This document shows, one piece after another, positions 1 to 64,000 of a stretch of DNA of 64,000 bases (the first letter of the stretch is position 1; the number at the start of each line of letters is the position of its first letter). The notes below the pieces were generated by a model that did no database searches, was not told the DNA's origin, and saw only the letters and a list, made by a program, of their open reading frames with translations. This DNA is from Corynebacterium fournieri (GTDB taxonomy: Bacteria > Actinomycetota > Actinomycetes > Mycobacteriales > Mycobacteriaceae): assembly GCF_030408775.1 (NCBI RefSeq), contig NZ_CP047210.1, forward strand, positions 124,001 through 188,000, written 5' to 3'. Position numbers and translations under genes: made by a program.

Positions 1-4
1 CGCT

Positions 5-32
5 TTCACCCCCGCTTCGGCGGGGGTTTCGG
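5..32 (+). terminator. Rho-independent terminator of a gene left of the window
   Basis: A CCCCCGC / GCGGGGG stem with a TTCG tetraloop is followed by TTTC. No gene in the window reads into it, so it probably ends a rightward gene outside the window. Confidence 0.6.
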
Positions 33-90
33 CGTTTCTGGGGTGCGGGGTCTGATGGATTCCGCCGCGAAGTGCCACGGCAATGGGCAG

Positions 91-118
91 AAAAATGCCC
101 CGCCGGCGGGGGCGGGGC
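91..118 (-). terminator. Terminator of the Asn-rich surface protein gene
   Basis: On the minus strand GCCCCGCC and GGCGGGGC pair around a 6-nt loop and are followed by ATTTTT, 16 nt after the stop codon of the leftward gene. Confidence 0.75.
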
Positions 119-133
119 TGGGGTGCGGAGGCG

Positions 134-2656
134 TTAGCTCTGGCGGGTCTCCACCACCGGGGCCGCGACAGTTGCGACCGGCTTGTTGTTGCCGTTGCTG
201 CTGCCGCCGACGGTGACATCGACACCGTTGACGCGTGGGATGCAGGTGCGGACGGCTGCGGTCACGAGCAGGGCAGCGACGACACCAACTGTGGCGCCAC
301 CTGCGGCGGTGACCTGCGCAGGCTCGATGTTGAACTGGCGTGCAGCGTCGTTGAATGCGCGCTCAGCCCGCTGGGCAGTGTCGCTGAGGCCCGGGACGTA
401 AACCTGGCTGGCCAGTGCCAGCGGGATCAGAGCGACCAGCGGGAGACCCAAGCCCACCAGGGAAGCGATGCAGCGCGGGTCGGAGGAGCCGCCGTCGACG
501 CCGACGTTCGCATCGATGAGGTGATCGCCGTTTTCGTCCTGGCGCTTGCGGGAGGAGCCGAAGCCCACCAAGCCGCCGTTGGCGTTGCCCGTGACGAGCA
601 CCTCAGCGTTGGCGTTGCCGGTTGCCACGACACTGTTGTTGGACCCGTTGTTGGATGGGTTCGCGTTGCCGGTGACGACGGCGCTGTTGTTGGACCCGTT
701 GTTGGATGGGTTCGCGTTGCCGGTGACGACGGCGGAGTTGTTCGACCCGTTGTTGGATGGGTTCGCGTTGTTAGTCACCACGGCGCTGTTGTTGGACCCG
801 TTGTTGGATGGGTTCGCGTTGTTAGTCACCACGGCGGAGTTGTTCGAGCCGTTGTTGGATGGGTTTGCGTTGTTAGTCACCACGGCGCTGTTGTTGGACC
901 CGTTGTCGTTGGCGTTGCCGGTCACAACTACAGACGGGTTCGCGTTGCCGGTGACGACGGCGGAGTTGTTCGAGCCGTTGTTGGATGGGTTCGCGTTGTT
1001 AGTCACCACGGCGGAGTTGTTCGAGCCGTTCTCGTTGGCGTTGCCGGTGACGACTACGGACGGGTTGGCGTTTCCGGTGACAACTACGGACGGGTTCGCG
1101 TTGCCGGTCACCACGGCGGAGTTGTTCGAGCCGTTGTTGGATGGGTTTGCGTTGTTAGTCACCACGGCGCTGTTGTTGGACCCGTTGTCGTTGGCGTTGC
1201 CGGTCACAACTACAGACGGGTTCGCGTTGCCGGTGACGACGGCGGAGTTGTTCGAGCCGTTGTTGGATGGGTTCGCGTTGTTAGTCACCACGGCGGAGTT
1301 GTTCGAGCCGTTCTCGTTGGCGTTGCCGGTGACGACTACGGACGGGTTGGCGTTTCCGGTGACAACTACGGACGGGTTCGCGTTGCCGGTCACCACGGCG
1401 GAGTTGTTCGAGCCGTTGTTGGATGGGTTTGCGTTGTTAGTCACCACGGCGCTGTTGTTGGACCCGTTCTCGTTCGCGTTGCCGGTAATGACCGGGTTCG
1501 CGTTGCCCGTGATGACTACCGTCGGGTTGGCGTTGTTGGACAGATTGTCCTTGATCTCGACAGTCGGGTTGGCATTGCCGGTGATGACCGGGTTGCCATT
1601 GTTGGACAGGTTGTCCCGCGGGTTGACGTTGTCGGTGATGACCACGTTCGGGCTGCCGTTGTTGTTGCCGATGTTCGACGGGTTCGCGTTGTTGGTGATC
1701 ACAACGTTGATCAAGCGTCCCGCGCCGTCACCGCTGGTTCCACCCTGATTGCCGCTGGTTCCACTCTGATTGCCGGTGTTTCCGCCCCCGTTACCGCCGG
1801 TTAAGCCACCGATGATGTCGCCCAGGCCGCCGATCAGATTGCCACCGGTACCGGCACCGATCAGGCTGCCCAGGATTGGCCCGAGGATGCTAGCGACGGT
1901 GCCTGCCGTTTCTGCGGGTGTCTTTGACGGGTTCTTGGCCGCAATCTTCAGGGTGGTCTTGAACGTGTCAGTTCCGTCGTTCACCTCAATCGGAAGGTCG
2001 AAGTCGCCCTCCTTGAACGTGGTTGGTGGGGTGACGCGGATGGTGGTGCCGTCGTTGGAGACGGACCAGCCAGTCGGCAGAGCGGCTCCGCTCTTAGACA
2101 CGCTGACGCCCTCCGGCAGGGTGATTCCCTCGACGGACTGCGCTGACGTGGACTTCTCAAAGTCCATCGGGTAGCGGGAGGTCAGCTGGTTTTCCCATTC
2201 GGCGCCCGGGCGCTCGTTGATGATGTTGACGCGCAGCGTCGTGTCAAAGGTCTCGCCGGCGGCGGTGGTCACGCGCACCGGGATGTCCTTCTTACCTGCG
2301 CCAAAGGCGGCGGTGGACTTCGGGCGGATCAGGGTCAGCGTGCCGTCGTTGTTGTTGAAGCCCCAGTTGAAGATGGTGTTCGTGCGCGGTGCGACGGTGT
2401 CGCCGGGCTGAAGCTGCAGCCCTTCGACTACAGCTTCATCGGTGTTCCAGAAGTTTGCGGTGTCGAAGCGCGGCTCGAAGGTGGCGGCAGAGGTGCCTTC
2501 GCTTGTCGACGGCTGCTCCGCCGGCGCCGGTTCAGCATCACTCGTCGGCGTGGTTGTCTCCTGGGCCTGGACAGGGGAGACAAACGGTGCCACGAGGGCA
2601 AGGGACAGGGTACCTGCCGCGATGACAGTACGGCGGGAACGGACGGACTTTGCCAT
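134..2656 (-). CDS. Secreted Asn-rich repeat surface protein with two-TM C-terminal module
   Basis: 840-aa exported protein of unknown function. The ATG is preceded by AAAGGAG at good spacing. A signal peptide ends near residue 31 (VQAQ/ET), followed by an acidic Ser/Thr/Pro linker. Two beta-rich modules lie at about 55-150 and 155-245, resembling Rib/YPDG-type surface domains. A Gly-rich stretch follows, then roughly 315-660 is almost wholly built from units such as NNSAVVTGNANPS and VVVTGNANPS. The C-terminus has the pattern RCIAS, TM helix, amphipathic segment, TM helix, TCIP; no LPXTG motif is visible. Seen: repeats, signal peptide, TM segments. Inferred: cell-envelope location and adhesive or structural role. 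The repeat DNA is near-identical between units, so copy number may vary between strains. Confidence 0.85.
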   Translation of the reverse strand: MAKSVRSRRTVIAAGTLSLALVAPFVSPVQAQETTTPTSDAEPAPAEQPSTSEGTSAATFEPRFDTANFWNTDEAVVEGLQLQPGDTVAPRTNTIFNWGFNNNDGTLTLIRPKSTAAFGAGKKDIPVRVTTAAGETFDTTLRVNIINERPGAEWENQLTSRYPMDFEKSTSAQSVEGITLPEGVSVSKSGAALPTGWSVSNDGTTIRVTPPTTFKEGDFDLPIEVNDGTDTFKTTLKIAAKNPSKTPAETAGTVASILGPILGSLIGAGTGGNLIGGLGDIIGGLTGGNGGGNTGNQSGTSGNQGGTSGDGAGRLINVVITNNANPSNIGNNNGSPNVVITDNVNPRDNLSNNGNPVITGNANPTVEIKDNLSNNANPTVVITGNANPVITGNANENGSNNSAVVTNNANPSNNGSNNSAVVTGNANPSVVVTGNANPSVVVTGNANENGSNNSAVVTNNANPSNNGSNNSAVVTGNANPSVVVTGNANDNGSNNSAVVTNNANPSNNGSNNSAVVTGNANPSVVVTGNANPSVVVTGNANENGSNNSAVVTNNANPSNNGSNNSAVVTGNANPSVVVTGNANDNGSNNSAVVTNNANPSNNGSNNSAVVTNNANPSNNGSNNSAVVTNNANPSNNGSNNSAVVTGNANPSNNGSNNSAVVTGNANPSNNGSNNSVVATGNANAEVLVTGNANGGLVGFGSSRKRQDENGDHLIDANVGVDGGSSDPRCIASLVGLGLPLVALIPLALASQVYVPGLSDTAQRAERAFNDAARQFNIEPAQVTAAGGATVGVVAALLVTAAVRTCIPRVNGVDVTVGGSSNGNNKPVATVAAPVVETRQS
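640..1710 (-). repeat. Asn-Ala-Asn coding repeat array
   Basis: Tandem and interspersed near-identical units encoding NNSAVVT(G/N)NANPSNNGS (17 aa, 51 bp) and VVVTGNANPS (10 aa, 30 bp). Blocks of these units also recur as higher-order duplications. Confidence 0.85.
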
Positions 2657-2792
2657 GGTGGCTCCTTTAGGGGGTCAGCGGATTGTCAGCGATGTATGAC
2701 ACGTATCGCAGATCACGCCTAGATTTTTACACATATATGGCAAGAATCAACGCGCCTGCGACAAATATTTTCCGGGTGGGTACCCTCACCGT

Positions 2793-4154
2793 GTGACTAC
2801 GGCCAACGCGGCGGCGATCGCGCACCTGGAAAAGCAGCTCAACCGGCACCGGTTGGACTCCGGCGACCTGGACGGCCTCCACGAGGAGCTGGCAGAAATC
2901 CCGTTGCACGATGTGGTGCACGTGGTGGAGCGTCAGCCGTCGAAACGCGGCGCTGTGCTCATCCGCCTGCTGCCGCCGGAGCGTGCCGCGGCGGCGTTCG
3001 ACGCTCTGGATCCCGCCCACCAGGCCGAGATTGTGGAGGCGTTGGGGCGCGACGATGTCGCCGGCTTGTTCAGCGCCCTCGGCCCCGAAGACCGCGTGCG
3101 CATGCTGGATAACCTGCCGCCGCAGATCGCGGAGCGTTTCCTCGGCGAGCTGGACGAGGACGCGCGTGCGGACACCGATCTCATTCTCGGCTACGAAAAG
3201 GGCTCGGTCGGGCGTGCGATGAGCCCGCAGGTGGCGGCGGTGGGGCCGGGGGAGAGGGTGCGGGACGTCGTCGACAAGCTCAAAGCAAACGCCGACCGCC
3301 TAGAGACCATCTACACCATCGCTGTGGTGGGCCAAGAGCGCACGCTGTGCGGCGTGGTGGGGCTGCGCGACCTGTTCAAAGCCGCGCCGGACGCGGCGGT
3401 TGGCGAGGTGATGCGCGAGTTCCCGTCCGTGCAGGTCAGCGACGACGCGGAGGACGCCGCGCGCCGGCTGCTGTCTTCGGGGCTGCTCGCGTTTCCTGTG
3501 GTGGACGACGGCAACCGCCTCGTGGGCATCTTCACCTTCGATGAGGCCCAAGACATCGTCGAGCACGCCGACAGCGAGGACACCGCGCGACAGGGTGGCT
3601 CCGAATCGCTGAAACAGCCGTACCTATCCACGCCGGTGCTCAAACTCGTGCGCTCGCGCATTGTGTGGCTGCTGGTGCTGGCACTCTCCGCGATTTTGAC
3701 CGTGCAAGTCCTGGGCATTTTCGAGGACACCCTCGCGCAGGTGACTGTGCTGTCGCTGTTCATCCCGCTGCTTACCGGCACCGGCGGCAACACCGGCAAC
3801 CAGGCTGCCACCACAGTGACGCGAGCTCTTGCGCTTCACGACGTTTCTAAAGGCGACATCATCAAAGTCATGTGGCGCGAATTCCGCGTGGGCGCGACCC
3901 TGGGCGCGGTGCTCGGCGTGTTGGGATTGGCCATCGCGTGGGCCGTTTTCGGGCGCGACATCGGAATAGTGATAGGAAGCACACTATTTTGTGTCTGCGC
4001 CATGTCCGCTACCGTCGGCGGCATGATGCCGATCGTGGCCAAGACCGTCGGCGCGGACCCGGCCGTGTTTTCCAACCCGTTCATCTCCACCTTCTGCGAC
4101 GCGACCGGCTTGCTTATCTACTTCGCCATTGCAAAAACGGTGCTCGGGCTGTAG
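2793..4154 (+). CDS. mgtE: Magnesium transporter MgtE
   Basis: 453-aa Mg2+ channel/transporter of the inner membrane. The order is MgtE_N helical domain (about 20-125), a CBS pair (about 130-255) and a C-terminal domain of five predicted membrane helices (about 285-453). The pore signature GTGGNTGNQAATT lies near residue 329. In this family the N and CBS domains bind Mg2+ and close the pore when the cell is replete. The GTG start lies 6 nt after a TACCCT -10 hexamer (2781-2786) with no Shine-Dalgarno, so the mRNA is probably leaderless. Length and motifs are normal for the family. The gene is divergent from the Asn-rich surface protein. Confidence 0.93.
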   Translation: MTTANAAAIAHLEKQLNRHRLDSGDLDGLHEELAEIPLHDVVHVVERQPSKRGAVLIRLLPPERAAAAFDALDPAHQAEIVEALGRDDVAGLFSALGPEDRVRMLDNLPPQIAERFLGELDEDARADTDLILGYEKGSVGRAMSPQVAAVGPGERVRDVVDKLKANADRLETIYTIAVVGQERTLCGVVGLRDLFKAAPDAAVGEVMREFPSVQVSDDAEDAARRLLSSGLLAFPVVDDGNRLVGIFTFDEAQDIVEHADSEDTARQGGSESLKQPYLSTPVLKLVRSRIVWLLVLALSAILTVQVLGIFEDTLAQVTVLSLFIPLLTGTGGNTGNQAATTVTRALALHDVSKGDIIKVMWREFRVGATLGAVLGVLGLAIAWAVFGRDIGIVIGSTLFCVCAMSATVGGMMPIVAKTVGADPAVFSNPFISTFCDATGLLIYFAIAKTVLGL

Positions 4155-4252
4155 TGGCGGGTGTTTTGCCGGTTTGACCTGCTGTTTTGGCGGTGTGTTC
4201 ACCTGGGTGTAATGTTCTTCTTCGTTGTCCGCGAGACAGCAACAACTAAAAA

Positions 4253-4328
4253 GCGCCCGTAGCTCAACGGATAGAGCATCTGACTACGGATCAGAAGGTT
4301 GGGGGTTCGAATCCCTCCGGGCGCACCA
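4253..4328 (+). tRNA. tRNA-Arg(ACG), CCA encoded
   Basis: The acceptor GCGCCCG pairs with CGGGCGC. The anticodon stem TCTGA/TCAGA encloses loop CTACGGA with anticodon ACG at 4286-4288. The T-arm is GGGGGTTCGAATCCC. CCA is genomically encoded (4326-4328). The last 15 nt are part of a 16-bp direct repeat whose second copy lies at 5745-5760, on the far side of an IS481-like element, so the tRNA remains intact after insertion. Confidence 0.97.
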
Positions 4329-4329
4329 A
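4314..4329 (+). repeat. Target-site direct repeat, tRNA-Arg copy
   Basis: CCTCCGGGCGCACCAA: the last 15 nt of tRNA-Arg including CCA plus one base. Identical to 5745-5760; flanking bases differ on both sides. Confidence 0.9.
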
Positions 4330-4336
4330 TGTGAAG

Positions 4337-4380
4337 TCTCGAGACATCGTTCCTACGGTGTCTCGAGATTTTTTGTTTTT
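4337..4380 (+). terminator. Terminator formed inside the tRNA-proximal end of the IS element
   Basis: TCTCGAGACA (4337-4346) and TGTCTCGAGA (4359-4368) form a perfect 10-bp stem followed by TTTTTTG and more T on the plus strand. It would stop transcription leaving tRNA-Arg before it runs antisense into the transposase. One arm is part of the terminal inverted repeat. Confidence 0.75.
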
Positions 4381-5582
4381 GATGTGCCCCGGGGTGGGGT
4401 GATTTCGTTATCTTTTTGGTTGTAGTAGATCTTTTCGTCGGTGAGTGTGTAGGCGGCGATTTGTGCCCCAGTGGTGATGAGTTTGATGTCGACGTGGTTG
4501 TCGACGCAGATCATGGTGATGGCCTCGCCGCCCCATCTGCGGCCGATGTAGAGGCGGCGTAGTTTGCCGCGCCAGCGCAGTGTTGTTTTGCCGTTGGTGC
4601 CGACTTTGTCGGTGCGCAGTCGGAAGTCGTGGCTGTTGTGGGCTGGGTTTGGTGTGGCTTTGGGCAGTGCGTTGTAGGCCTCTGCTGGGGTGATGCGGTC
4701 GAGTGCTCGGTGTGGGCGTTTGTGGTTGTAGTAGTCGATGATGTCGTCGAGTTGGCTGTTGAGTTCATCGATGCTGGTGGCGGGTGGTTTGTGAGCGAGG
4801 GCGATTTTGAGTGTTTGGTGGAAGCGCTCGACTTTGCCTTGGGTTTGTGGGTGGTAGGGTTTGCCGTTTTTCTTGGTGATTCCGATGTCGATGAGGAGTT
4901 GTTCGAAGCCGTTTCGTGAGGGGTTTTTCCGGTCTGATCTGGTTGTGAAGGCTCGTCCGTTGTCGGTGAGGGTGGATTGGGGCCAGCCGTGGGCCTCGGC
5001 TGCGGTGGTGAAGCTTTCGATGACGTTTCCGACGGTGGCGTAGGGGTATGCGCGGCAGGAGATGATGAAGCGGGAGTGGTCGTCGAGGATGGTGAGGATC
5101 ACGACGCGTTTGTGGGCGGCGATGGTCCAGTCGCTGTAGTCCATCTGCCAGGTTTCGTTGGGTTGGTCGGCCTGGAATCGTATCCACGAGCTGCGGGGAC
5201 GCTTTTGTGGTTGGGGTGTGACGTGTCCGTTGTCGGCGAGCACTCGGTGGATGGTTGATGCTGCTGGTGGTGGGTCTATGCCTTCTTGTTGCAGGTGCCA
5301 GCGGATGGTGTTGGCGCCGGCGTCGGTGCCTCGGTTGGTGAGTTCTTCGCGTAGTTCGAGGATGCGGTCGGTAATGGGTTGTTGGATTGCTCTGGGGTTT
5401 GTGTGGGGGCGTTTGGAGCGTGGTTCGAGTGCCTCGTATCCGCCTTCTCGGTGGCGTCGTTGCAGGGTTCGGATCCAGCGGGTAGTCACGCCGAAATGCT
5501 CTGCGGCTTCGACCTGGCTCATGCCGGTGATTTCCATGGTTTCGATGATGATTTTCGGTGCTGGTTTGTCTGCCTTCGTCAT
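4353..5582 (-). CDS. IS481-family DDE transposase
   Basis: 409-aa transposase. An N-terminal helix-turn-helix (about 15-55, SQVEAAEHFGVTTRWIRTLQ) and a second winged/HTH-like region (to about 125) precede an rve-type DDE core. The likely catalytic residues are D in WQMDYSDW, D in LTDNGRAF and E in GKVERFHQ. The tail after about residue 315 looks like a Mu-transposase-type beta-barrel. The frame is intact and full length, so it may be active. The TAG stop touches the left inverted repeat. It is the only gene of the element and its 3' end faces tRNA-Arg. It is related to the second transposase of the window but clearly diverged from it. Confidence 0.9.
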   Translation of the reverse strand: MTKADKPAPKIIIETMEITGMSQVEAAEHFGVTTRWIRTLQRRHREGGYEALEPRSKRPHTNPRAIQQPITDRILELREELTNRGTDAGANTIRWHLQQEGIDPPPAASTIHRVLADNGHVTPQPQKRPRSSWIRFQADQPNETWQMDYSDWTIAAHKRVVILTILDDHSRFIISCRAYPYATVGNVIESFTTAAEAHGWPQSTLTDNGRAFTTRSDRKNPSRNGFEQLLIDIGITKKNGKPYHPQTQGKVERFHQTLKIALAHKPPATSIDELNSQLDDIIDYYNHKRPHRALDRITPAEAYNALPKATPNPAHNSHDFRLRTDKVGTNGKTTLRWRGKLRRLYIGRRWGGEAITMICVDNHVDIKLITTGAQIAAYTLTDEKIYYNQKDNEITPPRGTSKTKNLETP

Positions 5583-5596
5583 CGATTAATCATGGC

Positions 5597-5744
5597 GGAA
5601 CGATGTCTCGAGACACGGTTTTTCTCGTCTCCGGGGCAATCCCGGCAGCAGATGTGCCCACCGGAACGATGTGGTGAGACATCTCCGCAGGCTGAACCGG
5701 AACGATCTCATGAGACATGCGGAACGATGTCACCGAACCAGACA
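5597..5744 (-). repeat. Array of four ~20-bp transposase-end motifs
   Basis: GGAACGATGTCTCGAGACA (5597-5615) is followed by variant copies at 5663-5682, 5699-5718 and 5721-5740. All have the same orientation, with spacings of 66, 36 and 22 bp. The last copy is part of the terminal inverted repeat. An inverted copy lies at the other end (4336-4353). Probably transposase binding sites, possibly also an operator for the transposase gene that starts at 5582. Confidence 0.75.
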
Positions 5745-5760
5745 CCTCCGGGCGCACCAA
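5745..5760 (+). repeat. Target-site direct repeat, distal copy (orphan tRNA-Arg 3' end)
   Basis: CCTCCGGGCGCACCAA, identical to 4314-4329. It is an orphan tRNA end left beyond the element and is followed directly by the old tRNA terminator. Confidence 0.9.
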
Positions 5761-5766
5761 CTGTTG

Positions 5767-5796
5767 AAACGCCCCAAGCACCGCTTGGGGCGTTTT
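5767..5796 (+). terminator. Original tRNA-Arg terminator, displaced by the element
   Basis: AACGCCCCAAGC and GCTTGGGGCGTT flank a short loop and are followed by TTTT. It lies 7 nt after the orphan tRNA end, where it would have ended the tRNA transcript before insertion. The rest of the gap to 6020 is A+T-rich and presumably holds the promoter of the next gene; I see no gene in it. Confidence 0.75.
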
Positions 5797-6020
5797 CGCG
5801 TTTCCTGGGAAGCCCGAACACCCTGAGAGGCACTTTCGAGGAAACCTAAAAGAACTTATAAAACTGAAAAACGGCTGATTAAAGGCACTTTTAGAGTCGA
5901 CGTTTGCTTGAAAGCAACTGTCCAAATTGGTAGCTTTGACGGCAGTTTCGCGGGAGAAGTGTGTTCTATGTACTTCTTCCCCGAATTTCTCCCATTTACA
6001 AAACAACCATTGGAGCCATT

Positions 6021-9000
6021 TTGAAGAACGCTTCTTCCCCGTTCGAGTGCAACTCGGACGCTGCCGCACAGGGCCCCGTGAACCCTGCGCGCTACAACGC
6101 AATGTCCAACGCGGGCCGCTCCTCGCGCCGCGGCAACTCCGGCAAGCGCGCCGCCGTCGCCGGCATGACGTCTGTCTCCCTGGCGCTGGCTGGGCTGACC
6201 GTGCCGGGTGTTGTTGGGGGTGTGGGAAGTGGCGCATCCTTGGCAAGTGCTCAAGAGACTGACACCACCACTATTGCTGCGAGATTCTCGAAATCCGATC
6301 TAACTGACCATAAGTGGGCTGCAACGCTCACCCTTGACTTCGGCCAAGCTGCTCAGACTTTCAACAGTGTTCGTATCGAGGTACCTGCTGAAATTGAATC
6401 GACTGACACGTTCCCGGATAGAGCAAATTACAGCGTGCGATTGCTTAAAGGTAGAGACCTCGTTGAGGATCTCGGAGTTATTGAAGGAGTTGGGGGAGGC
6501 TCCCCTAAAGAACTACGGACGTTGGCGTTTACTCTTCCAAAGAGCGTGACCCTGCCTGATGAAAATCTGGCGCTTCAGTTCCGCTACGAGGATGGTACCT
6601 ATTCCGATTTTCCTACCGATGGGGGGGCTTCCGCAGCCAAGCTCCGAGCCGTAATCAACGAAGTTGACATGACGGGTTCTGTGTCTGATGTGGTGGCGGA
6701 TCAGTACGGCAAGCCGGTTGAGGGCACCACGGTTGAGTTGGTTGACGGCAACGGTGAGGTTGTGGAGTCGACGACTGTTGGTGCTGATGGCAAGGTTGAC
6801 TGGGCTGATGTGCAGCCGGGTGATTACACGCTTCGTGTGACGACGCCGGATGGGTATTCCGATGTTGCGGACCAGTCGTTTACGGTCAAGCCTGGTGAGA
6901 AGGACAAGAAGCTTCCGCCGCTTGATATTCAGGCGGAGAATGGTTCTGTGTCTGATGTGGTGGCGGATCAGTACGGCAAGCCGGTTGAGGGCACCACGGT
7001 TGAGTTGGTTGACGGCAACGGTGAGGTTGTGGAGTCGACGACTGTTGGTGCTGATGGCAAGGTTGACTGGGCTGATGTGCAGCCGGGTGATTACACGCTT
7101 CGTGTGACGACGCCGGATGGGTATTCCGATGTTGCGGACCAGTCGTTTACGGTCAAGCCTGGTGAGAAGGACAAGAAGCTTCCGCCGCTTGATATTCAGG
7201 CGGAGAATGGTTCTGTGTCTGATGTGGTGGCGGATCAGTACGGCAAGCCGGTTGAGGGCACCACGGTTGAGTTGGTTGACGGCAACGGTGAGGTTGTGGA
7301 GTCGACGACTGTTGGTGCTGATGGCAAGGTTGACTGGGCTGATGTGCAGCCGGGTGATTACACGCTTCGTGTGACGACGCCGGATGGGTATTCCGATGTT
7401 GCGGACCAGTCGTTTACGGTCAAGCCTGGTGAGAAGGACAAGAAGCTTCCGCCGCTTGATATTCAGGCGGAGAATGGTTCTGTGTCTGATGTGGTGGCGG
7501 ATCAGTACGGCAAGCCGGTTGAGGGCACCACGGTTGAGTTGGTTGACGGCAACGGTGAGGTTGTGGAGTCGACGACTGTTGGTGCTGATGGCAAGGTTGA
7601 CTGGGCTGATGTGCAGCCGGGTGATTACACGCTTCGTGTGACGACGCCGGATGGGTATTCCGATGTTGCGGACCAGTCGTTTACGGTCAAGCCTGGTGAG
7701 AAGGACAAGAAGCTTCCGCCGCTTGATATTCAGGCGGAGAATGGTTCTGTGTCTGATGTGGTGGCGGATCAGTACGGCAAGCCGGTTGAGGGCACCACGG
7801 TTGAGTTGGTTGACGGCAACGGTGAGGTTGTGGAGTCGACGACTGTTGGTGCTGATGGCAAGGTTGACTGGGCTGATGTGCAGCCGGGTGATTACACGCT
7901 TCGTGTGACGACGCCGGATGGGTATTCCGATGTTGCGGACCAGTCGTTTACGGTCAAGCCTGGTGAGAAGGACAAGAAGCTTCCGCCGCTTGGCATTCAG
8001 AAGGATGCGCCACCGGTTTCTGCGACGCCAACTAGTACGGCTGCGCAGCCGTCGAAGCCGACCACGTCGACCTCGACCACCTCGGCACCGACGACGAAGA
8101 CGACCACGTCGACCTCGACCGCGAAGCCGGCACCGACGACGACTAAGCCGACCACGTCGACCTCGACCGCGAAGCCGGCACCGACGACGACTAAGCCGAC
8201 CACGTCGACCCCGACTGCGAAGCCGGCACCGACGTCCAAGCCGGCTACGTCGACCACGACGACCACGAAGCCGTCCACGTCGGCTCCGGCAACGACGACT
8301 ACGACGTCCAAGCCGGCTACGTCGACCACGACGACCACGAAGCCGTCCACGTCGACTTCGGCAACGAAGGCCACGACGTCCAAGCCGGCTACGTCGACCA
8401 CGACGACCACGAAGCCGTCCACGTCGGCTCCGGCAACGTCCACGACTACGAAGGCCGCAGTGCCGTCCACGACGACCAAGGCTGCTCCGTCGTCGACCAC
8501 GAAGCCCGAACCGAAGCAGCCGAGCATCATCGGCACCGTTACCGGTCCGGATGGCAAGCCGCTGCCGAAGGAAGACGAGAACGGCAACCCGCTGCCGCCG
8601 ACCAAGGTCACTGTCACGGATGATCAGGGCAACCAGGTCGGCGAGCCGATCGAGGTCGATGAGAACGGTAACTTCGAGGTTCCGGAGCTGCCGGAGGGCG
8701 ACTACGTTGTGGTCGTTGACACGCCTGAGGGCTACAACACCCCGAAGCCGCAGGTCGTTCCCGTAAAGGACGGCGAGACTTCCACGCTGCCGCCGATTAC
8801 GGTGACTAAGCCGGACGTTGATCTGGATAAGAACAAGCCGGCTCCGAAGCCGGGTTCCATCAACGGTTGGTTGATCGACGATTCCAACCGTCCGATTCCG
8901 GGCGCAGAGACCAAGCTGGTCAAGAAGGGCGTCACCGACCCGGACACTGGCGAGAAGTTCGACTACGAGGTGCCGCTGACCGTGGATGCGGACGGCTACT

Positions 9001-11282
9001 TTGTCACCCCGCCGATCGACTTCAAGTACTTCCCGGAAGGCAAGGCTGACTTCGACCTTGAGGTTTCCATGCCGGAGGGCTGGCCGGACGAGGATGTCAC
9101 TGGTGCGAAGGTGAACCGTACGGTCACCGTTGAGCAGGGCAAGACCACTTCTGTCGAGATCAAGGTCCCGGCTCCACAGACCCAGTCCATCGTGGGTCGC
9201 GTCGATGACGGCAACGGCAATAAGGTTCCGGGCACCGTGGTTGTGGTCACCGACGGGCGCGGCAACTCTCGCGTCATTCCGGTCGAGGACGACGGCTCCT
9301 TCGAGGTCGACAAGTTGATCCCGGGCGTGCACGACGTTGAGATCCTCACGCCGGGCCAGGGCCGTGACACCGATCCGATCAAGGTTCCGGTGCGCGCTGG
9401 CGAAGATGTCGAGCTGCCCACCGTCCACCTGACCAAGAACACCTCGCTGAAGCTCGAGAAGCGAGTGTGGGGCCGCGACGCAGACAACAACGGCAAGGTC
9501 AAGAACGAGGACGGCGAGCTTGTCGACGACGTGATGACGGTCAAGGACGGCGAGGACCTGCCGTACGCCCTGATCGTCACCAACGACGGTGATCAGCCGA
9601 TCAAGAACATTGAGTTCGATGATCCGGAGCTGGAAAAGCGCAACATCGAGTTGAAGATGCCGGAGGGCTGGACGGCCGAGTCCGAGCTGATGCCGGGCGA
9701 GTCCAAGGTCTTCAGCGCCACGATGAAGGCGCCGGAAGACGCGTTCGACTTCAACAACGTCGCGGTTGCAAACGGTGTCACCTCCAAGGGTGAGAAGGTC
9801 AGCTCCAAGCCGGATTCCGCTTACACCAAGTTCATGCGCGGCAAGGTGGAGAAGAAGGTCAACGCCCGCTTCGCCACGAACAAGGACAAGCCGGTCTCGG
9901 CTAAGGCAAACTCCGCGCTGGGCTTCACCTACGAGGTGAAGAACTCCGGTTCCGCACCGATGGTCAACGTCAAGCTCACGGACATCGTCTACGAGGACGG
10001 CGCTGACGAGGACAACTGCGTTCCGGGCGAGGTTGTAAACAAGGAAGGCGACATCAAGTGCTACGAGCTTGAAGTCAAGGCCCCGGAGGGCTTCGACGGC
10101 ACCCTGCTGCCGGGTCAGCGCGTGATCTTCACTGCTGATATTCCGGAGGGCCTGAAGCCGGGTGCACACCACCACAATGCCGCTGAGGCTCGCGGTGAGC
10201 TGCCGAAGCGACCGAATCGTGGCGACCAGTTCGACGGTGAGCCGGACTACGGCGAGGATCCGTCGTCCGTGCTGGTCATCTCCCCGCGTGAGAACCTCAA
10301 GGGCAACGCCCACATTGTGGTCTCCGAGGGCGCGGAGCTGGCCACCGACATCCAGGCAGTTACCTGGGTAGACAAGAACGGCAACGGCAAGCAGGACGCG
10401 GGCCAGAACGAGCACGTCAGTGGCCTGGAGGTCACCCTGGTGCCGACGGACGGCTCCCCGGCTATTTCGGGTACCACCGGTGCCGACGGCAACGTCCTGT
10501 TCGAGAAGGCACCGCAGGGCGAGTACACCATGCAGATCAAGAGCCCGGGCAACCTGCGCCTGGCCGACCCGAAGGATCCGGAGAAGAACTCCTTCGAGCC
10601 GGGCGCCATCTTGGAATCCAAGCCGTTCAAGGCGGAAGGCAAGGAGCGTTTTGTCAGCCTGAAGCTGGAGACGCCGGCGACGGCTGCGAACGGTTCCGAC
10701 CTCGTCGTGGATGAGGAAGAGGGCAGCTCCCTGGGCAAGTGCCTGGCTTCCACGTCTTCCGTTTCCAACCCGGTTGCGTGGCTGGTGCCGGTGGGTCTGC
10801 TCACCGCTGTCATGGGTGGCATCGGCGTGATGTTCGAGGATCAGCTCAACGAGGCGTCTGCACGCGCAAACGCCGCCATCCGCGAGGCGATGCCGCAGGT
10901 GGATCTGGGCATCGGCTTCCAGCAGCCGGAGTGGATGCGTGAGACGCAGGCTCAGTGGCAGGCGCAGATCGACCAGGTCAACCGCCAGCTCGCGGCCATT
11001 AACCCGGCTGCCCCGGCTGCGGCTGCAGGTATCGGTGCACTGGCCATCGCGGGTCTGCTCACCGGCATCTTCTACGCCGGTTGTGAGGCTGGCTGGTTCG
11101 AGCCGAACGAGGAGGGCATGACGGGCTCCAGCTCCAAGGGTTCCTCCGAGAAGGCTGAGGGCGATGCCAACGAAGCCGAGGATGCCAAGACCGAAGAGAA
11201 CAACTCTTCTATCGGCTCCAGCTCTAAGGATTCCTCTGAGTCCGTGGATGAGAAGGATGCCAAGGAAGAGTCCACCAACTAA
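6021..11282 (+). CDS. Giant repeat surface protein (Cna-B/SdrD-like domains)
   Basis: About 1753-aa exported protein. Start chosen: TTG at 6021 with GGAG 5 nt upstream. An ATG at 6102 would also leave a complete signal peptide, which is cleaved after ASAQ. In order: a lower-G+C N-terminal domain (about 78-217); five identical 89-aa transthyretin/Cna-B-like repeats (about 219-663, GSVSDVVADQYGKPVEG start); a Thr/Ser/Pro/Lys stalk (about 670-833); three more Cna-B-like modules, each with a GxVxDxxGxPxxG pattern; two DUF11-like modules; an SdrD-B-like module with the Ca-loop motif WVDKNGNGKQDAG; and a C-terminal module KCLAS, TM, amphipathic stretch, TM, GCEAGW with an acidic Ser-rich tail. No LPXTG. 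Inferred: a fibrous adhesin or envelope protein anchored by the C-terminal helices. Confidence 0.85.
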   Translation: MKNASSPFECNSDAAAQGPVNPARYNAMSNAGRSSRRGNSGKRAAVAGMTSVSLALAGLTVPGVVGGVGSGASLASAQETDTTTIAARFSKSDLTDHKWAATLTLDFGQAAQTFNSVRIEVPAEIESTDTFPDRANYSVRLLKGRDLVEDLGVIEGVGGGSPKELRTLAFTLPKSVTLPDENLALQFRYEDGTYSDFPTDGGASAAKLRAVINEVDMTGSVSDVVADQYGKPVEGTTVELVDGNGEVVESTTVGADGKVDWADVQPGDYTLRVTTPDGYSDVADQSFTVKPGEKDKKLPPLDIQAENGSVSDVVADQYGKPVEGTTVELVDGNGEVVESTTVGADGKVDWADVQPGDYTLRVTTPDGYSDVADQSFTVKPGEKDKKLPPLDIQAENGSVSDVVADQYGKPVEGTTVELVDGNGEVVESTTVGADGKVDWADVQPGDYTLRVTTPDGYSDVADQSFTVKPGEKDKKLPPLDIQAENGSVSDVVADQYGKPVEGTTVELVDGNGEVVESTTVGADGKVDWADVQPGDYTLRVTTPDGYSDVADQSFTVKPGEKDKKLPPLDIQAENGSVSDVVADQYGKPVEGTTVELVDGNGEVVESTTVGADGKVDWADVQPGDYTLRVTTPDGYSDVADQSFTVKPGEKDKKLPPLGIQKDAPPVSATPTSTAAQPSKPTTSTSTTSAPTTKTTTSTSTAKPAPTTTKPTTSTSTAKPAPTTTKPTTSTPTAKPAPTSKPATSTTTTTKPSTSAPATTTTTSKPATSTTTTTKPSTSTSATKATTSKPATSTTTTTKPSTSAPATSTTTKAAVPSTTTKAAPSSTTKPEPKQPSIIGTVTGPDGKPLPKEDENGNPLPPTKVTVTDDQGNQVGEPIEVDENGNFEVPELPEGDYVVVVDTPEGYNTPKPQVVPVKDGETSTLPPITVTKPDVDLDKNKPAPKPGSINGWLIDDSNRPIPGAETKLVKKGVTDPDTGEKFDYEVPLTVDADGYFVTPPIDFKYFPEGKADFDLEVSMPEGWPDEDVTGAKVNRTVTVEQGKTTSVEIKVPAPQTQSIVGRVDDGNGNKVPGTVVVVTDGRGNSRVIPVEDDGSFEVDKLIPGVHDVEILTPGQGRDTDPIKVPVRAGEDVELPTVHLTKNTSLKLEKRVWGRDADNNGKVKNEDGELVDDVMTVKDGEDLPYALIVTNDGDQPIKNIEFDDPELEKRNIELKMPEGWTAESELMPGESKVFSATMKAPEDAFDFNNVAVANGVTSKGEKVSSKPDSAYTKFMRGKVEKKVNARFATNKDKPVSAKANSALGFTYEVKNSGSAPMVNVKLTDIVYEDGADEDNCVPGEVVNKEGDIKCYELEVKAPEGFDGTLLPGQRVIFTADIPEGLKPGAHHHNAAEARGELPKRPNRGDQFDGEPDYGEDPSSVLVISPRENLKGNAHIVVSEGAELATDIQAVTWVDKNGNGKQDAGQNEHVSGLEVTLVPTDGSPAISGTTGADGNVLFEKAPQGEYTMQIKSPGNLRLADPKDPEKNSFEPGAILESKPFKAEGKERFVSLKLETPATAANGSDLVVDEEEGSSLGKCLASTSSVSNPVAWLVPVGLLTAVMGGIGVMFEDQLNEASARANAAIREAMPQVDLGIGFQQPEWMRETQAQWQAQIDQVNRQLAAINPAAPAAAAGIGALAIAGLLTGIFYAGCEAGWFEPNEEGMTGSSSKGSSEKAEGDANEAEDAKTEENNSSIGSSSKDSSESVDEKDAKEESTN
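6675..8009 (+). repeat. Five tandem 267-bp coding repeats
   Basis: Units start at 6675, 6942, 7209, 7476 and 7743. The first four are identical base for base as far as I can read; the fifth diverges only in its last codons (LDIQAEN becomes LGIQKDA). Each unit encodes one 89-aa Cna-B-like domain. Confidence 0.95.
8020..8515 (+). repeat. Low-complexity Thr/Ser/Pro/Lys stalk-coding region
   Basis: Imperfect repeats encoding blocks such as TTTKPSTSAPAT and TSTAKPAPTTTKPTTS, between the Cna-B repeats and the C-terminal modules. Typical of a wall-spanning or glycosylated stalk. Confidence 0.8.
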
Positions 11283-11307
11283 GGTCGCTCACCATGGCTG
11301 AGAGCTA

Positions 11308-11361
11308 AACGGCACCCCGCACACGTCGCAGCGTCGCGACGAGGGCGGGGTGCCGTTTTTT
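11308..11361 (+). terminator. Terminator of the giant surface protein gene
   Basis: CGGCACCCCGC (11310-11320) pairs with GCGGGGTGCCG (11345-11355), followed by TTTTTT. Confidence 0.85.
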
Positions 11362-11455
11362 ACACGCAAGAAATATTGAGACGCTGCGCTGAAACGTATA
11401 CATTCGTAGTTGCTTTTTGGGCGTACGAGCGCTTTTTCACATTCGAGAGGTAAAA

Positions 11456-13534
11456 ATGGCTGCAAACTCTAAGGTCAACCGCATCGCCGGGCTGTCGCTC
11501 GCCGCTGCTGTCGCGGGCACGCTGACGCTGATGCCTGTGGCGAAGGCGCAAACCACGTCTCCGTCGTCGGAGACTGCGACGTCGCAGGCACCGGTCGTCT
11601 CCACGGAGAACAGCAGCTCTGCTTCGGCGTCCGCCTCCACCGTCGCCCCGGCCTCGGAGTCTGTGTCCACCACCATCAAGTTGGGGGATGGCTTGGAGGA
11701 GGCACCGAAGGCGTCGTCAAGCGTGGCGCCCACGACCACCCCGTCGACGGACTGGGCGGAGATCCTGAAGAGCTTCGCCGCCTTGGTGGTGCCGGCCACG
11801 ACCACCGGCTCCGGCACCAACGACGCGACGTTCACGTCGGACAACAACACCTACTCTGCGCTCGCCAGCAACCCCACCAACGGCCGCCTCTACGCCATCT
11901 CGAACGAAGGCCACCTGCTGCGCATCCACCCGCAGACAGGCAACCTGAAGGACTTGGGCAAGGTTCCGGACCTCGACGCCTCCAAGATCACCTCTGCAGC
12001 CTTCACCAACGACGGCACCTTCGTGCTTATCGACGGCGATACCGTCTACACCAAAGACCTCGCCGACGACGAGACCGGTGAGACGGCTACCCCGGACAAC
12101 CTCGACTTTGTGAAGAAGCCGGTCGACACCACGCTGCCGGAGCTCGCATGGGCGCCGACACAGCAGCCGGGCGAGCTTGTCGCCCTGTCTGCCAAGGACG
12201 GCAAGGCAACCAGCTACACGCTGGACGTCAAGGATGAAAAGGCCACCGTGACTAAGGCTCCGGCTGAAGTGGCAAAGGGTGTCGACCTGGCCAAGTTGGA
12301 GACCTTCAACTACGCCTACCTGGATGATGACGCCACCTACTTCGCCGACGAGAACGGCCACGCGGTGAAGCTGGAAGACGGCAAGGTCACCGCTGTCGAA
12401 GACGGCCTGACCAAGGAGGACAACTACAAGGCAGTTGCGGGCCTGGAACCGAAGTCGGCCACCACCAACACCTCCACTGCGACGTCTGCTGAGCCGAAGC
12501 CGGCGGACACCGTTGAGTTCAACGTTGTGGTCACCACCGACGACGATCGCGCGATCGAGGGGGCCACCTTCAAGAGCGCCGATGGCACCGTCACCGGCAC
12601 CACCGACAGCAAAGGCCACGGCACCGTTGCCCTCGCGGTGAACGAGGCATCCCGGAACAAAGACTCCTTCCAGTTGACTCTTGCGGAGGCTCCGGAGGGC
12701 TTCAAGAACACCGAGATCCAGGTCAAGCGCGATCAGAAGGACGCGAAGCTGGTGCTTCCGGCGGAGGGTGCGAAGAACAGCACCACGAAGCCGACCGGTG
12801 CTGCGAACGCAGATGACCTGATCGAGATTGACGTCCTGGTCAAGACCGCCGACGACAAGGTTGTTGAGGGCGCGGAGTTCAAGAGTGAGGACGGCCGCGT
12901 TATCGGCACCACTGACGCCGATGGCCGAGGCAAGATTGGCATTGACCTCAACAAGGATTCCCGCGACAAAAGACTCATCCAGCTGACCCTGAAGGAAGCT
13001 CCGAAGGGGTACAAGAACGCCGAGGTGGTCATCCGTCGCGGTGAGGGCAAGGCAGAGCTCGTGCTCCCGCGCGACCCGAAGGCCACCCCGTCGTCCACGC
13101 TGAGCAAGCCGGACCAGGTGCTGAAGGTGATCGACCAGATCAAGCCGGTCGCCTCCTCCTTCCTCGCCCCGGCGGCAGCTTTCGCCGGTGCGGCGGGCAT
13201 GGCTGGCGCAGGTGGCAAGAGCACCAAGAGCACCAAGACCACGTTCGGCGGCACCAGCGTGACCATCTCCAACACCGCTGGCCGCTCCACGGGCCGCTCC
13301 ACCAGCGTGACCCCGTCCGCGAAGGTGGTCACCCGCAACGGTAGCAACGCCACGGTGGCGAAGGCGAACAGCACCACCGGCGCGAAGTCCACCGCTAAGA
13401 CCAGCACCTCGGACGAGCGCGACGGTGATCTCGCAGATACCGGTACCCCGATGCGCGCAGTGATCGCCCTCGGTGTGCTGTCCATCCTCGTCGGTGGCGC
13501 ATACCTGGCGCTGGGTCGTCGTCGCGAGAACTAA
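11456..13534 (+). CDS. LAxTG-anchored surface protein with propeller-like and SpaA-like domains
   Basis: 692-aa wall protein. The ATG at 11456 follows GAGAGGT. The signal peptide is cleaved near residue 32 (AKAQ/TT). A Ser/Thr/Pro-rich segment is followed by a region (about 115-330) with repeated blade-like strands (NGRLYAISNEGHLLRIHPQTG), which suggests a beta-propeller. Two homologous about 90-aa prealbumin/SpaA-like modules follow (about 365-455 and 465-555; EIDVLVKTADDKVVEGAEF in the second). A Lys/Thr-rich stalk leads to the sorting signal LADTG near residue 659, a TM helix and the tail GRRREN. LAxTG is the motif associated with class E sortases of actinobacteria. No sortase is encoded in the window. 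Function unknown; probably covalently attached to peptidoglycan. Confidence 0.88.
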   Translation: MAANSKVNRIAGLSLAAAVAGTLTLMPVAKAQTTSPSSETATSQAPVVSTENSSSASASASTVAPASESVSTTIKLGDGLEEAPKASSSVAPTTTPSTDWAEILKSFAALVVPATTTGSGTNDATFTSDNNTYSALASNPTNGRLYAISNEGHLLRIHPQTGNLKDLGKVPDLDASKITSAAFTNDGTFVLIDGDTVYTKDLADDETGETATPDNLDFVKKPVDTTLPELAWAPTQQPGELVALSAKDGKATSYTLDVKDEKATVTKAPAEVAKGVDLAKLETFNYAYLDDDATYFADENGHAVKLEDGKVTAVEDGLTKEDNYKAVAGLEPKSATTNTSTATSAEPKPADTVEFNVVVTTDDDRAIEGATFKSADGTVTGTTDSKGHGTVALAVNEASRNKDSFQLTLAEAPEGFKNTEIQVKRDQKDAKLVLPAEGAKNSTTKPTGAANADDLIEIDVLVKTADDKVVEGAEFKSEDGRVIGTTDADGRGKIGIDLNKDSRDKRLIQLTLKEAPKGYKNAEVVIRRGEGKAELVLPRDPKATPSSTLSKPDQVLKVIDQIKPVASSFLAPAAAFAGAAGMAGAGGKSTKSTKTTFGGTSVTISNTAGRSTGRSTSVTPSAKVVTRNGSNATVAKANSTTGAKSTAKTSTSDERDGDLADTGTPMRAVIALGVLSILVGGAYLALGRRREN

Positions 13535-13548
13535 GCCCACGCACAAAA

Positions 13549-13583
13549 GGCGGCTCCCGGAATTGCTCCGGGGCCGCCTTTTT
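13549..13583. terminator. Bidirectional terminator between the surface gene and tyrA
   Basis: GGCGGC-CCCGGA pairs with TCCGGG-CCGCC, flanked by AAAA on the left and TTTTT on the right, so it can serve both converging genes. Confidence 0.85.
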
Positions 13584-13593
13584 CGTGCCCGGT

Positions 13594-14598
13594 TTAGAAC
13601 ACCTCCACGCGCCCGCCGAGGGACTCGATCTGCTCCAGCTGCCGCTCCCACCCGGGCGCGCCCGGGTGGACGCGCATGACGGGGCGCGAGGAGATCTCCA
13701 CCGGCGAGACGGATTCGCGCCGCGCGCCCTTACGGGCTGCCATGCGCAGGTGTGCGCGGTGGCCGGACTTGGTCAGCGAATCCAACGACGGGCGATCATC
13801 CGCCAGGGAGGTGCGCGCGTGCTGGAGGAGCTCGATGAACTCGTCGAGTACGGGCACCAGCGACTCCGCGTTGGTCTCGCACATGTTGCGCACCAGGTCC
13901 GGGTCGGTGCTGGCCACGCGGGTCGCGCCGCGGAAAGAGCCCGCGGACAGGGACTGCGCCAGCGTGCCTCCGCGGTCGCCGACCAGCGCGAGTGCTTCGG
14001 CAATGACGTGCGGCAGGTGGGAGACGCGGGCGACGGCTTCGTCGTGGCGGTCCACGGACACCGGTACGGCCTCAGCGCCCACCACGGCCGCCATGCGGCA
14101 CACGACGGTAAACAGCTCGGCCCACTGTTCATCGCCTGGGTTGTCCCGGGCGTAGTCGTAGGTCACGGCCCACGCGGCGCTGGCAAAGAGGCCTTCGTGG
14201 GAGGCGGTCCAGCCGGAAAACTCGGTGCCGGTCATGGGGTGGCCACCCACGTAGCGCGATTGCATGCCGCGCTCAACCACGAGGTCGTAGATGGGCTGTT
14301 TCACGCTCACGACGTCGGTGATCCAGCAGGACGGCGCGAATTCGGCCACCTGGTCCAGCACGGACGCCACGGCGCGCATCGGCACCGCAACCACCACAAG
14401 TGCGCGTTCCTCCTCGGCACGGCGCAGCACTTCCTCCACAGAGTCGGACACGTCAAAGCCGTCCCTGCGGGCGGCGCGTGCGCCGTGCAAGGTGAAGCCG
14501 TAGACGCGCTCGCCGAGCGATTGCAGGTCACGCATGAGCGATCCGCCGATAAGTCCGAGGCCGATAATGCACACTGGGGGCAGCTGAGGGGAAGTCAC
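13594..14598 (-). CDS. tyrA: Prephenate/arogenate dehydrogenase
   Basis: 334-aa NAD(P)-dependent dehydrogenase of tyrosine synthesis; corynebacterial TyrA usually prefers arogenate. The N-terminal Rossmann motif GLGLIGGS lies at about 13-20, followed by the catalytic-domain motif GGHPMTGTE near 135-145. GTG start; a TAGACT -10 (14611-14606) lies 7 nt upstream and there is no Shine-Dalgarno, so the gene is probably leaderless. It is divergent from the TadA-associated gene, with both promoters in a 50-bp gap. No ACT domain is visible at the C-terminus. Confidence 0.92.
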   Translation of the reverse strand: MTSPQLPPVCIIGLGLIGGSLMRDLQSLGERVYGFTLHGARAARRDGFDVSDSVEEVLRRAEEERALVVVAVPMRAVASVLDQVAEFAPSCWITDVVSVKQPIYDLVVERGMQSRYVGGHPMTGTEFSGWTASHEGLFASAAWAVTYDYARDNPGDEQWAELFTVVCRMAAVVGAEAVPVSVDRHDEAVARVSHLPHVIAEALALVGDRGGTLAQSLSAGSFRGATRVASTDPDLVRNMCETNAESLVPVLDEFIELLQHARTSLADDRPSLDSLTKSGHRAHLRMAARKGARRESVSPVEISSRPVMRVHPGAPGWERQLEQIESLGGRVEVF

Positions 14599-14648
14599 CG
14601 CGCCAAGTCTAGTTGCACCCCACCGACGGGGGACTACGCTTCACAACC

Positions 14649-15131
14649 ATGAGCCAGGATTTCCCGGACGGGTACGCCGTCACCGTCGAGCGCGCGGGTG
14701 GCACGTGGCGTGTGCGCGAGTTCGACGACGACTTCACGGACCTTTCCGTCTCTGTCACCGCCGTGCGCAACCTCCGCTCGGAGGGCGCGGCGTTCGCGCT
14801 GCTCAACGTGGAGGAGGACTACCTGGTCATCGTGCGCCCGGGCCCGTCGCAAACGCGCGTGCTCATCTCGGACGCGACGATGGCGGTGGACGACGATTTC
14901 GCCGCGGACATCCTGGACGAGGCGGACGTTGAGATCCCGGAGATCGACCCGGATGAGCTGGACAATGTCGACGCGTGGGCGGACGGCGACTTCGCCATCC
15001 TCGCGGATTTGGGGCTCAGCGAGGAGCAGATGAGCATTTTGCTTGACGACGACGCCGATCCCGCCGACCTCGCCCAGACCATCGCCGACGAGCTGGGGTT
15101 CGGCGACGAGTTGGACGACGTTGTCGGCTAG
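14649..15131 (+). CDS. TadA-associated acidic protein
   Basis: 160-aa strongly acidic protein of the family regularly found just upstream of tadA in actinobacteria (tRNA adenosine deaminase-associated protein). The biochemical role is not established. The ATG is 8 nt after a TACGCT hexamer (14635-14640), so it is probably leaderless. The C-terminal third is rich in Asp/Glu (DLAQTIADELGFGDELDDVVG). It overlaps the chosen start of tadA, which suggests translational coupling. Confidence 0.85.
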   Translation: MSQDFPDGYAVTVERAGGTWRVREFDDDFTDLSVSVTAVRNLRSEGAAFALLNVEEDYLVIVRPGPSQTRVLISDATMAVDDDFAADILDEADVEIPEIDPDELDNVDAWADGDFAILADLGLSEEQMSILLDDDADPADLAQTIADELGFGDELDDVVG

Positions 15132-15588
15132 CCAACGCCGCGCCGAAGAGCGCATGCGTCAAGCGCTCGCCGCCGCGGCGCAGACGCCCGCCGGCGACGT
15201 GCCGGTGGGCGCTGTCGTGTTCGACGCCGCCGGTGTGGTGGTGGGCCGGGGGGTGAACCGTCGAGAAGCAAACTGCGACCCCACCGCGCACGCTGAAGTC
15301 GAGGCGATCCGCGAGGCCGCACGCACGCTGGGCACCTGGCGGCTCGACGGCTGCGAGCTGGTGGTCACCCTAGAACCCTGCACCATGTGCGCCGGCGCGA
15401 TCTTGGGGGCGCGGGTGTCCTCCCTGGTCTTCGGGGCCTGGGAGCCGAAGACGGGCGCGGTGGGCAGCGTTTTGGACGCGATCCGGGACCCGCACCACTT
15501 GCACACCCCCGAGGTGCGCGCGGGCGTGCTGGAGGCGGAAGCTGCCAGAATGCTGACGGAGTTCTTCGAAGGTCTGAGGAGTAATTGA
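15121..15588 (+). CDS. tadA: tRNA-specific adenosine deaminase TadA
   Basis: 155-aa zinc deaminase that converts A34 to inosine in tRNA-Arg(ACG); that tRNA is encoded at 4253-4328. Zinc and catalytic motifs: HAEVEAI (His ligand, Glu proton shuttle) and PCTMCAGAI (two Cys ligands). The TTG start at 15121 overlaps the upstream stop and keeps the complete first helix; ATG 15154 (MRQALAAAA) is the alternative and would shorten that helix. Confidence 0.93.
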   Translation: MSASQRRAEERMRQALAAAAQTPAGDVPVGAVVFDAAGVVVGRGVNRREANCDPTAHAEVEAIREAARTLGTWRLDGCELVVTLEPCTMCAGAILGARVSSLVFGAWEPKTGAVGSVLDAIRDPHHLHTPEVRAGVLEAEAARMLTEFFEGLRSN

Positions 15589-15664
15589 ATCGTTACCCAC
15601 GGCGGGCCGTTTTAGGCCTACAGTGGGGAACCTAACTGATTCCAACGAACAAAGGAGTAAGGCA

Positions 15665-15880
15665 ATGGGTATTGAGGACAAGGCAGACCAGCTCAAGGGC
15701 GGCGCTAAGGAAGCTCTGGGCAACGTCACCGATAACGAGAAGCTTGCCAACGAGGGCAAGGCTGACCAGCTGATCGGCTCCGCCAAGGAGAAGCTCTCCG
15801 AGGCTGGCGACGCTATCAAGGACAAGGCCAACGAGGTTGCCGCGAAGGTCGAGGACAAGCGCGACGAGGCTGAGCGCTAA
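15665..15880 (+). CDS. CsbD-like stress protein
   Basis: 71-aa soluble, highly charged protein of the CsbD family: MGIEDKADQLKGGAKEALG followed by two amphipathic helical repeats (ADQLIGSAKEKL). Members are abundant under general stress, but the molecular role is unknown. AAAGGAG lies 8 nt before the ATG. It is a single gene, followed closely by tRNA-Ser. Confidence 0.9.
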   Translation: MGIEDKADQLKGGAKEALGNVTDNEKLANEGKADQLIGSAKEKLSEAGDAIKDKANEVAAKVEDKRDEAER

Positions 15881-15918
15881 TTTGGCTATCCGGCCACGCT
15901 GCCGTTAATCTGTTTCGC

Positions 15919-16006
15919 GGTAGCGTGTCCGAGCGGCCGAAGGTACTCGCCTCGAAAGCGAGTGTGGGTAAAACCACCGCGGGTTCAAATCCCGCCGCTA
16001 CCGCCA
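15919..16006 (+). tRNA. tRNA-Ser(CGA), CCA encoded
   Basis: The acceptor GGTAGCG pairs with CGCTACC. The anticodon stem CTCGC/GCGAG encloses the CGA anticodon. It has the long variable arm of class II tRNAs and ends GCCA. No insertion is present at its 3' end, unlike the other tRNA-Ser of the window. Confidence 0.95.
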
Positions 16007-16015
16007 AAATGTGAA

Positions 16016-16038
16016 GCCCCCGGAAACGGGGGCTTTTC
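16016..16038 (+). terminator. tRNA-Ser(CGA) terminator
   Basis: GCCCCCG, loop GAAA, CGGGGGC, then TTTT, 10 nt after the CCA. Confidence 0.85.
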
Positions 16039-16114
16039 GCATGCCTGGGCAGACATTAGGATGGGCCGGGTTACGCTCGCGCGGGCTGCGGGCGGGAAGG
16101 AACGCGTTTTTCAA

Positions 16115-18487
16115 GTGGCGAAACTGCTGTACAAACTCGGGCGCTGGTCGTACCTGCACAAGTGGCGGGTGATCGTCGCCTGGCTTCTGCTGCTCGGCGC
16201 AACCGCCGCGGGTGCGTTGTCGCTGATGCGGCCGTTCACCGACGAGTTCGCCATCGAGGGCACCCCGGCGATCAACGCGCTGGACACCATGTCGGACAAC
16301 TTCCCCGACGCCGGCAACGTGGCTACCGCCCCGAGCGTCAACCTCGTCTTCGCGGCGCCGGAGGGGCAGCGGCTGGACTCACCCGAGAACATGGAGGCGA
16401 TGGACGCCACGGTCGGCTACATCCGCGACCACCTCGGCGTGGAGGGGCAGCGCTTTGGCAACCCCGTGACGGTCAACGAGGAGCTGCAGCGCACCATCGT
16501 CGGCCAGATGACGGAGATGGGCCTGCCCGAGGAGAGTGCCAAGGCGGACGCCTACAACGTGCGCATGCTTTCCGACGACGCACGCATCGCCTACACCACC
16601 TTCGATTTTGACGCCCCCTCTTCCATGTCAGTGGAGCAGGCGGACCGCGACGTGGTGAGCGAGGCCATGCAGATCGGCCGGGATGCGGGCCTGGAAGTGG
16701 AGGCCGGCGGCGCCGGCTTCGGCGACCCGATCGCGGTGAAGACCACCTCCGAGCTGGTGGGCCTGGCCGTGGCGTTTGTGGTGCTGGTGATCACGTTCGG
16801 CTCCCTGGCCGCGTCCGTGATCCCGCTGATTTCCGCCGTGGTGGGCGTGGGCATCGGCGCGCTGCTGGTGCTGTTTGCCACCCACTGGGTGGAGCTGAAC
16901 AACGTCACCCCGGTGCTGGCGGTGATGATCGGCCTGGCCGTGGGCATCGACTACGCCCTGTTCATCCTCTCCCGGTTCCGGCAGGAGTCGCGCCACCTGC
17001 CGCCGGATCAGGCGGCAGGCATGGCGGTGGGCACCGCTGGCTCCTCCGTGGTTTTCGCCGGCACCACCGTGTTCACCGCGCTGGTGGCGCTGGCGTTGGC
17101 GGACATCGAGTTCCTCACCTGGATGGGCCTGGCCGCCGCGACCACCGTGGCCATCTCCGTACTGGTGGCGCTGACGCTGGTGCCGGCGCTGCTGGGCCTG
17201 TGGGGCTCGAAGGCGTTCGCCGGCAAGATCCCCGGCGTCGCCGGCAACCGCGGGCCAGGCAAACGCCCGGGCAAGGACCTGGACGAAAACTCCATGGGCA
17301 GGCGCTGGGTCCGCTTCGTAGAAAAGGCGCCCGGCTTGGTCATGGCCGTGGTGGTGCTGGGCCTCGGCGCGCTGACCGTGCCGGTGCTGGACCTGGAGAT
17401 GGCGCTGCCCTCGGACACCACCTCCAACCTGGACACCACCCAGCGCAAGGCCGCGGACCTGATGGCGGAAGGCTTCGGCCCCGGCGTCAACTCCCCGCTG
17501 CTGCTGGTGGTGGACGCGCACAGCGTCAACCCGGACTCCGAGATCCTGCAGCCCTACATGGACGCCATCCCCGACGAGGCCGGCGGCGACGCCGAGAAGG
17601 CCGCCCTGGCCAGCTTCCTCTACACAGTCGGCGAGGTGGGCACCGTCGGCGGCATCACCCACGCCCAGCTCATCGCCGCCAACGACGACCTCACCGCCGC
17701 GCAGATCTTGGCCACCCCGGACGGCGGACCGGAAGAGCAGCGCACCCTCTCCGTCGCCCACGGCCTGCGCGACGTGATCCACCAGGTGGAAGACGCCACC
17801 GGCACCGACATCGGGCTGACCGGCCTGACGGCGGTGCAGATGGACATCACCGAAGAGCTCGCCGCCGCCATGCCGCTCTACCTGACCATCGTGGTGGGCC
17901 TGGCCATTGTGCTGCTCATGGTGGTGTTCCGCTCCATCCTCGTGCCACTGGTAGCCGGGCTGGGCTTCCTGCTGTCCGTGGGCGCCGCGTTCGGCGTGAC
18001 CGTGCTGGTGTTCCAAGAAGGGTTCACCGGCCTGGTCAACACCCCCGGCCCGATCCTGTCGTTTCTGCCCATCTTCCTCATCGGCGTCACCTTCGGCCTG
18101 GCCATGGACTACCAAGTCTTCCTCGTCACCAGGATTAGGGAGGCGTATTTGAAGGCGGGGGAGCGCGGCGACGTCGATAAGCTCAGTGCTGTCCACGAGT
18201 CCACAATCGACGGCTTCGCGCAAGGCGCGCGCGTGGTCACCGCCGCCGCGATCATCATGATCGCCGTGTTCATCGCGTTTTTGGACCAGCCGCTGCCGTT
18301 CATCCAAATCTTCGGCTTCGCACTCGGCGTGGCCGTGCTCTTCGACGCCTTCTTCATCCGCATGGCGCTCGTGCCCGCAACCATGTTCATCCTCGGCCGC
18401 TCCACCTGGTGGATGCCCAAGTGGCTCGACCGGATCCTGCCGGAAGTTGACGTCGAAGGCACCGAACTAGAAAAGGAACACGCATGA
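16115..18487 (+). CDS. MMPL-family RND transporter
   Basis: 790-aa inner-membrane exporter of the MmpL family, which moves lipids or hydrophobic compounds to the mycolate envelope using the proton gradient. Twelve TM helices in two homologous halves are expected. The two Asp-Tyr pairs of the proton relay are visible in GIDYALF (near residue 277) and AMDYQVF (near 663). GTG 16115 is chosen because VAKLLYKLGRWSYLHKW matches the usual N-terminus; the frame is open further upstream without good start signals. The stop overlaps the tgt start by 4 nt (ATGA), so the two are probably co-transcribed. The substrate cannot be told from sequence. Confidence 0.88.
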   Translation: MAKLLYKLGRWSYLHKWRVIVAWLLLLGATAAGALSLMRPFTDEFAIEGTPAINALDTMSDNFPDAGNVATAPSVNLVFAAPEGQRLDSPENMEAMDATVGYIRDHLGVEGQRFGNPVTVNEELQRTIVGQMTEMGLPEESAKADAYNVRMLSDDARIAYTTFDFDAPSSMSVEQADRDVVSEAMQIGRDAGLEVEAGGAGFGDPIAVKTTSELVGLAVAFVVLVITFGSLAASVIPLISAVVGVGIGALLVLFATHWVELNNVTPVLAVMIGLAVGIDYALFILSRFRQESRHLPPDQAAGMAVGTAGSSVVFAGTTVFTALVALALADIEFLTWMGLAAATTVAISVLVALTLVPALLGLWGSKAFAGKIPGVAGNRGPGKRPGKDLDENSMGRRWVRFVEKAPGLVMAVVVLGLGALTVPVLDLEMALPSDTTSNLDTTQRKAADLMAEGFGPGVNSPLLLVVDAHSVNPDSEILQPYMDAIPDEAGGDAEKAALASFLYTVGEVGTVGGITHAQLIAANDDLTAAQILATPDGGPEEQRTLSVAHGLRDVIHQVEDATGTDIGLTGLTAVQMDITEELAAAMPLYLTIVVGLAIVLLMVVFRSILVPLVAGLGFLLSVGAAFGVTVLVFQEGFTGLVNTPGPILSFLPIFLIGVTFGLAMDYQVFLVTRIREAYLKAGERGDVDKLSAVHESTIDGFAQGARVVTAAAIIMIAVFIAFLDQPLPFIQIFGFALGVAVLFDAFFIRMALVPATMFILGRSTWWMPKWLDRILPEVDVEGTELEKEHA

Positions 18488-19731
18488 CAGACGTGACGTT
18501 TGAAGCGCACACCCAGCTCGAGCCCGCCCCGGGCCGCCACGGGCGCACCGGCGTGATCCACACCCCGCACGGCGCGATTCAGACCCCCGCGTTCATCCCC
18601 GTGGCTACGAAGGCGACCGTGAAAACGCTCACCCCGGAGCAGATCCGCCAAACCGGCGCGCAGGCCATCTTGTCCAACGCCTACCACCTCTACCTCCAGC
18701 CCGGCCCCGACATCGTGGACGAGGCCGGCGGCGTGGCCGCCTTTGAAAACTGGCACGGGCCCACCTACACGGACTCCGGCGGCTTCCAGGTGATGAGCCT
18801 GGGCGTGGGTTTTAAAAAAGTGCTGGCCATGGACACCGCCGGGCTGACCGAGGGCGACATCCGAGCCGCCAACAAGGACCGCATGGCGCGCGTGGATGAC
18901 GACGGCGTGGACTTCAAATCCGTCATCGACGGCTCCGCCCACCGTTTCACGCCCGAGGTGTCCATGCAGATCCAGCACCAGCTGGGCGCGGACATCATGT
19001 TCGCCTTCGACGAGCTGACCACGCTTGTGGACACCCGCGCCTACCAGGAGCATTCCGTCGAGCGCACCCGACGCTGGGCTCGTCGTTGCTTGCTGGAGCA
19101 CGACCGCTTGACCGCGTCGCGTGCCGGCAAGCCCCTCCAATCCCTGTGGGGTGTGGTCCAAGGCGCCCAATATGAGGACCTGCGCCGTCACGCCGTGCGC
19201 GGCCTGCTGGACCTGGACAAAGAAGCCCGCGGCGAGGGCCGCCGCGGCTTCGGCGGCTTCGGCATTGGCGGCGCGCTGGAGAAGGAGAACCTGGGCACCA
19301 TCGTCGGCTGGGTCACTGACGAGCTGCCGGTTTCTATGCCGCGCCACCTGCTGGGCATTTCCGAGCCGGACGACATCTTCACCGCAGTCGAAGCCGGCGC
19401 CGACACCTTCGACTGCGTCGCGCCGACCCGCCTGGGCCGCCGCGGCGGGGTGTACACGCTGGACGGACGCCTCAACCTCGCCGGCGCCCGGTTCAAGCGC
19501 GACTTCGCCGGCGTGGACGAGGAGTTCGGCGGCTACGTCTCTGAAAACTACTCGCGCGCCTACATCCACCACCTGCTCAAGGCGAAGGAGTTTTTGGCCG
19601 GCACGCTGTGCACCATGCACAACCTGGAGTTCATGATCCGGCTGGTGGACAACATCCGCGCCTCCATCGACGCCGGTGACTACGAGGCCTACCGCGACGA
19701 GTTCCTCGGCCGCTACTACGCGGGGAAGTAG
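18484..19731 (+). CDS. tgt: tRNA-guanine transglycosylase, variant without zinc cysteines
   Basis: 415-aa TIM-barrel enzyme that swaps G34 for a 7-deazaguanine in Asp, Asn, His and Tyr tRNAs. Active-site motifs are present: YTDSGGFQVMSL (general acid Asp) and FDCVAPTRLGRRG (nucleophile Asp near residue 308). Two departures from bacterial Tgt are seen. The CxCxxC zinc motif before NYSRAY is replaced by EFGGYVSE, with no cysteines at about 346-352. The base-pocket segment usually read GGLAVGE is GGALEKE. The His of the IHHL/MHNL region remains. The gene overlaps the MMPL gene; yhhQ and gluQRS lie close by. Either a zinc-independent enzyme or one with altered specificity. Confidence 0.88.
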   Translation: MTDVTFEAHTQLEPAPGRHGRTGVIHTPHGAIQTPAFIPVATKATVKTLTPEQIRQTGAQAILSNAYHLYLQPGPDIVDEAGGVAAFENWHGPTYTDSGGFQVMSLGVGFKKVLAMDTAGLTEGDIRAANKDRMARVDDDGVDFKSVIDGSAHRFTPEVSMQIQHQLGADIMFAFDELTTLVDTRAYQEHSVERTRRWARRCLLEHDRLTASRAGKPLQSLWGVVQGAQYEDLRRHAVRGLLDLDKEARGEGRRGFGGFGIGGALEKENLGTIVGWVTDELPVSMPRHLLGISEPDDIFTAVEAGADTFDCVAPTRLGRRGGVYTLDGRLNLAGARFKRDFAGVDEEFGGYVSENYSRAYIHHLLKAKEFLAGTLCTMHNLEFMIRLVDNIRASIDAGDYEAYRDEFLGRYYAGK

Positions 19732-19733
19732 GG

Positions 19734-20474
19734 CTACAAGCGCTCGAGGATCATGTTCATCGTTTCGGTGGCCGCCGCGATGTTTTCTTCGGTGGGCACG
19801 GTGAGGTTCACGTTGACGATGGCGCCATTTTTCTGGGCCAGGGAGTTGTAGGTGTCCAACTGCAGACCGTCAGATTCTGTCCTTTGGATGATCGAGTAAC
19901 CCTTTTCCGCATTTGCAGTGAACGGCAGCTGCTCGATGGTGATGTGCATCGTTCCAGCTTCAGTGGTGTACGAGTAGTTCTCACATTTATCCAGACTGGT
20001 GCTTACCTTGTCGGTCAGCGGATCCTTGGTTGTACTCCTGTGATAGGCCACCGCTGAAAACCCGTCGGTCTGCAATTCACCGATGGTAAACGTCTTCGGC
20101 GAAACCTTCTCGGGGATGTACTCTTCTTTGCTTTTCTCGAACTCTTCGGCGCACTCGGGCGGATCGAACGAGTAGGTTTCCGCGCCCTCAAGGTCGCGCA
20201 TTTGTTGCGCATATTCGTCGATCTGCTCGGGTGAGTAGGCGGCGATTTGCTCGCCCTTGTACGTGATTCCATCAAGGAGCCGGGAGAAATCCATGTCCTC
20301 TGGCATTTCAGTCGACGTATCTTTTGAGGCGTTCTCCTCTGAGACCGCCGCGGACGATTCTGGGGTGTCCTGTTCTTGGCTTTCTTGGTCGCTGGAACTG
20401 CACCCAGCCGCGAGCAACAGAGCGCACGTCGCGAGGGAGGCTCCGATCGTTTTTAGTGTTGGAGCTGTTTTCAT
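19734..20474 (-). CDS. Putative lipoprotein
   Basis: 246-aa protein with a lipoprotein signal peptide: a basic start, a hydrophobic stretch and lipobox LLAAGC at about 21-26, so the mature protein starts at Cys26. A Ser/Glu/Asp-rich linker precedes a globular domain with two further Cys (PPECAEEF, LDKCENY) that may form a disulfide. A Shine-Dalgarno-like GGGGAAG lies upstream. It converges on tgt with only 2 bp between. I do not recognise the family; envelope-anchored, function unknown. Confidence 0.8.
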   Translation of the reverse strand: MKTAPTLKTIGASLATCALLLAAGCSSSDQESQEQDTPESSAAVSEENASKDTSTEMPEDMDFSRLLDGITYKGEQIAAYSPEQIDEYAQQMRDLEGAETYSFDPPECAEEFEKSKEEYIPEKVSPKTFTIGELQTDGFSAVAYHRSTTKDPLTDKVSTSLDKCENYSYTTEAGTMHITIEQLPFTANAEKGYSIIQRTESDGLQLDTYNSLAQKNGAIVNVNLTVPTEENIAAATETMNMILERL

Positions 20475-20569
20475 GATGCTTCCCCTTCATTGCGTCATTC
20501 GGTGACCGGCCGGCCGATTTGGCAAGTAGTTTTCAGCATAGAAGCAATTACGGGTGCGGGCAGTTCTCA

Positions 20570-20640
20570 CAAACCCTGAGCAAGGGGGCCGGAGCATGCG
20601 CAAAATCCGCGCATGCTCCGGCTCCTCTCCTCAGGGTTTG
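20570..20640. repeat. Nested perfect inverted repeats between lipoprotein and yhhQ
   Basis: Outer arms CAAACCCTGAG (20570-20580) and CTCAGGGTTTG (20630-20640). Inner arms GCCGGAGCATGCGC (20588-20601) and GCGCATGCTCCGGC (20609-20622) with a 7-nt loop. No T-tract. It lies 32 bp past the yhhQ stop and could act as a factor-assisted terminator, a REP-like element or a protein site. Confidence 0.75.
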
Positions 20641-20671
20641 CGGGTGGGTGGGGGCGAGGGCACCGCACCCC

Positions 20672-21331
20672 TTACGCCGCCGCGCGCTCCTCTGCCCGGC
20701 GCACCGCGGCGATGGTCGGGTAGGTCACCGGCAGCAGCACGACCTCCATGAGCGTCTTCCACAGGAAGCCGACCAGCACGTAGTTGATAAACGAGCCGGC
20801 CGAGTCCACGCCGATCACGCCGGCGGCGATGGAGCAGAACAGCAGCGTGTCGGCGAACTCGCCGACCACCGTCGAGCCGATCAGTCGCGCCCACAGACGC
20901 TCCGGCCCGAAGCGGTCCTTCATCCGCTGCAACACCCATGCGTTGAGCAGCTGGCCCACCACGTATCCGGTCAGCGAGGCCGCCACGATCCGCGGCAGCA
21001 GCCCGAGCACGGCGGCGAAGGTGTCGTCCATGTCGTAGAAGTCGGCGGCGGGCAGCCAGATGGCGATGTAGAACGTCGCCACGGCAAGCACGGCGATGCC
21101 GAAGCCGGTGAACACGGCCCGTCGCGCGGTCTTGAACCCGTAGACCTCTGCGATCACGTCGCCGATGACGTAAGAGATGGGGAAGAGGAAGAAGGCGCCG
21201 TCGGTGATCAAAGGCCCGAGGGCGACGCCTTTTTGGGCGGTGATGTTGGAGATCAAAAACACCGCGCAGAACACGGCGAGCAGGTACGGGTACGGGGAGC
21301 GGGAAACGCGAGGTGACATGCGCTTTATCAT
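20672..21331 (-). CDS. yhhQ: Queuosine precursor transporter (YhhQ/VUT family)
   Basis: About 219-aa inner-membrane protein with six predicted TM helices, of the DUF165/VUT family that imports queuosine precursors (preQ0/preQ1 in E. coli). Family-like segments include [27 protein letters not shown] (near 60-75) and GEFADTLLF. Three in-frame ATGs (21340, 21331, 21319) lie at its divergent junction with gluQRS and none has a clear Shine-Dalgarno; 21331 is chosen to avoid overlap. Its position between tgt and gluQRS supports the substrate assignment. Confidence 0.87.
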
Positions 21332-21338
21332 GGCACAC

Positions 21339-22259
21339 ATGTCTGATTTCGAAGGTCCTGCTGGCCGCTACGCTCCGAGTCCGAGCGGGGATTTGCACTT
21401 CGGCAACCTCCGCACGGCGGTGTTGGCGTGGCTGTTCGCGCGCCAAACCGGCCGCAACTTTTACCTGCGTGTGGAGGATATTGATTCGGAGCGGTCCTCC
21501 GCTGAATCGGCGCGCCGCCAGATCGAGGACCTGGAGGCGCTGGGCCTGGATTTTGACCCGCCGGTGATTTACCAGCACGACCGCGGCGACGCCTACGCGG
21601 AGGCGCTGGCCAAGCTGGATACGTACGAGTGCTACTGCACCCGCCGCGATATCCGGGAGGCGGCGTCTGCGCCCCACGCGCAGCCGGGCATGTACCCGGG
21701 CACTTGCCGCGATCTGACCGAGGAGCACCGAGCTTTACGACGCTCCGAGCTCGCCGACCAGGGCCGCCTCCCCGCCATCCGGCTGCGCGCGCACGCGCGC
21801 GAGTGGACGGTGCAGGACTTCTACCAGGGCGAGTACACGGGTCCGGTGGACGATGTGATTCTCAAGCGCGGCGGGCGCGTGGACCAAGCGCAGGCGGGGG
21901 ACTGGGCGTACAACCTGGCGGTGGTTGTCGACGACGGCTTTCAGGGGGTGGACCAGATTGTGCGTGGCGACGATTTGTTGTTCTCCGCGCCGGCTCAGGC
22001 GTACCTCGCCAACTGTTTGGAGCCGGCGGAACCTGTTTATATTCACGTGCCGTTGGTGGTGGGGCCGGAGGGACGTCGATTAGCAAAGCGCGATGGGGCG
22101 GTGACGCTGCGCGAAATGCTGGAGACCAATACCGCGGCGGAAGTGATGCGCCAGATCGCGCACTCCCTGGGCTGCGCGGGTGTCGGCAGTGCGCGGGAGC
22201 TGCTGGAGCGGTTCGACCCGTCGCGGCTGCCGCGCGAGCCGTATCGCTGGGCAGGGTAA
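21339..22259 (+). CDS. gluQ: Glutamyl-queuosine tRNA(Asp) synthetase
   Basis: 306-aa truncated class I synthetase that attaches glutamate to the cyclopentenediol of queuosine in tRNA-Asp. HIGH-like [10 protein letters not shown] near 13-22, Cys zinc ligands CYC and later CR (about 97-122), and the KMSKS counterpart LAKRDGAV near 250. No anticodon-binding domain, as expected. TATCAT (21326-21331) lies 7 nt before ATG 21339, so it is probably leaderless. It needs queuosine in tRNA, which agrees with tgt nearby. It abuts phoD tail-to-tail. Confidence 0.92.
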
Positions 22260-23984
22260 CTACCCGAAGCCCTGCCCCTTGCGCCACGTCAACGCCGCGC
22301 CGGAGCGCACGGGGGAGTCCGGGTCCAAGATGTCGGCCACGCGCAAAAACTCCACGTCGACCGCCTCCGCGGTGATGTCCACGACCGTGTAGCCGTGGGT
22401 GTCCAGACCGACGTGGTTGAGCCCCGGGTTCGCCGCGTGGAGGTAGCGGTGGGCCACGCCAAACAGCGGGTGGCCCGCCGGTATCTTGGTCGCCTCCGCC
22501 ACGTTGGGGGCGGTGATGGAGGAGCAGACGATCTCGCAGCCGATCTCTTCGCCGCCGTGGGCGATGGTGTGGGCCCACTCGGAGTGGATGTCGCCGGTGA
22601 GAAAGATCGGGCGCTTGCCTAAGCGGCCCAAGGTGTTGATCAGGCGGCGGCGCTCGAAGTCGTAGCCGTCCCACTGGTCGCCGTTGAGTGGCAGCTCGTT
22701 GAGCTGGGGCACCGGCACCTGGGTGGACAAGATGTTGGAGCTCAGCGACTTAGCAACCGGGCGCGTGGCCGGGTTGTTGTAGATCGCACCGACGTGCAGC
22801 GGGGAAAACATCACCGAGTTGCCCAACGCGTTCCACGCCGCGGTGGAGCGCTCCAGGGTGCGCTCGAGCCAGTTGTACTGCTCGGAGCCGAGCATGCTGC
22901 GCGCGTCCCCGGTTTGGCGGGCGCCGCCGCGCCAGAACTCCTTGTCGCGGTAGGTGCGCAGGTCCATCATGGTCAGCTCCACCAGGTCGCCGAAGACAAA
23001 GGAGCGGTAGATGTGGCCCTGCTCCGACGTTGCCGACAGGCGCACCGGCATCCACTCGTAGTAGGCGCGCATGGCGGCGTCGCGCCGGGCGTGGAAGTCG
23101 CCCTCGCCTGCGTCGTGGTTGTCCGCGCCGTCGCGCCAATTGTTGTTGGCTATCTCGTGGTCGTCCCACACCACCACCCACGGCAGTGCGGCGTGGGCGT
23201 CTTGCAGATTCGGGTCGGTGCGGTAGCGGCCGTAGCGGGTGCGGTAGTCCGCCAACGTGAGGGTTTCGTGGGCGGGGTGGTGCAGGCGCACGGGACCGTA
23301 GCCGGCGTACTCGTACTGGGCGTATTCGTAGATGTAGTCGCCCAAGAACACGGTCAGGTCCAGCTCGCCGTCCCAGCCGCGCTGCGCCAAATCGGCGTAG
23401 GCGGCGAAGAACCCGGATTCCCAGTTGGCGCAAGAGGCGACGGCCCAGCGCTGCCGGTCCACGTGTCCGGTGGGGGCGGTTTTGGTGCGGCCGAGCGGGG
23501 AGGAGGCGCCTTCGTGCGGGCCGTCGGCGACGGTGAAGGCGTAGTAGTACACCGTGTCCGCGTCGAGGCCGCGCACGTCCACGTGGATGGTGTGGTCGCG
23601 CTCCGGGTGGCTTTCGGCTTCGCCTTCGGCTACGACGTCGCCAAGCTGCGCGTCGCGCGCCACCCGCCAGCGCACCCGGGTGGCGGCGCCGCCCCCAGAG
23701 CCGGGAAAGGCGTTGTCGTCGGGGGTAATGCGCGTCCAGATCACCACCGCGTCCGGCAGCGGATCGCCGGAGGCCACGCCGTGGAGAAACGGCAGGGGAG
23801 CAAGCTCCACCTCGGCCGGGATGGGTTTCGCGGGCTGCGTGCTCTGCGATTGCGCGCTGGGCACCATCGCCACCGCGCCCGCCGCGGAGGTGGCCACAGC
23901 GACGGTGCGGAGGAACCCGCGACGCGAAACGTGCCGTGCCGTATCCGTGGGCCTCCCCGGTTCCTTGCGCTCACAGCCGTACAC
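22260..23984 (-). CDS. phoD: Alkaline phosphatase D, Tat-exported
   Basis: 574-aa secreted PhoD phosphatase/phosphodiesterase. A twin-arginine signal (SRRGFLRTVAVATSAAG, about 19-36) is followed by an Fe/Ca-dependent PhoD domain. Family motifs: IWTRITPDD near 80, FLGDYIYEY near 215, WDDHEIANNNW near 275 and FLTGDIHSEW near 460. The start is the far upstream ATG; a shorter start nearer the twin arginines is possible. Usually induced by phosphate limitation. A second, unrelated alkaline phosphatase is at 51631. Confidence 0.92.
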   Translation of the reverse strand: MYGCERKEPGRPTDTARHVSRRGFLRTVAVATSAAGAVAMVPSAQSQSTQPAKPIPAEVELAPLPFLHGVASGDPLPDAVVIWTRITPDDNAFPGSGGGAATRVRWRVARDAQLGDVVAEGEAESHPERDHTIHVDVRGLDADTVYYYAFTVADGPHEGASSPLGRTKTAPTGHVDRQRWAVASCANWESGFFAAYADLAQRGWDGELDLTVFLGDYIYEYAQYEYAGYGPVRLHHPAHETLTLADYRTRYGRYRTDPNLQDAHAALPWVVVWDDHEIANNNWRDGADNHDAGEGDFHARRDAAMRAYYEWMPVRLSATSEQGHIYRSFVFGDLVELTMMDLRTYRDKEFWRGGARQTGDARSMLGSEQYNWLERTLERSTAAWNALGNSVMFSPLHVGAIYNNPATRPVAKSLSSNILSTQVPVPQLNELPLNGDQWDGYDFERRRLINTLGRLGKRPIFLTGDIHSEWAHTIAHGGEEIGCEIVCSSITAPNVAEATKIPAGHPLFGVAHRYLHAANPGLNHVGLDTHGYTVVDITAEAVDVEFLRVADILDPDSPVRSGAALTWRKGQGFG

Positions 23985-24073
23985 GCCCCATATCTTGGGG
24001 GCGCTTCGGCGGGCCCGCGACCCGGAGAGCGCAATTTAGCTGGGAATTCGCCCGAAGTTCGCGTGGAGTTTAC

Positions 24074-24583
24074 TTACTGCGCCGACGGGGTGGGGGTGGG
24101 GCGGCCAGCGAGGCGGGCGTCGATGCGCAACAGGCCCGAGCCGTCCGCGCCGACGAGCTTGAGCTGGTCCACGATCTCACCCACGTTCGCCTCCTCCTCG
24201 ATCTGCTCGTTGAGGAACCAGTTCAACAGCGGGCGGGACTCCAAGTCGCCGACCTCGTCTGAAAGGCGGGTGATGGTGCGGATCTGCTCCGAGACCTTCT
24301 TTTCGTGCTCCAGCGCGGCCGTGAACGCCTCCAGCGGGCCTTCGACCTCGGGCGCGTCGATCTCGATGGTGTGCGGCTTGACTCGCCCGCCACGGTCGAT
24401 GATGTGCTGCGCGAACTTCTGCGCGTGCTCGCACTCCTCGGCCGCCTGGGCGGTGAACCACTCGCACAGGCCGGGAAAGGACAACGCGTCCATCTCGTTG
24501 GCCAGGTGGCGGTACAGGTAGGCCGCCGCGTACTCCTCGGTGACCTGCTGGTTGATGGCTTCGTAGAGTTTATCGTCGATCAT
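24074..24583 (-). CDS. ftn: Ferritin
   Basis: 169-aa four-helix iron-storage protein. Ferroxidase-type residues are in EEYAAAYLYRHL (about 15-26) and EECEHAQKFAQHI (about 46-58), with further Glu in EANVGEIVDQ. ATG 24583 is chosen because a TATACT hexamer (24597-24592) lies 8 nt upstream, so it is probably leaderless; a TTG three codons earlier is the alternative. Single-gene unit, next to the bidirectional terminator at 24604. Confidence 0.92.
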   Translation of the reverse strand: MIDDKLYEAINQQVTEEYAAAYLYRHLANEMDALSFPGLCEWFTAQAAEECEHAQKFAQHIIDRGGRVKPHTIEIDAPEVEGPLEAFTAALEHEKKVSEQIRTITRLSDEVGDLESRPLLNWFLNEQIEEEANVGEIVDQLKLVGADGSGLLRIDARLAGRPTPTPSAQ

Positions 24584-24603
24584 GGCCCGCAAGTATAAAC
24601 GCT

Positions 24604-24634
24604 AAAAGCCGACACCCGAGGGGTGCCGGCTTTT
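24604..24634. terminator. Original tRNA-Ser(GGA) terminator, displaced by the element
   Basis: AAAAGCCGACACCC and GGGTGCCGGCTTTT pair around a short loop. On the minus strand it follows the orphan tRNA-Ser end at 24638-24653, so it was the tRNA terminator before insertion. Confidence 0.75.
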
Positions 24635-24637
24635 ATA

Positions 24638-24653
24638 TTGGCGGAGGATGTGG
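24638..24653 (-). repeat. Target-site direct repeat, distal copy (orphan tRNA-Ser 3' end)
   Basis: On the minus strand CCACATCCTCCGCCAA, identical to 26086-26101. It covers the last 15 nt of tRNA-Ser including CCA, plus one base. Confidence 0.9.
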
Positions 24654-24660
24654 TGTCTGA

Positions 24661-24798
24661 AGTCACGACATATTTGACGGGGTGTGCCTGCGGAAGGCGT
24701 TGTGATCCTTGACAGGTCAGTCGCGTCATAGTTGACACTTAGGGTTACCTCAGTCGTGTCGGTGACGTTTGACTGGTGAGTCGGGACATGTTTGACAC
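24661..24798 (+). repeat. Array of four transposase-end motifs upstream of the transposase
   Basis: Copies: AGTCACGACATATTTGAC at 24661, AGTCGCGTCATAGTTGAC at 24719, a 2-nt-longer copy at 24752-24773 and AGTCGGGACATGTTTGAC at 24779. Two inverted copies lie at 26038-26055 and 26061-26078. The last upstream copy abuts the transposase start, so binding could also repress it. Confidence 0.75.
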
Positions 24799-24799
24799 T

Positions 24800-25993
24800 A
24801 TGAACAGTCCTAACCGCAACATCGCCATCGTCAGAGCCGTCAGAGGCCAAGGCGGCACACCCACCAACGTCGCCAAACGATTCGGCATCTCGCGCCAACG
24901 CGTCCACCAAATCCTCAACGCCTACGACGCCGGCGGCGCCGAGGCAATCGCACCGAAATCACGCGCCCCGCACACCCACCCGCACGCCGTCCCGGAAGCA
25001 CTACGCAACGACATCATCAGCATCCGCAAACAACTCACCCGACACGGACTCGACGCCGGGCCCGAAACCATTGCCTACCACCTCGAACAGGCCGGCAAAC
25101 GCGCCCCCTCAACCTCAACGATCCGCCGCATCCTCACCAACGAGGGCTTGATCACCCCGCAGCCGCAAAAGAAGCCGAAAAGCTCCTACATCCGCTTCGA
25201 AGCCGCGATGCCCAACGAATGCTGGCAAGCCGACATCACCCACCTCTTCCTCGCTGATAACACGCGGGTAGAAGTCCTCGACTTCCTCGACGACCACTCG
25301 CGATACCTGTTGTCAATCACCGCGGCCGCCGCATTTACAGGCCCCGCCGTCGCCGCCGAACTCACCCGCCTGATCGGCGCATACGGCCCGCCAGCATCCA
25401 CGCTGACGGACAACGGACTGGTGTTCACCGCCCGCCTAGCCGGGCGCAAAGGCGGGCGAAACGCATTCGAAAAAGTGCTCGTCGCACACAAAATCCAACA
25501 GAAAAACGGCCGGCCAGGCCACCCCCAAACCCAAGGAAAAATTGAGCGATTCCACCAAACCATCAAAAAATGGATCACCGCCCGACCCCCAGCACAAACC
25601 ATCGATGAGCTGCAACAACTCCTCAACGAGTTTCGCCAATACTACAACTGCACCCGACCCCACCGCGCCCTAGGCAGACGCACCCCGCAGCAGGCATACA
25701 CCACCGGAGTCAAAGCCACACCCAACGACAACCCCAAAGAAGAATGGCGCACCCGAAACGACACAGTCGACAAAAACGGCAAAGTCTCCGTGCGCTACGC
25801 CGGCAAACTCTTCCACCTCGGCATCGGACGCGCCTACAAACACAAGAAAATCCTCATGGTCATCACCGACAACCACATCATCACATCACTGGTCGAAACC
25901 GGAGAAGTCATCACAGAGCACTACATCGACACCGCCTGCGACTACCAAAAGGCCTACTGGAAACACGGCGACCCACCACTGCACCCCAAATGA
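24800..25993 (+). CDS. IS481-family DDE transposase
   Basis: 397-aa transposase with the same architecture as the one at 4353-5582: an N-terminal HTH (PTNVAKRFGISRQRVHQIL), a second DNA-binding region and an rve core. The likely DDE residues are D in CWQADITHLF, D in LTDNGLVF and E in GKIERFHQ; a C-terminal beta-barrel follows. ATG 24800 fits best; GTG 24776 and ATG 24788 are in frame but lie within the motif array. Full length without frameshift. It points toward tRNA-Ser. Identity to the other transposase is partial, clearest in the core (LDDHSR, HPQTQGK, RPHRAL). Confidence 0.9.
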   Translation: MNSPNRNIAIVRAVRGQGGTPTNVAKRFGISRQRVHQILNAYDAGGAEAIAPKSRAPHTHPHAVPEALRNDIISIRKQLTRHGLDAGPETIAYHLEQAGKRAPSTSTIRRILTNEGLITPQPQKKPKSSYIRFEAAMPNECWQADITHLFLADNTRVEVLDFLDDHSRYLLSITAAAAFTGPAVAAELTRLIGAYGPPASTLTDNGLVFTARLAGRKGGRNAFEKVLVAHKIQQKNGRPGHPQTQGKIERFHQTIKKWITARPPAQTIDELQQLLNEFRQYYNCTRPHRALGRRTPQQAYTTGVKATPNDNPKEEWRTRNDTVDKNGKVSVRYAGKLFHLGIGRAYKHKKILMVITDNHIITSLVETGEVITEHYIDTACDYQKAYWKHGDPPLHPK

Positions 25994-25995
25994 AC

Positions 25996-26035
25996 AAAAC
26001 CGGCACCCCAGAACAAAAACAACTGGGATGCCGGT
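25996..26035 (-). terminator. Terminator at the tRNA-proximal end of the second element
   Basis: A 13-bp stem (25999-26011 with 26023-26035, one mismatch) is followed on the minus strand by TTTTG. It would stop tRNA-Ser transcription from running antisense into the transposase, matching the hairpin at 4337-4380. Confidence 0.65.
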
Positions 26036-26085
26036 CCGTCCAGCATGTCGCGACTCATGCGTCAAGCATGACGCGACTCATGACA

Positions 26086-26101
26086 TTGGCGGAGGATGTG
26101 G
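26086..26101 (-). repeat. Target-site direct repeat, tRNA-Ser copy
   Basis: Identical to 24638-24653; forms the 3' end of the intact tRNA-Ser gene. Confidence 0.9.
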
Positions 26102-26175
26102 GATTTGAACCCACGAGGGTCGTGAAACCCGCACGCGTTCCAGGCGTGTGACATAGGCCGCTAGTCGAATCCTCC
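26087..26175 (-). tRNA. tRNA-Ser(GGA), CCA encoded
   Basis: The acceptor GGAGGAT pairs with ATCCTCC. The anticodon stem CACGC/GCGTG encloses the GGA anticodon. Class II variable arm; ends GCCA. The 3' end is rebuilt by the target-site repeat of the adjacent element. Confidence 0.96.
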
Positions 26176-26287
26176 AGCGACACTCGAAAGCGTCTTGGCA
26201 CATGTTAGACCACCCCGCGCCCACGGCCAAAACCGCAGCTCACGCCGGCAGCTTGTAAGTGTGCAAGCTTCGCAGCTACAGTAGCGG

Positions 26288-26380
26288 GCAGGATCCCACG
26301 CGGTGTTATCTTGTGAACTCCCCCAGGGCGGGAACGCAGCAAGGGTCAGCGAGCTCTGGCAGGTGCGTGGGGTCCCTTTT
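26288..26380 (+). ncRNA. ffs: 4.5S signal recognition particle RNA
   Basis: Contains the conserved apical domain of bacterial SRP RNA (GTGAACTCCCCCAGGGCGGG, AACGCAGCAAGGGTCAGC). A basal stem pairs GGATCCCACGC (26291-26301) with GCGTGGGGTCC (26365-26375), followed by CTTTT. The ends are approximate. Confidence 0.9.
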
Positions 26381-26420
26381 CTATGTCGGGGTCCCCGGCC
26401 GGGCTTGTACGATGTAACCC

Positions 26421-27701
26421 ATGTCTCTCAAGCAACTCGCCCCCGACCAGTTCGCCGAGCTGGCCCAGCGCACCCGCGCTCAGTACGAAGAGCTCAAAGC
26501 CCGCAACCTCAACCTGGACCTGACCCGCGGCAAGCCGTCGAGCGAGCAGCTGGACTTCTCCAACGCTCTGCTGTCCCTGCCGGGGACGGGCGACTACACG
26601 GACAACACCGGCGCCGACGTGCGCAACTACGGCAACCTCGCCGGCATCGCGGACATCCGCGAGCTGTGGGCCGAAGCGCTCGGCATCGACCCGGCGCACC
26701 TCATCGCCGGCGATTCCTCCAGCCTGAACATCATGTTCGACCTCATCTCCTACGCCTACATCTGGGGCACGAACGACTCGCCCAAGCCGTGGAAGGACGA
26801 GGAAAAGGTCAAATGGATCTGCCCCGTGCCCGGCTACGACCGCCACTTCTCCATCACCGAGCACTTCGGCTTCGAGATGGTGCAAGTGCCCATGACGCCT
26901 CAGGGCCCTGACATGGACGCCGTCGAAGAACTGGTGAAAGACCCGCAGATCAAGGGCATGTGGACCGTGCCCATCTACGGCAACCCGACCGGAATTTCGT
27001 TCGCACCGGAGGTCGTCGACAAGCTTGCCGCGATGGACACCGCGGCCGAAGACTTCCGCATCGTCTGGGACAACGCCTACGCCATCCACACCCTCACCGA
27101 CGCGCAGGCGGACAACCCCGACGTGATCGCGCTGGCGGACAAGCACGGCCACCCGAACCGCTTCTGGTACATGTCGTCCAGCTCCAAAATCACCCACGCA
27201 GGCTCCGGCGTCGCCTTCTTCGCCTCCTCGAAGGACAACCTGGCCTGGTACACCTCCCACGCCTCCATCCGCGGCATCGGCCCGAACAAGGAAAACCAGC
27301 TCGCACACGCGCGTTTGCTTGGCGACGTCCAAGGGCTGCACGACCTCATGCAAAAGCACGCGAGCTCGCTGGCGCCCAAGTTCGACGCCGTCATCGCCAT
27401 CCTGCGCGAGCGGCTCGGCGCCTACGACGTGGCCGAATGGACCGAGCCGAAAGGCGGCTACTTCATCTCCCTAGACGTCACCGACGGCTCCGCCACCCGC
27501 GTGTGGGAACTGGCCAAGGAAGCCGGCATCGCCCTAACCAAGGCGGGTGCGTCCTTCCCGCACGGCGTAGACGAGACGGACACGAACATCCGCCTCGCCC
27601 CCTCGCTGCCGCCGCTGGAGGAGGTGCGCACCGCCATGGACGGCGTGGCCACCTGCGTGCTGCTCGCCTGCGTCGAAGCTACGGAGAACAACGCGGGCTA
27701 G
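26421..27701 (+). CDS. aspT: Aspartate aminotransferase, corynebacterial AspT type
   Basis: 426-aa PLP-dependent aminotransferase of the divergent subgroup to which corynebacterial AspT belongs; it makes aspartate for the lysine/threonine branch. Motifs: GKPS near 37, YGNPTG near 190, WDNAYAIH near 216 and the PLP lysine in SSSSKITHAG near 256. TACGAT (26408-26413) lies 7 nt before the ATG, so it is probably leaderless. It is followed by dnaX, as in other corynebacteria. Confidence 0.9.
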   Translation: MSLKQLAPDQFAELAQRTRAQYEELKARNLNLDLTRGKPSSEQLDFSNALLSLPGTGDYTDNTGADVRNYGNLAGIADIRELWAEALGIDPAHLIAGDSSSLNIMFDLISYAYIWGTNDSPKPWKDEEKVKWICPVPGYDRHFSITEHFGFEMVQVPMTPQGPDMDAVEELVKDPQIKGMWTVPIYGNPTGISFAPEVVDKLAAMDTAAEDFRIVWDNAYAIHTLTDAQADNPDVIALADKHGHPNRFWYMSSSSKITHAGSGVAFFASSKDNLAWYTSHASIRGIGPNKENQLAHARLLGDVQGLHDLMQKHASSLAPKFDAVIAILRERLGAYDVAEWTEPKGGYFISLDVTDGSATRVWELAKEAGIALTKAGASFPHGVDETDTNIRLAPSLPPLEEVRTAMDGVATCVLLACVEATENNAG

Positions 27702-27711
27702 ACTTGCCCGC

Positions 27712-29793
27712 GTGGCTCTGTACAGGAAATACCGCCCCGCAACGTTCGGCGAGGTCATCGGCCAAGAGCAGGTGACCCGCCCGCTGTCGACCGCCCTGGA
27801 TAACGGGCGGATCTCGCACGCCTACCTGTTTTCCGGCCCGCGCGGCTGCGGCAAGACGTCCTCGGCGCGCATCCTCGCTCGGTCCCTGAACTGCGTGGAG
27901 GGGCCCACCTCCACCCCGTGTGGCGTGTGCGAATCGTGCGTGGCGCTCGCGCCGGGCGGCTCCGGCAACCTGGATGTGATGGAGCTCGACGCCGCCTCCC
28001 ACGGCGGCGTGGAAGACATGCGTGAGCTGCGCGAGCGCGCCCTGTTCGCGCCGGCGGAGTCGCGCTACCGCGTCTTCATCATCGACGAGGCCCACATGAT
28101 CACCAAAGAGGGCAACAACGCCCTGCTCAAGATCGTGGAGGAGCCGCCGGCGCACCTGATCTTCATCTTCGCCACAACCGAGCCGGAGAAGATGCTGGGC
28201 ACCATCCGCTCGCGCACCCACAACTACCCGTTTAGGCTGCTCGCGCCGCAGGCGATGCGCGAGTTGGTCGAGCACGTGGTGGCCGAAGAGGGCGTCCACG
28301 TCGACGAAAACGTCTACCCGCTGGTCATCCGCGCCGGTGGCGGCTCCCCGCGCGACACCCTGTCCATCCTGGACCAGATGCTCGCCGGCGCGGGCCCGGA
28401 CGGGTTGACCTACGAGCTGGCCCTGCCGCTGTTGGGCGTGACAGACCTGACGCTGCTCGACGCCGCCGTGGACGCGCTCGCCGACCGCGACGCCGCCGCG
28501 CTGTACCGCACCATCGACCAGGTCATCGAGTCCGGCGACGAGCCGCGCCGCTTCGCGCTGGACCTGCTCGACCGAATGCGCGACCTGCTGCTCATCCGCA
28601 CCGTCCCCGACGCGTTCGGGCAAGGGCTTGTCGACGCCCCTTCGGACCGCGCCGACATCCTCACCCAAGAGGCCCACCGGTTCAGCCCCCAGCACCTGGC
28701 GCAGCTCGCCTCCGAGGTCAACGACCGCATCGCCGACCTGCGGGGCGCGACCTCGCCGCGCCTGCTGCTGGAGATCATGGCCGCGCACCTGCTCACCCTG
28801 CAGCCTGCTGGTGGAGCCCTGCCGGCATCCGCGCCGGCTGCTCCGGCAGCCCAGCCTGCCCAGTCTGCGCCCACTTCGCAGCCCACCCGTGAGGGCGGTG
28901 GCGCGGCGGCAGCAGCGGCGGCTGCGGCGGCAGCGGCGAGCACCTCGCGCAACCGTCCGCAGGAACAACCGGCGCAGCAGGCCCCCGAAAAGCCGGCGGA
29001 GAAGGAGCAGCCGGCCGAGCCTGCCCCGGCGCCGGAGAACACTGAGAGCAACACCGACGAGCTGTTCGAACGCATTGAGAAGGATTGGACCCGACTGCGC
29101 CAGTCCGTCGGCGAGCGCAACAAGGTCGCCGAGATCATGCTCACCGAAGCCAAGCCCCTGGGCTTCGACGGCGACGTGCTCGTGGTCGGCCACCACACCG
29201 GGGCGCTGGCAGAGCGCATCAACGCCGAGAAGAACAACGCCGACATCGCCGCCGCGCTCTCGGAAAAGCTGGGGGCGAAGGTGCAGGTGCGCTGCGTCGT
29301 GGGCACTGACCCGGCCACCGCGAACCTGCGCCGGCCCGCCAAGCGCGAGGTGTGGAACCCTAGCGAGGAATCCGAAGCGGCGGAACCGGAGGACCCTGCG
29401 CCGGCCCGCGGGTGGGACGCGCCCGCGCAGCTCGGAGGGTCGCAACAGGTGCAGCCGGCCCAGCCCGCGCCGCGGCCGGCACCGCCGCAAAAGCCTGCCG
29501 ACGACTGGCGCTCCGCCGCCCTGGCCGCCAGCCAAAAAGCCGCCGAGAAGGCCAAGCGGGAACGCGACGAGATCCCGCCGCCGCCCGAGCCTTACGACTA
29601 CGAGGACGTGGAGCCGGCGTTTCGGGCAGAGCCGGAGGCGCAGACAGACAAGGCGCCCGCCTACACCCGCGAGGACGAAGAGCGCGACATGGCCGACCAA
29701 GCGCGCGAAGAGGAAGGCACCGCCGACCGCCGCGACGCCACCGAGGTCGCGATGGACCTGCTCGCCGCCGAGCTCGGCGCCAAGCCGTTGTAG
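27712..29793 (+). CDS. dnaX: DNA polymerase III subunit gamma/tau
   Basis: 693-aa clamp-loader ATPase. Walker A GPRGCGKTS near 43, four zinc Cys (C..CGVC.SC, about 62-80), Walker B IIDEAHMITKEG near 124 and sensor 1 FIFATTEPEKM. The central AAA+ and collar region is followed by a long Ala/Pro/Glu linker (about 365-450) and a tau-like C-terminal region. GTG start with TAGACT (27699-27704) 7 nt upstream: leaderless. Confidence 0.95.
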   Translation: MALYRKYRPATFGEVIGQEQVTRPLSTALDNGRISHAYLFSGPRGCGKTSSARILARSLNCVEGPTSTPCGVCESCVALAPGGSGNLDVMELDAASHGGVEDMRELRERALFAPAESRYRVFIIDEAHMITKEGNNALLKIVEEPPAHLIFIFATTEPEKMLGTIRSRTHNYPFRLLAPQAMRELVEHVVAEEGVHVDENVYPLVIRAGGGSPRDTLSILDQMLAGAGPDGLTYELALPLLGVTDLTLLDAAVDALADRDAAALYRTIDQVIESGDEPRRFALDLLDRMRDLLLIRTVPDAFGQGLVDAPSDRADILTQEAHRFSPQHLAQLASEVNDRIADLRGATSPRLLLEIMAAHLLTLQPAGGALPASAPAAPAAQPAQSAPTSQPTREGGGAAAAAAAAAAAASTSRNRPQEQPAQQAPEKPAEKEQPAEPAPAPENTESNTDELFERIEKDWTRLRQSVGERNKVAEIMLTEAKPLGFDGDVLVVGHHTGALAERINAEKNNADIAAALSEKLGAKVQVRCVVGTDPATANLRRPAKREVWNPSEESEAAEPEDPAPARGWDAPAQLGGSQQVQPAQPAPRPAPPQKPADDWRSAALAASQKAAEKAKRERDEIPPPPEPYDYEDVEPAFRAEPEAQTDKAPAYTREDEERDMADQAREEEGTADRRDATEVAMDLLAAELGAKPL

Positions 29794-29832
29794 ACTGGCA
29801 CGCGGACTATTAGCGAACGAAAGGGGACAACC

Positions 29833-30195
29833 ATGACCCAGCCGCAAGATATGCAGGAACTGATCCGCCAGGCCGCAGAGGTGCAGGCTGCACTGCAGCA
29901 GGCACAGATGGAGCTGCTGCAGACCGAGGTCACCGGCACCGCCGGCGGCGAGCTCGTCACCGTCACCATGACCGGTGGCGCAGAGATCACCGACATCAAG
30001 ATTAAGCCGGAAGCTGTCGACGCCGACGACATCGAGTCCCTGCAGGACCTCATCCTCGCCGCCTACCGCGACGCCCACAACCAGGCCGGCAAGCTGGCCG
30101 AGGAGAAGATCGCCCCGCTGACCGGCGGCGCGACGGGTGGCGGCCAGGCACCGCAGGCGGGCCCGGGCGAGATCCCGTTCGGCGGCATCATCTAA
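29833..30195 (+). CDS. ybaB: YbaB/EbfC nucleoid-associated protein
   Basis: 120-aa dimeric DNA-binding protein: an N-terminal helix ([21 protein letters not shown]), a beta sheet with the conserved [15 protein letters not shown], and a C-terminal helix. AAAGGGG lies upstream of the ATG. Sits between dnaX and recR as in most bacteria. Confidence 0.92.
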
Positions 30196-30205
30196 CAGCC
30201 GCTGT

Positions 30206-30242
30206 TGCGCGTCCGGCCCACCTGCGGCCGGGCGCATTTTTC
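30206..30242 (+). terminator. Terminator between ybaB and recR
   Basis: TGCGC-CCGGCC pairs with GGCCGG-GCGCA with a 2-nt bulge, followed by TTTTTC. recR may still be reached by read-through. Confidence 0.65.
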
Positions 30243-30262
30243 TTGCCTGTGAAAGGACTGCC

Positions 30263-30886
30263 GTGTTCGAAGGACCGTTGCAAGACCTCATCGACGAGCT
30301 GTCGCGCCTGCCCGGCGTCGGACCGAAATCCGCGCAGCGCATCGCGTTTTACCTGCTCAAGGAGGAGCCGGAGGACGTCGATAGGCTGCGCGCCGCACTC
30401 GCCGCCGTGCGAGACGGGGTGACGTTCTGCCGCATCTGCAACAACGTCTCGCGCGAGGACGTGTGCCGCATCTGCGCCGACTCCGGCCGCGACGCCAGCA
30501 CCGTGTGCGTGGTGGAAGACGCCAAAGACATCCAGGTCATCGAGCGCACCGGCGAGTACTCCGGGCGCTACCACGTGCTCGGCGGGGCGCTCGACCCGCT
30601 GGCCAACGTCGGTCCGAAAGACCTGGCCATCGCCCCGCTGCTGCAGCGCATCGGCGGCGTGCTTGACGACGTTCGTTCCGAAAACCCCGCAGTCACCGAG
30701 GTCATCTTGGCCACCGACCCCGACACCGAAGGCGAAGCCACCGCGTCGTACCTGGTGCGGCTGCTGAAGGACTTTCCGGACCTGACCATCTCGCGGCTCG
30801 CGTCCGGCATGCCGCTGGGCGGTGACCTGGAGTTTGTCGACGAGCTGACGCTCTCGCGCGCACTGACCGGGCGGCTGACCCTCTGA
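30263..30886 (+). CDS. recR: Recombination protein RecR
   Basis: 207-aa RecFOR-pathway protein. An N-terminal helix-hairpin-helix ([17 protein letters not shown]), a Cys4 zinc finger ([16 protein letters not shown], about 53-68), a Toprim domain ([12 protein letters not shown]) and a C-terminal Walker-B-like tail. GTG start preceded by GAAAGGA. Confidence 0.94.
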
Positions 30887-30962
30887 GTTATCCACAGGGG
30901 GTGTGGCGCGAATTCCACAGGCTGGGTCCGGGTGGGGTTGCGGTTGGTTTAGCGTATGGGCC

Positions 30963-32027
30963 ATGAACCCGTTCGCAGCACTCATCGAAGCGATGTCGAC
31001 CAAGGCGCTAGCAACCTTGGCCGACTTCGTCGTTGACGCTGCCCTCGCCGCGGGCTTCGCACCGGACAAAGCACGTGCGTTCGGCCGGCTGCGCGAGACC
31101 TACTACGGGAAAACCACGTTCACCCGCAAGCAAGCCACCGCCTTACAACGGGCGCAAGGCTTCTCCTTGGACGAGCTCGCCCTGATCGAACGCCGCCTCG
31201 CTGGTGTGAAGTCCGCTGCTGAACGCTGGCGGCTACGCCTGGAACTGCTCAACGTTGAAGGCGGGTACCGCGCCATTGAGCGCGCCGCCCGCCACCTCAT
31301 CCCCAAAGAAGACACGCCCGCGCGCAGACAAGTGGCGTTTTCCGGATCCCGCAACGGCCGGGCACGCATCACCATCGACACCACCGACCGCAACGCCGCA
31401 GACCTCGAACACCGCCTGCGCCAACACATCGACCCCACCCTGCCCGCCGCAGCCCAGATGGAAGAGGAGTTCTGGCGCATCCTGGACGGCACAACCGGCG
31501 GGGTTGTCGCCGCCGCGCCGCGGCCGATTGTGATGGTGCCCCTGGATGCGCACACCCGCATCCTTGCCGGTGGTGGTGACGACATCGAACTTGTGCTCAC
31601 CGACGGCACCACCATGACAGGTGCCGACTACCTCGCCTGCGCATTCAGCGACGAGTTAGAAGTCGCCGCCTTCCACCCCGAAGAAGGCGCAGTGAACCTG
31701 TACACCACCACACGCCTGGCCAACCAGAAACAACGCGACCTCGCCTGCATGGTCACACCGGTGTGTGCCTTCCCGGGCTGCAGGCACGGCTCCTACAGCG
31801 CCGAGATGCACCACGTGAAGGCGTGGAAACACGGCGGGGAGACCAACATCGGCAACCTGGCTCCGCTGTGCCGCTACCACAACCGGGTCAACGACGACGA
31901 CCCCTGGCGGCCAAAACGCGGCCGCATCACCATGATCCGGGGTGCACCCGTATGGATCTCCCCACACGGACACCACATCCGCAACACCACCCGCGGAGCC
32001 CTCGACCAACTCTTCGGACCGAGATAA
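30963..32027 (+). CDS. HNH endonuclease domain protein
   Basis: 354-aa protein. The N-terminal helical part (to about 230) resembles the DUF222-type region common in actinobacteria. A C-terminal HNH zinc module follows: CAFPGC, MHHVKAWKHGG, NLAPLCRYHNRVND (about 268-312). The ATG is 7 nt after TAGCGT (30950-30955): leaderless. Such genes occur in many copies in actinobacteria, and the function is not established. Confidence 0.85.
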   Translation: MNPFAALIEAMSTKALATLADFVVDAALAAGFAPDKARAFGRLRETYYGKTTFTRKQATALQRAQGFSLDELALIERRLAGVKSAAERWRLRLELLNVEGGYRAIERAARHLIPKEDTPARRQVAFSGSRNGRARITIDTTDRNAADLEHRLRQHIDPTLPAAAQMEEEFWRILDGTTGGVVAAAPRPIVMVPLDAHTRILAGGGDDIELVLTDGTTMTGADYLACAFSDELEVAAFHPEEGAVNLYTTTRLANQKQRDLACMVTPVCAFPGCRHGSYSAEMHHVKAWKHGGETNIGNLAPLCRYHNRVNDDDPWRPKRGRITMIRGAPVWISPHGHHIRNTTRGALDQLFGPR

Positions 32028-32036
32028 AACAGGCGG

Positions 32037-32774
32037 CTAGCGCAAGCGCTCCTTGCGCAGCTGCGCGACCTCGTCGAGCTCGAGCGGCTCCAGTTTCGCC
32101 AGCGGCACGTCCAATGCGCGCGCTAACAGCAAATCCGCCAATTGCGGGTTGCGGGCTAGCGCCGGGCCGTGCATGTAGGTGGCAATCACGCTGCCCTGGA
32201 CCACACCGTCGACCATTTCTCCGTCGGTGGAGCCTGCGACACCCGCGCCGTTGCCCACACCTTTGGTCACACGCCCCAGCGGCGAAGCCTTCGGGCCGAG
32301 CACCGTGGCACCCATGTGGTTTTCAAAACCGGTGAGCGCCTCCGAAAGCTCCGCGGTGATACCTGCGCGCGTCGGCGTCGCGGCGAGCTCGCCCGTGGCG
32401 CGCTTGGACAGGGGAGCGGTGGTGATGTCCAACAGCCCCACACCGTCGACCTCGTTGCCGTGCGCCCGGAACGTGTGGCCGAGCACCTGCAGGCCCGCGC
32501 ACACCGCGAAGATCGGCTTGCCGTCGGCGGCCGCGGCCTGCAGCCCCGGCGAGGCGGACAGGCGCGCCGCGGCGATCAGCTGGGCGGCGTCCTCGCCGCC
32601 GCCGAGGGTGTAGATGTCGTGGGAGGGCGGGACGTCGTCGTCAAGCAAAATGCGCGTGATTTCCGCGTCGATGCCGCGCATGCGCGCGCGCTCGCGCAGC
32701 ACGAGCGCGTTGCCGTCGTCGCCGTAGGTGCCCAACACGTCCGGCAGGACCAGACCGATGGAAAGCTTAGGCAC
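32037..32774 (-). CDS. gatD: Lipid II glutamine amidotransferase subunit GatD
   Basis: 245-aa class I glutaminase that supplies ammonia to MurT for amidation of D-isoglutamate in lipid II. Nucleophile Cys in FAVCAGLQVLG near 95; catalytic His in YMHGPALARNP near 190; GENHMGAT-like motif FENHMGATV near 150. The start overlaps the murT stop by 8 nt, so the pair is translationally coupled. Confidence 0.92.
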   Translation of the reverse strand: MPKLSIGLVLPDVLGTYGDDGNALVLRERARMRGIDAEITRILLDDDVPPSHDIYTLGGGEDAAQLIAAARLSASPGLQAAAADGKPIFAVCAGLQVLGHTFRAHGNEVDGVGLLDITTAPLSKRATGELAATPTRAGITAELSEALTGFENHMGATVLGPKASPLGRVTKGVGNGAGVAGSTDGEMVDGVVQGSVIATYMHGPALARNPQLADLLLARALDVPLAKLEPLELDEVAQLRKERLR

Positions 32775-34050
32775 GGTAGTCCTCCTCCTTGGTCAGCGCG
32801 CGGCGCAGGTTCAGCAGCGCGGTGTAGTTGGCCAGCACCTCCACGCGCCCGGGCGGGCAGGCGCGGATCGCGGCGACGGGGTCGTGGACGAGCTCGTGGC
32901 CGATCCTGGCGTACGTCAGGCGCACCGCCAGGTCGGTGGCGCGCTCGCCGGCGGCGACGACGTGGGTGTCGCCGAAGTCCTCGAACTTCACATCCCACAG
33001 CCAGGAGACGTCCTCGCCGTCGCCCTGCTGCGCGTTGACGGCGATGACCACGCCGTCGGCGTCGCGGTCCACCATGGACAGCGCCTCCTGCCAGCCGGCG
33101 GGATTTTTGGCCAGCAGCAGGTGGACGTCGTGCTCGCCGAGGTGGACGGTGGTGTAGCGCCCGGCGACGTTGTCCACGTCCGCGGCGGCGGCGACGGCGG
33201 CGTCGAGGGGGACGTCGAACGCCTCGACGGCCGCGGCGATGGCCTGGGCGGCGTTGCCCAGGTTGGCGCGGCCCGGCAGCTTGAGCTCAAGCTTTGCGAC
33301 GCCCTCCGGCCCCACCATCGTCTCCCCCTCCACCGCGTAGGCCGGGGTGGGGCGGCGGAACTCGCGGCCGTCGGGCAGGGGTTCGACGGCGTACCAGTCG
33401 GTTTCGCCGTGCGCGACGGAGGAGCGCACGACGTGGCCGCCGGAGCGGGGGTTGGTCACTGAATCGCCGGTCCAGCCGGCGCCTGCGGAGACCCACACGA
33501 CGTTGGGATGGTCGAAGGCGATGGAGGTGACCAGCACGTCGTCGCAGTTGGCCACGACGGTCGCCTCCGGGTGCGCCATGACGGCCTGGCGCAGGGCGCG
33601 CTCGATCGAGTTGATCTCGCCGACGCGGTCGAGCTGGTCGCGCGTGAGGTTGAGCAGCACGAACGCGACTGGGTTGAGGCGCTCGGCGACTTTGGGCACG
33701 TGCAGCTCGTCGCACTCCAGCACGATCGCGTCGGCGTCCTTGCCGGCGAGCAGCGCGGAGATGATGCCGGCGTCCATGTTGTCGCCGCCGTCGTTGGTGG
33801 CCACGCGGTGCTTCGCGCCCACGGCCCCGGCGAGCATGCGGGTGGTGGTGGATTTGCCGTTGGTGCCGGTGACCAGCACGGTCGGGCGGCCGCCGCCGAG
33901 GGAGGCCATGATGTTCGGGTCAATCGCCGCGGCAACCAGGCCACCGATCATGCCGCCGGCGCCGCGGCCGGTGGCACGCGAGGCGGTGGTGGCCAGGTTC
34001 GCGGCGGTAGTGGCTACCGCAGTGCGAAAGCGGGAAATGGGTCCTTGCAT
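32767..34050 (-). CDS. murT: Lipid II isoglutaminyl synthase subunit MurT, without the Cys4 ribbon
   Basis: 427-aa Mur-ligase-like partner of GatD that activates the lipid II glutamate. P-loop TGTNGKSTTTR near 62-72, a central ATPase domain and the C-terminal DUF1727 domain (about 315-420). In other MurT proteins a Cys4 zinc ribbon sits in the middle domain. Here the corresponding stretch (about 198-235, DSVTNPRSGGHVV and WYAVEPLPDGREFRRPTP) has no cysteine. ATG 34050 lies 7 nt after TAGCCT (34063-34058): leaderless. Confidence 0.9.
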   Translation of the reverse strand: MQGPISRFRTAVATTAANLATTASRATGRGAGGMIGGLVAAAIDPNIMASLGGGRPTVLVTGTNGKSTTTRMLAGAVGAKHRVATNDGGDNMDAGIISALLAGKDADAIVLECDELHVPKVAERLNPVAFVLLNLTRDQLDRVGEINSIERALRQAVMAHPEATVVANCDDVLVTSIAFDHPNVVWVSAGAGWTGDSVTNPRSGGHVVRSSVAHGETDWYAVEPLPDGREFRRPTPAYAVEGETMVGPEGVAKLELKLPGRANLGNAAQAIAAAVEAFDVPLDAAVAAAADVDNVAGRYTTVHLGEHDVHLLLAKNPAGWQEALSMVDRDADGVVIAVNAQQGDGEDVSWLWDVKFEDFGDTHVVAAGERATDLAVRLTYARIGHELVHDPVAAIRACPPGRVEVLANYTALLNLRRALTKEEDYRA

Positions 34051-34060
34051 GCGGACTAGG

Positions 34061-35053
34061 CTACTCCGCAACCTCCATCTGTCCGAGCAGCCGCGCGAAT
34101 TCCTCGCCGGAGACCACCGGGATGTTCTTGCGGTGGGCGTGCATGGCCTTGCCGCGCAGCTCCGCGCCGCGCAGGGGAGCGTCCGAGACGGCCACCGAGG
34201 TTTCGCGGGTGAGTTTTTCGCGGTAGGTCAGGCCGGCGCGCATGCCGCCGTCGATGAGCTCGTCCGGGTCGATTGCGATGTCGTCGGAGATGACGAACTC
34301 CATGCCGCGCAGCAGTCCGCCCTTGCCCAGGTGGCCAGGGTTCGCGCCGGACGCCGGCGCTTTTTCCGCGTCCACGCGCAGCGAGGAACGCTGCAGCCCG
34401 AACTGGTCCGGGGAAAGGTTGTCGGGGGTAAGCTCCACCAGCTTGCCGGGGGCGAGCTGCAGGTACATCGCGACCAGCTTCAGCGTCTGCCCGCGGGAGA
34501 AGTCCTCCTCCGCCTCGCCGATGCGCTCGGTGGATGCCGCCGGCGGGGTGGAGGCCACCCCGACCATGTTCGCCACGGCGTTGATCCGCGGGTCCACCGG
34601 CACGTGGCCCTGCCTGCGGGCGCTGGCGAGAAGGTCCACGATCGCGGTCGGCTTCGGCACGTGCCCCACCCGCTGGCGGCGCTTGTTGCCGCGGCCGCGG
34701 CGCGAACGGTTCGCCCGCGCTGCAGCGTTCATGGCGCGGCGCGCCTCGGAGACGATGAAGCCCCAGGTGACGGGGGAGTCGTGGGTGACTAGGACGCGGC
34801 CGTCGAGAAGCTTGTCCAGCGTGCGCAGGAAGCGGGAAAACCGCGGGGCCTGCGCGAAGTCGTGCGGAGTCAGCCCGTGGGTGTGCGCGGGGCCGGGGTC
34901 GGTGCCGGGGTTGACCACGGCGTGGAACTCCTCGCCGACACGACCGGTGGCGTCGAACGTGACCGCGTCGATGGTGAGCAGGCGCCCGGTCGACGGGTGT
35001 ATCCCCGTGGCCTGCACAAACAGCGCCACATAGGGGTAGTCGTTCTCAGTCAT
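34061..35053 (-). CDS. DnaQ-like protein with degenerate exonuclease site and BRCT-like tail
   Basis: 330-aa protein with the fold pattern of the DnaQ/epsilon family (YVALFVQATGIHP at the N-terminus, HGLTPHDFAQAP, then VLVTHDSPVTWGFI). The DxE pair of motif I is replaced (ALFVQATG). The motif II position reads HDSPVTW without the usual Asp, and no clear motif III His/Asp is visible. A C-terminal region (about 240-325, GMEFVISDDIAIDPDELIDGG) resembles a BRCT domain. Probably a non-catalytic DNA-repair or regulatory protein. It starts just upstream of murT on the same strand. Confidence 0.8.
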   Translation of the reverse strand: MTENDYPYVALFVQATGIHPSTGRLLTIDAVTFDATGRVGEEFHAVVNPGTDPGPAHTHGLTPHDFAQAPRFSRFLRTLDKLLDGRVLVTHDSPVTWGFIVSEARRAMNAAARANRSRRGRGNKRRQRVGHVPKPTAIVDLLASARRQGHVPVDPRINAVANMVGVASTPPAASTERIGEAEEDFSRGQTLKLVAMYLQLAPGKLVELTPDNLSPDQFGLQRSSLRVDAEKAPASGANPGHLGKGGLLRGMEFVISDDIAIDPDELIDGGMRAGLTYREKLTRETSVAVSDAPLRGAELRGKAMHAHRKNIPVVSGEEFARLLGQMEVAE

Positions 35054-35067
35054 TGTTCCAACGTAGC

Positions 35068-36306
35068 CTACGGCTCGGCCACCTCGTACAGCGGCTGATC
35101 CAGCCTGGTGTTTGAGCGCAGCTTCAACCCGCCGATGGAGTACTCGTACCCCTCCTCCTGCGGAGCGGGCGCCGGGGCCGGAGCCGGTGCCGGCGCTGGT
35201 GCAGGGGCGGGGGCCGGTGCCGGGGCGGGTGCGCGCTGAACCGGTGCCTGCGGCGCGGGGGCGGGGGCAGGTGCGCGCTGAACCGGGGCCTGCGGCGCGG
35301 GCGCCTGCGCGGGAGCCGGGGCAGGCGCTGGTGCCGGGGCAGGCGCCTGGGAGGGAAGCGCGGTGGAAAACTCGGACGGGGAGGGCTGTGCGGGCGCCTC
35401 GGTTTCCTCCGACGGCTCGGTGCTCGCAGAAGTCTCTGTCGCCTCAGGGGCGGAGCTGCTCGGCTGCGAGACCTGGTTGGTGGTGGTCTTATACGCCGAG
35501 GTCGTGTCCCGCTCCAAGCCGGACGGCGTGCTCATGACCACAGCGCCAACACCCGCCAGCACGAGGGCGGTTATGGCCGCGGCGGCGAACAGCGACGCTC
35601 GGGCCTTCCCCTCGCCACGGGTCGCTTCTGCCGGCGACTCCTGCGTATCCGCGACCAGGGCGGCGGCTTCCGCGTCCACGGTGGCGAAGAAGCTGGTCGT
35701 CGCCGGGGCGACGTCCACCTCGCGCACGATCGGCGGCAGCGGGGAGATCGCGGGCGCCTCGTCGGCGTCGATCGGCCCGGCGTTGACCGTCAGCGCGGTC
35801 TCCCCGTCGGCGGAGGTGGTGTAGCCGCGCGCCACCGCGATTAAGCCGCGCTCTTCAAGTCGGCGCAGCGTCGGCGTCAGCGCTTCGCCGGCGGTGGGGT
35901 CGAGCTCGCCGACCACCTCGCCGTCGACGCACAGCACCACCTCGCCCGCGTCGTCGAACCCCAGGCTCACCAGCACCTGAGCGGGCGTTTCCACGGACAG
36001 CGGCTCGGAAAGATCCGCCGGGTAGCGCGCGCCCCCGGGCAGCAGGGCCCACGGCGCACGCGGGGGCCGGTTGACCGGCAACACCTGGCCCGCCGGCGGC
36101 ACGAGCAGCGCGCCGCGCTCGGCGGCGACGACCGGGGTCAGCCCAGCCTCGGCGAGCTGGCGCAGCTCCGCGTCCTCCACCGAGCCGACGACCTCACCGT
36201 CAACCAGCACGTCGAGGTCGGGGGTCAGGGTGACCGAAGGGACGTCGTCAAGCAGATGCTCGACGGGGAGGCGGCGAGAACCCGAGGGCACCTCGTACAT
36301 GGCCAT
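35068..36306 (-). CDS. Membrane-anchored protein with Ala-Pro repeat tail
   Basis: 412-aa protein I cannot assign to a family. The cytoplasmic N-terminal part (about 1-235) contains repeated VDGEVVG units (near 35 and 127), hinting at two related small domains. One TM helix (about 238-258, LFAAAAITALVLAGVGAVVM) leads to an extracytoplasmic Ser/Thr/Glu linker, then about 60 residues of Ala-Pro repeats with two APQAPVQRAP units and a short conserved-looking end. AGGAGG precedes the ATG. The topology suggests a wall-spanning rod. The G+C-rich repeats may vary in number. Confidence 0.8.
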   Translation of the reverse strand: MAMYEVPSGSRRLPVEHLLDDVPSVTLTPDLDVLVDGEVVGSVEDAELRQLAEAGLTPVVAAERGALLVPPAGQVLPVNRPPRAPWALLPGGARYPADLSEPLSVETPAQVLVSLGFDDAGEVVLCVDGEVVGELDPTAGEALTPTLRRLEERGLIAVARGYTTSADGETALTVNAGPIDADEAPAISPLPPIVREVDVAPATTSFFATVDAEAAALVADTQESPAEATRGEGKARASLFAAAAITALVLAGVGAVVMSTPSGLERDTTSAYKTTTNQVSQPSSSAPEATETSASTEPSEETEAPAQPSPSEFSTALPSQAPAPAPAPAPAPAQAPAPQAPVQRAPAPAPAPQAPVQRAPAPAPAPAPAPAPAPAPAPAPAPQEEGYEYSIGGLKLRSNTRLDQPLYEVAEP

Positions 36307-36370
36307 CGCGCCACCTCCTGCTTAATTGTCTGGTTTAGACACGCAAGTATAACGCGCGCGACCGCGAGTG

Positions 36371-38320
<1,950 letters not shown>

Positions 38321-38325
38321 CTACA

Positions 38326-39177
38326 TCATCGAATGGATACGCGTGTGAGCATTGCGGCAGAAATCAGCATCACGCCTATCGACGTGCCTACGGCCGCCCA
38401 CCCCAGCACCGAGTCCACGCGGAAGGATTCCCCGAGCACGAACAGGCCCAAGGCGAACGCCACGAGCGGCTCGATGATCTTCGACGCCGGAAGGGATGTG
38501 GCCAGGTTGCCGGCGGCGAACGCGTACTGCTGCACGATCGTGCCGGCCGTGGCGGCCAGCAGCATCGCCCACAGCTGCCAGGTGCCCAAAAGGCCGATCA
38601 CGCCGCCGTCGACGAAGCCGTCCACCGCCACTTTGGAAAACACGGCCTGGTAGCCGTACATGGCGCCGCAGGCGGTGCCGAAGATGAGGGCTTTGCCGGC
38701 AGGTGGACGTCGAGAAGCAATGGCGTAGGCGGCGGCGATGATGGCCACAGCGGTGCCCACGACAATGCCCCACTCCCACGCGGCCGGGTCGCGCGAGCCG
38801 GGCAGGGGGCGGCCCAAGACCACCACGCCGCCCACGCTGGCGGTGAGCGCAACGGCCCAGAACGCCTCCGCGGTCTGCATGTGGCGTTTTTCCGCCCACG
38901 CGGAAAACAGCAGGGTCAGCATCAGCGACAGCGCGAGGATCGGCTGCACCACCAGCAGGGAGCCGAATGCGAGCGCGGCGGCCTGGAAGCCGTACGCCAA
39001 AAACGCCACGCCCATCGACGCCCACCACGCGGGCCGCTTGATGGACTGCATGGGTGAGTCGTTGTTCTCGCCTTTCGCGGTGCCCGCGCGCATGATGCGG
39101 TGGCGCCACACGGTCCCCGCCGCCATGGTCGCGGCCGAGATCAGCGCGAGCGCCACGGCGAGAAAATTGTTGTGCAC
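38326..39177 (-). CDS. DMT-superfamily membrane transporter
   Basis: 283-aa integral membrane protein with about nine to ten hydrophobic helices of the EamA/NIPA-like DMT superfamily ([41 protein letters not shown] and [17 protein letters not shown]). The GTG start at 39177 is 8 nt after TAATAT (39191-39186), so it is leaderless; the open frame upstream runs antisense to lysC and is not coding. Substrate unknown. The head-to-head position with lysC might suggest an amino acid or metabolite, but this is only context. Confidence 0.8.
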
Positions 39178-39268
39178 GGTGAATGATATTAACGCGAGTG
39201 CCTGTTTCCGCAGTTTTGGGACGCTATTCTTGGCCGTTGGAATGCACGCAGATCCGCGGAGGTTTGAG

Positions 39269-40534
39269 ATGGCACTGATCGTCCAAAAATATGGGGGATC
39301 GTCCCTGGAAAGCGCGGAACGGATCAAGGCAGTGGCCCAGCGCATCGTGGACACGCGCCGGGCCGGCAACGACGTGGTGGTGGTCTGCTCCGCCATGGGC
39401 GACACCACCGACGAGCTGCTCGACCTCGCCGCCGAGGTCAACCCCACCCCGCCCGCGCGCGAGATGGACATGCTGCTTACCGCAGGCGAGCGCATCTCCA
39501 ACTCGCTGGTGGCCATGGCGGTGCACGCGCTGGGGGAGAAGGTGCAGTCTTTCACCGGCTCCCAGGCCGGCGTGATCACCACCGAACGCCACGGCAACGC
39601 GCGCATCCTGGAAGTCACCCCGGGGCGCGTGCAGGAGGCGGTGGACGACGGCAAGATCGCCATCGTCGCCGGCTTCCAGGGCGTGAACCGCGAAACGAAG
39701 GACGTGACCACGCTCGGCCGCGGCGGCTCCGACACCACCGCCGTGGCCCTGGCGGCGGCGATGAGCGCCGACGAGTGCGAGATTTACTCCGACGTCGACG
39801 GCGTCTACACCGCGGACCCGCGCATCGTGCCGGACGCGAAGAAGCTAGACACGCTCTGCTTCGAGGAGATGCTCGAGCTGGCCGCGTCCGGGTCCAAGAT
39901 CCTGGTGTTGCGCAGCGTGGAGTACGCCCGCGCGTTCAACGTGCCCCTGCGGGTGCGCTCGTCTTACAGCACAGATACCGGCACCTTGGTGGCCGGAGCA
40001 TTGGAGGATATTCCCATGGAAGAAGCAGTTCTCAGCGGCGTGGCCACCGACGACTCGGAGGCGAAGATCACCATCCTGGGCATCAAAGACGAGGTCGGGG
40101 AGGCCGCGAAGGTCTTCCGCGAGCTGGCGGACGGCGAGGTCAACATCGACATGGTGATCCAGAACATCTCCAACGTCGAGGACAACAGGACGGACATCAC
40201 CTTCACCCTGCCGAAGGCGGACGGTGCGCGCACCATGGAAAAGCTGCGCGTGTTGCAGGACGCTGAGGGTTGGGACGATCTGAGCTACGACGACGAGATT
40301 GGCAAGGTCTCCCTCGTCGGCGCGGGCATGAAGTCCCACCCGGGCGTCACCGCCGATTTCTGCGACGCGCTGCGCGACGCCGGCATCAACATCGAGATGA
40401 TCACCACCTCCGAGATCCGCATCACCGCTGTGGTGCGCCAGGCGGACGTGGCCGAGGCGGCGCGCGCCATCCACACCAAGTTCGACCTCGGCGGCGACGA
40501 GCCGGCCGTGGTGTACGCAGGCACCGGACGATAA
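39269..40534 (+). CDS. lysC: Aspartokinase, alpha subunit
   Basis: 421-aa kinase opening the aspartate pathway. N-terminal KYGGSS, then [14 protein letters not shown] near 151 and [11 protein letters not shown] near 175. Two C-terminal ACT domains (about 265-420) hold the lysine/threonine feedback site; the segment [16 protein letters not shown] matches the region where feedback-resistant mutations map in C. glutamicum. GGAGG precedes the ATG. Forms an operon with asd 18 nt downstream. Confidence 0.95.
40016..40534 (+). CDS. lysC: Aspartokinase beta subunit from an internal start
   Basis: In-frame ATG inside lysC with GGAGG 8 nt upstream (40003-40007). It gives a 172-aa protein ([17 protein letters not shown] start) made only of the regulatory ACT domains. 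An alpha2beta2 aspartokinase with in-frame overlapping genes is established in C. glutamicum; the site is seen here, expression is inferred. Confidence 0.75.
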
Positions 40535-41578
<1,044 letters not shown>

Positions 41579-41589
41579 GCAGGCGAACG

Positions 41590-41625
41590 ACAACGACCCC
41601 CGCGCGTCTGCACGGGGGTCGTTTG
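41590..41625. terminator. Terminator after asd, shared with the converging gene
   Basis: ACGACCCCCG and CGGGGGTCGT form the stem, followed by TTTGCT; AACGAC on the left could serve the minus-strand gene ending at 41635. Confidence 0.75.
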
Positions 41626-41634
41626 CTGTCTTCG

Positions 41635-43131
41635 CTACAGCTTGGTGGAGCCGCCAGTGGCGGCGTCCTTGCGGGTGTGGTCTTCCTCGTCGTCCTCGCC
41701 GGCGCCGCCGAGGCTCGTGTCCGGCCCGGCTGCGGCCTCTTCGGCTTCCTCGGCGGCGATCATCTCGTCGACGGAGTGGTCGTTCCACGGCTCGTCCGGG
41801 TTGGCGCGGTACTCCGCGGCGCTGACAGGCTCGGTGTAGGAGACGTAAACCACGTCGGAGGGGTTGTCGCGGTCTTCTTCCTCGAAGTCGCTTTCCTCGT
41901 CGTCGATCAGCTCCTGGGCCACTTCCTCCTCGAGGGCCTCGACGAGCTCCTCTTCGTCCACGTTGGACTTAGCGGTGAGGTACTCCAGCTCGCGCTCGTC
42001 GTTTTTGGTGAAGCGCTCGGCCGGGTCCATCTTCTTGCGGGTCAGCTCGAGGGCGCGGCGGCGGCGGTCGCCTTCCTTGCGCAGCTTCGGAATGCCGCGG
42101 ATCCACGCGATGGTCATCACCGCGATGAGCAGCAGGCCGAGGTAGCCCAGGATGGGGTAGACGGTGGAGACCAGCTGCTGGAAGCCCACGAAGGACAGCA
42201 CGAAGCCGATCAGGCAGGTGGAGATGAAGATGATGCGGAACTTATCTTCGCGGCCGCGGGAGAGGCGCTTGCCCAGGGCGAAGAACATGCCCAGGGAGGT
42301 GGCGAAGATCATGCCGAAAATCACCAGGGACATGATCAGGCCCATGGTCGGGTTGATGTCCGTGATCAGGGTCAGCAGGGGCATGTCCTGGCCGGAGACG
42401 GTGTCGATCTTGACCAGCAGCGCCAGCGCCAGCAGTATGAGCATGACCAGGTAGCCCAGGCCGCCGAAGAGGCCGCCGAGGCCGGCTGCGCGGGTGTCCA
42501 GCTGGTTGCCGCCGATGACCAGCGCCATGGACACGACGCACATGACGTTCAGGCCGGTGTAGTTCAGCGCGGAGATCCACCAGTTGGGCAGCGAGGTGTC
42601 CACCTGCGCGGCGGCGGCGTTGAGCGCGTCCCAGTCGGGGTGGTTGTTCACCAGGGTCCAGCCGCAGCCGATGATGACGAAGGCGAGCAGGAACGGGGTG
42701 AGCGCGCCGATGGCGCCGGTGACCTTGTCCACGTCGAGCATGCCGAAGCCGATGGTGGCGGCGAGCATGAGCACCGCGCCGATCCAGACCGGGATGCCGA
42801 ACTGCTGGTTCAGGTTCGCGCCTGCGCCGGCGAACATGACAAAGCCGATGGAAAACAGGGTGACGATGGTGGCGATGTCCAAAATCCAGCCCATCACCTT
42901 CGAGGAGATGGAGCCGAGCACTTCCATGTGCTCCTTGGCTTGGAAGAAGGAGCCGAGCTGCAGGATGGTCACGCCGGCGATGAGCATGAGCGCGGAGCCC
43001 AGGACCGCGCCCCAGATGCCTTGTGTGCCGAAGGCGGAGAAGTACAGCATCGCTTCCTGGCCGGAGGCGAAGCCGGCGCCGACGACAGTGCCGATGAAGG
43101 CGAATGAAATTAAGAGTGCGTTTTTCAGCAT
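41635..43131 (-). CDS. YkvI-like membrane protein with acidic tail
   Basis: 498-aa protein. The first about 350 residues form 10-11 TM helices of the YkvI family (distant APC-superfamily transporters) starting MLKNALLISFAFIGTVVGAGFASGQE; the GxGFASGQE segment is typical. The last about 130 residues are charged and mostly acidic (EELVEALEEEVAQEL, DDEESDFEEED) and presumably cytoplasmic. GGAG lies 7 nt before ATG 43131. The substrate is unknown. It lies 81 bp downstream of sigC on the same strand, so SigC control is possible. Confidence 0.82.
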   Translation of the reverse strand: MLKNALLISFAFIGTVVGAGFASGQEAMLYFSAFGTQGIWGAVLGSALMLIAGVTILQLGSFFQAKEHMEVLGSISSKVMGWILDIATIVTLFSIGFVMFAGAGANLNQQFGIPVWIGAVLMLAATIGFGMLDVDKVTGAIGALTPFLLAFVIIGCGWTLVNNHPDWDALNAAAAQVDTSLPNWWISALNYTGLNVMCVVSMALVIGGNQLDTRAAGLGGLFGGLGYLVMLILLALALLVKIDTVSGQDMPLLTLITDINPTMGLIMSLVIFGMIFATSLGMFFALGKRLSRGREDKFRIIFISTCLIGFVLSFVGFQQLVSTVYPILGYLGLLLIAVMTIAWIRGIPKLRKEGDRRRRALELTRKKMDPAERFTKNDERELEYLTAKSNVDEEELVEALEEEVAQELIDDEESDFEEEDRDNPSDVVYVSYTEPVSAAEYRANPDEPWNDHSVDEMIAAEEAEEAAAGPDTSLGGAGEDDEEDHTRKDAATGGSTKL

Positions 43132-43162
43132 GAAAGAACTCCGAAAAGTTTGTAGCAAAACC

Positions 43163-43173
43163 GTTTACTAAAC
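43163..43173. promoter_or_regulatory. Small palindrome in the promoter region of the YkvI-like gene
   Basis: GTTTA-C-TAAAC, 32 bp upstream of the start codon. Possible operator; weak evidence on its own. Confidence 0.35.
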
Positions 43174-43212
43174 TTATGCGATTTTCTGTCGCTTGGCACG
43201 TTTACTTCAGCT

Positions 43213-43770
43213 TTACGACGCACCTTCGGCGTCCCCCGCCCCCGCAATCAAGTCCCGCCGGGCGCGGGCCACTCGTGAGCGGATAGTGCCCACGCGTACC
43301 CCGGCGATCTTCGCGGCTTCTTCGTAGGTGTAGCCCAACACTTGCGTCAGGACGAGTGCTTCGCGGCGTTCGGGCGGCAGCTCGTCGAGAAGCGAGCGCG
43401 CGTCGATGACGTCGCCCCACGTGTTGGCGTTGTCGGGGCTGGGGTTGGCTGCGGCGACGTCTTCGTACTCGGCGGCGGATTTGCGGGGCCGGGCCATGTC
43501 GTGGCGCACGGAGTCCACCCAGGCGCGCCGCGCGAGCGAAAGCAGCCAGGTGCGCGCGCTGGAGCGAGCTTGGAACCGCGGCAGGGAGCCGAGGACGCGC
43601 AGGTAGGTTTCCTGGGTCAGGTCGTCGGCGTGCTGGGGTCCGGCGAGGTGGGCGAGCAGGCGCCACACGTCGTTTTGGGTCAGCCGGACAAATTCGGTGA
43701 GCGCGGCCTTGTCGCCACGGCCGGCGCGCAGTGCCAGGTCCGTGACGTACGCGTCGTCGCTCGTGTTCAC
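43213..43770 (-). CDS. sigC: ECF sigma factor, probably SigC
   Basis: 185-aa sigma-70 factor of the ECF type: region 2 (about 20-90, DDLTQETYLRVLGSLPRFQ) and region 4 (about 125-175, VLTQVLGYTYEEAAKIAG, GTIRSRVARARRDL). No anti-sigma gene adjoins it. Location between asd and the Mrp operon agrees with SigC of C. glutamicum, which controls respiratory genes; the orthology call rests on position and size. Confidence 0.82.
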   Translation of the reverse strand: MNTSDDAYVTDLALRAGRGDKAALTEFVRLTQNDVWRLLAHLAGPQHADDLTQETYLRVLGSLPRFQARSSARTWLLSLARRAWVDSVRHDMARPRKSAAEYEDVAAANPSPDNANTWGDVIDARSLLDELPPERREALVLTQVLGYTYEEAAKIAGVRVGTIRSRVARARRDLIAGAGDAEGAS

Positions 43771-43782
43771 AAGCCCTCTACG

Positions 43783-44118
43783 TTAGCGGTTGCGCGGCTC
43801 GGCTAAGGGCGTTTTGTCGGAGACGGTGACGCCGTAGAGGGAGCGGCCCATGATGAAGGAGGCGACGGAGCCGACGATCCAGACGGCGAAGATGGCGATG
43901 ACTGCGCGGATGAAGTCGTTGAGGTCGAAGCCGGTGGTGGACCAGGAGCGGATCAGCTTCGCCACCACGAGGATGGGGAAGGCCACGACCACGAGCGGGC
44001 CGAGCACGTTGACGCGGGTCAGCGCGTCGGGGGCGCGCAGCTGGAGGATGGCGGTGGCGACCACGCAGATGGTGGCTGCGACCACGAGGATGGCGACGAC
44101 GGTTTCTGCGACGGTCAT
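43783..44118 (-). CDS. mnhG: Mrp antiporter subunit G
   Basis: 111-aa membrane protein with three TM helices. The MnhG-type N-terminal half includes LRAPDALTRVNVLGPLVVVAFPILV. Last gene of the Mrp operon; its ATG overlaps the mnhF stop region. Confidence 0.87.
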   Translation of the reverse strand: MTVAETVVAILVVAATICVVATAILQLRAPDALTRVNVLGPLVVVAFPILVVAKLIRSWSTTGFDLNDFIRAVIAIFAVWIVGSVASFIMGRSLYGVTVSDKTPLAEPRNR

Positions 44119-44384
44119 TAGCGGCGTCCTCTCGAGATGATGCGGGCCATGGAAATCGTTGGGATCACGCCGCACACCAGGCCGGCGAGGATGGCGATTT
44201 CGTAGCCGATGGCGGAGGTGTTCCACAGCGTCCACACCAAGAAGATGGCGACCATGCCGTAGAAGATCACGTCTGCCATCACGGCGCGCGACAGTTCGTC
44301 TTTGGTCATGATGACCGCGGCGAGGGAGATAAGCAGGCTTGCCGCCATCACGATGATGCAGACCTGCATGATTGTGGTGAACAT
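44118..44384 (-). CDS. mnhF: Mrp antiporter subunit F
   Basis: 88-aa protein with three TM helices (ending GLVCGVIPTISMARIISRGRR). Lies between E and G as expected in mrp operons and overlaps mnhG by one base. Confidence 0.87.
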   Translation of the reverse strand: MFTTIMQVCIIVMAASLLISLAAVIMTKDELSRAVMADVIFYGMVAIFLVWTLWNTSAIGYEIAILAGLVCGVIPTISMARIISRGRR

Positions 44385-44388
44385 GGCG

Positions 44389-44826
44389 CTACACCATCCT
44401 TTCTGCGGGAGGGACGTTATCGCTGTCGGTGTCGGGGCCGTGGTCGACGTAGGGCTCCCACGCCACGGTCGCCGGGTCGAGGGGGCGGTTGCGCAGCGAC
44501 GGCCGCAGGTGCTCCTCCATATCCGCTAAGCCGGCGATGACGTCTTCCGGGTCGTGGCCGAACGCCGCCTGCACGAGCAGGGTCATCGGCCCGTCGGAGG
44601 CGACGGGGTGGCGCAGACCCATGGACAACGTGCCCGGGGTGGCGGTGATGGAGGTGGAAAACCAGAACACGTCCCAGTCCGTGTTCACCCGCAGCGGGTA
44701 GTAGATGACGATGGGCTCGAACGTGGTGGCCGGGTTGAACGCGGCGGCGACTGCTTGGAAGCCGGCCACGAAGATCTCTTTGGCAATCCAGGCGGCGTAT
44801 CCCACGCCGTGCAAGAAGCCTTGCAT
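44389..44826 (-). CDS. mnhE: Mrp antiporter subunit E
   Basis: 145-aa MnhE: N-terminal amphipathic/TM part and a soluble domain with FSTSITATPGTLSMGL, the family signature. One-base overlap with mnhD (ATG/stop). Confidence 0.88.
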   Translation of the reverse strand: MQGFLHGVGYAAWIAKEIFVAGFQAVAAAFNPATTFEPIVIYYPLRVNTDWDVFWFSTSITATPGTLSMGLRHPVASDGPMTLLVQAAFGHDPEDVIAGLADMEEHLRPSLRNRPLDPATVAWEPYVDHGPDTDSDNVPPAERMV

Positions 44827-46358
44827 TAGTTCTCCCCTCCGAAGGTTGCGCCGTCGGCGGGGACGCCGACGGCGTCCTCACCGAGCACGGCGGTGGTGTA
44901 GGCGTCCACGTCGAGCAGGTCGTCGACGGCGGTGGTGGTGATGTTCCACATCTGGCCGGCGAAGATGAACATGCACAGCGAGATGATCATCAGCACCGCG
45001 GACGGCAGCATGAACCCGACGCGCACGTTGAGCGCTTCGGGGTAGTTCTGCATGGGCCGGCCCCAGAACACGCGCTGCCACATGCGCATCATGGACAGCA
45101 GCGCGCCGAAGGAGGCGACGATGATGGCGGTAATTGCCACCCAGGAGCGCCAGTCGCCGGCGGTGGCGGCGGCCAGCACGACGGTGACCTTGCCAAAGAT
45201 GCCGGAAAACGGCGGGAAGCCCACGATGGAAAACGCGCCAGCGACGAACACGGCGGACGTCCACGGGTCGCGTCGGGCGATGCCGGACAGCTTGGCCATG
45301 GTGCCGGTGCCGTAGGTCTCTTCGATCGCGCCGGAGTTGAGCACCAGAGCGGCGATGGTGATCATGTGGTGCAGGGTGTACAGCAGGCCCGCGGCCAGCG
45401 CGTAGCGGGCGTCGTCCTGCGTGAACGCGAGCATGATCAGGATGAACGGCATGCCATTGACCATCTGATAGGCCAGCACGCGGCGCATGGTCGCCTCGGC
45501 CAGGCCGGCGTAGCCGCCGATGATCATGGAGATGACCATGACCACGATCAGCAGCGTGTTCCAGCGCGGGTCCATGTCGAACATGATCACCCAGATGCGG
45601 AAGAGCATGTAGACGGCCACCTTGGTGTGCAGGCCGGAAAACAGGCCCATCACGGCCGCTGAGGTGGACGGGTAGGTGCGCGGCAGCCAGGTGTAGACGG
45701 GGAACACGCCCGCCTTGGCGGCGATGGCGATGACCACGATGCCGGTGGCCACCGTGGCCGGACCGTTGCCGGCGGCCACGCCCTGCAGGGAGGCCAGGTT
45801 CACAGCGCCGGTGACGGCGTAGAGGTAGCCCACGCCGAGCACGAGCATCGTCGACGCCGCCAGGTTCACCAGCACGAACATGCGCGCGGACAGCAGGCGG
45901 TGGCGGGTACCCGTCATGGCGATCAGGCCGTAGGAAGGCAGCAGGCAGACCTCGATCATGACAAAGAAGTTGAACAGGTCCGCCGTCAGCAGCGCGCCGG
46001 AGACGCCGGTGACGAGCACGAGCGAGAGCGGTACGTAGAACCGCGACTGCGTCTCGCCGACGGCGATGGCGAACCAGTTGGAGGTCAGCGAGACGATCAT
46101 GGTGGTCACGATCATCACCGCCGAGAACGTGTCGGCGGCGAAGGAGATGCCCACGCCGCCCTGGTACAGGCCGATGACGTGGCTGATGGTGCCGTGGTCG
46201 TGGGTGTAGCCGTAGAGCCACACACCCAGACCTAAGTTGATGGCGGGGACGACGAGCGCGAGCGCGTCGTTGAGCCACTTCCAGGGGCTCAACGCCGTGA
46301 CCGCGGAGACGATCAGGGGCAGCGCCACAAAGACGGGCAGGATTGCGTCTACAGCCAT
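44826..46358 (-). CDS. mnhD: Mrp antiporter subunit D
   Basis: 510-aa 14-TM antiporter-like subunit homologous to NuoL/M/N. Conserved motif near 215-245 (AAKAGVFPVYTWLPRTYPST) with the functional Lys in TM7 and SGLHTKVAVYMLFR. One of the two proton/sodium-translocating subunits of the complex. Confidence 0.92.
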   Translation of the reverse strand: MAVDAILPVFVALPLIVSAVTALSPWKWLNDALALVVPAINLGLGVWLYGYTHDHGTISHVIGLYQGGVGISFAADTFSAVMIVTTMIVSLTSNWFAIAVGETQSRFYVPLSLVLVTGVSGALLTADLFNFFVMIEVCLLPSYGLIAMTGTRHRLLSARMFVLVNLAASTMLVLGVGYLYAVTGAVNLASLQGVAAGNGPATVATGIVVIAIAAKAGVFPVYTWLPRTYPSTSAAVMGLFSGLHTKVAVYMLFRIWVIMFDMDPRWNTLLIVVMVISMIIGGYAGLAEATMRRVLAYQMVNGMPFILIMLAFTQDDARYALAAGLLYTLHHMITIAALVLNSGAIEETYGTGTMAKLSGIARRDPWTSAVFVAGAFSIVGFPPFSGIFGKVTVVLAAATAGDWRSWVAITAIIVASFGALLSMMRMWQRVFWGRPMQNYPEALNVRVGFMLPSAVLMIISLCMFIFAGQMWNITTTAVDDLLDVDAYTTAVLGEDAVGVPADGATFGGEN

Positions 46359-46819
46359 TAGTCGGTCACCTTCAGGCTTTCGTTGTCAACGTGGTCGATC
46401 TCGCGTGCGCGGATCTCCTCCAGCTTCTTCGTGTTCAACCGGGCGTTGCGGCCGGCGGTGGACAGCGCGGACGGGCTGAGCCTCATCTTGGAGTAGCCGG
46501 CGTCGGTGCCCGTGGGCAGCTCCGCGGTGTCGTCGTTGCGGCCGAGCGAGGAGAGCATGAGCAGGATCGTCGTGGTGGCCATCGCGATGACGATGGCGGT
46601 GAGCACGAACGCCTGGGGCAGGGGGTCGCCCATGTCCTCGAACGCCACGCGGGAGGGGAAGGCCTCGCCGCGCCACGCGCCGACGCCGCCGGCGAGCAGG
46701 GTGAGGTTGGTGGCGTGGCCGAACAGGGACATGCCGAAGACCACGCGCACCATGCCGCGCTGCAAAACCAGGTACACGGATCCCGCGACAAGGACCGCGA
46801 TGGTAAGTGCCATGACCAT
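46358..46819 (-). CDS. mnhC: Mrp antiporter subunit C
   Basis: 153-aa NuoK-like protein, three TM helices, with GMSLFGHATNLTLL and DPLPQAFVLTAIVIAMATT. The C-terminal soluble extension (about 105-153) is longer than in many homologues. Stop overlaps the mnhD start by one base. Confidence 0.9.
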   Translation of the reverse strand: MVMALTIAVLVAGSVYLVLQRGMVRVVFGMSLFGHATNLTLLAGGVGAWRGEAFPSRVAFEDMGDPLPQAFVLTAIVIAMATTTILLMLSSLGRNDDTAELPTGTDAGYSKMRLSPSALSTAGRNARLNTKKLEEIRAREIDHVDNESLKVTD

Positions 46820-46822
46820 GGG

Positions 46823-49729
46823 TTAGAGCTCCTTCGTGATGACCGGTTGCGGGTCGTGCGCCGGGTTGATCGGCTCGGGGTGCGCGTCTACGGCGTTTTC
46901 CGGGCGCTCCGGCTCGGGGATAGACGGCAGCGGGTTGTCCTCGTCGCGCGCGTAATCCAAATCCGACAGGTCCATGCCGGGGCGCAGGTAGCCGCCGAGC
47001 GCGTTGATCGCGGCGGTGACCATGCCCAGCACGGCGAGGTAGATGCCGAAGTCGAAGATGAGGGAGGTAGTCAGGTGCTCGCCCGCGATCTCGCCGTGGA
47101 TGGCGTACATGAACCCGCCTTCGACGAAGCCGAGGAAGCCCGAGGAGATCGCGATGATGATGCCCCAGCCGGTCAGACGGATCGGGGTGAAGTTTTTCAC
47201 CACGTCCGCATCCGCGCCGCGAGAGAGGTAGTTGATGGCGAACGCGGTGGCCATGACCAGTGCCGCGACGAAGCCGCCGCCGGGGGCGGTGTGGCCGCGG
47301 AAGAAGATGAGCACGGACAGCACCACCAGCACCGGCGCCACCAGCGCGGCGGCCTTGCGCAGCGGGATGGAGTTGAGCTGGGACTGGCCGAACGGGCGCG
47401 GGCGGGTGCCGGCCTCGAACATGTGTCGTGGCATGGAGCTGACCACCGCGGCGATGACCACGGCGGCCATACCGAGCACGGACAGCTCGCCCAAGGTATC
47501 GAAGCCACGGAACTCCACGATGATCACGGCGACGATGTTGTCGGCGCCGGTGAGCTCGCCGCCCTCATTGAGGTACCACTCGGCAAGCTCCGAGCGGTCG
47601 CGGCGGCCGGTCAGGCCGTAGACGCCGAAGAAGGTGACCACACCTGCGGCGATTGCGAACACGGAGGCAAGAGCTTTGCGACGCGGCTTCGTCTCCGGGA
47701 ACATGCGCGGCTGGTAGCGCAGCACCACCAGGATGACCACCACGGTCAGCGCCTCCACCAGGAACTGGGTCAGCGCCACGTCCGGGGCGCCGAGCATGAG
47801 CATCTGCAGGGTCATGCCCACGCCGACGGTGCCCAGCAGCACCGCGGAGGCCAACCGGGAGCGGGTGAAGACCATGCCCAGCACCGACATCGCGATGATG
47901 GCGAACGGGATGAGGTCCCACCACACGTCAAGGCCCTCGGCGCGCGGGGCCGGGGTGACACCGTCGATGCCGTCGGTCAGCACCAGCACGCTCAAGCCCA
48001 TGCCCACCACGGAGGCGAGCAGGGGGAACAGGTGGCGCGACGGGTTGAAGCCGTCCGCCAGGGAGCCGAGTTGCTTGCCCATGTCCGACAGGCCGCGGGT
48101 GATCCACGCCAGCACCTCGGGGCCGTCGGCGGGCAGCAGCGCCTTGTTTTCCACCGCGGCGAAGACGGACTTGCGGAAGAACAGCACGAAGACAACGCCG
48201 GCCACCAGCACCGCAAGGGAGACGAGGAACGGCGCGGTCACGCCGTGCCACAGGGCGAGGTGGGTGCCGAAGGCGGCGTCGTCAGTAATGGCGCGCACGC
48301 CCGCGGAGACCGGGTTGTCCACCCAGAACAGGACGAACGGCAGCACCGCGGAGCTGAAGCCCGGAAGCGCTGCGGGCAGCCACAGGGCGGTCGGGGCTTC
48401 GTGGACGTCGGGGAGGTCCTTCGGTCCGTCGATAAACGCGCCGAAGACGATCTTCGCCGAGTAGACGAAGGTGAGGAACGCGGCGATGCCAGCCACTGTA
48501 AGCAGCAGGGCGCCGTACTGCGTCTCGTGGAACGCGTCCAGGATGGATTCCTTGGACACGAAGCCGAACAGTGGTGGGATCGCGGCCATTGAGGCCGCGG
48601 CGACGATGGTGGAGACGAACGTGAACGGCATCTTGTCGTAGATGGGGCCAAGCCGGCGCATGTCGCGCGTGCCGGCCTCGTGGTCCACCACGCCGATGAG
48701 CATGAACAGCGAGGATTTAAACAGCGCGTGCGCCAGCGTGTGCGTCAGCGCCGCGGCCAGCGCGATGGGGGTGCCCACGCCGATGGCGGCGACGATCCAG
48801 CCCAGGTGCGAGACCGTGGAGTACGCGGTGAGGTGCTTCAAGTCCGTCTTTGTAATGGCGAACAGCGCCGACATCAGCGCCGTGAACAGGCCGGTGACCA
48901 CCAGCAGGTAGTTCCAGGCGGCGACGTCGTGGAAGATGGTGGAAAAGCGCAGCAGCAGGTACACGCCGGCCTTGACCACGGCGGCGGCGTGCAGGAACGC
49001 GGAGACCGGGGTGGCGGCCGCCATGGCTTCCGGCAGCCAGAAGTGGAACGGGAACTGCGCGGCCTTGGTAAAGGCGGAAAACGCAATCAGCAGCGCGACC
49101 ACGACGGTGATGCGGTTGTCGCCCCACACGTCGGAAGCGAGGATGTCCTGCAGGCGCGTGGTGCCGGTCTGCGCGGACGCCACAGCCAAGCCAGCCAACA
49201 GCGTCAGGCCGCCGAAGAAGGTGAGGATCAGGGTGCGGTAGGACCCAGCCTCGCCGGAGGAGCCGGAACGCGCGATGAGCAGGAACGACGCGATGGAGAC
49301 GAGCTCCCAGGCGATGAATAGCAGTACTGCGTCGTCGGCAAGCACCAGCAGCAGCACGGACAGCGTAAAGGCCGTCATGATGGTGTAGAAGCTGGTGTTG
49401 CCCTGTTTTGCGGGCAGATACGCCGCGGAATAGAGGAACACCACGCCGCCGATGACGAGTGCGAGCAGGGCGAAGAAGATGCCGAGCCCGTCCGCGCGCA
49501 ACGCGAAGTCCACGGACGTGCCCGTGCCCATCACGTCGTGCGCCCATTCCACGGACCACTCCAGGTCCGTGCCGCGGGAAACGTCGGTGAATTTCGAGCC
49601 CAGCACAGCCGCGGCGGCGAACAGTAACGCCGCGAGCGGGTACCCGGCCTTCTTGTCTATGGCGCGTACGAGCAGCGGGGAGAGCACCACCGTTGCTGCG
49701 ACGAGCCCGATGACAAGGGGAAGAGTCAT
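46823..49729 (-). CDS. mnhA: Fused Mrp antiporter subunits A and B
   Basis: 968-aa protein, first gene of the operon. The NuoL-like MnhA part (about 1-760, about 20 TM) has PFHFWLPEAMAAATPVSAFLHAAAVVKAG near 232. A fused MnhB domain (about 775-930) carries FRGHTAPGGGFVAALV. The Mrp complex exchanges Na+ for H+ and protects against alkali and salt. The six genes are packed with 1-4 nt gaps or overlaps, so one transcript is expected. AAAGGG precedes the ATG. Confidence 0.93.
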   Translation of the reverse strand: MTLPLVIGLVAATVVLSPLLVRAIDKKAGYPLAALLFAAAAVLGSKFTDVSRGTDLEWSVEWAHDVMGTGTSVDFALRADGLGIFFALLALVIGGVVFLYSAAYLPAKQGNTSFYTIMTAFTLSVLLLVLADDAVLLFIAWELVSIASFLLIARSGSSGEAGSYRTLILTFFGGLTLLAGLAVASAQTGTTRLQDILASDVWGDNRITVVVALLIAFSAFTKAAQFPFHFWLPEAMAAATPVSAFLHAAAVVKAGVYLLLRFSTIFHDVAAWNYLLVVTGLFTALMSALFAITKTDLKHLTAYSTVSHLGWIVAAIGVGTPIALAAALTHTLAHALFKSSLFMLIGVVDHEAGTRDMRRLGPIYDKMPFTFVSTIVAAASMAAIPPLFGFVSKESILDAFHETQYGALLLTVAGIAAFLTFVYSAKIVFGAFIDGPKDLPDVHEAPTALWLPAALPGFSSAVLPFVLFWVDNPVSAGVRAITDDAAFGTHLALWHGVTAPFLVSLAVLVAGVVFVLFFRKSVFAAVENKALLPADGPEVLAWITRGLSDMGKQLGSLADGFNPSRHLFPLLASVVGMGLSVLVLTDGIDGVTPAPRAEGLDVWWDLIPFAIIAMSVLGMVFTRSRLASAVLLGTVGVGMTLQMLMLGAPDVALTQFLVEALTVVVILVVLRYQPRMFPETKPRRKALASVFAIAAGVVTFFGVYGLTGRRDRSELAEWYLNEGGELTGADNIVAVIIVEFRGFDTLGELSVLGMAAVVIAAVVSSMPRHMFEAGTRPRPFGQSQLNSIPLRKAAALVAPVLVVLSVLIFFRGHTAPGGGFVAALVMATAFAINYLSRGADADVVKNFTPIRLTGWGIIIAISSGFLGFVEGGFMYAIHGEIAGEHLTTSLIFDFGIYLAVLGMVTAAINALGGYLRPGMDLSDLDYARDEDNPLPSIPEPERPENAVDAHPEPINPAHDPQPVITKEL

Positions 49730-49878
49730 GGTGAACCCTTTTCAATGCATGATTTTGGCAAGAACCCTTACGACAGTATCAAGCTCACGGGCCTGACGAT
49801 AACGACGCGCAAACCCCGTATTCGCGCTGGCGGTGCGCCTCCCGCAGCACGGCGCGCGCGGGTGCTAAGAACAGTCCC

Positions 49879-51267
49879 ATGAAATCGGGCAACGGTTGGC
49901 GGTTAGTGTGTGCGGGTCTTGCGCTGGTTGTCGGGGCGTTTTTACCGATGAATCCGGCGGACACGTGGGCGAACGCAGGCCGTGACGCTGAGGTCTCCGG
50001 CGCCCCGCAGGTGGGCCCGGACAATTTGGGGGATGCGCGCCGCGCCGCCGGCGAGGCCGGGCAGCAGGCGAAGGTGCTCAAGGAGGGCGCGGGGCAGCTC
50101 GCCGCCGGCATCGGGGATGCGCAGGGGCAAACGCAGCAGCTTATCGACGCCCTCACAGCCGCCCAGACCGGCTCCCAGCAGCTCTCCGACGGGATGGTCC
50201 AGCTCCAGGCGGGCACCGGCCAACTTGGGGCGGGGGCGACGCAGCTGGCGGATTCCATCGGCGAGGTAGTGGGCCAGGTCTCCGGGTTTGAGGCGGTGCG
50301 CGGCCAGGTGGTCGGCGCGATCGACCGTTCCCTGGAGGAGCTCAAGGGTGCGAAGGACCCGGAGGCGGTCAAGGCCCGCGAGTCGCTGAAAGACCTGCGG
50401 GCCCAGGCTGAGACCGCCCAGCTGCCGCCGGACGTGGTGGCGAAGATGAACCAGTTGCGTGACGGCTCCCGCGACCTGGCCAACCAACTCGCTGTACCGG
50501 GCTACGGCTACCACGACGGTATATATACAGCCACCAACGGCTCGGCCGAGCTGGCCGCGGGCTTGCGTGAGCTGCAGGCGCAGACCGGGCAGGCCACCGG
50601 TGGCATCGATGAGCTGGTTGCCGGCGTGGAAAAGATCAACCAGCTTGCGGGCATGAACGCCGACAAGGTTGGCGCCGTTCGCGCGGCCCTGCCGGTGCCG
50701 GCGGCCGCGCCGGGTGCTGCCGGGGCTGAGCCAGCCGGCCCGACCCTTGCGCCGGTGGCGGCGATGCTGCTCGCGGCGATGGCCGTGCTCGGCGGTACCG
50801 CGCTGGCGGGGGCGTCGTGGTTTGCGTCCCGCGGACGCTGGTGGATCCTCGGAGCCGGTTCCGTAGTCATCGCCGCCGCGGGCACCATCCTGGCCGGGGT
50901 GATCGGATCCGGGTTTGGTGTGCAGGAATACGGGGTTGCCTTCGCAGGCCTGCTGGCGGGCACCCTCGCCAGCGCGGGACTGGCATCCATGTTAGGTAGA
51001 TTGCTCGGCGCTGGGGGCGGTCTTGGCGCGGCCGGCGTGCTTGCCTTGGTGCAGACCGGACTCGTCGGCTGGGTGTGGCGCACCGCGACCACCGCGCAGG
51101 TCGATGCTGTGTGGGTGGCGTTGTCGCAGGCAGCTCCGATGCACTGGGTATCGACTGCGGTGTCCGCGGCGGGCAACGGCGGCGACTACAGCGGCGTCGT
51201 CTCGGCGGTGCTGCTGTCCGCCCTGCTTGCGGTGGCGGGCCTGGTTGGGGCACGGGGGCGTCGTTAA
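49879..51267 (+). CDS. Coiled-coil exported/membrane protein, YhgE/Pip-like repeats
   Basis: 462-aa protein. An N-terminal hydrophobic signal/anchor (about 8-30) is followed by an extracytoplasmic helical region (about 55-270) with heptad-like repeats of the type LxxGxxQL (LKEGAGQLAAGIGDA, GTGQLGAGATQLADS), as in YhgE/Pip and similar actinobacterial proteins. The C-terminal half has five to six TM helices (about 285-460). No catalytic motif. Weak start context. It is divergent from the Mrp operon. Function unknown; such proteins often accompany envelope exporters. Confidence 0.78.
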   Translation: MKSGNGWRLVCAGLALVVGAFLPMNPADTWANAGRDAEVSGAPQVGPDNLGDARRAAGEAGQQAKVLKEGAGQLAAGIGDAQGQTQQLIDALTAAQTGSQQLSDGMVQLQAGTGQLGAGATQLADSIGEVVGQVSGFEAVRGQVVGAIDRSLEELKGAKDPEAVKARESLKDLRAQAETAQLPPDVVAKMNQLRDGSRDLANQLAVPGYGYHDGIYTATNGSAELAAGLRELQAQTGQATGGIDELVAGVEKINQLAGMNADKVGAVRAALPVPAAAPGAAGAEPAGPTLAPVAAMLLAAMAVLGGTALAGASWFASRGRWWILGAGSVVIAAAGTILAGVIGSGFGVQEYGVAFAGLLAGTLASAGLASMLGRLLGAGGGLGAAGVLALVQTGLVGWVWRTATTAQVDAVWVALSQAAPMHWVSTAVSAAGNGGDYSGVVSAVLLSALLAVAGLVGARGRR

Positions 51268-51373
51268 GCAAACGCTTAGGTAGACAGCTGTTTTCCCAAT
51301 CTCTAAAATGTGATGTTAACTGTCACCTCTCTGTTGGAACGTGGTGACATCCGCGCTAGCCCGCGCGAAGAAA

Positions 51374-51407
51374 GACGGCCTCCGGAGCGATCCGGGGGCC
51401 GTTTTTT
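51374..51407 (+). terminator. Terminator of the coiled-coil membrane protein gene
   Basis: ACGGCC-CCGGA and TCCGG-GGCCGT stem, then TTTTTT. Confidence 0.8.
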
Positions 51408-51532
51408 GCATTGAAGGTCCGGTTGCTGGGGGAGTAGTTAAACCCCTTGTGATGAAAAAGCGCCGCTAGTTGAACACCGATTTCACTTACCTGCAACACA
51501 TATAGGGCCCGGGAGCTGCGATGATGCGGGCG

Positions 51533-51561
51533 TAACCTGAAATTAACCTGAATGTAGCCTC
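51533..51561 (+). promoter_or_regulatory. Candidate PHO box: three 7-mers spaced by 4 nt
   Basis: TAACCTG (51533), TAACCTG (51544) and TAGCCTC (51555) repeat with an 11-bp period, the 7+4 layout typical of OmpR/PhoB-family response regulators. It lies 70-98 bp upstream of the alkaline phosphatase start, so a phosphate-responsive PhoR-type regulator is the likely ligand. Confidence 0.6.
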
Positions 51562-51630
51562 CTGTACGCAACCTGGGAGTAGCTTGCGCCGTGGTTACAA
51601 AAACCGTCCCTCTTACCTCAAGGAATTCTT

Positions 51631-54600
51631 ATGCGTTTCTCCTCCAAGGCAGTGGCAGCTGTCGTCAGCGTCTCCGCGCTGGCACTGGCGAACCTGCCGG
51701 TTTCTCTCGCTCAGTCCGCGGAGCAGGCGTTCAACGGCAAGGACACCTGCATCACCATTGATTCCGAAGGCAACGTCGTCGCGCCGCAGCCGGGCGACTG
51801 CACCCAGTTTGGCAAGGGTGGCCAGGGCAACTCCGATGCCCAGGCCCGTAACGTCATCTTCATCCTGGGCGACGGCATGGGCCACCAGGAGATCACCGCG
51901 GCGCGCAACTACCTCAAGGGCGCGAACGGCCGCTTCGAGGGCCTCGACGAGCTCACCGCGTCCGGCGCGTACACCACCTTCGCAATCGGTGAGGACGGCA
52001 AGCGTCAGTACGTTACCGACTCCGCCGCGTCCGCAACGGGCTGGTCCACCGGCGGAAAGACCTACAACGGCGCGCTGTCCGTGGACATCACAGGCAAGCC
52101 TCACGAGAACCTCCTGGAGATGGCCAAGAACGCCGGCATGCGCACCGGCAACGTCTCCACTGCGGAGATCCAGGACGCCACCCCGGGCGCGATGCACTCC
52201 CACATCTCCAAGCGTGGCTACTACGCGCCGTCCGGCGACGCGAAGCCGGTCAAGGGCGCTGAAGCTCGCGAAAACGGCGGTCTCGGCTCCATCTCCGAGC
52301 AGATCATCGATACCCGCGCCGACGTCACTCTGGGCGGCGGCCGCAAGTACTTCGACGCCGAGGTGCTTGAGGGCGGCGAGAACCGCAACCCGTTCCTGAC
52401 CGAGAAGAACGACGGCGGCGCCGACTGGGAGGCCGGCAAGTCCGTCCGTGAGAACGCGATTGCCAAGGGCTACCAGGTTGTCGACGACAAGCAGGGCCTC
52501 GAGGGCATCACCGTCGCGAACCAGGACCAGCCGGTGCTCGGTCTGTTCCACGACAAAAACATGACCCGCAAGTTTGAGCAGACCGTGCCGGTGAAGTCCG
52601 ATGGCACCACCGAGCCCGAGGTCTGCAAGGAAGCGGATCGCGGCGACGAGCCGTCCGCAGCTGAAATGACGAAGAAGGCCATCGAGCTTCTCGACGACCC
52701 GTCGGCGGACAAGGGCTTCTTCCTGCAGGTCGAATCCGCATCCATCGACAAGGCGGACCACGCGGCCGACGCCTGCGGAATGATCGGCGAGACCGATCAG
52801 ATCGACGAAGTGATCAAGGAAGCCCTGGACTTTGCCAAGAAGGACAAGGACACCCTGATCGTGGTCACCGCCGACCACGCGCACACCGCCGAGATCATTC
52901 CGGACGGCCGCCCGTCTGTGTCCGCCGTGACCCGCCTGCAGTCCCCGAAGGACGGCGGTGCGGTCATGTCCGTCGGTTTCGGCACCCAGCCGTGGCTGGA
53001 TGAGGAGGGCAACCCGGTTTTTGACAAGAAGGCCAACGGCGACCCGTTCGACACTCCGGACTTCTCCATGATGCACACCGGCACCCAGGTGCGCATCGCA
53101 GGCTTCGGCCCGGGTTCCGAGAATGTCAACGGCCAGCTCGATCAGACCGACGCCTTCTACGTCATGGCGAACGCGCTCGGACTCAACGGCGGCACCGACG
53201 GTGGCCAGAAGCCGTGGAAGATCAATAAGGACAACAAGGTCGTATCCCTGGCCAACCGCTCCAAGGCGAAGCCGGGCGATCAGCTGTGCTACCTCGTCGC
53301 CGCCGGCGAAGCTCCGAAGGTGGGCGACTGCGCCCAGTTTGGCAAGGACGGCCAGGGCATCGACAACGCCAAGGCGAAGAACGTCGTGGTCCTGATCGGC
53401 GACGGCACCGGCGACTCCGAGATCACCGCAGCCCGCAACTACCTGAAGGGCTCCGCTGGCCGCTTCGAGGGCCTGGACAACCTGGACTACACCGGGTACC
53501 TGACCACTTTCTCCCTGGATAAGGAGACCGGCCTGCCAAACTACGTGGCAGACTCCGCCGCCACCGGCACCGCGTGGAACTCCGGCGTGAAGTCGTACAA
53601 CGGCGCCATCGGTGTGGACAACGCCGGTAAGCCGGTCGCCACCATGGGTGAGCTGGCCAAGGCCCGCGGGATGAAGATCGGTAACGTCTCCACCGCCGAG
53701 ATCCAGGACGCCACCCCGGCTGCCTTCGCCGCGCACGCGCTCGACCGCTCCTACTACGCACCGTCCGGCGACAAGAAGGTGGCCAAGGGCGAGCAGCTGC
53801 GTGAAAACGGCGGCTTGGGCTCCATCTCGGAGCAGATCGTGGACCTGCGTGCCGACGTCACCCTCGGCGGCGGCCGCAAGTACTTCGACACCGAGGTCGT
53901 TCAGGGCGGCAAGTGGAACGCCAGCGGCAACACCTGGTCCGCCGGCAAGTCGGTGTTGGACAACGCGAAGGACAACGGCTACCAGGTGGTGACCAACGCG
54001 TCCGAGCTCGAGGCCATCGCCGAGGCGAACGCCGACAAGCCGGTGCTGGGCCTGTTCTCCGAGGGCAACATGCCGCGCGTGCTCAACCAGTCCATCCCGA
54101 CGACCGACGGTGGCGACCTGCAGCCGGCGACCTGTGTGGCCAACCCGGAGTTCACCGAGGAGACCCCGCGACTGGGCGCGATGACCTCCAAGGCACTCGA
54201 GCTGCTGCAGAACGACAACGGCTTCTTGCTCCAGGTCGAGTCCGCGTCCCCGGACAAGGCCGACCACCAGGCGGACGCCTGCGGCCTGATCGGTGAGGTC
54301 GGCCAGCTGGACGAGGCGGTCCAGGCTGTGCAGAAGTGGGTCGAGGAGACCGGCGAGGAGACCCTCATCGTCGCCACCGCCGATCACGCCCACACCGCAC
54401 AGATCACCTACGACAACGCCAACACCGCCGGCCGCGTGACCCAGCTGACCACGGTGGACGGCTCCACCATGGCGGTCAACTTCGCCACCTCCAAGACAAA
54501 CGAGGATGAGGACGCCCTTGGCGGCCAGCAGCACACCGGCGCGCAGCTGCGCGTCGCGGCGTCCGGCCCGGGTGCGGCGAACGTGACCGGCCAGATCGAC

Positions 54601-54861
54601 CAGACTGACCTGTTCTTCCTGGTCAACAATGCCCTCGGCATCGAGAGCATCAACCACGGTCTTACCTTCGACACCACGATGACGCCGGTTGAGGCTCAGC
54701 CGGAGGGCGACTCCGAGGGCTCTGCGCAGGGCTCCTCGATCACCAGCCCGTTGCTGATCGCGGTGCTGTCCATCTCGGGCATCATCGGCCTGCTATCGCT
54801 CATCGCGCTGCTCTTCCCGTTCCCGGTCGATGAGGTGCTCGGCCCGATCGCGAAGCGCTAG
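51631..54861 (+). CDS. phoA: Double-headed alkaline phosphatase, membrane anchored
   Basis: 1076-aa exported protein with two complete PhoA-type domains in tandem (about 45-535 and 545-1020). Signal peptide to about residue 28. In each domain the PhoA active-site set can be read: GDGMG / GDGTG (metal Asp), TDSAASATG / ADSAATGTA (Ser nucleophile near 131 and 642), AEIQDATP (Asp and Thr), KRGYYAPS / DRSYYAPS (Arg), QVESASIDKADH / QVESASPDKADH (Glu, Asp, His), ADHAHT (Asp-His) and HTGTQ / HTGAQ (His). A TM helix (about 1042-1064) and short tail end the protein. The second domain starts with CYLVAAGEAPKVGDCAQFGK, repeating the first-domain start, so an internal duplication is clear. Single-domain PhoA is about 470 aa. 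PHO-box-like repeats lie upstream. Confidence 0.93.
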   Translation: MRFSSKAVAAVVSVSALALANLPVSLAQSAEQAFNGKDTCITIDSEGNVVAPQPGDCTQFGKGGQGNSDAQARNVIFILGDGMGHQEITAARNYLKGANGRFEGLDELTASGAYTTFAIGEDGKRQYVTDSAASATGWSTGGKTYNGALSVDITGKPHENLLEMAKNAGMRTGNVSTAEIQDATPGAMHSHISKRGYYAPSGDAKPVKGAEARENGGLGSISEQIIDTRADVTLGGGRKYFDAEVLEGGENRNPFLTEKNDGGADWEAGKSVRENAIAKGYQVVDDKQGLEGITVANQDQPVLGLFHDKNMTRKFEQTVPVKSDGTTEPEVCKEADRGDEPSAAEMTKKAIELLDDPSADKGFFLQVESASIDKADHAADACGMIGETDQIDEVIKEALDFAKKDKDTLIVVTADHAHTAEIIPDGRPSVSAVTRLQSPKDGGAVMSVGFGTQPWLDEEGNPVFDKKANGDPFDTPDFSMMHTGTQVRIAGFGPGSENVNGQLDQTDAFYVMANALGLNGGTDGGQKPWKINKDNKVVSLANRSKAKPGDQLCYLVAAGEAPKVGDCAQFGKDGQGIDNAKAKNVVVLIGDGTGDSEITAARNYLKGSAGRFEGLDNLDYTGYLTTFSLDKETGLPNYVADSAATGTAWNSGVKSYNGAIGVDNAGKPVATMGELAKARGMKIGNVSTAEIQDATPAAFAAHALDRSYYAPSGDKKVAKGEQLRENGGLGSISEQIVDLRADVTLGGGRKYFDTEVVQGGKWNASGNTWSAGKSVLDNAKDNGYQVVTNASELEAIAEANADKPVLGLFSEGNMPRVLNQSIPTTDGGDLQPATCVANPEFTEETPRLGAMTSKALELLQNDNGFLLQVESASPDKADHQADACGLIGEVGQLDEAVQAVQKWVEETGEETLIVATADHAHTAQITYDNANTAGRVTQLTTVDGSTMAVNFATSKTNEDEDALGGQQHTGAQLRVAASGPGAANVTGQIDQTDLFFLVNNALGIESINHGLTFDTTMTPVEAQPEGDSEGSAQGSSITSPLLIAVLSISGIIGLLSLIALLFPFPVDEVLGPIAKR

Positions 54862-54886
54862 ACGCCTCCCGCCTATCGACGCCACG

Positions 54887-54922
54887 TCCCGCCCACCCCG
54901 TAATGCTCAGGGGTGGGCGGGA
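54887..54922. terminator. Hairpin between the alkaline phosphatase and the converging gene
   Basis: A perfect 13-bp stem, TCCCGCCCACCCC with GGGGTGGGCGGGA, 10-nt loop, no T-tract. Likely shared terminator. Confidence 0.6.
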
Positions 54923-54947
54923 TATGTCGTTGACGCGACTGTAGGGA

Positions 54948-55742
54948 CTACATGCGCGGCATGTTCATGCCGGGCACGTTGATGCCTAGCATCGGCAACG
55001 CCGCCACGATGCCAGCCAGCGCCAACAGGGCAGCGATCACGCCGCCGACGATGGCGGCGACATTCGGGGTGTCCTTCATGTCGCCCTTATCAGACGAGCC
55101 CTTGTCGCCCGGCTTCATGCCGTCCTTGTCACCCGGCTTGGTCTTATCCAGCGCGATGGGGGCGGTGGGGAAGTCCAGCTCCTTCACGTCGCCGCTGGCG
55201 CAGGAAGCGGCGGCCGCGGCGTTAGCTACGTCGATAAGCTGCTGGTTCATGAAGAGCATGCCGCTGGGGGTGGCGGACCATGCCTCGTAGAGTTCGGAGC
55301 CCTCGGTGAACGGGGTCTCAGCCATCGGCATGGTGGAGGGGCCGACCTTCCACGCGTCCACGTCGACGTCCTCGAGGGTGGTGTCGGTGGTCGGTTCGGT
55401 CTCGTCGAGCATCCGCATTGCATCGGTGTACGGCTTGACCAGATCGGCCGGCAGGATCTTGGAGTAGTCCGGCATTTCGCCCTTGAGGTCGCGCTCGTTG
55501 GCCTCCATCACGCCCGGGTAGACGGTCTCTACAGCGGCCGCGAAGTCGCGTGCGCGCTCGTGCTCGCCAATCTTCTTGGACATGTCGAAGGTGTCCATCG
55601 CGAACTCCTTCTCCACATCGGTGAGCGTGACAGCGCAGTTGCCGTCCTGGTCCTTGGCGCCGAGCGTTGCCGCGTGCGCCGGGACAGCGACGGTGCCGAG
55701 TGCGATTGCGCATGCTGCGGCGCTGGTGATGATTCGTTTCAT
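54948..55742 (-). CDS. Secreted protein with C-terminal TM anchor
   Basis: 264-aa protein I do not recognise. Signal peptide cleaved near residue 25 (AHAA/TL). The helical domain (about 30-195) has two Cys (GNCAVTL and ASCASGD) that could form a disulfide. A Lys/Asp/Gly linker (KPGDKDGMKPGDKGSSDKGD) is followed by a TM helix (about 228-250) and the tail NVPGMNMPRM. AGGAGG precedes the ATG. The linker and TM suggest envelope anchoring. Confidence 0.8.
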   Translation of the reverse strand: MKRIITSAAACAIALGTVAVPAHAATLGAKDQDGNCAVTLTDVEKEFAMDTFDMSKKIGEHERARDFAAAVETVYPGVMEANERDLKGEMPDYSKILPADLVKPYTDAMRMLDETEPTTDTTLEDVDVDAWKVGPSTMPMAETPFTEGSELYEAWSATPSGMLFMNQQLIDVANAAAAASCASGDVKELDFPTAPIALDKTKPGDKDGMKPGDKGSSDKGDMKDTPNVAAIVGGVIAALLALAGIVAALPMLGINVPGMNMPRM

Positions 55743-55845
55743 GTAAGCCTCCTCAAAGGTGCGGTTGTGTACTCGATTGGGTACAGGGGCCAGTGTGGCG
55801 GAGGCGATGTTGCGAGAGCGTTAACGCGTATTGCGGGCAAAAGAA

Positions 55846-55868
55846 AACCCGCCTCGAAGGCGGGTTTG
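55846..55868 (-). terminator. tRNA-Pro terminator
   Basis: On the minus strand AACCCGCC, TTCGA, GGCGGGTT, TTCTTTT, 4 nt after the CCA. Confidence 0.8.
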
Positions 55869-55871
55869 TGG

Positions 55872-55948
<77 letters not shown>

Positions 55949-56049
55949 ATTGTATCTCAGGCGGTTGCCCGCGGTACTCGAAACACAATACCCCCGGGTT
56001 CCCAGTTGGCCAAAACGGCTGCTCACGGGGCTGAAAGCCGGTAGAGGGG

Positions 56050-56943
56050 CTAGTCGCGCTCAACCACCCGGATCAGCGTCGCTGACGGCGGGCAGAACAA
56101 CCGCACCGGCGCGTACTTGGACTGGCCCAGGCCGTTGGACACCTCCATCCACATCCGGCCGTACTGGTGCAGGCCGGAAGCGCGGGGGCGGTCGATATCG
56201 GCGTTGGTGACAATTGCGCGGCCGCCGGGGAGGCAAATCTGCCCGCCGTGCGTGTGGCCGGCCAGCGCCAGCTGGTAGCCGTCGGCCTCGAACGCGTCGA
56301 GCACCCGCCGGTAGGGGGCGTGCAGCAGGCCGATGGACAAGTCGGCGTCCCGGTTCGGCGCCCCGGCGACCTCGTCGTAGCGGTCCAGATCGTGGTGCGG
56401 GTCGTCCACCCCGGCCAGCGCCAGCCTGACGCCGGACGCCTTGAACTCCAGGCGCTGGTGGGTGGCGTCGCGCCAGCCCCGTTCGATGAACGCGGCGCGC
56501 ATGCCCTCCCACGGCAGGTCGTCGTAAGACGGCTCGCGCTTGCCGCCCACCAGGTACTTCAGCGGGTTGACCGGGCGCGGCGCCCAGTAGTCGTTGGTGC
56601 CGAAGACAAATGCGCCCGGGCGGTTCAACAGCGGCCCCAGTGCGTCGAGCACCCACGGCACACCCGCCTTGTCGGACAGGTTGTCGCCGGTGTTGACCAC
56701 CAGGTCCGGCTCGAGGGCGTTCAGGCTGGAGACGAACAACACCTTCTTGCGCTGGCCCGGGATCATGTGCAGGTCAGAAACGTGCAGCAGGCGGAACTCC
56801 TCGCGCCCCTGCAACACGCCCGGCGCAAGCAGCGGCAGGGTGTATTCGCGCAGCTCGAAATTGTTTCGCTCCGCATACCCCCAGGCGGCCGCGGAGGCCC
56901 CCGCTGTCAGGCCAAGTGCTCCGATTCGCGTCAACTTCTTCAC
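56050..56943 (-). CDS. Membrane-associated metallophosphoesterase
   Basis: 297-aa calcineurin-like phosphoesterase. N-terminal hydrophobic helix (LTRIGALGLTAGASAAAWGY), then metal motifs HVSDLHM near 55, VNTGDN near 85, FGTNDYW (GNHD variant) near 115 and AGHTHGGQICLP near 220. GTG 56943 lies 7 nt after TACAGT (56956-56951), favouring a leaderless start over the GTG at 56952. Divergent from yqeY. Substrate unknown. Confidence 0.87.
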   Translation of the reverse strand: MKKLTRIGALGLTAGASAAAWGYAERNNFELREYTLPLLAPGVLQGREEFRLLHVSDLHMIPGQRKKVLFVSSLNALEPDLVVNTGDNLSDKAGVPWVLDALGPLLNRPGAFVFGTNDYWAPRPVNPLKYLVGGKREPSYDDLPWEGMRAAFIERGWRDATHQRLEFKASGVRLALAGVDDPHHDLDRYDEVAGAPNRDADLSIGLLHAPYRRVLDAFEADGYQLALAGHTHGGQICLPGGRAIVTNADIDRPRASGLHQYGRMWMEVSNGLGQSKYAPVRLFCPPSATLIRVVERD

Positions 56944-56994
56944 CCGCACCACTGTAACCGCTCCCTACGAGGCGACCGCTGTAGTCTCGCAACC

Positions 56995-57444
56995 ATGAGT
57001 GCATTGAAAGATCAGATTCGCGCAGACCTCAAAGAATCCATGAAGGCGAAGGAAAAGGAGCGCACCGGCACCATCCGCATGCTGCTGGCCGCCATCCAGA
57101 CCGCTGAGACCGAAGGCTCCAAGCACGAGGTGGATGACGCGGAGATCCAGAAGATCATCGCCCGCGAGATTAAAAAGCGCCGCGAGTCCGCGGAGATCTA
57201 CAAGACCAACGGCCGCGACGACCTCGCGGAGACTGAGCTGGGCGAGGCCGCCATCCTCGAGACGTACCAGCCCAAGCAGCTCACGGACGACGAGCTTGCC
57301 TCGCTTGTCGACGAAGCTGTCGCTGAGACCGGCGCCGAGTCCATGGCCCAGATGGGCCAGGTCATGAAGGCCGCGACCGCCAAGGCGGAGGGCCGCGCCG
57401 ACGGCAAGCGCATCTCCGAAGCCGTCAAGGCCCGGCTGGGCTAA
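56995..57444 (+). CDS. yqeY: GatB/YqeY-domain protein
   Basis: 149-aa helical protein with the tRNA-binding tail domain of GatB (MSALKDQIRADLKESMKAKEKERTGTIRMLLAAI and QMGQVMKAATAKAEGRADGK). A role in tRNA-dependent amidation is suspected but not shown. The ATG is 7 nt after TAGTCT (56982-56987): leaderless. Its end overlaps the converging PBP gene by 4 bp. Confidence 0.9.
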   Translation: MSALKDQIRADLKESMKAKEKERTGTIRMLLAAIQTAETEGSKHEVDDAEIQKIIAREIKKRRESAEIYKTNGRDDLAETELGEAAILETYQPKQLTDDELASLVDEAVAETGAESMAQMGQVMKAATAKAEGRADGKRISEAVKARLG

Positions 57445-59858
57445 TTGCTGCCGAAGGCGTCGGCGATCGCATCGCGGGCGTCGTTAAGCGATTGCTCGAT
57501 GCCGCCGAGGTCAATTGGCGCGGCGGGGCTCGGCGCGGGCGGTGCGGTCGGCGAGGTGGGGGCGCCGGTCGCGGTCGGTGGTGCGGAGGGGCTGGTGCTG
57601 GGGGCGCCGCCGGTGCCGTCGGAGACATTGAGGGTGACCGCGGCGTTTGGGCCGTCTTGGACGGCGGACACGACCGTGCCTGCAGGCGCGCCGTTGCCGA
57701 AGACAGTGTTTAGTGTCACGGCGTAGCCCTGCGCCTCAAGCTGCGACTTCGCTGCTGCGGAGTACTGTCCCACTACCGCGTCTAACGCCGCGCGCTTCGT
57801 GCCGCGCTCGTGGATCGGGCTGGTCGGCGGAAGGCCGCCCGCCGCGGCACCCGGGATGCCGGCGGCCGCCTGGAACCACGTATCTGCGGCCTCGTTGCCG
57901 CCGAACAGCGTGCCCTCCTGGCACTGGCGCACCGGAGCGGTGCACAGCGGCGTGGATTGCACGCCGTCGTTGTAAATGTACGGCGCTGCAGACATGCCCC
58001 GGGTGAAGCCGAGGAAGGCGGTGGACTGGTGGGACTCCGTCGTGCCCGTCTTCGCCGCCGTGGGCGCGGACCAGCCGTTGTTGCGGGCAGAGGCGGAGGC
58101 GGTGCCGTTGACAATGTCCTTGGACATGCCTTGGGCGAGGGTGCCGGCGATTTCCGGTGCGACGGCCTGCTCGCAGGCGGGGCGGTTGATAAAGACCTGC
58201 TTGCCGTTTTCGTCGAGCACCTCCTTGATCGGGTTCGGCTCGCACCAGCGGCCGCCCGAGGCCAGGGTCGCGCCCACATTGGACAGCTCCAAGGCGTTGA
58301 CGGCCAACGGGCCGAGGGTGAACGCGCCCATGTTCTCGTCCTTCGCTGCTTGAACGATGGAGCGGCCGTCGCCGAAGGAGTTCTCGTCGGCGTAGGAACG
58401 CAGCCCCAGCCGCACCGCAGTGTCCACCACCGGTGCCACGCCGGTCTTTTGGATCAGCTCGATGAACGTGGTGTTGGGCGACTGCGCCAGCGCGTCCTGC
58501 AGCGTCATGCGCGGCGCGTAGGTGCCGGCGTTTTCCACGCAGTACGCGCCGGGCGGGCAATTCGCGGCGCCGCCGTCGCCCATGCCGTAGACCACCGAGC
58601 GGGCCGGGGTCTCCAACATGGTGTTCAGTCCGTAGCCCTGCTCCAGTGCGGCGGCCGCGGTAAAGATCTTGAATACCGAGCCTGCGCCCGCGCCGACCAG
58701 GGAGGCGGGCTGCGGCAGGATGGTCTGGCTCTGATCCAGATCCAAGCCGTAAAAGCGGGAAGACGCCATGGCCAAAATGTCGCGGGATTCGGTGCCGGGG
58801 CGGATGACATCCATTACCTCAGCCACGCCCGGGGTGTACGGGCTGACGTTGCGGCGCACCGCGTTGTTGGCGGTCTCCTGCACGGCAGGGTCCAAGGTGG
58901 TGGTGATGGTGTAGGAGCCGTTGAGGATCGTCTCCGTGTCCAGGCCCTTATCTTCCAGGTAACGCAGCGCGTAATCGCACATGAAGCCCTTGTCGCCGGC
59001 GGTGATGCACCCTTGCGGCAGCGTCTTCGGCTGTTCCAGGATGCCCAGCGGGGTGCCGGCGAGGCGGTCGGCCTCCGCCTGGTCCAAGTAGCCCTCGGCG
59101 GCCATGTTGTTGAGCACGACGTTGCGTCGGCTCGTGGCGCCTTCCGGGTTGGTGTAAGGGTTGAGTGCCTCCACGGACTGGAGGATGCCCACCAGCAGCG
59201 CCGCTTGCGCCGGGTTGAGGTCGCGGGCGGGGACGTCAAAGTACGTCAGCGCCGCCGCCTCGATGCCGAAGGCGTGGTTGCCAAAGGAGACGAGGTTGAG
59301 ATACCGGGTGAGAATCTCGTCCTTTTCCAGCGTTTTGTCCAGATCCGAGGCCATGCGCATCTCTCGCAGCTTGCGCGGGATGGACTGCTCGGTGGCGGCG
59401 TTGGCCTCGTCTTTGTTTTCCGCCTCGATGAGCCAGAGGTAGTTCTTCACGTACTGCTGGTTGATGGTGGACGCACCCTGCTGCACGCCACCTGCGAGCA
59501 CGTTGGTCACCATCGCGCGGGCAAAGCCCTGCATGTCCACGCCTTCGTGCTGGTAGAAGCGGCGGTCCTCGGTGGCCACCAGGGCGTCTTTGGCGAACTG
59601 GGAGATGCCGTCGCTGGGCACCTCGTAGCGGCGCTGCTTGAAAAGCCACGCCATGGGGTCGCCGTTGGCGTCGTTGATCGTGGTCACGCCCGGCACGTTG
59701 CCGTGTGTGAGGTCGGACAGGTTGGACTGCATCGTTTCGTCGGTGCGCGCGATCGCGGCACCGCCTAAGCCTGCGACGGGAGCGAGGCACAGGGTGATGG
59801 CCAGTGCTGTCGCGAGAAGGGCGACCAGCAGGCTTCCTAGGGATTTCAGTGCGGACAC
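57441..59858 (-). CDS. ponA: Bifunctional class A penicillin-binding protein with PASTA tail
   Basis: 805-aa peptidoglycan synthase. N-terminal TM helix (about 8-35). The GT51 domain (about 55-230) has the catalytic Glu in ATEDRRFYQHEGVD and QQGASTINQQYVKN. The transpeptidase has SVFK near 393, SPN (ALAQSPNTTF) near 455 and KTGTTE near 602. A single C-terminal PASTA-like domain (about 700-770) and a Pro/Thr/Ser tail follow. Neighbours whcA and glxR match corynebacterial and mycobacterial PonA order. Confidence 0.93.
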   Translation of the reverse strand: MSALKSLGSLLVALLATALAITLCLAPVAGLGGAAIARTDETMQSNLSDLTHGNVPGVTTINDANGDPMAWLFKQRRYEVPSDGISQFAKDALVATEDRRFYQHEGVDMQGFARAMVTNVLAGGVQQGASTINQQYVKNYLWLIEAENKDEANAATEQSIPRKLREMRMASDLDKTLEKDEILTRYLNLVSFGNHAFGIEAAALTYFDVPARDLNPAQAALLVGILQSVEALNPYTNPEGATSRRNVVLNNMAAEGYLDQAEADRLAGTPLGILEQPKTLPQGCITAGDKGFMCDYALRYLEDKGLDTETILNGSYTITTTLDPAVQETANNAVRRNVSPYTPGVAEVMDVIRPGTESRDILAMASSRFYGLDLDQSQTILPQPASLVGAGAGSVFKIFTAAAALEQGYGLNTMLETPARSVVYGMGDGGAANCPPGAYCVENAGTYAPRMTLQDALAQSPNTTFIELIQKTGVAPVVDTAVRLGLRSYADENSFGDGRSIVQAAKDENMGAFTLGPLAVNALELSNVGATLASGGRWCEPNPIKEVLDENGKQVFINRPACEQAVAPEIAGTLAQGMSKDIVNGTASASARNNGWSAPTAAKTGTTESHQSTAFLGFTRGMSAAPYIYNDGVQSTPLCTAPVRQCQEGTLFGGNEAADTWFQAAAGIPGAAAGGLPPTSPIHERGTKRAALDAVVGQYSAAAKSQLEAQGYAVTLNTVFGNGAPAGTVVSAVQDGPNAAVTLNVSDGTGGAPSTSPSAPPTATGAPTSPTAPPAPSPAAPIDLGGIEQSLNDARDAIADAFGSN

Positions 59859-59914
59859 GCCAATACCTTAAATGACGCGGCCCGTGCGAGGGAATAGAAA
59901 AGACCCCCCAAAAT

Positions 59915-59930
59915 TGTGACCCATTCGACA
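59915..59930. promoter_or_regulatory. Candidate GlxR site 1 in the ponA-whcA gap
   Basis: TGTGACCCATTCGACA: a perfect TGTGA half and a 4/5 second half at the spacing of the GlxR consensus TGTGANNTANNTCACA. glxR itself is 2 kb away. Confidence 0.35.
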
Positions 59931-59943
59931 GAAATCTTTTCTG

Positions 59944-59959
59944 TGTGATTACATTTACA
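59944..59959. promoter_or_regulatory. Candidate GlxR site 2 in the ponA-whcA gap
   Basis: TGTGATTACATTTACA: a perfect TGTGA half and TTACA in place of TCACA, correct spacing. Two such sites 29 bp apart in one divergent promoter region support each other. Confidence 0.4.
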
Positions 59960-60037
59960 TGGAACCGCAGATATGTGGTGCAGTGAATAAACCGCGCCGA
60001 GGGCACGGCGCGGGCGAACCGGAAAAGGAGCACGGAA

Positions 60038-60397
60038 ATGACCACGGCATTGGGCAACGCCGCGCAGCGCAACGGACAACGAACCACGTCCCGTAAGTGC
60101 GATGCATCCGGTCACCTCGTGTTTGACCGGGAGGATTGGGTCACCCACGCACAGTGCCGGGGTACGGACCCGGACGCACTGTTCGTTCGCGGCGCAGAGC
60201 AGCGCAAGGCGGCCGCCATCTGCCGCGCCTGCCCGGTACTCACCGAGTGTCGCGCGGACGCGCTGGACAACAAGGTTGAGTTCGGCGTCTGGGGCGGGCT
60301 GACGGAGCGTCAGCGCCGTGCGGTGCTGCGCAAGAACCCGCACGTGACGGATTGGGCGGAGCACCTGTCTGCCGGCGGCGAAGTTGTCGGCCTGTAG
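60038..60397 (+). CDS. whcA: WhiB-family redox regulator, WhcA/WhiB4 type
   Basis: 119-aa Fe-S regulator. Cluster cysteines in THAQCRG, CRACPVLTEC (about 40-72) and the turn motif GVWGG near 88 are intact; an additional Cys is near residue 21. Basic C-terminal part for DNA or sigma contact. AAAAGGAG before the ATG. Position next to ponA and upstream of the RidA/MBL/glxR set matches WhcA of C. glutamicum and WhiB4 of M. tuberculosis, redox-stress regulators. Confidence 0.9.
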   Translation: MTTALGNAAQRNGQRTTSRKCDASGHLVFDREDWVTHAQCRGTDPDALFVRGAEQRKAAAICRACPVLTECRADALDNKVEFGVWGGLTERQRRAVLRKNPHVTDWAEHLSAGGEVVGL

Positions 60398-60412
60398 GTA
60401 ATCTTGGGCGCC

Positions 60413-60568
60413 ATGACGAAATGGGAGTACGCAACGGTTCCGTTGCTCACGCATGCCACCAAGCAGATTCTGGATACCTGGGGCGAGGACGGCTGGGAGC
60501 TGGTCTCTGTCATTCCGGGCCCGACCCAGGACAACGTTGTCGCTTACATGAAGCGGGAGGCCGAGTAA
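60413..60568 (+). CDS. Small DUF4177-like protein
   Basis: 51-aa protein with an aromatic two-strand/helix pattern (MTKWEYATVPLL, WGEDGWELVSVIPGP, YMKREAE), the DUF4177 layout. Its stop is followed at once by the ridA start, so both are likely co-translated. The same small gene precedes RidA in mycobacteria. Function unknown. Confidence 0.85.
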   Translation: MTKWEYATVPLLTHATKQILDTWGEDGWELVSVIPGPTQDNVVAYMKREAE

Positions 60569-61024
60569 ATGTGGTCTGAGCGTTTGAAGGAACTGGGCAT
60601 CGAGCTGCCCGCTGTCGCCGCACCCGTGGCGGCCTACGTGCCTGCCGTGCAGGCCGGAAACCAGGTGTGGACGTCCGGTCAGCTGCCATTTGTGGACGGC
60701 AAGCTGCCGGCCACCGGCAAGGTCGGCGCGGAGGTTTCCGAGAAGGATGCCTACGACTACGCCCGGCAGGCGGCGCTCAACGCCATCGCGGCGGTGGATG
60801 CGCTCGTGGGCATCGACAGCGTGGCCCGCGTGCTCAAGATCGTCGGCTTCGTCGCCTCGGACCCGACGTTTACCGGCCAGCCGGCCGTGATCAACGGCGC
60901 CTCCGAGCTGATGCAGGAAGTCTTCGGCGAGGCCGGTGCACACGCCCGCTCCGCAGTGGGCGTGGCCGCACTGCCGATGGACACGCCGGTGGAGGTCGAG
61001 CTCGTCGTCGAGCTGAAGGGTTAG
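60569..61024 (+). CDS. ridA: RidA-family deaminase-like protein
   Basis: 151-aa protein of the RidA/YjgF family, actinobacterial long form (LPAVAAPVAAYVPAVQAGNQVWTSGQLPF). The catalytic Arg of enamine-deaminating RidA, normally in the IVFVRC segment, is in ARVLKIVGFVAS and not clearly present, so deaminase activity is uncertain. Starts directly after the DUF4177 stop. Confidence 0.87.
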   Translation: MWSERLKELGIELPAVAAPVAAYVPAVQAGNQVWTSGQLPFVDGKLPATGKVGAEVSEKDAYDYARQAALNAIAAVDALVGIDSVARVLKIVGFVASDPTFTGQPAVINGASELMQEVFGEAGAHARSAVGVAALPMDTPVEVELVVELKG

Positions 61025-61064
61025 AACACCAAAACACAGCTGTTAAGCGGGTACGCTGGGACAC

Positions 61065-61877
61065 ATGCAACATCCCGCTTACAGCCAACTGCGCCCTGTG
61101 ACCGCCAACGCCGCGGTGGTCCTGGCGCCGAACCCCAGCTACGCGGCGCTCGAGGGGACCAACTCCTGGGTGATCAAGGGGGAGGGGGACCAGCGAAGCA
61201 TCGTCGTTGATCCGGGCCCGGAGGACGAGGGCCACCTCAATGTTCTCCAGGCGAAGGCGGGAGACGTTGCGCTGATTCTGCTCACGCACCGTCACCACGA
61301 CCACGCGGATGGCGCGGAGCGCTTCCGCCAGCTCACCGGTGCTCCGGTGCGCTCGTTCGCGCCGCAGTACAGCCACGGCGCTGAGCCGCTTGCCGACGGC
61401 GAGGTGATCGCCGTCGACGGCATCACCCCGCGCCTGAAGGTTGTGGCTACCCCGGGCCACACCAGCGACTCGGTGTGCTTCTTTGTTTACCCGGGGGACC
61501 CGGACTCCACGCAGCTGGAGGGCATCATCACCGGCGACACTATCGCTGGCCGCCACACCACCATGATCTCCGAGACGGATGGCGACTTGGGTGCGTACCT
61601 GGACTCTCTGGAGATGCTGGAGGAGCAAGGCAAGGACATCCCGCTGCTGCCGGGCCACGGCCCGGAGGGGCAGGACCTGTCCGCTTACGCGCGCAAGTAC
61701 ATCGACCGCCGCAACCAGCGCCTGGACCAGATCCGTGAGGCGATGAAGGTCCACGGCGAGAACGTGGACATTAACACCCTCGTGGACGCGATCTACGACG
61801 ATGTCGATCCCGTGCTCCGCGGCGCTGCCGAGCAGTCCACCCGTGTGGCGCTGCGCTACCTGAACGCCAAGCCTTAA
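61065..61877 (+). CDS. MBL-fold metallohydrolase (LACTB2-like)
   Basis: 270-aa hydrolase. Metal motif THRHHDHADG near 75-84, GHTSDS near 135, GDT near 162 and LPGHGP near 198; C-terminal winged-helix-like tail. TACGCT (61052-61057) 7 nt before the ATG: leaderless, so it is its own unit despite following ridA. Substrate unknown; homologues cut RNA or hydrolyse thioesters. Confidence 0.9.
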   Translation: MQHPAYSQLRPVTANAAVVLAPNPSYAALEGTNSWVIKGEGDQRSIVVDPGPEDEGHLNVLQAKAGDVALILLTHRHHDHADGAERFRQLTGAPVRSFAPQYSHGAEPLADGEVIAVDGITPRLKVVATPGHTSDSVCFFVYPGDPDSTQLEGIITGDTIAGRHTTMISETDGDLGAYLDSLEMLEEQGKDIPLLPGHGPEGQDLSAYARKYIDRRNQRLDQIREAMKVHGENVDINTLVDAIYDDVDPVLRGAAEQSTRVALRYLNAKP

Positions 61878-61898
61878 CCCGCTACCTGCGCAAACGAC

Positions 61899-61937
61899 GG
61901 CGCCCCGGCTTTTCCCTCCTGGGAAGGCCGGGGCGCC
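61899..61937. terminator. Shared hairpin between the MBL gene and glxR
   Basis: GGCGCCCCGGC pairs with GCCGGGGCGCC, with an inner TTTCCC/GGGAAA-like stem. No clear T-run; probably serves both converging genes. Confidence 0.6.
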
Positions 61938-61968
61938 GCCGTTGAAAGGGCGTTGAAAGGAGCCGGAC

Positions 61969-62652
61969 TTAGCGCGCGCGGCGGGCGAGGTGCTCGGTGT
62001 CCACGATGAGCACGCTCTTGCCCTCCAGGCGGATCCAACCGCGGTGGGCGAAGGTGGCCAGCGCCTTGTTCACCGTCTCGCGGGAAGCGCCGACGAGCTG
62101 GGCGATTTCTTCCTGCGTCAGGTCGTGGTTGACGCGCAGCGCGCCGCCTTCGTGGGTGCCAAAGCGGTTGGCCAGCTGCAACAGGGTCTTGGCCACGCGG
62201 CCGGGCACATCGGTGAAGATGAGGTCTGCAAGGGAGGCGTTGGTGCGGCGCAGGCGGCGGGCCAGCACGCGCAGGAGCTGTTGGGAGATTTCCGGGTGGG
62301 AGTCGATCCAGGTGCGCAGCATGGTGGAGTCCATGGTGGCGCAGGTGACTTCGGTGACGCAGACGGCGGAGGAGGTGCGCGGGCCCGGGTCGAAGATGGA
62401 CAGCTCGCCGAACATGTCGGACGGCCCCATCACGGACAGCAGGTTCTCGCGGCCGTCGGGGGCGTGGCGAGCGAGCTTAATTTTGCCCTCGACGATAATG
62501 TAGAGGCGGTCGCCCGGCTCGCCTTCGTCGAAGATGGTGGTGCCCTTGGGGAAGGTCACCGTGTCCATCTCGTTGATCAGTGCGGCGACGGCTTCGGGGT
62601 CCACCCCCTGAAAGATGCCGGCGCGGGCGAGCGTGTCCTGTACGCCTTCCAT
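61969..62652 (-). CDS. glxR: cAMP-responsive global regulator GlxR (Crp)
   Basis: 227-aa CRP/FNR regulator. The cyclic nucleotide domain (about 10-125) has [18 protein letters not shown] near 80, matching the cAMP-binding cassette. The helix-turn-helix (about 168-195) reads [25 protein letters not shown] precedes the ATG. GlxR controls carbon use, respiration and many other genes in corynebacteria and often its own promoter; a TGTGA half-site is present upstream on the minus strand. Confidence 0.95.
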
Positions 62653-62744
62653 GAGTCCTCCTTGGTTTGGACGGCCAGGGGGCAGTGGTTGCAGTCACTT
62701 TCGGGTAACTTTTTTGCAGCCGTCACAGTGCTCCCCGAACTTTA

Positions 62745-62763
62745 CCACCAACATGGTTGGTGG
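62745..62763. repeat. Palindrome upstream of glxR
   Basis: CCACCAAC-ATG-GTTGGTGG, 8-bp perfect arms, about 93 bp before the glxR start and just past the end of the small leftward ORF. It could be an operator or a weak terminator. Confidence 0.5.
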
Positions 62764-62786
62764 GCAGGTGGTTGGGGAAGTTGGTT

Positions 62787-62876
62787 TTAATCCACCACTT
62801 TGGACTCGAGCCGCTCCATCGCCAGCGGGAATGCGCCCAGCACCAGCGGAACCAACAGCACGAGAATCAGATTCAT
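62787..62876 (-). CDS. 29-aa putative small membrane protein
   Basis: [29 protein letters not shown]: one hydrophobic helix of about 16 residues and a charged tail. The ATG is 7 nt after a TAGAAT -10 hexamer (62889-62884), the same leaderless layout as proven-type genes here. Lies between nth and glxR on the glxR strand. Mycobacteria also have a small membrane gene at this position. Existence is likely but not certain. Confidence 0.55.
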
Positions 62877-62906
62877 AAGTGTCATTCTACGGTAGCCACA
62901 ACTACC

Positions 62907-63689
62907 ATGGCCGTTATGCCGTCCACCACCCCGAGAAAGCACCGTCGCCCTGGTTCCCATCCGGCGGCGCGGGGTGCAGAGACAGACATCGGCCGCACCA
63001 GGCGCGCCCGCCGCATCAACCGCACGTTGGCGCAGACCTTCCCTCACGCCCACGCTGAGCTAGATTTTTCTAATCCGTTGGAGTTGTTGGTGGCGACAGT
63101 GCTTTCAGCGCAGACCACGGACGCGCGCGTCAACATGGTCACGCCCGCGCTGTTTGCGGCCTATCCCACCGCGCACGCCTACGCCGAGGCGAACCAGGCA
63201 GAGGTGGAAGAGATCATCCGCTCCACCGGCTTTTTCCGCTCGAAGGCGAAGAACTTGATTGGCCTGGGCCAGAAGTTGGTGTCGGACTTCGGTGGTGAGG
63301 TGCCGACGAAGCTGGAGGACTTGGTCACCTTGCCGGGGGTGGGCCGAAAGACGGCGCACGTGGTGCGCGGCAACGCCTTCGACATGCCGGGGTTGACGGT
63401 GGATACCCACTTCCAGCGCCTGGTCAAGCGGCTGATGCTCACGGAAGCGACGGACCCGGTCAAGATCGAGCACGCGATCGCCGAGCTGATCGAGCGCCGC
63501 GAGTGGACGATGTTTTCCCACCGCATCATCTTCCAAGGCCGCCGCATCTGCCACGCCCGCAAACCCGCCTGCGGGGTCTGCCCGATTGCGTACGACTGCC
63601 CGAGCTTCGGCGCCGGCCCGATCGAGCCGGAGGCGGCCGCGGACCTTGTCACCGGCCCCGAGCGCGAGCACATTTTGGGGATGGCATGA
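62907..63689 (+). CDS. nth: Endonuclease III
   Basis: 260-aa base-excision repair glycosylase/AP lyase. Helix-hairpin-helix [12 protein letters not shown] with the catalytic Lys near 145, the Asp in TVDTHFQRL near 163 and the C-terminal [4Fe-4S] cysteines ([17 protein letters not shown], about 215-231). ATG 62907 or 62916; the N-terminal about 30 residues are basic and poorly conserved. Overlaps the next gene by 4 nt. Confidence 0.94.
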
Positions 63690-64000
63690 AACGTACGGTG
63701 TGGCTGAGCGCGGTGGTCATCGTCGTGGTCACCGCCCTTGTGGCCTTAGGCGCGCGCAGTTTGCTTGTCGACGATCAACCTTCGGAGGAACCTGTGGCCG
63801 TCGATAAGCACATGCCCGAACGTCCCGACTGCCCGGCGGCGCTGGACCTGCCGTGCCTCGGTGGGGAGGTGGCCGGCCAGGCCAAGGACGTCACCGTGGT
63901 CAACGTGTGGGCCTGGTGGTGCCAGCCGTGCCGCGCCGAGTTGCCTGCGGTGGACGAGTTCGCCCGCACCCACCCGGAGTACTCCGTGGTGGGCGTGCAC
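63686..64000 (+). CDS. Thioredoxin-like envelope protein, cut by the window end
   Basis: First 105 residues only. N-terminal TM/signal helix (about 5-24), a pair of Cys (CPAALDLPC) and the redox motif WCQPC near 84-88 in a TlpA/ResA-type fold ([18 protein letters not shown]). Translationally coupled to nth (ATGA overlap); the same gene pair occurs in mycobacteria. Likely reduces or isomerises disulfides outside the membrane. Confidence 0.88.

What the first reader, a model, noticed from the sequence alone, without database searches (positions are those of the whole stretch)
24638..26175. Second, divergent element with the same tRNA register and orientation at tRNA-Ser(GGA)
The second element differs in transposase, end motifs and target tRNA, yet its duplication is again 16 bp, again the last 15 nt of the tRNA plus one base (both duplications read CC...CCAA in tRNA sense), and the transposase again points toward the tRNA. 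Two independent insertions agreeing in length, register and direction are hard to explain by chance. This suggests a tRNA-targeting clade of IS481-like elements, possibly guided by the T-arm/acceptor sequence or by transcription-related proteins.
Basis: partly seen in the sequence, partly recalled or inferred. Interest (0 to 1): 0.9.

Follow-up and report, generated by a model that had tools for sequence, protein, structure and literature searches.

The report
Insertion sequences that hunt tRNA ends
A widespread group of small one-gene bacterial transposons inserts at one exact spot at the end of tRNA genes, facing the same way and leaving the tRNA intact, often bringing a transcription stop signal that could replace the one it pushed away.

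Summary
Element 2 (24654-26085, 1432 bp, one gene) lies behind tRNA-Ser(GGA) with a 16-bp duplication covering tRNA nt 62-76 plus one base; its transposase gene faces the tRNA. Four of five identical copies in the genome do this at four tRNAs; with element 1 and three short copies bearing its ends, 8 of 9 insertions are at tRNA ends. Of 173 sampled insertions of this transposase clade ("group I"), 97 were located by duplication and inverted repeats alone: 93 are at tRNA 3' ends, tRNA 3' fragments, or stacked behind another copy. The duplication starts at nt 62 in 89 of 89; 76 have a called tRNA, convergent, and none has one placed otherwise. At 29 sites of other IS481 relatives with similar duplications there is no such target. 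A second IS481 clade ("group II", 14 of 14 sampled) also sits behind tRNAs, in opposite orientation, 6 bp further on. In 28 of 59 distinct group I ends a strong terminator-like hairpin faces the tRNA (1 of 59 faces the other way; 0 of 177 shuffled). Most likely the transposase reads the T-arm as DNA and its unlike ends fix orientation; both steps are inferred.

The parts
24654..26085 (+). Element 2, complete 1432-bp IS481-like insertion sequence (group I)
   Evidence: five copies identical over all 1432 bp in the genome; imperfect inverted repeats TGTC...GACA
24776..25993 (+). Transposase of element 2, 405 aa (HTH domains, rve/DDE core, C-terminal region)
   Evidence: NF033577 transpos_IS481 259 bits, cut-off 224
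24638..24653 (.). Distal copy of the 16-bp target duplication
26086..26101 (.). tRNA-side copy of the 16-bp target duplication = tRNA nt 62-76 plus 1
26087..26175 (-). tRNA-Ser(GGA), intact target gene
   Evidence: ARAGORN; RF00005 at the same place
25993..26035 (-). Terminator-like hairpin plus T-run inside element 2, facing the tRNA
   Evidence: letters; detected at -24.9 kcal/mol (row L001)
24603..24634 (-). Presumed native terminator of tRNA-Ser(GGA), now displaced to the far side of element 2
   Evidence: letters; five relatives without an element at this tRNA show a hairpin directly behind it (read by eye)
4330..5744 (-). Element 1, 1415-bp IS481-like insertion sequence (group I)
4353..5582 (-). 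Transposase of element 1, 409 aa
4253..4328 (+). tRNA-Arg(ACG), intact target gene of element 1
4314..4329 (.). tRNA-side copy of element 1 target duplication
5745..5760 (.). Distal copy of element 1 target duplication
4337..4380 (+). Terminator-like hairpin plus T-run inside element 1, about 8 bp behind the tRNA and facing it
   Evidence: letters; -27.0 kcal/mol (row L006)
5770..5796 (+). Presumed native terminator of tRNA-Arg(ACG), displaced by element 1
   Evidence: letters; read by eye

Best explanation
Both window elements belong to one clade of IS481-family insertion sequences whose single transposase inserts at one fixed position of tRNA genes. Shown by sequence: the duplication starts between nt 61 and 62 of the T-stem and runs 15-17 bp, to or past the tRNA 3' end, so it rebuilds the whole tRNA; the transposase gene is convergent with the tRNA; the site can be hit again (stacked copies); elements without a transposase gene do the same; many ends carry an intrinsic terminator-like hairpin facing the tRNA. 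Inferred: the transposase binds the T-arm (around GGTTCRA, nt 52-58) as double-stranded DNA; the different outer ~12 bp of the two ends (left consensus TGTctgg.tTCA, right TGTgATGt.TCg, 51 distinct elements) set the orientation, as argued for promoter-targeting elements in PMC3942029; the built-in hairpin replaces the displaced tRNA terminator and shields the transposase gene from antisense transcription, making the landing nearly harmless.
For: Own genome: 4 of 5 identical element 2 copies at Arg-ACG, Ser-GGA, Arg-TCT, His-GTG; element 1 and three element-1-type short copies at tRNAs. Four 520-524-bp short copies in one relative (G179), all four at tRNAs. Unbiased set (ends found without looking at tRNAs): 76 intact tRNA, 13 tRNA 3' fragment, 3 stacked, 1 tRNA with unread bases, 4 elsewhere, of 97. 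Duplication starts at nt 62 in 89 of 89; 76 called tRNAs convergent, 0 of 97 with a called tRNA placed otherwise next to either end; 14 isotypes and 29 anticodons among 119 intact targets. One clade, 99% SH-aLRT. Controls: 29 sites of non-clade IS481 relatives have T-arm scores 0-4 of 8, against 7-8 of 8 at 89 of 89 group I tRNA sites (L278 left out of the controls). DNA recognition: 3' fragments occupied; 3 of 4 off-targets score 6 of 8, background 0.8%. Terminator-like hairpin at -20 kcal/mol or lower: 28 of 59 tRNA-facing, 1 of 59 gene-facing, 0 of 177 shuffled, 1 of 14 controls. Contiguous empty sites for two copies.
Against: Four of 97 duplication-resolved insertions are elsewhere, one of them (L161, Bifidobacterium biavatii, long branch) without T-arm likeness (3 of 8). 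28 of 173 group I loci could not be read (contig ends, decayed or disturbed copies). In the own genome 27 of 67 perfect GGTTCRANYCC copies lie outside tRNAs and none is occupied by the nine insertions, so the 11-mer alone is not the whole signal. tRNA 3' fragments could have arisen after the insertion, when an integrative element split the tRNA. About half of group I ends (27 of 59 at -15 kcal/mol) show no such hairpin by my criteria. Host partners were not looked for.
Confidence: 0.78

Rival explanations
1. The transposase is recruited by a host factor that sits on tRNA genes or nascent tRNA (RNA polymerase at the tRNA terminator, tRNA-processing or T-loop-modifying enzymes) rather than by reading T-arm DNA itself.
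For: The perfect T-arm 11-mer outside tRNAs (27 copies) is not occupied in the own genome; the arrangement is fixed relative to transcription.
Against: tRNA 3' fragments lacking the 5' half are occupied (13 of 97); three off-target sites are T-arm-like in sequence without any tRNA; a single-base register suggests direct DNA contact; groups I and II use opposite orientations.
Confidence: 0.12
2. The target is recognised as a hairpin or cruciform extruded by the palindromic T-arm rather than as a sequence.
For: T-stem fully paired (G-T allowed) at 88 of 89 on-target sites; 16 of 20 sampled unoccupied 11-mers lack a full T-stem; off-target L003 forms an 8-bp hairpin.
Against: Three off-targets keep GGTTC or GGATC but the four off-targets have only 2-3 of 5 T-stem pairs; L030 folds weakly. 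T-stems pair in tRNAs anyway, so the on-target figure does not discriminate.
Confidence: 0.08
3. Insertion is broad and selection leaves only harmless insertions behind tRNAs.
For: tRNA ends rebuilt by the duplication are plausibly neutral sites.
Against: Exact register in 89 of 89 and no called tRNA in any other placement; other IS481 relatives in the same genus sit at many other sites (L077-L095).
Confidence: 0.02
4. An element-encoded guide RNA pairs with the T-arm.
For: Guided transposition to tRNA genes exists in CAST elements (passages of PMC11406308).
Against: Short copies keep only about 150 and 75 bp (element 1 type) or about 374 and 166-170 bp (element 2 type) of the ends; GGTTC occurs near the tip of 13 of 51 left ends and 0 of 51 right ends; no second ORF of 150 aa or more in element 2.
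Confidence: 0.03

Closest known systems
IS481 family (NF033577; e.g. ISLxc2 with NCTAGN target, PMC2516522 passages)
   Same: Transposase model, TGT...ACA type ends, one transposase gene
   Different: CTAG-type or other targets; no tRNA target in the 29 non-clade sites read here
IS1202 family 'dif hunters' (ISAjo2, ISAba71; PMC10132070 passages)
   Same: One DDE transposase, fixed distance and orientation relative to a conserved site
   Different: Target is dif/pdif, 5-bp duplication, 441-457 aa transposase modelled on TnsB
Promoter-targeting Mutator-like elements (TnGBS, ISLre2, ISKra4; PMC3942029 passages)
   Same: Oriented insertion at fixed distance from a functional site; asymmetric ends proposed to set orientation
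   Different: Other transposase superfamily, target upstream of sigma-A promoters
Tn7-like and CAST elements with tRNA attachment sites (PMC11406308 passages)
   Same: DDE transposase, TGT ends, tRNA genes as attachment site
   Different: Use TniQ/TnsD or crRNA partners; here the element carries only a transposase
Ty1/Ty3 and Dictyostelium TRE retrotransposons (recalled, no call)
   Same: tRNA genes as safe havens
   Different: Eukaryotic, guided by Pol III factors, insert outside the gene

Membership tests
IS481 family | Transposase passes the NCBIfam IS481 model | tested here: met
   259 bits for each window transposase, cut-off 224
IS481 family | Transposase gene between inverted repeats starting TGT | tested here: met
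   TGT ends of IS481 named in PMC11406308
IS481 family | Target duplication of about 4-15 bp (recalled from ISfinder, no call) | tested here: inconclusive
   15-17 bp in group I, 14-16 bp in the other sampled relatives
IS481 family | CTAG-type target seen in some described members (not a family-wide criterion) | tested here: not met
   Group I duplications begin at tRNA nt 62
IS1202 family | Insertion 5 bp from a dif/pdif XerC site with 5-bp duplication | tested here: not met
   Targets are tRNA ends with 15-17 bp duplications
Tn7-like / CAST | TnsC and TniQ or guide RNA partners carried by the element | tested here: not met
   One 405-aa ORF in the 1432-bp element, no other of 150 aa or more; partners elsewhere in the host were not searched
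IS110/IS1111 with seekRNA | DEDD transposase with non-coding guide region | tested here: not met
   rve/DDE and HTH domains instead

The most novel reading that the evidence does not exclude
Strict tRNA 3'-end targeting by insertion sequences that carry nothing but one DDE transposase arose twice within the IS481 family: group I (cut 61|62, gene convergent with the tRNA) and group II (cut 67|68, gene co-directional). Group I elements additionally evolved a terminator at the tRNA-facing end that substitutes for the displaced tRNA terminator, and the motif they read is the T-arm as DNA.
Probability: 0.6. Interest if true: 0.85.

Novelty: new variant of a known kind. Interest (0 to 1): 0.75.

Why it matters
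tRNA 3' ends are classic integration sites of phages and islands (tyrosine integrases, recalled) and of Tn7-like systems with dedicated targeting proteins or guides. Here a one-gene insertion sequence appears to do the same, at tRNAs of at least 14 isotypes, with base-pair register, fixed orientation and often a self-supplied terminator. If confirmed it gives a compact model for how a DDE transposase gains site specificity (non-targeting sister clades for both groups are at hand for chimeras), and a possible small tool for oriented insertion at natural safe sites. It also warns annotators that sequence behind tRNAs in Actinomycetota may be element-derived.

Tried and rejected
Duplication length as the tRNA signal: rejected, since sister IS481 clades have 14-16 bp duplications at other sites. 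CCA or 'CCAA' as the anchor: rejected, CCA in 34 of 76. Mimicry of the T-arm by element ends: GGTTC near the tip of 13 of 51 left ends and none of 51 right ends, in the opposite sense to the target; not pursued. Plasmids: with element 2 as query 4131 records matched and 40 were listed; the best is one Arthrobacter megaplasmid copy at 48.7%, itself on a tRNA 3' fragment (L192), the other 39 listed are at most 35.5%; with element 1 three records were tallied at 60-80% identity that are not among the 30 listed and were not inspected. Viral contigs: 16 loci, 24-29% over 148 or more residues and three short pieces at 41-45%. A clean empty site for element 2 was not found, because the sequence behind the tRNA diverges between species. 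Contiguous matches across the rejoined site were found for the off-target copy L003 (G179 79%, G002 78% identity) and for the tRNA-His copy (G022 91%, and a second G016 match that covers only the 3' part of the tRNA). A residue comparison with the sister clades gave 20 group I-specific positions (13 of 20 in the DDE domain) and 20 group II-specific ones; no cause was assigned.

Literature: ten searches. Their listings (titles and abstract starts; two searches listed 20 and 15 of 24) showed no paper describing IS481 elements targeting tRNA genes. Passages only were read in PMC10132070, PMC2516522, PMC9569102, PMC12500396, PMC11406308, PMC3942029, PMC6582537, PMC3751702 and PMC6305408. ISfinder and most subscription journals could not be searched.

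Full report
OBSERVATION. Element 2 occupies 24654-26085 with a 16-bp duplication (24638-24653, 26086-26101) that is nt 62-76 of tRNA-Ser(GGA) plus one base; the transposase gene runs toward the tRNA. Element 1 (4330-5744) has the same arrangement at tRNA-Arg(ACG). Both transposases pass the IS481 model and are 41-43% identical.

OWN GENOME. G000 (2.39 Mb, one contig) holds five element 2 copies identical over 1432 bp. Four lie at tRNA 3' ends in the same register: Arg-ACG, Ser-GGA, Arg-TCT and His-GTG. One (L003) lies in a place without a tRNA. The element 1 right-end sequence occurs at four places: element 1 itself, and three short elements keeping about 150 and 75 bp of the ends, at tRNA-Arg(CCG), tRNA-Leu(CAG) and tRNA-Arg(TCT), the last stacked outside an element 2 copy. 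They are 434, 433 and 434 bp; a paired 15-bp duplication is seen in the first and third, not in the Leu one. So 8 of 9 insertions are at tRNA ends, among 53 tRNA genes. A relative (G179) has four short copies of element 2 type, 520-524 bp, all four at tRNAs. The internal part of the element is therefore not needed in cis for targeting.

SAMPLE. Transposase relatives came from a scan of 181 genomes of the genus (112 had a match at any distance, at most 10 candidates scored per genome), the best 80 of 563 relatives in named GTDB records, a class scan of 394 genomes (204 had a match at any distance, mostly 4 candidates scored per genome), places picked by hand from those tables, viral contigs and plasmids. 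Scripts found 272 plus 30 transposase stretches, 256 after merging identical places. 174 were assigned to group I by identity (42% or more to a group I query, or 40% with over 240 bits; L233 and L234 and their repeat exempted by hand). One (L195) repeats L004, leaving 173: 119 at intact tRNA 3' ends (76 with duplication, 42 without, 1 on a second look), 18 at tRNA 3' fragments (judged by eye; one, L128, is cut by the contig end, so intact or fragment is open; Rfam calls a weak tRNA of 32.5 bits at L218), 3 stacked behind another copy, 1 at a tRNA with unread bases (L137), 4 elsewhere (L003, L030, L032, L161), and 28 unreadable (16 unresolved, 11 contig ends, 1 false second look). One unreadable, a second copy in L058, looked stacked. 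The cases without duplication were found by looking for a T-arm, so they are not an unbiased count; two of them (L120, L124) are probably one place. Copies of one element in one genome are counted separately.

UNBIASED TEST. In 97 of the 173 the ends were found only from inverted repeats and a duplication: 76 intact tRNA, 13 fragment, 3 stacked, 1 with unread bases, 4 elsewhere. Duplications are 15 bp in 49, 16 in 38, 17 in 5, and 15-16 with 1-2 mismatches in 5. In all 89 intact or fragment cases the duplication begins at nt 62. 76 of 97 have a called tRNA at the right end, convergent with the gene; 0 of 97 have a called tRNA in another placement next to either end. The 119 intact targets cover 14 isotypes and 29 anticodons (Arg 39, Ser 16, Ala 15, Pro 12, Leu 11 and others). 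The far edge varies and CCA is encoded in only 34 of 76, so the T-arm side is the anchor.

CONTROLS AND TREE. Relatives outside the clade, some in the same genus, also make 14-16 bp duplications but at other sites. At 29 of 29 such sites (several copies per element; L278 left out) the T-arm score at the same register is 0-4 of 8, against 7-8 at 89 of 89 group I tRNA sites. In a 123-row tree (IQ-TREE, quick mode, representatives of the sampled stretches, 11 of 134 incomplete ones left out, some labels set by hand) 78 tRNA-associated rows, 4 unresolved and 1 exception (L161, a long branch) form one clade with 99% SH-aLRT; leaving unresolved rows uncounted, the target label needs 3 changes. Group I includes Corynebacterium, Dermabacter, Brachybacterium, Sinomonas, Demequina, Mycobacterium, Nonomuraea and Acidimicrobiia records, and assemblies labelled Chloroflexi, Acidobacteria, Armatimonadota and Dormiibacterota, where mis-binning is possible.

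A SECOND CLADE. Boundary sampling uncovered group II: about 400-aa transposases, roughly 30% identical to the window ones. All 14 distinct loci sampled lie behind a tRNA, but with the gene co-directional and the left end next to the tRNA. The left end starts at nt 83-84 in 14 of 14 (in the six without a computed duplication it was taken as the first TGT), and the duplication starts at nt 68 in 7 of 8 cases (67 in one). Merging to 14 was done by hand. Group II is one clade (98% SH-aLRT); of the neighbouring ~600-aa transposases five loci could be read and none is at a tRNA. The tree places the two groups apart, with non-tRNA clades next to each, so tRNA targeting most likely arose twice; the root is not known and losses cannot be excluded. 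Group II shows no clear terminator at its tRNA side (1 of 6).

TARGET READING. Sites called only by T-arm motif read as tRNA 3' halves, as left by integrative elements, including one on a megaplasmid (L192). Three of four off-target sites keep 6 of 8 T-arm letters at the exact register (background 0.8% in the window); L161 keeps 3. In the own genome, 40 of 67 copies of GGTTCRANYCC are in tRNAs and 27 are not; none of the 27 is occupied by the nine insertions. Twenty of the 27 were fetched; 16 of the 20 lack a full T-stem. Off-targets have only 2-3 of 5 T-stem pairs, so pairing is not strictly needed. Reading of T-arm DNA, with some further feature still unknown, is the simplest account; it is inferred.

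TERMINATORS. Insertion displaces the tRNA's own terminator. Of eight tRNA-Ser(GGA) stretches read, two carry the element (own L309, and L310), one a worn element 1-type end (L315), and five (L311-L314, L316) a hairpin directly behind the tRNA (by eye). Among 59 distinct group I right ends, a hairpin of -15 kcal/mol or lower with a T-run facing the tRNA is present in 32, facing the other way in 2, in shuffles 3 of 177, in control ends 1 of 14; at -20 the numbers are 28, 1, 0 of 177 and 1 of 14 (first pass with 60 ends). At -9 they are 35, 2, 37 of 177 and 1 of 14, so weak calls are not counted. A terminator facing away from the element's own gene, on the tRNA side, is best read as a substitute for the lost one and a shield against antisense transcription; this function is untested.

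EMPTY SITES. The rejoined site of off-target copy L003 matches G179 and G002 without interruption at 78-79% identity. The rejoined tRNA-His site matches G022 across the junction at 91%, as does a second, shorter G016 match. For element 2 itself none was found.

COMPARISON. By family markers these are IS481 members. In behaviour they resemble IS1202 dif hunters, promoter-targeting Mutator-like elements and tRNA-targeting Tn7-like elements, but the element carries one protein only, has a different target and makes long duplications. No paper in the listings of the ten searches describes this; ISfinder could not be checked.

Noticed in passing
L077-L081 (G149): Five copies of a 457-aa IS481-type transposase with 14-bp duplications; three share a motif with CGTTTTTGG.C and ATTCGTCCGGAAT, and two show a similar motif reversed; possibly another site-specific lineage.
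   Followed up: no
L315 (G004, behind tRNA-Ser(GGA)): A worn element 1-type end seems to form the hairpin behind the tRNA, suggesting element ends can be left behind as host terminators.
   Followed up: partly
L020/L052 (G143) and L042, L043 (G009): Group I copies whose right end is replaced by a similar sequence (CCGGAAAGTATATGCTCC...); cause unknown.
   Followed up: no
L233, L234 (G415, G368): Close non-tRNA relatives (40-41% identity, 386-404 aa) whose duplications share GTCGCTGA; a natural contrast for mapping target specificity.
   Followed up: partly
window 15919-16006 and 55872-55948: The two other tRNA genes of the window (Ser-CGA, Pro-CGG) have no matching transposase behind them and no element 1-type end.
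   Followed up: partly
window about 26300-26390: Sequence resembling a signal recognition particle RNA gene lies next to tRNA-Ser(GGA); read by eye only.
   Followed up: no
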